Shown piece after piece: positions 1 through 21,355 of a stretch of DNA of 21,355 nt. This stretch comes from Dehalococcoidales bacterium. Lineage in GTDB: Bacteria; Chloroflexota; Dehalococcoidia; Dehalococcoidales; Fen-1064. The notes below the pieces were generated by a model. That model was given only the letters and a program-made list of their open reading frames with translations. It did no database searches and was not told where the DNA came from. The first letter of the stretch is position 1. Every line of letters starts with the position of its first letter. The stretch lies in assembly GCA_028712845.1 (NCBI GenBank), contig JAQTPO010000017.1, positions 1 through 21,355 of the forward strand. Direction: 5' to 3'. Made by a program: the position numbers and the translations under genes.

Positions 1-9
1 AACGGCATC

Positions 10-1653
10 TCACTCCTCCCCCATTTCCGGAACAACGCCGACACCGAGTCCTAATGGATTCTCGTGGTGTGTATAGTTCGGGAGAAGAATTGGAGAAATC
101 GGCCGACTTTCCAGACCGGCGCTCTTGAGTTCTTTCTCCCACTTGCGCACATGTTCCAGTGTGAGTTTACCTACTGTAGCCTTCTTGGCATATTGTCCGG
201 CTGATACACCGGCGCGCCGGCCAAAAACGAAGATATCCAGGGTCGAGTTCCCGATCAAACGATTTCTACCGTGGACACCCCCCATTACCTCACCGGCAGC
301 AAACAGACCGGGGACAGTAGTGGCGGCACTTGCGTCAATCAAAATACCACCGTTCTGATAATGCAGAGTCGGGTAAACAAAAATCGGTTCTTTAGACATA
401 TCGATGCCATAGCGCATAAACTGGCGGAACATAGCCGGTATTTCTTTTAGAATCGTACCCTTACCGCGCAGCATGTCGATCATCGGCGAATCCAGCCAGA
501 CGCCGGGTTGTCCGGTTGGCGTCACCAGACCTCTGCCGTTCCGGCACTCTTTAATGATGGCAGAAGCGACCACATCTCTGGTCTCCAGATGGTGAATGAA
601 TCTCTCACCTTCACGGTTGACCAGTTGCGCACCAAGCGTCCTCACCTTTTCAGTAACCAGTTGCCCGAGTATCTGCTGCGGATAGGCTGCACCGGTGGGA
701 TGATACTGCATTGTATCTACGTACAGCAGTTTGGCACCTGCACGGTGAGCCATTACCAGACCATCTCCGGTAGCTCCGTAGTGATTGGTAGTTGGAAATC
801 CCTGATAATGTAAACGTCCGCCGCCGCCGACAGCCATAATAACTGCTTTGGCTTTAACGTTGATAATTTCTTTAGTCTCAAGGTTCATCAGGACGGCGCC
901 TGCCGCATGTCCCTTGTCGTCCAGTATCAATTCTACCGCCGGTTCAAATTCGAGGTAATTGATTTGACGGTTACGGACTTCATCACGCAATACCCTCATT
1001 TCTTCAAGCCCGGTATAGTCACGCGCTGAGTGTAATCTGCGGCGAGAAGCGCCGCCGCCGGATAACTCATGCATTGAGCCATCCGATTCCTTATCCCACA
1101 TTACACCCAGGTCTTCCAACCATTTAATCGCACCGGGCGCATCCATTGTTAATGCTTCCACCAGTTCCGGTACGTTATAAAAGCCGCCACCACCCATAGT
1201 ATCCAGATAATGTTGAGCGGGCGAATCTTCGGCTCTATCCGCCGCTTGCGTACCGGCTTGAGCGCCTACTGTATTTGCATCCCCGAGTCTTAGTTTGGTG
1301 ACCAGTAATACATTAACACCCTGTTCCTGTGCTAAAAGTGCCGCTGATGCTCCGGCGCCGCCGCCTCCTATAACCAGAACATCCACATCGAAGGCTATTT
1401 TATTCAGGTCGATTTTATCCGGGTTGATACGGCTATGCCCTTCCAATAAATCAGCCAGCTCGTTAGGAGCCTTGCTACCCTTACTGACTCCAACCTTTAT
1501 TTCCCGCATCGATCCTGCAACATAATCAGGATGATACTGATTTAATAAAGGTGTTTTCTCTTCAAGTGTAATTCGCTTGAAAGGGACTTTTAGCCTCTCT
1601 TCCCTCTTTTCTAAAAATTTAGCTATTGTTTCTTGCATTTCTGAGGGATACAT
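10..1653 (-). CDS. Fumarate reductase/succinate dehydrogenase-type flavoprotein subunit
   Basis: Complete 547-residue FAD protein, predicted to interconvert fumarate and succinate together with the FeS subunit encoded just upstream. Visible in sequence: a dinucleotide-binding motif IGGGGAG (residues 95-101); a QYHPTG active-site segment (316-321); TRD with Arg359 at the place of the catalytic arginine; PTLHYQNGGI (428-437); and GGVHGRNRLIGNS (458-470), the substrate/FAD loop. The position that carries covalent FAD in FrdA/SdhA (SHTVAAEGG) reads ANTVGAQAG here, with Asn127 replacing His, so the FAD is probably not covalently bound. About 90 residues, charged and hydrophilic, precede the FAD motif; this is longer than in classical FrdA. 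The ATG at 1653 has AAAGGAG at 1661-1667, overlapping the stop codon of the upstream gene. It is the last operon gene in view. An FrdA/SdhA/TfrA-like role is likely; the electron donor and direction are inferred only. An L-aspartate oxidase role is less likely given the FeS partner. Confidence 0.88.
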   Translation of the reverse strand: MYPSEMQETIAKFLEKREERLKVPFKRITLEEKTPLLNQYHPDYVAGSMREIKVGVSKGSKAPNELADLLEGHSRINPDKIDLNKIAFDVDVLVIGGGGAGASAALLAQEQGVNVLLVTKLRLGDANTVGAQAGTQAADRAEDSPAQHYLDTMGGGGFYNVPELVEALTMDAPGAIKWLEDLGVMWDKESDGSMHELSGGGASRRRLHSARDYTGLEEMRVLRDEVRNRQINYLEFEPAVELILDDKGHAAGAVLMNLETKEIINVKAKAVIMAVGGGGRLHYQGFPTTNHYGATGDGLVMAHRAGAKLLYVDTMQYHPTGAAYPQQILGQLVTEKVRTLGAQLVNREGERFIHHLETRDVVASAIIKECRNGRGLVTPTGQPGVWLDSPMIDMLRGKGTILKEIPAMFRQFMRYGIDMSKEPIFVYPTLHYQNGGILIDASAATTVPGLFAAGEVMGGVHGRNRLIGNSTLDIFVFGRRAGVSAGQYAKKATVGKLTLEHVRKWEKELKSAGLESRPISPILLPNYTHHENPLGLGVGVVPEMGEE

Positions 1654-1665
1654 TTAATCACTCCT

Positions 1666-2382
1666 TTACTTTTCCGGCTCTATATCGCGGCTGGCATATT
1701 TCTTGGAAATTTCCTCTTTGGGCATCTTCTTCAATTGCTCCATCTCGGCATTGAATTTACCTGCTTTGATTTCGGCTAATCGCGCTTCAAGATGTTTACT
1801 GCGAGGAGCTACATGTTTGCCACGAAGACGCCGACATAACATCGCCACATTATATGGCATTAAACCCTGCGGACAGCGGGCAGCGCATAAACCACACATC
1901 ACGCAATCGAAAGATTTATCAGCCACCGCTGAAACATCACCCCGCAACGCATCGGACATATACCACATGACTTCCAGTTCCTGAGGACAGGCTTTGGTAC
2001 AGGTATTACACCCTAAGCATTTTACCGTCTCTGGATAAGCTTTCAATATATCTTCAGTCGTTGGCTTCATTGTATCGATGTTGTAGAGTGTCTTGTTTGC
2101 AGGGAAGAAGGGTATCTGTGTCAGATACATATCCTGCTCGGCTTCCTTCTGGCAAGCGAGTTCGAACTTTAACTGAGGACTGCCCTTTATCTGATAAACA
2201 GTAGCACAGGCGCCGCAGAAACCTGCACGGCATCCGGCGCCGCGTATTATCTGGTAGCCGGCATACTCCAGCGCTTGCATAATGGTCAGCCCCTTGGGGA
2301 TTTTATAGCGTTTCCCCATAATGTAAACGTCAATCATTTCTTGAGTTTTCTTCGGCTCTTTCACCGCTTGATTGGTTGTCAA
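1666..2382 (-). CDS. Fumarate reductase/succinate dehydrogenase-type iron-sulfur subunit
   Basis: A 238-residue FeS protein, the electron-transfer partner of the flavoprotein encoded 12 nt downstream. The N-terminal part is a [2Fe-2S] domain with Cys51, Cys56, Cys59 and Cys77. The C-terminal part has two ferredoxin motifs, CLGCNTCTKACP (Cys122/125/128/132) and CVMCGLCAARCP (Cys160/163/166/170). In classical SdhB/FrdB the last motif lacks one Cys and binds [3Fe-4S]; here all four are present, so two [4Fe-4S] clusters are expected, as in TfrB- or HdrC/GlpC-like proteins. The start is a TTG that overlaps the fumarase TGA stop in a TTGA arrangement, with GGAGG 7 nt upstream inside the last fumarase codons; the next ATG (residue 16) has no comparable SD. 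No membrane-anchor gene is adjacent in the window. Confidence 0.87.
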   Translation of the reverse strand: MTTNQAVKEPKKTQEMIDVYIMGKRYKIPKGLTIMQALEYAGYQIIRGAGCRAGFCGACATVYQIKGSPQLKFELACQKEAEQDMYLTQIPFFPANKTLYNIDTMKPTTEDILKAYPETVKCLGCNTCTKACPQELEVMWYMSDALRGDVSAVADKSFDCVMCGLCAARCPQGLMPYNVAMLCRRLRGKHVAPRSKHLEARLAEIKAGKFNAEMEQLKKMPKEEISKKYASRDIEPEK

Positions 2383-3224
2383 ATCACTGCCTCCTTATGT
2401 CTGGAACTATGACAATTCAGATTGACTGCCATCGGCATACTGGCGATATGAGATGGCATAACCTCAACATTTACCGCCAGGGCAGTTGTTCTGCCGCCAT
2501 AACCCATAGGACCAATGCCAAGTGCATTTACTTTCTCGAATAACTCTTTTTCCAAATCGGCGACTTCAGGGTCGGGGTTATGTTCACCCACTTTCCTGAG
2601 CAATGCCTTCTTTGCCAGCATCATCGTTTTTTCCGCTGTACCGCCAACCCCGACACCGACAATAACCGGCGGACAGGGATTACTGCCTGCTTCATCCACC
2701 GCTTTAAGTACATTATCTACGATACCCTGCCGTCCCGCCGCGGGTGTCAACATAACCAGACGACTCATATTCTCAGCACCACCACCTTTAGGCACGGCAA
2801 TGATTTTCAGTTTATCGCCGGGCACAATATCCGTATAGATAATTGCCGGGGTATTGTCTTTAGTATTGACTCTGGCAGAAAACGGTTGTTTCGCCATCGA
2901 TTTGCGCAGATAGCCCTTATCGTATGCCTGGCGAACCCCCTCGTTGATAGCGGCAACCATGTCGCCGCCGACGATATGCACATCCTGCCCGAGTTCTAGA
3001 AAGACCACCGCCGCACCACAGTCCTGACACAACGCTATCTGCTCTTTCGCGGCAATATCGGCATTCTTGATAATTTGCTCCAGCACCTCTTTTGCCACAG
3101 GCGATTCTTCAGCATCTCTGGCTTTTTTCAGAGCCGCTAAGACATCGTCTGTTAAATAATAATTCGCTTCGAGGAAGAGACGGGCAACGGTCTTCGTTAC
3201 CTCTTTAGCATCAATATCTTTCAC
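2379..3224 (-). CDS. Class I (Fe-S) fumarate hydratase, alpha subunit
   Basis: Predicted alpha subunit of the heterodimeric, oxygen-sensitive fumarase (or L-tartrate dehydratase family), which interconverts malate and fumarate with a [4Fe-4S] cluster. The chosen GTG start at 3224 gives 281 residues and an N-terminus (VKDIDAKEVTKTVARLFLEA) typical of the family; AAGGAG lies 7 nt upstream. The longer frame to 3248 has no SD and overlaps malic enzyme, so it is rejected. Likely cluster cysteines are in ALCQDCG (Cys66), NPCPP (Cys184) and NCHSSRH (Cys271). GIGPMGYGGRTTALAVNVE (about 236-254) is a family signature. The catalytic beta subunit is not in this window; in this operon it could follow the flavoprotein gene beyond the left edge. 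The gene lies 16 nt from the malic enzyme stop and overlaps the FeS-subunit start by 4 nt, so the genes are probably co-transcribed and translationally coupled. Confidence 0.88.
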   Translation of the reverse strand: MKDIDAKEVTKTVARLFLEANYYLTDDVLAALKKARDAEESPVAKEVLEQIIKNADIAAKEQIALCQDCGAAVVFLELGQDVHIVGGDMVAAINEGVRQAYDKGYLRKSMAKQPFSARVNTKDNTPAIIYTDIVPGDKLKIIAVPKGGGAENMSRLVMLTPAAGRQGIVDNVLKAVDEAGSNPCPPVIVGVGVGGTAEKTMMLAKKALLRKVGEHNPDPEVADLEKELFEKVNALGIGPMGYGGRTTALAVNVEVMPSHIASMPMAVNLNCHSSRHKEAVI

Positions 3225-3240
3225 AATAAGACTCCTTCTC

Positions 3241-4599
3241 TTAGACACCTTTCGGTGCAGGCGGTATCATCCCGGTCTTCATCAGCGTATCAATTGTCTG
3301 TCTGGCATCACGAATCATCTTGCCGGACCGCTTGGTAAGTTCCTCACGGGTAATGTTTTCTCTGGCGACGCCCTGCTCGATGGCTTTCATACCGACCGCA
3401 ACTGCTTCTCTCACAAAAACTTCAGAATCTGCCATCGTAGGCACGATATGCTCATCACTAAGGCCTTGTTCCTCGGCAAACTTAGCTAACTCATAGGCGG
3501 CGGCAATACACATCTCATCGGTGATTGTCTTGGCTTTGACATCGAGAGTACCGCGGAAGATAGCGGGGAAACCGATGGAGTTATTTACCTGATTCGGGAA
3601 GTCCGACCGCCCGGTAGCCACAACTCTGAGGCCGGCTTCTTTAGCATCCCATGGCCAGATTTCCGGGAGAGGATTAGCGCAGAAGAAACCGATGCCATTC
3701 TTGTTCATTTTCTTCAACCACGCCGGCTTGATGGTATCAGGGTCAGGCGTGGATAACGAAATAACAACATCACGACCTACCAAAGCCTCGGCGATACCAC
3801 CTTGTACTTTATCAGGATTGGTGCGCTTGGCTAAATCCCATTTGTAGGGGTTTTCTGCCTGCTTGGCTTCCAGGTCAGCTCTATCCCTGTGAAGGGTAGA
3901 TTTGCTATCCACGATTATCATATTGTCCGGATCGACACCGGCTGCCATCAAGAGTCTGATAATCGCGACATTAGCGGCACCCACGCCAACCATCGTGACC
4001 TTTACTTTCTTTATATCCTTACCCACCACTTTAAGGGCATTGACCATGCCTGCCAGTGTAACTGCGGCAGTTCCCTGTTGGTCATCATGCCAGACAGGAA
4101 TCCGGCATTCTTTGCGTAGGGTATCCAGGATACGAAAGCACTTCGGATTCTCGATGTCTTCCAGATTAATACCGCCGAATGAAGGCTGGATTATCTTGAC
4201 GGTTCTGATTATTTCATCAGGGTCTTTAGTATCCAGGCAAACGGCTACGGCATCGACCCCGCCCAAATACTTAAAGAGCATCGCTTTGCCTTCCATCACC
4301 GGCATAGCGGCTTCGGGGCCGATATTACCCAGTCCAAGGACTCTGGTGCCGTCAGATACTACTGCCACAGTGTTCCATTTACTGGTGTACTCGTAAGCTT
4401 TATCTCTGTCGGCTTTTATTGCCATACAGGGCGCAGCAACACCCGGGGTGTACCAAACAGCGAAATCCTTGATATCACGCACAACCGCCCGGGGTACAGT
4501 CTGCATCTTACCACGATAGTAAGCATGCATTATCATTGCGTCTTCTGCCGGTTTCTTTGCCTTAGCTAATAGTTCCTCTTTGGTTACTTTTTGTGCCAT
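3241..4599 (-). CDS. NAD(P)-dependent malic enzyme (malate dehydrogenase, decarboxylating)
   Basis: A 452-residue cytosolic enzyme predicted to interconvert malate with pyruvate plus CO2 using NAD(P). Motifs seen in order: VWYTPGVAAPC with catalytic Tyr50; EGKAMLFK with catalytic Lys105; metal ligands in LEDIENP (Glu147/Asp148) and WHDDQQGTA (Asp172/173); a Rossmann motif GVGAANVA (205-212); and GFFCANPLPEIWP in the C-terminal domain. The length suits the short prokaryotic form without a phosphotransacetylase domain. ATG at 4599 is preceded by GGGGAG at 5 nt. It is the first gene of the minus-strand operon, followed 16 nt later by fumarase alpha. Together these genes give a pyruvate-malate-fumarate-succinate route, which could run reductively as an electron sink or supply succinate. 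A palindrome about 40 nt upstream of the start may be regulatory. Confidence 0.93.
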   Translation of the reverse strand: MAQKVTKEELLAKAKKPAEDAMIMHAYYRGKMQTVPRAVVRDIKDFAVWYTPGVAAPCMAIKADRDKAYEYTSKWNTVAVVSDGTRVLGLGNIGPEAAMPVMEGKAMLFKYLGGVDAVAVCLDTKDPDEIIRTVKIIQPSFGGINLEDIENPKCFRILDTLRKECRIPVWHDDQQGTAAVTLAGMVNALKVVGKDIKKVKVTMVGVGAANVAIIRLLMAAGVDPDNMIIVDSKSTLHRDRADLEAKQAENPYKWDLAKRTNPDKVQGGIAEALVGRDVVISLSTPDPDTIKPAWLKKMNKNGIGFFCANPLPEIWPWDAKEAGLRVVATGRSDFPNQVNNSIGFPAIFRGTLDVKAKTITDEMCIAAAYELAKFAEEQGLSDEHIVPTMADSEVFVREAVAVGMKAIEQGVARENITREELTKRSGKMIRDARQTIDTLMKTGMIPPAPKGV

Positions 4600-4637
4600 C
4601 GTATCTCCCCTTACAAAATATTATTATCGATATTTTC

Positions 4638-4658
4638 ACGACTAACATTGATAGTCGT
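4638..4658. promoter_or_regulatory. Palindrome upstream of the malic enzyme operon (possible operator or 5'-UTR hairpin)
   Basis: Perfect 7-bp inverted repeat ACGACTA (4638-4644) / TAGTCGT (4652-4658) with a 7-nt spacer, 39 nt upstream of the malic enzyme ATG, in the 183-bp divergent gap between malic enzyme and the OYE gene. The size and spacing fit a dimeric repressor site, but a stem in the leader RNA is equally possible. I could not identify a convincing minus-strand promoter here. Confidence 0.4.
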
Positions 4659-4717
4659 ACCGTTAAAAGTACCTTCATCAAGACAATACATCAATTGATA
4701 CTGGTAGTCAATCATCG

Positions 4718-4747
4718 TTGACGAACAATATTCAGAGAAGTTATGAT
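4718..4747 (+). promoter_or_regulatory. Sigma-70-type promoter of the OYE-family gene
   Basis: TTGACG (4718-4723), an 18-nt spacer and TATGAT (4742-4747), 35 nt before the ATG at 4783. The leader contains AAGGGGGG (4769-4776), a purine-rich SD about 6 nt from the start. Confidence 0.55.
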
Positions 4748-4782
4748 TAGATTCACATCATTTCTAATAAGGGGGGATTGTT

Positions 4783-5910
4783 ATGAAGCTGTTCCAACCG
4801 ATAACCATCCATGGAATGAAGGTACCCAACCGCATTGTCTATCCCGCCACTCAATTGAATATGGGATTGAACAACCGGCGTGCCCGCGCTTTTTATGGCG
4901 AAAGAGCGAGAGGCGGCGCAGGGCTTATCATCACTGCCGCTACCGCAATCGATAACTTTGCCTGTGAGGAACTATGGGGCGGCGAAGAAGGGCTGGAGGC
5001 ATTTATCAACCGTGCACATGCGCTCACCGACGAGATTCATCAGATTGGAGCAAAGATTGGCGTCCAGCTCTGGCAGGGGCATCGCTTCCCCCAGGGAAAG
5101 GGGCAACAGACTGCCGGTGTGGAAGTCAATCCTGATTCCGGCGACCCGATATCTCCATCGGCAGAAGAGGGAATGCGCGCGCTTACCATTCCTGAAATTG
5201 AATCCATCATCTACCGATTTGCCAAAGCCGCCCGCAATGTCCGTAAAGCGGGCTTCGATTGTGTGGAACTGCACGGCGCACATCGTTACCTGCTATGTAA
5301 ATTTACTAATCCGGAACTGAACCACCGTACTGATAAATACGGCGGTAGTCCGGCAGGGCGAATGAAGTTTGGACTCGATACCGTAAAAGCAGTACGCACT
5401 TTTATCGGTCCCGATTTTCCACTTATATTCCGGCTCGGCGCGCTGGAACTGAATGGGGAAATACACCCGGAGAGCATCACCTATGCTCAAGAACTGGAAA
5501 AAGCAGGGGTGGATTGCATCGATGTCTCTTCCGGCGGATGGGGAAAATATCCGGTATCACCTACCAAAAGAAAACCGATGGGTACGTTCACTTACCTTTC
5601 GGAGCCAATCAAGAAAAAGGTAAATATCCCGGTCATCGCTGTCGGTAGAATTAACACGCCGGAAGTCGCCGAACAAATTCTAGCTAATAAACAGGCAGAT
5701 CTGGTTGCCATCTGCAGACAGTTGATTTGCGACCCCTTCTGGCCCAAAAAAGTCAGGGAAAACCGTTTTAACGAAGTGGTCACCTGCGAATCATGCAATG
5801 TAAACTGCTTCGCCTCTACTTTCAAACGCCGCCTGCCCAAGAACGCGCCGATGTGCAAACATAACGAACGCGTCGGTAAAGAATGGGAAATTCCGGCTAC
5901 AGAGCAATAA
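4783..5910 (+). CDS. NADH:flavin oxidoreductase, old yellow enzyme family, with [4Fe-4S] tail
   Basis: A 375-residue TIM-barrel flavoprotein of the OYE/2,4-dienoyl-CoA reductase family, predicted to reduce an enone or enoyl-type substrate with FMN. Seen: the N-terminal FMN segment FQPITIHGMKVPNRIVYPA; the active-site stretch HGAHRYL (His164, His167); NHRTDKYGGS (180-189); the barrel phosphate-binding IPVIAVGRI (282-290); and a cysteine cluster CESCNVNC...C (Cys335, 338, 342, 358) like the [4Fe-4S] site of FadH and trimethylamine dehydrogenase. Those enzymes continue into FAD and NAD(P) domains, which are absent here: the protein stops about 17 residues after the last Cys, so electrons must come from a partner or directly from a carrier. 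The family usually has HGAHGY; Arg replaces that Gly here. It has its own promoter, divergent from the malic enzyme operon. The substrate is unknown. Confidence 0.85.
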   Translation: MKLFQPITIHGMKVPNRIVYPATQLNMGLNNRRARAFYGERARGGAGLIITAATAIDNFACEELWGGEEGLEAFINRAHALTDEIHQIGAKIGVQLWQGHRFPQGKGQQTAGVEVNPDSGDPISPSAEEGMRALTIPEIESIIYRFAKAARNVRKAGFDCVELHGAHRYLLCKFTNPELNHRTDKYGGSPAGRMKFGLDTVKAVRTFIGPDFPLIFRLGALELNGEIHPESITYAQELEKAGVDCIDVSSGGWGKYPVSPTKRKPMGTFTYLSEPIKKKVNIPVIAVGRINTPEVAEQILANKQADLVAICRQLICDPFWPKKVRENRFNEVVTCESCNVNCFASTFKRRLPKNAPMCKHNERVGKEWEIPATEQ

Positions 5911-5917
5911 AAAGGTA

Positions 5918-5985
5918 GGACAGAGCCTGCCCCGTACGCTTGTCCCGTATTTATTACGGGATGATACGGGGCATCCCGCCTGTCC
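5918..5985. repeat. Triple-nested palindrome between convergent genes
   Basis: Three concentric inverted repeats: GGACAG/CTGTCC (5918-5923 and 5980-5985), TGCCCCGTA/TACGGGGCA (5928-5936 and 5965-5973, perfect 9 bp) and TCCCGTA/TACGGGA (5943-5949 and 5955-5961, 5-nt loop). It fills nearly the whole gap between the convergent OYE gene and ABC permease gene. There is no T-tract, so it is not a standard intrinsic terminator. It could be a REP/MITE-like dispersed palindrome or a structure that protects or ends both transcripts. Confidence 0.7.
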
Positions 5986-5996
5986 ATGATTCCCAA

Positions 5997-6809
5997 TTAT
6001 CTCCACCTGACCACGATGGACTCGCGCTGGAAAAGTTGTACGGCGATACGCAAGACAATTAAGTCCACAATGGAAATCCCCAATGCCAGCGCCAGCGCTG
6101 AAAGTGTGGTAAACCAGATAATTCCGGTAACTTGAATGGCAATCAGCGCCAGTACCGGTACAACTACCAGAACAACCAGATTTTGCGCACCCTTGGCGTC
6201 CTTTGCCCTTGAGGAGCCAATGACCCCCAGCAGAAAACTCAAAATAGTGATAGCGGGCGTAAACAGGAACAGGCTGATAAACCAGACCGGCGTCATGACC
6301 ATATCGAGCAAATATCCCCAGCCCATCGCCCTCACCACCAGCAGGAAAATCCCCGAACAAACCCACGTAACTACCAGAGACGGTATTGCGCCTGCCAGAG
6401 CTTTGCCAAGTAGAAGCTCCCATGTCTTCACCGGGGTCGCCAGCAGAGCCTCAAGACTTCCCGATAGTTTCTCATCGACAATGCTGAAAGTAGCCACGCT
6501 GACAGAAATCATCACCGGAATTAAAAGCATAAAAAGGCTGAATTGGCTGAGCAGGAGCACCTGAAACTGCTCGCCGCCTGATAGACCTGACACACTTGGG
6601 GTGGCTCTCTGGAGATTCGCTAAGGCATTCTGAAAAATCTGGACGTTCAGCGCTGATTCTCCGGCAAAGTTCACCGCCAACCAGACATAGAGTAGCAACT
6701 GCCCGATAATCAGTAAGGGCAAAAGAGTAACCAGCAAAGTCGTATTGATATCCGTGAACAGGAATTGCCATTCTTTGAGCAAGATATTAATGATACGCTT
6801 GCGGCTCAC
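5997..6809 (-). CDS. ABC-2 type transporter permease
   Basis: A 270-residue integral membrane protein with about six hydrophobic helices (approximately residues 17-45, 95-130, 145-172, 180-208, 218-240 and 242-262), arranged as in ABC-2 export permeases such as NatB or Nod-type transporters. The segment between helices 2 and 3 (FSIVDEKLSGSLEALLATP) is the typical cytosolic coupling region of this family. The start is GTG at 6809, one nucleotide after the stop of the ATPase gene, with GAGGGG 7 nt upstream inside the ATPase's last codons, so the two are translationally coupled. The substrate cannot be read from the sequence; drug, lipid, polysaccharide or Na+ export are all possible. Confidence 0.87.
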   Translation of the reverse strand: MSRKRIINILLKEWQFLFTDINTTLLVTLLPLLIIGQLLLYVWLAVNFAGESALNVQIFQNALANLQRATPSVSGLSGGEQFQVLLLSQFSLFMLLIPVMISVSVATFSIVDEKLSGSLEALLATPVKTWELLLGKALAGAIPSLVVTWVCSGIFLLVVRAMGWGYLLDMVMTPVWFISLFLFTPAITILSFLLGVIGSSRAKDAKGAQNLVVLVVVPVLALIAIQVTGIIWFTTLSALALALGISIVDLIVLRIAVQLFQRESIVVRWR

Positions 6810-6810
6810 G

Positions 6811-7728
6811 TTATTTCCCCTCGTGAATGAGTTTCAAATATATTTCCTCCAGCGGGTGTTCCCTCTCCGAAACTTCGAGGATTCTGCCGCCGGCGTCAAC
6901 CACTGCCTTTACTAGCTCAGGGCGATTTTTGTCAGGCTCGGCCAGTCCAAGAATGAGCTGGTTGTCTTCCTCTTTGACATCCTGTACAAAGGCAAGTTTT
7001 CTGACTGCTTCCGCAATCGTCCTGCCCGGACCGTCCAATCGCACAATCACCTCCCGCCGGAAGAAGCGATGGTGCAGGTTTTGAGTCGTGTCCAATACCA
7101 GTAATTTTGTCCGGATAACCGCAATACGATGACACAGTTGCTCGGCTTCCGTCAGGTTATGCGTAGAAAGAAAGATGGTGCGCCCTTCATTGCTGAGTCG
7201 TTTCACCATTTCTCTCACTTCCTGCGCCGCTTCCGGGTCTAACCCCGCCGTCGGTTCATCCAGAAAGAGAACTTTAGGTTCGTGGAGTAAAGCTCGCGCC
7301 AGTGCCAGACGCTGTTTCATCCCTTTTGAGAATGTGCCCACCCGGCTCTGACGGCGTTCCCACAAACCCATTGTTTTCAGGTATTTCTCCACCTGAGCGT
7401 TCACATTTATATTGGAGTAAAAACCGGCGAAGAATTCCAGATTACGCCGAGCGCTCAACTTTTCGTAGAAACCGGGAGTTTCAGTCAAGAGTCCGATAAC
7501 TTCGTGCAGACTTTCGGTTTCACCATCGGTCCGGCGTCCGTCAATTTCAGCATAGCCGGAAGTAGGAGAGATGATACCGGCCAGCATACGAATGGTGGTA
7601 GTTTTACCGGCGCCATTAGGACCGAGGAAGCCCAACACTTCACCTTCCTCAACTTTCAGGCTCAGGTCTTCCACCGCCGTAATCTCACCGAATTTCTTCG
7701 TCAGGTTATACGCTTCAATGATTGTCAT
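6811..7728 (-). CDS. ABC-2 type transporter ATP-binding protein
   Basis: A 305-residue ATPase that energises the permease encoded 1 nt downstream. Walker A is GPNGAGKTT (36-44), the signature FSKGMKQR (133-140) is the SKGM variant common in ABC-2 exporters (CcmA/NatA/DrrA type), Walker B is VLFLDE (153-158) and the H-loop His is in LSTHN (His190). The C-terminal extension of about 90 residues after the nucleotide-binding core is usual for this subfamily. The ATG at 7728 has no clear SD (AGTAAG directly before it), and the predicted promoter leaves a leader of only about 8 nt, so translation may begin on a nearly leaderless mRNA. The gene is divergent from lexA with a 107-bp shared gap. Confidence 0.92.
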   Translation of the reverse strand: MTIIEAYNLTKKFGEITAVEDLSLKVEEGEVLGFLGPNGAGKTTTIRMLAGIISPTSGYAEIDGRRTDGETESLHEVIGLLTETPGFYEKLSARRNLEFFAGFYSNINVNAQVEKYLKTMGLWERRQSRVGTFSKGMKQRLALARALLHEPKVLFLDEPTAGLDPEAAQEVREMVKRLSNEGRTIFLSTHNLTEAEQLCHRIAVIRTKLLVLDTTQNLHHRFFRREVIVRLDGPGRTIAEAVRKLAFVQDVKEEDNQLILGLAEPDKNRPELVKAVVDAGGRILEVSEREHPLEEIYLKLIHEGK

Positions 7729-7742
7729 CTTACTAATTGCTC

Positions 7743-7771
7743 ATCATACCAAAATACATATATTGTGACAA
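7743..7771 (-). promoter_or_regulatory. Promoter of the ABC transporter pair
   Basis: On the minus strand TTGTCA (7771-7766), a 17-nt spacer and TATGAT (7748-7743). Transcription would start near 7736, only about 8 nt before the ATG. The promoter lies back to back with the lexA promoter, close enough for LexA bound at its own site to influence it. Confidence 0.55.
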
Positions 7772-7798
7772 TTTTCTTGACAAACCAATCCTGCTATG

Positions 7799-7810
7799 GT
7801 ACATTCGTTC
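7799..7810 (+). promoter_or_regulatory. Probable LexA operator (SOS box) of lexA
   Basis: GTAC-ATTC-GTTC matches the GAAC-N4-GTTC LexA box of Gram-positive and green non-sulfur bacteria at 7 of the 8 specified positions. It abuts the -10 hexamer TATAAT at 7811-7816, where a bound repressor would block RNA polymerase. The position upstream of lexA supports autoregulation; the single mismatch (T for A) leaves some doubt. Confidence 0.6.
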
Positions 7811-7816
7811 TATAAT
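7811..7816 (+). promoter_or_regulatory. -10 element of the lexA promoter
   Basis: Perfect TATAAT, 19 nt before the GTG start. No good -35 lies at 16-18 nt; TTGACA at 7777-7782 is a perfect hexamer but 28 nt away, so it probably belongs to another arrangement or is fortuitous. Confidence 0.5.
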
Positions 7817-7835
7817 AAGTACTGGTGAGGTAATT

Positions 7836-8462
7836 GTGCGGAAATTAGGCTTAAATACAACCCGTGAGCGCATCCATCAGTTCATCCATAGTTTTATCGA
7901 TGAGCGAGGCTATTCGCCCACAGTGCGTGATATTCTCAAAGGTTGTGAAATAAGCTCTACCGCCGTAGTCCAGTATCACCTGGATGTGCTGGAGAAGAGC
8001 GGCCGCATCCATCGTGATCCGGAGGTATTCCGTAGTATCAGACTTTCTGAAAAGAAAAATACAATTATGGTACCGCTCTTAGGGACAATCGCCGCCGGTG
8101 AACCAATACCTGTACCCAATAGCGATACATGGACAAATCAAGCAGCAGAAACGCTGGAGATACCACAGGATATGGTTGGAAATAAACAGGTCTATGCGCT
8201 GAAAGTCAAAGGTCAATCGATGATAGACGCCCTCATCGATGACGGTGATATTGTTTTGATGGAGCAGGCTGATTCCGCTGAAAACGGCGAAATGGTAGCG
8301 GTATGGTTGAAAGACAGACAGGAAGTCACCCTGAAAAGAATTTATGTTGAGACGGACAGTGTCCTGCTCAAACCAGCCAACCAGTATTTGAAGCCAATTC
8401 AACAGAACCCTGATAATGTGGAAATTCAGGGTAAAGTAATTGGTGTCATCAGAAAACTCTAG
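7836..8462 (+). CDS. lexA: LexA repressor (SOS response, self-cleaving)
   Basis: A 208-residue transcriptional repressor. The N-terminal winged helix (about 1-70) contains RGYSPTVRDILKGCEISSTA with the recognition helix around 38-49. The C-terminal S24 peptidase domain has the cleavage site IAAGEP (Ala87-Gly88), nucleophile Ser128 in VKGQSMID, and general base Lys167 in TLKRIY. All residues needed for RecA-stimulated self-cleavage are present. The GTG at 7836 is chosen over the upstream ATG at 7737 because GGTGAGG lies 5 nt before it and because the family N-terminus starts here; the extra 33 codons would run across the promoter and operator. The operator overlapping the promoter indicates autoregulation. 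No other SOS gene is adjacent. Confidence 0.95.
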   Translation: MRKLGLNTTRERIHQFIHSFIDERGYSPTVRDILKGCEISSTAVVQYHLDVLEKSGRIHRDPEVFRSIRLSEKKNTIMVPLLGTIAAGEPIPVPNSDTWTNQAAETLEIPQDMVGNKQVYALKVKGQSMIDALIDDGDIVLMEQADSAENGEMVAVWLKDRQEVTLKRIYVETDSVLLKPANQYLKPIQQNPDNVEIQGKVIGVIRKL

Positions 8463-8509
8463 ATTTGAAAAAATTTCTGACTTATTAAGCCAAGCTGCGG
8501 ATATTCGCT

Positions 8510-8602
8510 ACGGCGACTCCCCTGTTTTCCCGTGTCAAAAAAAGAGCACAAAATCACCCACTCCGATTATTTAGTTGTATATTTTTTCAGAGGAGTCGCC
8601 GT
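8510..8602. repeat. Long-armed inverted repeat between lexA and the zinc-ribbon gene
   Basis: Arms 8510-8524 (ACGGCGACTCCCCTG) and 8588-8602 (CAGAGGAGTCGCCGT) pair at 14 of 15 positions and enclose a 63-nt AT-richer loop. It lies in the 169-bp gap between convergent genes. The right arm is not followed by a T-run, and the loop is too long for a normal intrinsic terminator. A bidirectional 3'-end structure, a short non-coding RNA or a small mobile palindrome are options. Confidence 0.6.
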
Positions 8603-8631
8603 CACAAGGATATTTTAACGTTAACCCGACG

Positions 8632-8934
8632 CTAACCGTTGGCTTTCATTGCGTTGAAGCACTCGGAGCAATAGACGGGTTTTCCCTGACGAGGCTGGAA
8701 AGGTACTTCACAGTCCTTGCCACACCGGGCACAGGTAGCTGTGAACATCTGCCGGGGACCGGCATTTCTTCCGTCAGCTCCGCCTCGCTGTGACTTTCTG
8801 TTCTGTCGGCAGGAAAGACAGCGCTTCGGCTCATTAGTGTAGCCTTTTGAAGAGAAGAATTCCTGTTCCCTTGCGGTGAATGTGAATGGATTGCCGCAAT
8901 CTACGCATGTGATTTGTTTGTCCTGATAGGTCAC
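8632..8934 (-). CDS. Small double zinc-ribbon protein
   Basis: A 100-residue soluble protein with two treble-Cys-pair modules. The first, at the N-terminus, is CVDC...CLSC (Cys10/13 and Cys39/42) within a zf-trcl-like domain (ITCVDCGNPFTFTAREQEFF and following); the second is CARCGKDC...CSEC (Cys68/71 and 89/92, with an extra Cys75). A basic, Gly/Arg-rich linker (47-62) joins them. The GTG start at 8934 is chosen because GGAGGG lies 6 nt upstream; the longer frame from the ATG at 8976 would read through this SD. The family is widespread in anaerobic bacteria with no firm function; nucleic-acid or protein binding through zinc is the usual expectation. It has its own promoter, divergent from the lipid kinase. 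Confidence 0.85.
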   Translation of the reverse strand: MTYQDKQITCVDCGNPFTFTAREQEFFSSKGYTNEPKRCLSCRQNRKSQRGGADGRNAGPRQMFTATCARCGKDCEVPFQPRQGKPVYCSECFNAMKANG

Positions 8935-8996
8935 TGGTAACCCTCCATTAAATAGTATCGACGGTTTCCTCATCAAAATTAAAACCGTTGGCGTTT

Positions 8997-9025
8997 ATTG
9001 TACATCAAACATTTATAACTTACAA
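8997..9025 (-). promoter_or_regulatory. Promoter of the zinc-ribbon gene
   Basis: On the minus strand TTGTAA (9025-9020), a 17-nt spacer and TACAAT (9002-8997). The roughly 60-nt leader contains a 7-bp hairpin, ACGGTTT (8961-8967) with AAACCGT (8982-8988), before the SD. Confidence 0.5.
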
Positions 9026-9042
9026 ATTGGCTTGCTGAGGTA

Positions 9043-9051
9043 TGCTATAAT
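9043..9051 (+). promoter_or_regulatory. Extended -10 promoter of the lipid kinase gene
   Basis: TGCTATAAT, a perfect extended -10, 47 nt before the TTG start. No strong -35 is present at 16-18 nt, which is acceptable for an extended -10 promoter. Confidence 0.5.
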
Positions 9052-9098
9052 ACGTCAAAAGAGACAACAGCAGTTATTATCCTCCCCGGAGGTGGAAC

Positions 9099-10007
9099 TT
9101 GTCTTATGCCAGGCTTATTGTCAATCCAGCCGCAGGCGCCGGCAGGACCGCTAAAAAATGGCCGTATATTAAACAGCTCCTGAAAAAAATCGGCTTAAAA
9201 TTTGAACACGACATCACCGAGGCGCCGGGACATGCTATCGAACTAGCCAAGTCAGCAGTCGGCAAGGGTTATAAACTGATTGTCTCCGTAGGCGGCGATG
9301 GCACTATTAATGAAATCGTTAATGGGCTATATGTCACCGGCGGCATAAAAGATGTGGAACTGGGCATCATCGGCACCGGCACCGGCAGCGATTATATCCG
9401 TACCATCGGTGTCTCCAAACATTATCAGGAATCATGCCAGCATCTTATGAATCCCGTGAAAATGTCGGTGGACCTCGGTATGGTTGAATCACTTGGTAAT
9501 GGTCAAGCCAATAGGAGATTATTTGCTAATTTTGCAGGGCTAGGCTTCGACGCCGAAGTTGTCAGAGCCACCACCAAAAAATTCAAATCCCTGGGCGGAA
9601 AACCGGCATATTTGATGGGTTTACTCAGCACTTTCCTGACTTATAAAAACCATGAAGTTCGTCTGATACTGGACGGGCAGAAGGAAGACAGAAAAATCTG
9701 CACCATCGTAATGAGCAATGGCAAATACGGCGGCGGTAGTATGCTCATTGCCCCTGGAGCCGACCCCAGTGACGGCTTATTTGACGTGCTCATTATCGGG
9801 AATATCAGTAAACCCGACCTACTCTGCTCACTACCGAGAATTTACCGTGGCACGCATCTCACACACCCCAAAGTCACTTTGAAAAGAGCTAAGGTAGTAG
9901 AAATACACTCAGAAGGACATATGTCCATTCAGGCTGATGGAGAACTTCTGGGAGAAGCGCCGGCGCGTTTCACCGTCTTACCATCGGCGCTCAATATTCT
10001 CGTCTAA
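9099..10007 (+). CDS. Diacylglycerol kinase family lipid kinase (YegS/DgkB-like)
   Basis: A 302-residue cytosolic or membrane-associated kinase predicted to phosphorylate diacylglycerol or a related lipid. Seen: the N-terminal strand-turn VNPAAGAG (8-15); the ATP-binding signature VGGDGTINEIVNG (64-76); and GTGTGSDYIR (92-101), the family's GTGND-type motif. The C-terminal half has the expected beta-sandwich segments (LIAPGADPSDGLFDV; IQADGE). The start is TTG at 9099, with GGAGGT 5 nt upstream; this gives the canonical N-terminus, and no ATG lies in an acceptable place. The SD lies in a small palindrome, CCTCCCCGGAGG, that could partly hide it. The SPFH gene follows after 31 nt, so the two probably form an operon linked to membrane lipid homeostasis. 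Confidence 0.9.
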   Translation: MSYARLIVNPAAGAGRTAKKWPYIKQLLKKIGLKFEHDITEAPGHAIELAKSAVGKGYKLIVSVGGDGTINEIVNGLYVTGGIKDVELGIIGTGTGSDYIRTIGVSKHYQESCQHLMNPVKMSVDLGMVESLGNGQANRRLFANFAGLGFDAEVVRATTKKFKSLGGKPAYLMGLLSTFLTYKNHEVRLILDGQKEDRKICTIVMSNGKYGGGSMLIAPGADPSDGLFDVLIIGNISKPDLLCSLPRIYRGTHLTHPKVTLKRAKVVEIHSEGHMSIQADGELLGEAPARFTVLPSALNILV

Positions 10008-10038
10008 AATTTGCTCAAAAAAGCGTAAGGAGACAATT

Positions 10039-10965
10039 ATGGCTTGGTTAATAGTCGGTATCATTCTATTCATCTTGTTCCTCATCCTCGTACTTTCCTC
10101 AGTGTTCACGGTAGAACAGCAGACAGTTGCTCTTATTGAGCGGTTCGGGAAATTTAACCGGTTGGCAGAACCGGGCATACACTGGAGGATTCCCTTCGGC
10201 ATCGAAAAAGTTGCCTCCCGCCAGAGTATGAGAATAAGGCAACTCGACCTCGCCGTCGAGACCAAGACCCACGATGATGTCTTTGTCATCCTCAAGCTGG
10301 CAGTGCAATATTGTATCCCAAGCAAAGATAATGTCTTTGACGCATCTTATAAACTGGCTGACCACATTGTCCAAATGAATAGCTGGGTCTTCGATGTGGT
10401 GCGGTCGAAAGTGCCGACAATGAAACTGGACCAGGTCTTTGAAAACAAGGATGAAATTGCGGATGACGTGAAGAAAAACCTGCAGGAAAGAATGGCACAG
10501 TACGGCTGGGAAATTGTCAGGGCGCTGGTGAATGACATCGAGCCTGACGCCAAGGTCAAAGACGCCATGAACGAGGTAAACCGCCAACAGCGGTTACAAA
10601 CTGCCGCAAGCGCTCAGGGTGAGAAAGAAAAAATTCTGGTCATCAAAAAGGCAGAAGCCGAAGCGGAAAGTAAACGCCTTCAGGGCGAAGGTATCGCCAA
10701 CCAGCGGCGTGCTATCATCAATGGCTACCGTGACTCCATACAGAATTTTCAGGACGGAATACAGGGCGCCAGTGCTAAAGAAGTTATGGATTTGGTAGCC
10801 TTGACCCAATATTTTGATACACTGCAATTGCTGGGCGGAGACGCCCGCTCTAAAGTTATCTTTCTACCAAGCAACCCCGGAGCAGCGGGCGATTTCCTGA
10901 ACCAGATACGCATTGCCTTTGCCTCCAGTCAAGAAATATTACCCGGCGAGGAACCAAAAGAATAA
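10039..10965 (+). CDS. SPFH/stomatin-like (prohibitin-fold) membrane protein
   Basis: A 308-residue protein with one N-terminal transmembrane helix (about 3-22), then an SPFH/PHB domain (about 24-200; FTVEQQTVALIERFGKFNRL, then WRIPFGIEKV), then an Ala/Glu-rich coiled coil (KAEAEAESKRLQGEG and following) and a C-terminal tail ending in an acidic segment. The overall layout resembles stomatin and the plant hypersensitive-induced-reaction subgroup; such proteins form large ring assemblies in membrane microdomains. ATG at 10039 has AAGGAGA at 10027-10033; the longer in-frame start at 9937 lies inside the lipid kinase gene and is rejected. There is no NfeD-type partner protease next to it. Transcription ends at a strong terminator just downstream. 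Confidence 0.88.
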   Translation: MAWLIVGIILFILFLILVLSSVFTVEQQTVALIERFGKFNRLAEPGIHWRIPFGIEKVASRQSMRIRQLDLAVETKTHDDVFVILKLAVQYCIPSKDNVFDASYKLADHIVQMNSWVFDVVRSKVPTMKLDQVFENKDEIADDVKKNLQERMAQYGWEIVRALVNDIEPDAKVKDAMNEVNRQQRLQTAASAQGEKEKILVIKKAEAEAESKRLQGEGIANQRRAIINGYRDSIQNFQDGIQGASAKEVMDLVALTQYFDTLQLLGGDARSKVIFLPSNPGAAGDFLNQIRIAFASSQEILPGEEPKE

Positions 10966-10995
10966 TCCCGGTAAACTAATAACCGCTTTGACTCG

Positions 10996-11035
10996 AATAT
11001 CCACCGCCTCTTAATCCAGCGGTGGATATTTTTTT
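10996..11035 (+). terminator. Intrinsic terminator of the lipid kinase/SPFH operon
   Basis: Perfect 12-bp stem (10996-11007 with 11019-11030), an 11-nt loop and seven T residues (11029-11035). The right arm and T-run lie within the last codons of the convergent amidase gene, encoding its KKYPPLD tail. The minus-strand reading has no T-run, so it works in one direction. Confidence 0.9.
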
Positions 11036-12426
11036 GCCCATGGTCTGGCTTTCTCAAAAGCCGCCGCCGCCCTCAAAACACTAGCCTCATCATATTTCCG
11101 TCCGATAATCTGGAGTCCAATGGGCAAGCCATCGTCCGTGAAACCACACGGCACCGAAGCAGCAGGCTGTCCGGTGATATTGAAAGGATAGGTGAATGGC
11201 ATCCAAGCCATCGGGGGAACTTTCTGACCATTGATTTCTTTAGGACCGTAATATGGGACATCGAAGGCTGGCACCGCCAGTGTCGGTGTTAATAAGAGGT
11301 CGTACTTCTCAAAAAAGCCCCTCATTTTATTCCAGTATTCCAGATGATTCATCCGCGCCTTCACGTAATCCATTGCCTTAATATCGATGCTTGCCGCCAC
11401 ATAGCGCGCCAGATTCGGGTCAAAATATTTGCCCCAGGTTCCGAGCTTATCATACAGCGAGGCACACATGGCGCCGGCAATCTGTGTGGAAAAAGCCGCT
11501 TCCGGACTGCCGACATCAGGATGAGCCGATTCTACTTCACAGCCAAGCGTAGTAAAGACTTTTACAGCAGATTCCGTGACTTTCAAGACTCTTTTGTCGA
11601 CGATGGCGTAACCAAGATTACTGCTCCACGCTACCCTCATTCCCTTCAAATCGCCTCGTAGCGCAGTTTGATAATGCGGCGGTGTCTGAGGAACAGCGTA
11701 CATATCACGTTCATCATAACCGGCAATTACTTCCATCATTAACGCCGCATCACGGACTGTTCGAGTAATTGGACCCGTCACCGACAGCCCTTCCCACAAA
11801 CCCGGAAAACCGGGCCACTGTGGCACACGTCCGAAACTCGGTTTCAAGCCGAATACCCCGCAGAAACTGCTTGGAATGCGGATTGAGCCACCGCCGTCAC
11901 TGCCGATGGCAATGGGCACCAGACAGGCAGCCATTGCTGATGCCGCACCGCCACTGGACCCTCCGGATGTCTTTTTTACATTCCACGGATTTCTTGTGAC
12001 GCCGAAGAGCGGATTATTGGTCGTAGCCACCCAGCCGGATTCAGGTGTATTGGTTTTACCGATGACAATAGCGCCGGCATTTTTGAGCCGTTCCACGACA
12101 ATGGCATCCTGCTCCGGCACGAAGTTTTCATACATTTTGGAACCGCCGGTAGTCTTGATTCCTTTTGTAAACACAAGGTCTTTGATGGACACCGGCACAC
12201 CATGCAGTTTACCGAGCGGCTCCTTCTTCATTACCTTTTTCTCGGCTTTTTTAGCTTCTTTACGGGCACTCTCGGCAACAACGGTACAGTAGGCATTGAT
12301 TTTGGGATTAATAGCTTCAATCCGCGCTAAAACAACGTCCATAATTTCTACCGGCGATAATTTTTTTACCCCGATTGCCTTACGCATTTCGGTGGCTGAC
12401 ATACGACAGATTTCCCGATTATCCAT
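11011..12426 (-). CDS. Amidase signature family hydrolase
   Basis: A 471-residue amidase (473 if the first ATG at 12432 is used), predicted to hydrolyse a C-N amide bond. The Ser-cisSer-Lys machinery is visible, in numbering from the first ATG: Lys84 in VSIKDL, the cis-Ser loop TSGGSSGGAASAMAA (155-169) and nucleophile Ser183 in SDGGGSIRIPSSFCG. The second ATG is preferred because AAGGAG is 8 nt from it but only 2 nt from the first. The family includes GatA, but the C-terminal region (TYPFNITGQPAASVPCGF, LQIIGRKYDEA) is that of stand-alone amidases, and no gatB or gatC is adjacent, so this is not called as gatA. The substrate is unknown. It is a single gene with its own extended -10 promoter. 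The 3' end doubles as the SPFH operon terminator. Confidence 0.9.
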   Translation of the reverse strand: MDNREICRMSATEMRKAIGVKKLSPVEIMDVVLARIEAINPKINAYCTVVAESARKEAKKAEKKVMKKEPLGKLHGVPVSIKDLVFTKGIKTTGGSKMYENFVPEQDAIVVERLKNAGAIVIGKTNTPESGWVATTNNPLFGVTRNPWNVKKTSGGSSGGAASAMAACLVPIAIGSDGGGSIRIPSSFCGVFGLKPSFGRVPQWPGFPGLWEGLSVTGPITRTVRDAALMMEVIAGYDERDMYAVPQTPPHYQTALRGDLKGMRVAWSSNLGYAIVDKRVLKVTESAVKVFTTLGCEVESAHPDVGSPEAAFSTQIAGAMCASLYDKLGTWGKYFDPNLARYVAASIDIKAMDYVKARMNHLEYWNKMRGFFEKYDLLLTPTLAVPAFDVPYYGPKEINGQKVPPMAWMPFTYPFNITGQPAASVPCGFTDDGLPIGLQIIGRKYDEASVLRAAAAFEKARPWAKKYPPLD

Positions 12427-12483
12427 TTTCATAACTCCTTCTGACTAATCGGACTGAATTTGCACCAGCATTAAATTGGATTT

Positions 12484-12493
12484 ATTATAGCAA
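12484..12493 (-). promoter_or_regulatory. Extended -10 promoter of the amidase gene
   Basis: On the minus strand TTGCTATAAT (12493-12484), a perfect TATAAT with an upstream TG, about 57 nt before the likely start. The -35 region is weak. Confidence 0.45.
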
Positions 12494-12512
12494 TTATCAG
12501 ACGATTTTCATA

Positions 12513-12541
12513 TTGACGGAATCCAGCCATCCGAATATACT
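12513..12541 (+). promoter_or_regulatory. Sigma-70-type promoter of the cyclophilin gene
   Basis: TTGACG (12513-12518), an exact 17-nt spacer and TATACT (12536-12541). This is one of the best promoters in the window; the ATG follows about 30 nt later behind AAGGAG (12555-12560). Confidence 0.65.
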
Positions 12542-12570
12542 TAATTTATTAAATAAGGAGCAATCATGTT

Positions 12571-13179
12571 ATGAGCAAAAACAAACTATCAGCTATTTTT
12601 ACATTAATTGTTGCTTTATCTCTTGTAATAACATCTTGCGGAGGAAATGTGAAAAAGACTTATTCAGCAGCGCCACCCATGACTATCGACCAGAACAAAG
12701 AGTACACTGCCACCATTAAGACCAACTATGGCGACATCGTAGTGCAGCTTTTCCCCAAGGACGCTCCCCTTGCCGTCAATAATTTCGTCTTTCTGGCACG
12801 CGATGGTTACTATGACGGTGTCAAGTTCCACCGCGTGATAAAAAACTTTATGATTCAGAGCGGCGATCCCACCGGCACCGGCTCCGGGGACCCGGGATAT
12901 GCATTCAATGATGAACCGATAACGCGGGACTATGTTCAGGGCACGCTCGCCATGGCTAACTCAGGCCACAACACCAACGGCAGTCAGTTTTTTATCACTC
13001 TGGTCAATATGAGCGGCAGACTATCAAAAGACTATACGATTTTCGGGCTGGTGACCGGCGGCTTCGATGTCGTCCAGAAGATAGGTAATGTCCCGGTGAA
13101 AATGGGGCCGGTAGATTCTTCTCCTTCTGTCCCTACGGTGGATGTTCACATCAATACGGTTACAATCACAGAAAAGTGA
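12571..13179 (+). CDS. Lipoprotein peptidyl-prolyl cis-trans isomerase (cyclophilin type)
   Basis: A 202-residue protein that probably assists folding outside the cytoplasm. A type II signal peptide is seen (basic start, hydrophobic 7-20, lipobox VITSC with Cys23), followed by a linker and one cyclophilin domain (about 46-200). Active-site elements are FHRVIKNFMIQSGD (87-99; Arg89, Gln96), TGTGSGDPGYAFNDE, the LAMANSG segment and GSQFFIT (137-143). The short loops are typical of bacterial PpiA/B-type enzymes. ATG at 12571 has AAGGAG 10 nt upstream; a two-codon ATG-Leu-stop begins at 12566 between the SD and the start, which may be chance. It is a single gene with its own promoter and a strong terminator. 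Confidence 0.93.
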   Translation: MSKNKLSAIFTLIVALSLVITSCGGNVKKTYSAAPPMTIDQNKEYTATIKTNYGDIVVQLFPKDAPLAVNNFVFLARDGYYDGVKFHRVIKNFMIQSGDPTGTGSGDPGYAFNDEPITRDYVQGTLAMANSGHNTNGSQFFITLVNMSGRLSKDYTIFGLVTGGFDVVQKIGNVPVKMGPVDSSPSVPTVDVHINTVTITEK

Positions 13180-13180
13180 C

Positions 13181-13234
13181 CTTGTCATACTGAGCGACTT
13201 GTCTTGAGTGAAATCGAAGGAAGTGAATGTATCT
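13181..13234. repeat. Degenerate copy of a widespread dispersed intergenic repeat
   Basis: The sequence from 13197 (ACTTGTCTTGAGTGAAAT, then CGAAGG) differs by only a few transitions from the common bacterial intergenic element ACTTGTCCTGAGCGAAGT-CGAAGG, and the preceding GTCATACTGAGCG resembles its GTCATTCTGAGCG partner. Recognition is from memory, not from a search. It lies directly after the cyclophilin stop and before the terminator. Confidence 0.5.
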
Positions 13235-13247
13235 AGTAATTTGAAGG

Positions 13248-13284
13248 AAAAGAGGCGGCTCGTATTGTGAGCCGCCTCTTTTTT
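13248..13284 (+). terminator. Intrinsic terminator (probably bidirectional) after the cyclophilin gene
   Basis: Perfect 14-bp pairing between 13248-13261 and 13269-13282 with a 7-nt loop and a run of six T residues at 13279-13284. On the minus strand the stem is followed by TTTTCC, so it may also end the convergent 3-hydroxyacyl-CoA dehydrogenase transcript. Confidence 0.9.
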
Positions 13285-13347
13285 ACATTACATTAAATAC
13301 TAAAAAGAAAATATCTCTTATTCCCTCGTTTCAAAGGGGGAATAATG

Positions 13348-14199
13348 TTACTTATACTCGTAGAAACCTTTGCCGCTCTTACGTCCAAGCCAGCCGGCAG
13401 TCACCATCTTACTCAATAAAGACGGCGCCGCATACTGCGGGTCTTTCAATTCGGCATACATTGCATTGGCAATGAACAAAGCCGTGTCCAGACCAACTAG
13501 GTCTGCCAGCGTCAAAGGGCCCATCGGGTGATTCAATCCCAGATTGATAGCCGCATCGATATCCTCTTTGGTCGCGACACCGCTATCCAGCATACGGACA
13601 GCATTCAGCATAAACGGCACTACCAGACGGTTTACGATAAAACCCGGACAATCCTGTGCGATGACCACCTTCTTGCCCATTTTCTCCCCGAACTGTCGTC
13701 CGGCGGCAATGGTCTCAGCACTGGTCGCAATCGTCTTTACCACCTCGACCAGTTTCATCAAAGGTACAGGGTTAAAAAAGTGTATGCCGAGCACTTTGTC
13801 CGCTCTTTTAGTCATCATTGCCATATCGATAATGGACAAACAGGAGGTATTGGTTGCCAGCAGGGCGCCGGGAGGACAAATCTTGTCCAGTTCCGCAAAC
13901 AGTTTCTTCTTCAGTTCCAGATTCTCGGTAATGGCTTCAATCACCAGGTCACGGTCGGAGAAATCCGATATTTTGGTTGTACCTTTAATACGACTGAGAA
14001 TGACATCCATTTCATTCTTGGTCATTTTGCCTTTTTCTACATTGCGGCCAAGAATAGATTTAATGGCATTCAATCCCTTTTCCAGCAGCGCATCATTGGC
14101 TTCTGACACCTTGACATCATAGCCGGCTTGAGCTGCAGTTTGGACGATGCCGCCACCCATCAATCCACACCCGATTACACCTATTTTTTTTATTTCCAT
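13348..14199 (-). CDS. 3-hydroxyacyl-CoA (3-hydroxybutyryl-CoA) dehydrogenase
   Basis: A 283-residue NAD-dependent enzyme that oxidises L-3-hydroxyacyl-CoA to 3-ketoacyl-CoA, or the reverse, in fatty-acid or butyrate-type metabolism. The Rossmann motif is GVIGCGLMGGGI (7-18). Catalytic residues are Ser119 in TNTSCLS, His140 in GIHFFNPVPLMKLVEVV, Glu152 in the same block and Asn190 in CPGFIVNRL. The C-terminal domain is intact (HPMGPLTLADLVGLD; KSGKGFYEYK). The length is that of the monofunctional Hbd/PaaH type, with no crotonase fusion. The ATG at 14199 is preceded by AAGGAGAGG 10-12 nt upstream. It stands alone, with no thiolase or crotonase next to it. A 46-bp repeat lies 100 bp upstream and may carry its promoter. 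Confidence 0.94.
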   Translation of the reverse strand: MEIKKIGVIGCGLMGGGIVQTAAQAGYDVKVSEANDALLEKGLNAIKSILGRNVEKGKMTKNEMDVILSRIKGTTKISDFSDRDLVIEAITENLELKKKLFAELDKICPPGALLATNTSCLSIIDMAMMTKRADKVLGIHFFNPVPLMKLVEVVKTIATSAETIAAGRQFGEKMGKKVVIAQDCPGFIVNRLVVPFMLNAVRMLDSGVATKEDIDAAINLGLNHPMGPLTLADLVGLDTALFIANAMYAELKDPQYAAPSLLSKMVTAGWLGRKSGKGFYEYK

Positions 14200-14530
14200 C
14201 CGATTTTACCTCTCCTTTATCATTTCCTATCTTATTTTGAAGTGAGCAAAAATTGACAATCCCCACCAACATTTGAGTATATACAGAAAAACAGATGGTT
14301 TTTTTGATACTATCATATGCCCCGAAAGATATCAAGAACGACAATAACAGGGTTAAATTCTCTTTTGGTTGATATTAAGTTTATTTAATCTGGTATTTAA
14401 TCCAATTTCAACCAAATCAGAACCTAACCAATAACAGGGATATTACTTAGTTTTGGTTTGAATCGGTTTAACCGCAGACTGGAGAAACAGAAAATCAACC
14501 ATAATTAGGTAGAACCCGTCAATTCCCGAT
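14200..14530. other. AT-rich divergent intergenic region with several short repeats
   Basis: This stretch has no credible gene. It holds repeat copy 1 (14300-14345), an 11-bp direct repeat CAATAACAGGG (14342-14352 and 14429-14439), and a 9-bp inverted repeat TTTGGTTGA/TCAACCAAA (14364-14372 and 14408-14416), with further TTGGTT and GGTTT-like blocks up to about 14480. It is probably the control region for the divergent dehydrogenase and carboxyltransferase genes. Confidence 0.5.
14300..14345 (-). repeat. 46-bp direct repeat, copy 1
   Basis: Matches 18694-18739 at 42 of 46 positions in the same orientation. It is bounded internally by TTGATA...TATCAA. Read on the minus strand, toward the dehydrogenase gene, it contains TTGATA-N17-TAGTAT, a possible promoter. 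Flanking sequences of the two copies do not match. Confidence 0.8.
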
Positions 14531-14559
14531 TTGACTAGATTGAGTGTGAGATGTATAGT
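14531..14559 (+). promoter_or_regulatory. Sigma-70-type promoter of the carboxyltransferase gene
   Basis: TTGACT (14531-14536), an exact 17-nt spacer and TATAGT (14554-14559). The ATG at 14585 follows with GGAGG (14574-14578) 6 nt before it. A longer in-frame TTG start coincides with this -35 and is therefore rejected. Confidence 0.6.
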
Positions 14560-14584
14560 ATATCAGTTATTGCGGAGGTCAATT

Positions 14585-16153
14585 ATGAGTTGGCAAAAAG
14601 AAGTTGATGAGCTTCAGCGCAGACGGGAACTGGGCAAACAGATGGGAGGTGCCGAGGGCATCACCAGGCAGCATTCCCGGGGGAAGCTCACCATAAGAGA
14701 GCGGATTGACCTGCTTCTTGACCGGGGTTCGCTTCAAGAAGCATGGTGGTTTGTTGGTGGCACCGAGTATGACGAGAATGAGGGTCTAAAAGCATTCACT
14801 CCGTCCAATAAGGTTATGGGCTACGGGAAAATCAACGGTCGTCCGGTGTGCTTTCGCGGGGATGATTTCACACTCCTTGGCGGCTCAAGTGACCGATTTA
14901 GTCACACTAAGCCACCCGTTTCCATAGAGGAGATGGCACAATCGCGGCGAGTTCCGATGATCAAATTGCTAGATGGAGCAGGGGGAAGTGTGCGCGAGGT
15001 AGCGCGAGATACCGAGGCACCTGCGGCTCCTACCCCCAATATGGGCTCCCACCTCTGGAACGAAGAACTAACGGCACAAGTCCCTGTTGTCTCAGCAGTG
15101 CTGGGCTCTTGCGGAGGATGGGTTGCGATAACAGCAGTAATGTCACACTGGAGCGTGATGACAAAAAATTCGAGCGAGTTATTTGTCGCAGGTCCTCCTC
15201 TGGTAAAAGCAGCGCAAAACATCGATATTACTAAGCAGGAATTAGGTAACTACAAGGTTCACGTTTACAAAAGCGGGGTAATCGATAACCTTGCTGAGAA
15301 CGAGGAGGATGCTTTTCGTCAGATAAGGCTGTTCTTGAGTTATCTGCCACAAAATGTCTGGCAGTTACCCCCGCGGTCTGAAACTAAGGACGACCCGGAA
15401 AGACGTGATGAGGAGTTGCTTTCCATCATACCCAGGGACCGCAAGAAACAATACGACATCCATCGGATAATAAAACACGTTGTCGATAAAGACTCTATCT
15501 TTGAGCTCTCTCCATTTTACGGAAGGTCTCTTGTTACTCTTTTCGCACGCATGGATGGCTATCCGGTTGCAATAATGGCTAACGATTGCAAATGGGACGG
15601 AGGAGCGCAAACGGCCGCAGCCTGCGACAAGATGACGCGCTTCGTCGATATGGCTGATACCTTCCATCTTCCCGTCATATATCTAATGGATGTGCCGGGT
15701 TTTATGATTGGTCCCGAGTCAGAGAAAGAAGGAACGCTACGAAGGTCAGCCCGCGCCCTGTTTGCAGTGGAACAAGCGACTGTCCCCTACGCAACGGTAA
15801 TATTACGACGCTCTTACGGTGTAGCCGCCAGCGGAGCAAAGCAAGGCCCAGGGCTAAATCCTCATTACGCCTGGCCGTCAGCAGAATCAGGGTCTCTGCC
15901 TCCGGCGGGAGGAGTCATGGCTGCATTTCGAAGAGAAATTGAAGCTGCGCCTGACCCGGAAGCCAAGAGGATTGAAATAGAGAATCGTGTTAATCGGCTT
16001 AGTTCGGTAATGCGCAGAGCAAATACATTTGGCGTCATGGACATTATCGACCCCCGTGAAACAAGGACACTCCTGTGCAATTTCGTGAGGGATGCACAAG
16101 AGATTACAGCTACTCAGCTTGGTCCCAAATCCCGTATCGGGATAAGACCATAG
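14585..16153 (+). CDS. Acyl-CoA carboxylase carboxyltransferase subunit (PccB/AccD-like)
   Basis: A 522-residue protein with the two crotonase-like halves of biotin-dependent carboxyltransferases. Seen: the N-terminal block RGKLTIRERIDLLLDRGS (32-49); the first oxyanion-hole segment LLDGAGGSVRE (128-138); the second half with YPVAIMANDCKWDGGAQTAAACDKMTRF; the hydrophobic IYLMDVPGFMIGPESE; and the conserved NPHYAWPSAE near the C-terminus. The usual role is transfer of carboxyl from biotin to propionyl-, acetyl- or other acyl-CoA, or the reverse in decarboxylases. No biotin carboxylase, biotin carrier protein or sodium-pump subunit is in the window, so the partner must be encoded elsewhere. The start is fixed by the SD and by the promoter just upstream. 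Substrate specificity cannot be read with confidence. Confidence 0.88.
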   Translation: MSWQKEVDELQRRRELGKQMGGAEGITRQHSRGKLTIRERIDLLLDRGSLQEAWWFVGGTEYDENEGLKAFTPSNKVMGYGKINGRPVCFRGDDFTLLGGSSDRFSHTKPPVSIEEMAQSRRVPMIKLLDGAGGSVREVARDTEAPAAPTPNMGSHLWNEELTAQVPVVSAVLGSCGGWVAITAVMSHWSVMTKNSSELFVAGPPLVKAAQNIDITKQELGNYKVHVYKSGVIDNLAENEEDAFRQIRLFLSYLPQNVWQLPPRSETKDDPERRDEELLSIIPRDRKKQYDIHRIIKHVVDKDSIFELSPFYGRSLVTLFARMDGYPVAIMANDCKWDGGAQTAAACDKMTRFVDMADTFHLPVIYLMDVPGFMIGPESEKEGTLRRSARALFAVEQATVPYATVILRRSYGVAASGAKQGPGLNPHYAWPSAESGSLPPAGGVMAAFRREIEAAPDPEAKRIEIENRVNRLSSVMRRANTFGVMDIIDPRETRTLLCNFVRDAQEITATQLGPKSRIGIRP

Positions 16154-16182
16154 CCTGAATCGGATTGAACACATCCACGAAC

Positions 16183-16200
16183 CTGCCGGCAATCCGGCAG
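16183..16200. terminator. Short GC-rich hairpin after the carboxyltransferase gene
   Basis: Perfect 7-bp stem CTGCCGG/CCGGCAG with a CAAT tetraloop, 29 nt after the stop codon and between convergent genes. It is followed by CTTGATTCG rather than a T-run, so termination is possible but would be weak. Confidence 0.35.
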
Positions 16201-16262
16201 CTTGATTCGTATTTAACTAAACAGTATAACGAGCTTCTCTCCTGTTCAAAGAGCAGCGGCTA

Positions 16263-16631
16263 TCAGACATCGTTTTCGGGTTCCTCGGAAATCCCGCAGT
16301 CACAACCACACATGCCACACGTGCCGCACGATGCTCTTTCTTTCTTCGTTAACAGCGAAGGAGCATCCAAAATTACATCGACCACACGTGATAAGCCGGA
16401 TTTGTCAGAACCCCAGATGAGGTGTATTCTTTTGCCTTCCTGGTCCAGATAGCTATTCACTACCAGAGGTCTTTCAGTGTCTCCACGCCATGCCGGACCC
16501 GCGAAGGGGTTGTCCCTGGTGTAGCCCAGTGCATCCACTTCAGCTTGCAGATTACTTAGAGTCCTTCCCGTATCACCATCGAAGGTAAATCCTTTTAGAC
16601 CCATTAACTTCTGGTTAATATTTTCGGACAT
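16263..16631 (-). CDS. Hypothetical protein with Cys-rich C-terminal tail
   Basis: A 122-residue soluble protein not recognised by me. Residues about 12-90 look like a compact alpha/beta domain (GFTFDGDTGRTLSNLQAEVDALG; RPLVVNSYLDQEGKRIHLIWG; SRVVDVILDAPSLL), followed by a basic linker and a tail with five cysteines in eleven residues, CGTCGMCGCDC (Cys102, 105, 108, 110, 112), then an acidic end. The tail suggests metal or Fe-S binding, or a redox/thiolate cluster. The ATG at 16631 has AAGGAGG 9 nt upstream, so it is a real gene. It lies between the convergent carboxyltransferase gene and, 168 bp upstream, the co-oriented plsC-like gene. No function is assigned. Confidence 0.75.
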   Translation of the reverse strand: MSENINQKLMGLKGFTFDGDTGRTLSNLQAEVDALGYTRDNPFAGPAWRGDTERPLVVNSYLDQEGKRIHLIWGSDKSGLSRVVDVILDAPSLLTKKERASCGTCGMCGCDCGISEEPENDV

Positions 16632-16799
16632 ATCTCAAATCCTCCTTACCATATTACGACCGCCGGACAAATCCACACGCTAACCCATTAAGAATCTCTA
16701 ATAAGTTATTTTATATTCTACCGTTCTGTTTGTATGCGACTTCCGTCACAAGAGAAAATAATATTAATCACCTTTCGTTATGTTAACTTAACCGTCTTA

Positions 16800-17426
16800 T
16801 TAATTGGTATAACGGCCGCGGTATTCAGGTGGCAAAAGCCCGGCGATATGCGTCATGATTTCGAAGGTCAGACGGGCTGTCTCTTCTTTACTCAATTTGT
16901 CGTGAACAGCAGAAAGTGTAAAAGGCTGCCCTATGTTGAGTGTGATTCTCGGTCGCCTGAGAAACCACCTTTTACCTATCAACTGTCCCGTGCCGCTGAT
17001 ACCCACCGGCACGATCGGGACATCACTCTTCACTGCTAGTAACGCCGCACCCGGGTAAGCTTGCCCGAGTTTGCCATCCCCACTGCGCCCACCCTCAGGG
17101 AAGATGATAAGTGTCTGACCACGGGCAAGAAGCTCCAATGCCCTCCGTCCGGCGCGCCTGTTGAGCCTGCCCTTAGCTACAGGAAAAGCTCCGGATTGTA
17201 CCGCCAGCCAGCCTATGAAGCGTGAGTGAAAGAGCTCTTCCTTAGCCATGAAATAGACCTTGCGTCCCAGGCTCACCCCGAGCAGAGGCGAATCCAGCAG
17301 GTTGACATGATTAGCCACCACGATACAAGCGCTGTGCTGCGGAACATTTTCTCTTCCTGTAACCCGGCAGCGTAATAAAAGTCTGGAAAGTAACGATATG
17401 CTAAAACGAAAGAAGTAATAGAACAT
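16800..17426 (-). CDS. 1-acyl-sn-glycerol-3-phosphate acyltransferase (PlsC-like)
   Basis: A 208-residue membrane-associated acyltransferase predicted to acylate lysophosphatidic acid in phospholipid synthesis. Motif I is ANHVNLLDSP with the HX4D pair His40/Asp45; motif II lies around YFMAKEELF (58-66); motif III is IIFPEGGRSGDG (107-118); motif IV is the VPIVPVGISG segment (136-145). A hydrophobic N-terminus (1-19) probably contacts the membrane. The ATG at 17426 has no clear SD. An extended -10, TGATATAAT, ends only 8 nt upstream, so the mRNA would be almost leaderless. It lies 40 bp downstream of the NMO/FabK-like gene on the same strand and could also be read through from it. Confidence 0.9.
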   Translation of the reverse strand: MFYYFFRFSISLLSRLLLRCRVTGRENVPQHSACIVVANHVNLLDSPLLGVSLGRKVYFMAKEELFHSRFIGWLAVQSGAFPVAKGRLNRRAGRRALELLARGQTLIIFPEGGRSGDGKLGQAYPGAALLAVKSDVPIVPVGISGTGQLIGKRWFLRRPRITLNIGQPFTLSAVHDKLSKEETARLTFEIMTHIAGLLPPEYRGRYTN

Positions 17427-17434
17427 CGTCCGTT

Positions 17435-17443
17435 ATTATATCA
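17435..17443 (-). promoter_or_regulatory. Extended -10 promoter placed at the plsC-like start codon
   Basis: On the minus strand TGATATAAT (17443-17435), 8 nt before the ATG. The predicted transcription start falls within about 0-3 nt of the start codon. No good -35 is present. Confidence 0.4.
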
Positions 17444-17466
17444 TATGACCCTGCATCCAGGGGCAA

Positions 17467-18351
17467 TTATTTTGTCTTCAGAAATTCCCAGGTGTCTAAA
17501 ATTGCCTCAGCGCCATTCATAATTCCCTGAATAAACTCTTGCACTGTAGGAATTTTATCAACAGCGCCAGCAGCAAACGAAGCGGCAAGGCTCCAGTCCC
17601 TTTCCGCCGGTTGCACTATTCCCTCGGTCGGCCGCACTGGAGTGCCCGGTATCATCACCCTCTGGCGGAGTTCAGGACTATCCGGCGTCAGGTTGATAAT
17701 GCCTTCTTTCGATGAGTTTTTAATAGGACACTCACTGGTTGCCAGAAAAGCCGTGCCCATCATTATCCCATCCGCTCCCATCCCCAGGGCTGCCATAAAC
17801 CCATGCGCATCGCCGATACCGCCGGATGCGACCAGCGGGACATTAATGTTACGTCTCCCCCACAGGATTGTCGTCATAGTTGGCAACTGGGTAGGGTTCT
17901 TTATTCCCGCACCCTCCAGTCCCACCAGAATTATTGCTCCGGCACCCACCTCCACCGCATGAACAGCATCCTTGACCCTGGCAGCTTTATGCATCCACGG
18001 TAACCCGCTAGCTTTGATACGTGGTGCTAGCGCATCCGGTTTATAAACAGATGTCTCTATAGGTATTCTCTCTTCGATGCACACTGTCAGCATTTGCTCG
18101 ATTTCAGGACAAATGCCAATGCTCAAATTAACTCCGAAAGTCCCGGACGCTCCTGAACAGGCTTCCTTGCATTTTCTGATGTCTTCTTTTAGTTTTTGCG
18201 GAGTCCCGGAAATGGATGCGGTAATGGTGCCGTGAGCCCCGGCATTAGCAACCGCAGCAGCGAATTGCCAGCCACCCAGCTTTGCCATAGCGCCTTGCAT
18301 GATAGGATACTTACAACCAAGAAATTCCGTGATACGTGTCTTCCATTCCAT
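17467..18351 (-). CDS. Nitronate monooxygenase/FabK-like FMN protein
   Basis: A 294-residue TIM-barrel flavoprotein of the 2-nitropropane dioxygenase-like family, which contains nitronate monooxygenases and the enoyl-ACP reductase FabK. Seen: the N-terminal CKYPIMQGAMAKLGGWQFAA, FGVNLSIG (72-79), and the FMN phosphate-binding VPLVASGGIGDAHG with ALGMGADGIMMGTAFLAT (171-205). The loop that normally holds the catalytic His (EAGGH or ESGGH) reads LEGAGIKNP, with Ile150 in the His position, so neither classical NMO nor FabK chemistry can be assumed. The ATG at 18351 is directly preceded by GAGG, with AAAGGA further upstream, so the SD is imperfect. It lies in an acyl-CoA/lipid neighbourhood and is followed by plsC, which favours a role on CoA- or ACP-linked substrates; this is inference. 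Confidence 0.85.
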   Translation of the reverse strand: MEWKTRITEFLGCKYPIMQGAMAKLGGWQFAAAVANAGAHGTITASISGTPQKLKEDIRKCKEACSGASGTFGVNLSIGICPEIEQMLTVCIEERIPIETSVYKPDALAPRIKASGLPWMHKAARVKDAVHAVEVGAGAIILVGLEGAGIKNPTQLPTMTTILWGRRNINVPLVASGGIGDAHGFMAALGMGADGIMMGTAFLATSECPIKNSSKEGIINLTPDSPELRQRVMIPGTPVRPTEGIVQPAERDWSLAASFAAGAVDKIPTVQEFIQGIMNGAEAILDTWEFLKTK

Positions 18352-18357
18352 CCTCTA

Positions 18358-18669
18358 TTAGCCGTCCTTTCTCTTTGGTCTGCTGGTAGTAAAAACAGGG
18401 TTATCCATTGGTGCACTGAACAAGCTCATAGTTCTTGTCAGCACACAGCCACATCGGCTGGTTATTTGTAACAACACCTGATAAGTCATCACATCAGGCA
18501 TAAAGAGCGGGATACAGGATTCGAACCCGCGACAACCTGCTTGGAAACATTCACCAGAGGATACCCCTGCCTTTAGCTTTGCAACTATAATAGCCGCCGG
18601 ATTGGCAGGTGTTTCGGGAGACAGCGAGGCAAGCAGCTTTTTTGTATTGGGATTATTGCTTGCAGACAT
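18358..18669 (-). CDS. Doubtful 103-codon frame spanning the tRNA fragment
   Basis: Open frame of 103 codons starting just inside repeat copy 2 and ending 6 nt before the NMO/FabK-like gene. Its middle (codons about 41-55, AGCRGFESCIPL) is simply the translation of the tRNA-Gly 3' half, so the frame as a whole is unlikely to be a functional protein. The first 40 codons (rich in Ser, Pro, Ala; ANPAAIIVAKLKAG) could be the 5' end of a gene cut by an integration or excision event. No family was recognised. The SD is poor (GAGG one nucleotide before the ATG). Confidence 0.2.
   Translation of the reverse strand: MSASNNPNTKKLLASLSPETPANPAAIIVAKLKAGVSSGECFQAGCRGFESCIPLFMPDVMTYQVLLQITSRCGCVLTRTMSLFSAPMDNPVFTTSRPKRKDG
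18506..18547 (-). pseudogene. 3' half of tRNA-Gly(UCC): probable att site of an integrated element
   Basis: Read on the minus strand from 18547 the 42 nt have the exact architecture of tRNA positions 32-73: anticodon loop TTTCCAA (anticodon UCC), anticodon 3' strand GCAGG, a 5-nt variable loop, T-stem GCGGG, T-loop TTCGAAT, T-stem CCTGT, acceptor 3' strand ATCCCGC and discriminator T. The 31 nt upstream cannot supply the matching acceptor, D-arm or anticodon 5' strands (no GCGGGAT; anticodon stem 0 of 5 pairs), so the gene is truncated at the anticodon loop. Tyrosine recombinases commonly cross over there and leave such 3' halves at one end of an island. The 3' end points left, so the element would extend to the right. 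No 5' half is in the window. Confidence 0.8.
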
Positions 18670-18693
18670 GCCTCAATCTTCTTCCTTTTCAGC

Positions 18694-18739
18694 TTTTTTG
18701 ATACTATCATATGCCCATAAAGATATCAAGACAGACAAT
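18694..18739 (-). repeat. 46-bp direct repeat, copy 2
   Basis: Second copy of the element at 14300-14345 (42 of 46 identical, same orientation). It lies 147 bp to the right of the tRNA-Gly fragment, inside the presumed element side. The same minus-strand TTGATA-N17-TAGTAT arrangement is present. Confidence 0.8.
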
Positions 18740-19032
18740 GATGGCTGCATTATTCTTTGATTTATCACCTATTGGCACCGAAGGCAATACTTACTGCAAT
18801 AACGAGATAACAAATGGTACCGCTATTTGAGGTATATCGGATAAACAACAGAACACGCTTATAACTTCATGAAATGGTTTCCCAAAAATGAGTGATTGTT
18901 TTGTTCTGGCTAAGTAGTCCAGTTTGAACACAGACCCAGCCTTATGTTAGTCTAGAAATATAGATATAGTGTGTGCTTTCTGGAACTACAGCCTTCATCT
19001 TTCAAACTACTTGAAAAGGAATCGTGTCAATT
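18740..19032. other. Intergenic leader region of the CoA-transferase gene
   Basis: No gene seen. With the doubtful frame discounted, the gene-free stretch is 18352-19032 and also holds the tRNA fragment and repeat copy 2. A weak plus-strand promoter is possible (TTGAAC at 18924-18929, 18-nt spacer, TAGTCT at 18948-18953), followed by AAAAGGA (19014-19020) before the ATG. Confidence 0.35.
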
Positions 19033-21355
19033 ATGGGTACCGTCTCTCCCGATGTAAACAGTCATACAACTTCCAACGGACGAAAAGCGCTTGACGGAGT
19101 AAAGGTCATCGAGTGGTCGCAAATGGTTGCGGGGCCTTACTGCGCCAAGCTCCTAGCCGACCTCGGCGCTGATACCATTAAGATAGAAGACCCCGGTGGT
19201 GATGAGGCACGTAAGCGGGGACCCTTTCTCCACGATGAAGCGGATCCGGAGAAGAGCCTCCTTTTCCTCTATCTGAACACAAACAAACGGGGTGTCACAC
19301 TGGACGTGCACAGCCGTACCGGAAGAGAGAAGTTCATCGAATTGATACGTTGGGCTGATATCTTTATCGACGACCATCTGTCCCAGTCCCTCGCTGAGTT
19401 GAAACTTGATTACGCTGAACTGAGCAAGATTAATCCGGCTCTCGTGATGGCTTCTATTACTCCCTTCGGGCAGAGCGGACCTTACAGCAACTATAAAGCC
19501 TACCCACTAAATATCTGGCATGGCGGCGGTCTGGGTTATCTAAGTCCGATAACGGAGGGAATACCCATTCCTCTTAAACCCGGCGCTTATTGGAGTGAGT
19601 GCGCCTGCGGTCTCGTTGGGGCAGTTGGCGTGGTGGCAGGATTGTATCATATGAGAGAGACAGGCTGTGGGCAACTCGTCGATGTTTCAAAACAAGAAGC
19701 CATCATGGGTTTAGCGAGGGTGCAACTTGACCGCTATCCTAATGAAGGCGTGGTGCAAAACCACGCTGGATTTCCCAGGAAGGGACCTGCTCTCGTCCAC
19801 TGTAAAGACGGCTATATGGTGTACTCCGGCACCCAGCAACACGAATCGAAGGCGCTGATACAGTTTATTTCTGGAACAGATACCAATAAATATGAGAAAT
19901 TTCTTGATGAAGATTTCCGCGAAGATCACTGGTTGGAATTGAAAGATAATATTTCGAAGTGGATGGAGGAATACCCCAAGGACTGGCTCTATCACCAAGG
20001 ACAGGCAGCTGGCGTTCCAATTGCGCCGGTGATGACAGTTGAGGATATAGTGAAGTCAGCCCAGTCCACAGCAAGACAACTCTTTATCAAGGGCGTTCAT
20101 CCAGTGGCTGGAAAATTAATTTACCCGGCTTCTGCCTGCCGCTTTTCAGCTTCGCCAGCGAGTATAGAGCGGGCAGCACCGCTGCTGGGCGAACATAACA
20201 CGAAAGTATTTGAGAAACCATTGGCACCCAATATAATAAACACACCGAAACCAGACAAGAAAGTCGGGCGTATCCTCGAAGGGATAAGGATAGCCGACTT
20301 CTCCTGGGCTTGGGCCGGCTCGCACGCCACAGAGCTTCTGGCATTTCTTGGTGCCGAAGTCATCAAGATTGAGAGTATGAACCGGATTGATATGGTCCGC
20401 AAAATGTCTTTCACGACAGGCCAGAAATTTACCGGTGTTAACTCTTCCAGCGTCTTCAATGGACTTAATCTGGGAAAACTCAGCATCAAACTTAATTTGA
20501 GCAAGCCAAAAGGCATAGAGCTGGCTAAGAGAATCGTGGGTATGAGCGATATCGTTATGCAGAATATGCGTCCGGGAGTCATGGAAAAACTCGGCTTGAG
20601 CTATGATACACTCAGGGCAATTAAGCCGGACATCGTTTACCTGTCATCTTCCACACGAGGTAGTATCGGACCGGAGAGGAACTACTCCGGTTACGCTCCT
20701 AATTTTGCGGCTTTAGCCGGCATATCTTACCTTTGCGGTATGCCTGACGGCGAACCTTGCGCTATGGCAGGAGAAATCGACATTTTGAGTGCTGTTTCCT
20801 CGGCTTTTGCTCTCCTGGTTGGGCTTAATCACCGCAAGATGACCGGGGAAGGACAGCACATCGACCTTTCCTCTACCGATTCCTCCAGTGTACTCATCGG
20901 GGATGTCATTATGGACTACATGGCAAATGGCCGTGTACAGACGCGGTGCGGTAACCTCGACGAAGCTATGGCACCCCACAACTGCTACCGGTGTAAGGGT
21001 GAGAATAAATGGGTTAGCGTCGCTGTGGCTACGGATGAAGAATGGCAGGCGCTATGCAAGGTGCTGGGCAATCCTGACTGGAGCCGGCAAGAGCGTTTCC
21101 GTACTGCCCCATTACGCTGGCAGAACCAACTGGAACTGGACAGGTTATTTGAAACGTGGACAATGAATCACACCCATTATCAAGTCATGGAGAAACTCCA
21201 GACGGCGGGAGTGGCAGCGGTTCCTGTCTTTGATGCGGAAGAAATTTATAAAGACCCGCATACGCAACAGCGCCATTGCTGGACACAGGTCTCACATCCA
21301 GTATTGGGTCCGCAGATGGTCCTCAGGCCGGCATGGCAATTATCTGCCACGCCGA
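19033..21355 (+). CDS. Tandem-domain family III (CaiB/BaiF) CoA-transferase, 3' end beyond window
   Basis: One uninterrupted frame of at least 774 codons running off the right edge. Two homologous CoA-transferase domains are visible. Domain 1 (about 20-395) starts LDGVKVIEWSQMVAGPYCAK and has TNKRGVTLD and the GQLVDVS motif (Asp217). Domain 2 (about 415 onward) starts LEGIRIADFSWAWAGSHATE and has GQHIDLS (Asp611), NMRPGVMEKLGLSYD and, near the edge, KDPHTQQR. Such enzymes move CoA between acyl-CoA and a carboxylate, and both domains keep the Asp-containing motif. Single-domain members are about 400 residues, so this is a fusion or internal duplication; DddD (DMSP CoA-transferase/lyase) is a known two-domain precedent, but the substrate here is unknown. 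ATG at 19033 has AAAAGGA 12 nt upstream. It lies on the island side of the tRNA-Gly fragment. Confidence 0.85.
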   Translation, partial: MGTVSPDVNSHTTSNGRKALDGVKVIEWSQMVAGPYCAKLLADLGADTIKIEDPGGDEARKRGPFLHDEADPEKSLLFLYLNTNKRGVTLDVHSRTGREKFIELIRWADIFIDDHLSQSLAELKLDYAELSKINPALVMASITPFGQSGPYSNYKAYPLNIWHGGGLGYLSPITEGIPIPLKPGAYWSECACGLVGAVGVVAGLYHMRETGCGQLVDVSKQEAIMGLARVQLDRYPNEGVVQNHAGFPRKGPALVHCKDGYMVYSGTQQHESKALIQFISGTDTNKYEKFLDEDFREDHWLELKDNISKWMEEYPKDWLYHQGQAAGVPIAPVMTVEDIVKSAQSTARQLFIKGVHPVAGKLIYPASACRFSASPASIERAAPLLGEHNTKVFEKPLAPNIINTPKPDKKVGRILEGIRIADFSWAWAGSHATELLAFLGAEVIKIESMNRIDMVRKMSFTTGQKFTGVNSSSVFNGLNLGKLSIKLNLSKPKGIELAKRIVGMSDIVMQNMRPGVMEKLGLSYDTLRAIKPDIVYLSSSTRGSIGPERNYSGYAPNFAALAGISYLCGMPDGEPCAMAGEIDILSAVSSAFALLVGLNHRKMTGEGQHIDLSSTDSSSVLIGDVIMDYMANGRVQTRCGNLDEAMAPHNCYRCKGENKWVSVAVATDEEWQALCKVLGNPDWSRQERFRTAPLRWQNQLELDRLFETWTMNHTHYQVMEKLQTAGVAAVPVFDAEEIYKDPHTQQRHCWTQVSHPVLGPQMVLRPAWQLSATP

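What the first reader, a model, noticed from the sequence alone, without database searches (positions are those of the whole stretch)
18506..18547. tRNA-Gly(UCC) cut at the anticodon loop: likely edge of an unseen genomic island
The 42 nt fit tRNA positions 32-73 segment by segment, while the 5' side fails to pair in acceptor and anticodon stems. Truncation precisely at the anticodon loop is the classic crossover site of tyrosine recombinases. Polarity predicts that the island, with the intact tRNA-Gly at its far end, lies to the right and includes the tandem CoA-transferase gene.
Basis: partly seen in the sequence, partly recalled or inferred. Interest (0 to 1): 0.75.

Follow-up and report, generated by a model that had tools for sequence, protein, structure and literature searches.

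The report
Stray half of a glycine tRNA gene
The spot holds the 3' half of a glycine tRNA gene, most likely the scar left where a mobile element once inserted into that gene, a common and well-known kind of mark whose other end lies off this fragment and cannot be checked.

Summary
Observation confirmed. Minus-strand 18547-18506 is a real 3' half of a tRNA-Gly(UCC) gene. Over 18546-18505 it matches an intact tRNA-Gly(UCC) gene at 36 of 42 positions; the best of 200 shuffles of the window reached 26. The T stem pairs 5 of 5, the anticodon stem 0 of 5, and no 5' half exists in the window above chance. ARAGORN and Rfam find no tRNA.

Interpretation partly supported. A lone 3' tRNA half beginning at the anticodon loop is the textbook trace of site-specific insertion (PMC4383910: 3760 of 3919 mapped islands leave a 3' fragment; 2083 are anticodon-centred), and the polarity puts any element to the right. 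Nothing further could be shown: the window is one 21-kb contig without a held genome, and none of 20 proteins scanned is an integrase. The CoA-transferase gene on the right matches the left in composition; its island membership is unsupported. [quoted passage not shown] this one does not, so a decayed relic is possible. An ordinary finding of a known kind.

The parts
18506..18547 (-). 3' half of a tRNA-Gly(UCC) gene, tRNA positions 32-73, 5' half missing
   Evidence: 36 of 42 identity (18546-18505) to the intact tRNA-Gly(UCC) of L017 against a shuffle maximum of 26 in 200; T stem 5 of 5 pairs, anticodon stem 0 of 5
18547..18548 (.). Junction where identity to tRNA-Gly stops, at the 5' edge of the anticodon loop; proposed attR crossover, with element side to the right
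   Evidence: Upstream of position 33 the window matches the three tRNA 5' halves at 4 of 31, 10 of 33 and 5 of 32; inference from the published island signature (PMC4383910)
18548..19023 (.). Stretch between the fragment and the CoA-transferase gene; would be the end of the element
   Evidence: 8 stop-to-stop frames of at least 35 aa: one Pfam match, E 0.06, below its cut-off; no RNA family at E <= 1 in 18490-21355; G+C 0.397, within the 0.33-0.55 of the other intergenic stretches
18358..18669 (-). Open frame of 103 codons that runs across the junction and the fragment, in frame with and ending 6 bases before the flavin-enzyme gene; probably not a gene
   Evidence: No homologue except itself at E <= 10, candidates limited to 0.55-1.75 times its length; no Pfam, PHROGs, phage, plasmid or viral-contig match
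17467..18351 (-). Nitronate-monooxygenase-like flavin enzyme, first gene on the proposed chromosomal side
   Evidence: PF03060, E 2.3e-28; closest homologues 85, 82, 80 and 80% identical
19024..21354 (+). Tandem CoA-transferase family III gene, cut by the contig end, on the proposed element side
   Evidence: PF02515, two stretches, E 4.6e-182; closest homologues 79, 75 and 70% identical

Best explanation
The piece is the displaced 3' half of a tRNA-Gly(UCC) gene. A site-specific integrase, by default one of the tyrosine family, recombined an element's attP, which carried a copy of the tRNA 3' half, with attB in the anticodon loop of the chromosomal gene. The element's copy restored the tRNA at its far end, to the right and beyond the contig, and the chromosome's own 3' half was left here as attR. 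The element therefore starts at about 18548 and runs right; the flavin-enzyme gene on the left is chromosome. Shown: a real 3' half, no 5' half, cut at the anticodon loop, orientation. Inferred: integrase and its family, intact tRNA, extent, and whether the element is still intact.
For: tRNA identity far above chance for two of three references, and an absent 5' half. Published signature: 3760 of 3919 mapped islands leave a 3' fragment, and 2083 are anticodon-centred (PMC4383910, passages). Islands at tRNA and tmRNA genes with 3' fragments are described in Dehalococcoides, possible kin of this contig (PMC2764846, passages). The tract holding the fragment, 18352-19023, is the longest intergenic one in the window, 672 bases against 331 for the next. 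In an unrelated genome, G081, a lone tRNA-Gly(UCC) 3' piece has an integrase gene 8.3 kb away on the side where its element would lie.
Against: No integrase, relaxase or phage structural family among the 20 window proteins scanned with Pfam or the 16 of these scanned with PHROGs. No compositional break. The flank that would be attP's left core arm (GAATG) does not mirror the right arm (GCAGG), whereas the two comparison fragments keep the whole anticodon stem. In the second comparison genome, G089, none of 9 integrase matches lies on the fragment's contig. No exact match to parts of this fragment in viral contigs (0 in 3 pattern scans). In Dehalococcoides ssrA islands the putative integrase is a serine recombinase (PMC3146451, section 5), so the family of enzyme is open.
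Confidence: 0.64

Rival explanations
1. Decayed relic: an element once inserted here, but it has been deleted or rearranged, so that the half tRNA is a fossil and the CoA-transferase gene is ordinary chromosome.
For: [quoted passage not shown] right-hand gene matches the left in composition; the best organism-named relative on each side is from Chloroflexota.
Against: The 42 bases that remain are well preserved, with all T-stem pairs and the T loop intact. Among the 120 listed homologues on each side no two rows share a longest-contig length except the window's own (compared by eye), a weak hint that the two genes are not usual neighbours.
Confidence: 0.22
2. Assembly artefact: the metagenome assembler joined two places that share the tRNA 3' half.
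For: A contig of G081 does break at its tRNA-Gly: the intact gene ends 19 bases from a contig end. The window is a single contig with no second copy to check it by.
Against: The 5' half is missing here, so a simple join inside an intact tRNA would still need a lone half elsewhere.
Confidence: 0.07
3. A tRNA-like piece kept for a function in an RNA or reading frame upstream of the flavin-enzyme gene, comparable with the tRNA-Gly-like locus embedded in the mom homologue of Dehalococcoides ssrA islands.
For: It lies at bases 123-164 of a 103-codon frame that is in frame with the next gene; the published locus lies in the first 150 bp of its host gene (PMC3146451, section 5 read).
Against: The published locus is predicted to fold as a complete tRNA; this one is half and folds no better than shuffles. 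The frame has no homologues and no Mom or other Pfam domain.
Confidence: 0.05
4. A split or intron-bearing tRNA-Gly gene whose 5' half lies further right.
For: The cut is in the anticodon loop, where bacterial tRNA introns sit (recalled).
Against: No intron family in the window and no 5' half in it above chance.
Confidence: 0.02

Closest known systems
Displaced 3' tRNA fragments of genomic islands, anticodon-centred class (Islander, PMC4383910)
   Same: 3' half of a tRNA, cut at the anticodon loop, oriented as the signature requires
   Different: The partner intact tRNA and the integrase are not in view; the 5' strand of the anticodon stem is not kept
tRNA and ssrA genomic islands of Dehalococcoides (PMC2764846, PMC3146451)
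   Same: Possible kin; tRNA or tmRNA 3' fragments mark island ends
   Different: The passages seen name tRNA-Ala, tRNA-Val, tRNA-Lys and ssrA as targets; here it is tRNA-Gly, and no dehalogenase or recombinase gene is in view
tRNA-Gly-like locus inside the mom homologue of Dehalococcoides ssrA islands (PMC3146451)
   Same: tRNA-Gly-like piece near the start of a reading frame
   Different: Complete tRNA fold predicted there, half here; no Mom domain here

Membership tests
Genomic island integrated at a tRNA gene, anticodon-loop class | Lone 3' tRNA fragment | tested here: met
   36 of 42 identity against a shuffle maximum of 26; no 5' half
Genomic island integrated at a tRNA gene, anticodon-loop class | Identity starts at the anticodon stem-loop | tested here: met
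   Starts in the loop at position 33 (position 32 is T, C in the references); the 5' stem strand is not kept
Genomic island integrated at a tRNA gene, anticodon-loop class | Intact cognate tRNA in the same orientation at the other end | not testable with these tools
   The contig ends at 21355; no genome is held
Genomic island integrated at a tRNA gene, anticodon-loop class | Integrase gene within the interval | tested here: inconclusive
   None in the 2.8 kb in view; the rest is unseen
Genomic island integrated at a tRNA gene, anticodon-loop class | Related genomes with an empty site | not testable with these tools
   The one genome-contig scan returned two distant loci, 43 and 40% identical in the flavin enzyme, without synteny or tRNA
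Functional tRNA-Gly(UCC) gene | Complete cloverleaf | tested here: not met
tRNA-Gly-like locus embedded in mom | Complete tRNA fold inside a Mom-family gene | tested here: not met
   Half only; no domain in the frame

The most novel reading that the evidence does not exclude
The tRNA-Gly half is kept as part of the leader or reading frame upstream of the flavin-enzyme gene, so that insertion or excision of an element, or the tRNA-like T arm itself, switches or tunes that gene.
Probability: 0.04. Interest if true: 0.45.

Novelty: new member of a known kind. Interest (0 to 1): 0.16.

Why it matters
If the island is there, this marks its exact edge in an uncultured, possibly Dehalococcoidia, lineage and says where to look for its integrase. 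That is useful for annotation. It does not change what is known about tRNA-targeted integration.

Tried and rejected
Search for the intact tRNA in the window's own genome: none is held. One genome-contig scan with the flavin enzyme gave only two distant, non-syntenic loci. Viral contigs: three patterns of the tRNA half, 0 matches each; the 103-codon frame, the flavin enzyme and the CoA-transferase gave no confirmed relative. Phage and plasmid collections: no megablast match to the window. The tRNA half matched 624 phage and 103 plasmid records at E <= 10. I looked at 6 of these (1 phage, 5 plasmids): in all 6 the match lies in a complete tRNA-Gly gene, in one running 6 bases past its end. The other records were not looked at.

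A 30-base pattern with 3 mismatches matched in 0 of 113 and 1 of 297 genomes, the one being an intact tRNA; the pattern was too strict to give a base rate. A BLAST search of 113 genomes with an intact tRNA-Gly showed two lone 3' pieces among the listed rows (G081, G089); the list was cut, so two is a lower bound. The contig that would continue G081's tRNA-Gly was not found, so that island is not closed either. Two G081 stretches fetched were not analysed.

The GC3 value that one search prints for 10029-10965 was computed out of frame and is not used. A covariance model of the 3' half was not built; the shuffle test was used instead. PHROGs was run on 16 of the 20 proteins; the LexA protein matches phage repressor families there, as LexA would.

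Williams 2002 (sublocation paper) and one Acidithiobacillus paper are not held; neither was seen. Passages of the S. meliloti hot-spot paper (PMC11476347) held nothing on tRNA-Gly.

Full report
What is there. The minus strand of 18547-18506 reads TTTCCAA GCAGG TTGTC GCGGG TTCGAAT CCTGT ATCCCGC T: anticodon loop with UCC, 3' anticodon-stem strand, variable region, T arm, 3' acceptor strand and discriminator. Ungapped identity of 18546-18505 to the matching 42 bases of intact tRNA-Gly(UCC) genes is 36 for L017 and 34 for L016; for L007 the best is 25, one base shifted. The best matches in 200 dinucleotide shuffles of the window, both strands, are 26, 28 and 27. The weak L007 value comes with a one-base difference in length, and I did not repeat the test with a gap. 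The window's second-best match to its own fragment is 24 of 42, so there is no second copy.

What is missing. Upstream of position 33 the window matches the three tRNA 5' halves at only 4 of 31, 10 of 33 and 5 of 32. The anticodon stem pairs 0 of 5, and the acceptor stem reaches at most 5 of 7 at a wrong spacing. No 5' half occurs anywhere in the window above chance. ARAGORN and Rfam find no tRNA, and no intron family is present.

Setting. The window appears to be one whole contig: the protein database gives 21355 as the contig length of its own proteins. No genome is held for it. Few homologues bear an organism name. For the flavin enzyme, 4 of 120 listed: Dehalococcoidia (67%), Deltaproteobacteria twice (66%) and Syntrophales (63%). 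For the CoA-transferase, 18 of 120 listed: 11 are Chloroflexota or Dehalococcoidia, including the four closest (62, 60, 58 and 58%), 4 are of other groups and 3 say only bacterium. A Dehalococcoidia host is therefore possible but not shown. Left of the fragment lie metabolic and housekeeping genes: a fumarate-reductase-like flavoprotein and an iron-sulphur protein, fumarate hydratase, malic enzyme, an old-yellow-enzyme-like oxidoreductase, an ABC transporter, LexA, a zinc-finger protein, a lipid kinase, an SPFH protein, an amidase, a cyclophilin, 3-hydroxyacyl-CoA dehydrogenase, a carboxyltransferase, an acyltransferase and the flavin enzyme. None of the 20 proteins scanned with Pfam, nor of the 16 scanned with PHROGs, matches an integrase, relaxase or phage structural family.

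Reading. Integration into tRNA genes splits the target, and the element restores it. The intact tRNA and the displaced fragment then mark the two ends (PMC4383910, abstract and passages). That paper's table gives 3760 of 3919 islands with a 3' fragment and 2083 with an anticodon-centred site. A review says that the anticodon loop with its flanking palindromic stem matches the seven-base overlap and core site of a tyrosine recombinase (PMC8371274, passages). A phage paper holds that a common core of 40 bases or more over a host tRNA gene strongly predicts the attB site (PMC2884959, passages). With the tRNA on the minus strand, the displaced 3' half stays with the downstream chromosome on the left, so the element would lie to the right. 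This is the best-supported explanation, at about 0.64. The steps beyond the fragment itself are inference. The enzyme family is open: PMC4383910 says only tyrosine recombinases are known to target tRNA and tmRNA genes, yet the ssrA islands of Dehalococcoides carry a putative serine integrase (PMC3146451, section 5).

Evidence against an intact island at this edge. The right-hand gene has G+C 0.509 and GC3 0.539, within the range of the left-hand genes. The stretch 18548-19023 has G+C 0.397, within the 0.33-0.55 of the other intergenic stretches. For comparison I searched 113 genomes of another class with an intact tRNA-Gly. The listed rows, which were cut, show two lone 3' pieces, in G081 and G089, starting at base 25 and 24 of the 74-base query and so keeping the whole anticodon stem. 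In G081, an integrase gene lies 8.3 kb away on the side where the element would be; another, 1.4 kb away, is on the other side next to a tRNA-Arg and may belong to that tRNA. G081 has 22 integrase matches in 3.2 Mb; in G089 none of 9 lies on the fragment's contig. [quoted passage not shown] The fragment in the window starts later, at position 33, and its upstream flank does not mirror the right arm. This may mean a less symmetrical attP or decay after insertion, which is why a relic is given 0.22.

The frame across the junction. An open frame of 103 codons (18669-18358, minus) starts on the proposed element side, reads through the tRNA half and ends 6 bases before the flavin-enzyme gene, in the same frame. 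The protein search returned only the frame itself; it considers proteins of 0.55 to 1.75 times its length. It has no domain and no match in viral, phage or plasmid sequence. The window holds many other frames of 100 codons or more without support, though these mostly overlap real genes, so I treat this one as chance or a remnant. A tRNA-Gly-like locus near the start of a mom homologue is described for Dehalococcoides ssrA islands (PMC3146451, section 5); that one is predicted to be a complete tRNA fold in a conserved gene, so the likeness is loose.

Verdict. A real, ordinary tRNA fragment, most likely an island edge or its relic. The claim that the CoA-transferase belongs to the island is not supported, and the island itself cannot be tested with what is held.

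Noticed in passing
window 18358-18669 (-) and 17467-18351 (-): A 103-codon frame without homologues runs through the tRNA half and is in frame with the flavin-enzyme gene, ending 6 bases before its ATG; a weak promoter-like site lies upstream at 18729-18701 (9 of 12; 3 such sites found in 18300-19100, 2.2 expected).
   Followed up: partly
window 19024-21355 (+): Tandem (two-domain) family III CoA-transferase, cut by the contig end; nearest homologues are 79, 75 and 70% identical, none of these three with an organism name.
   Followed up: partly
   Followed up: partly
L055 (G089 contig 41), 12468-12518: Second lone tRNA-Gly(UCC) 3' piece, followed by what looks like the start of a tRNA-Arg, as at that genome's intact tRNA-Gly; no integrase match on the contig.
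   Followed up: partly
L018 (NZ_CP092413.1): A 5.7-kb Bacillus velezensis record filed as a plasmid carries 8 tRNA genes and no annotation; other Bacillus records of similar size appear in the same hit list. It may be a chromosomal piece filed as a plasmid.
   Followed up: no
PMC3146451, section 5: The paper reports a tRNA-Gly-like locus, predicted to fold completely, inside the mom homologue of 16 Dehalococcoides island modules, and a putative tRNA in the mom homologue of a marine fosmid; why a Mom gene should carry a tRNA-Gly looks worth asking.
   Followed up: no
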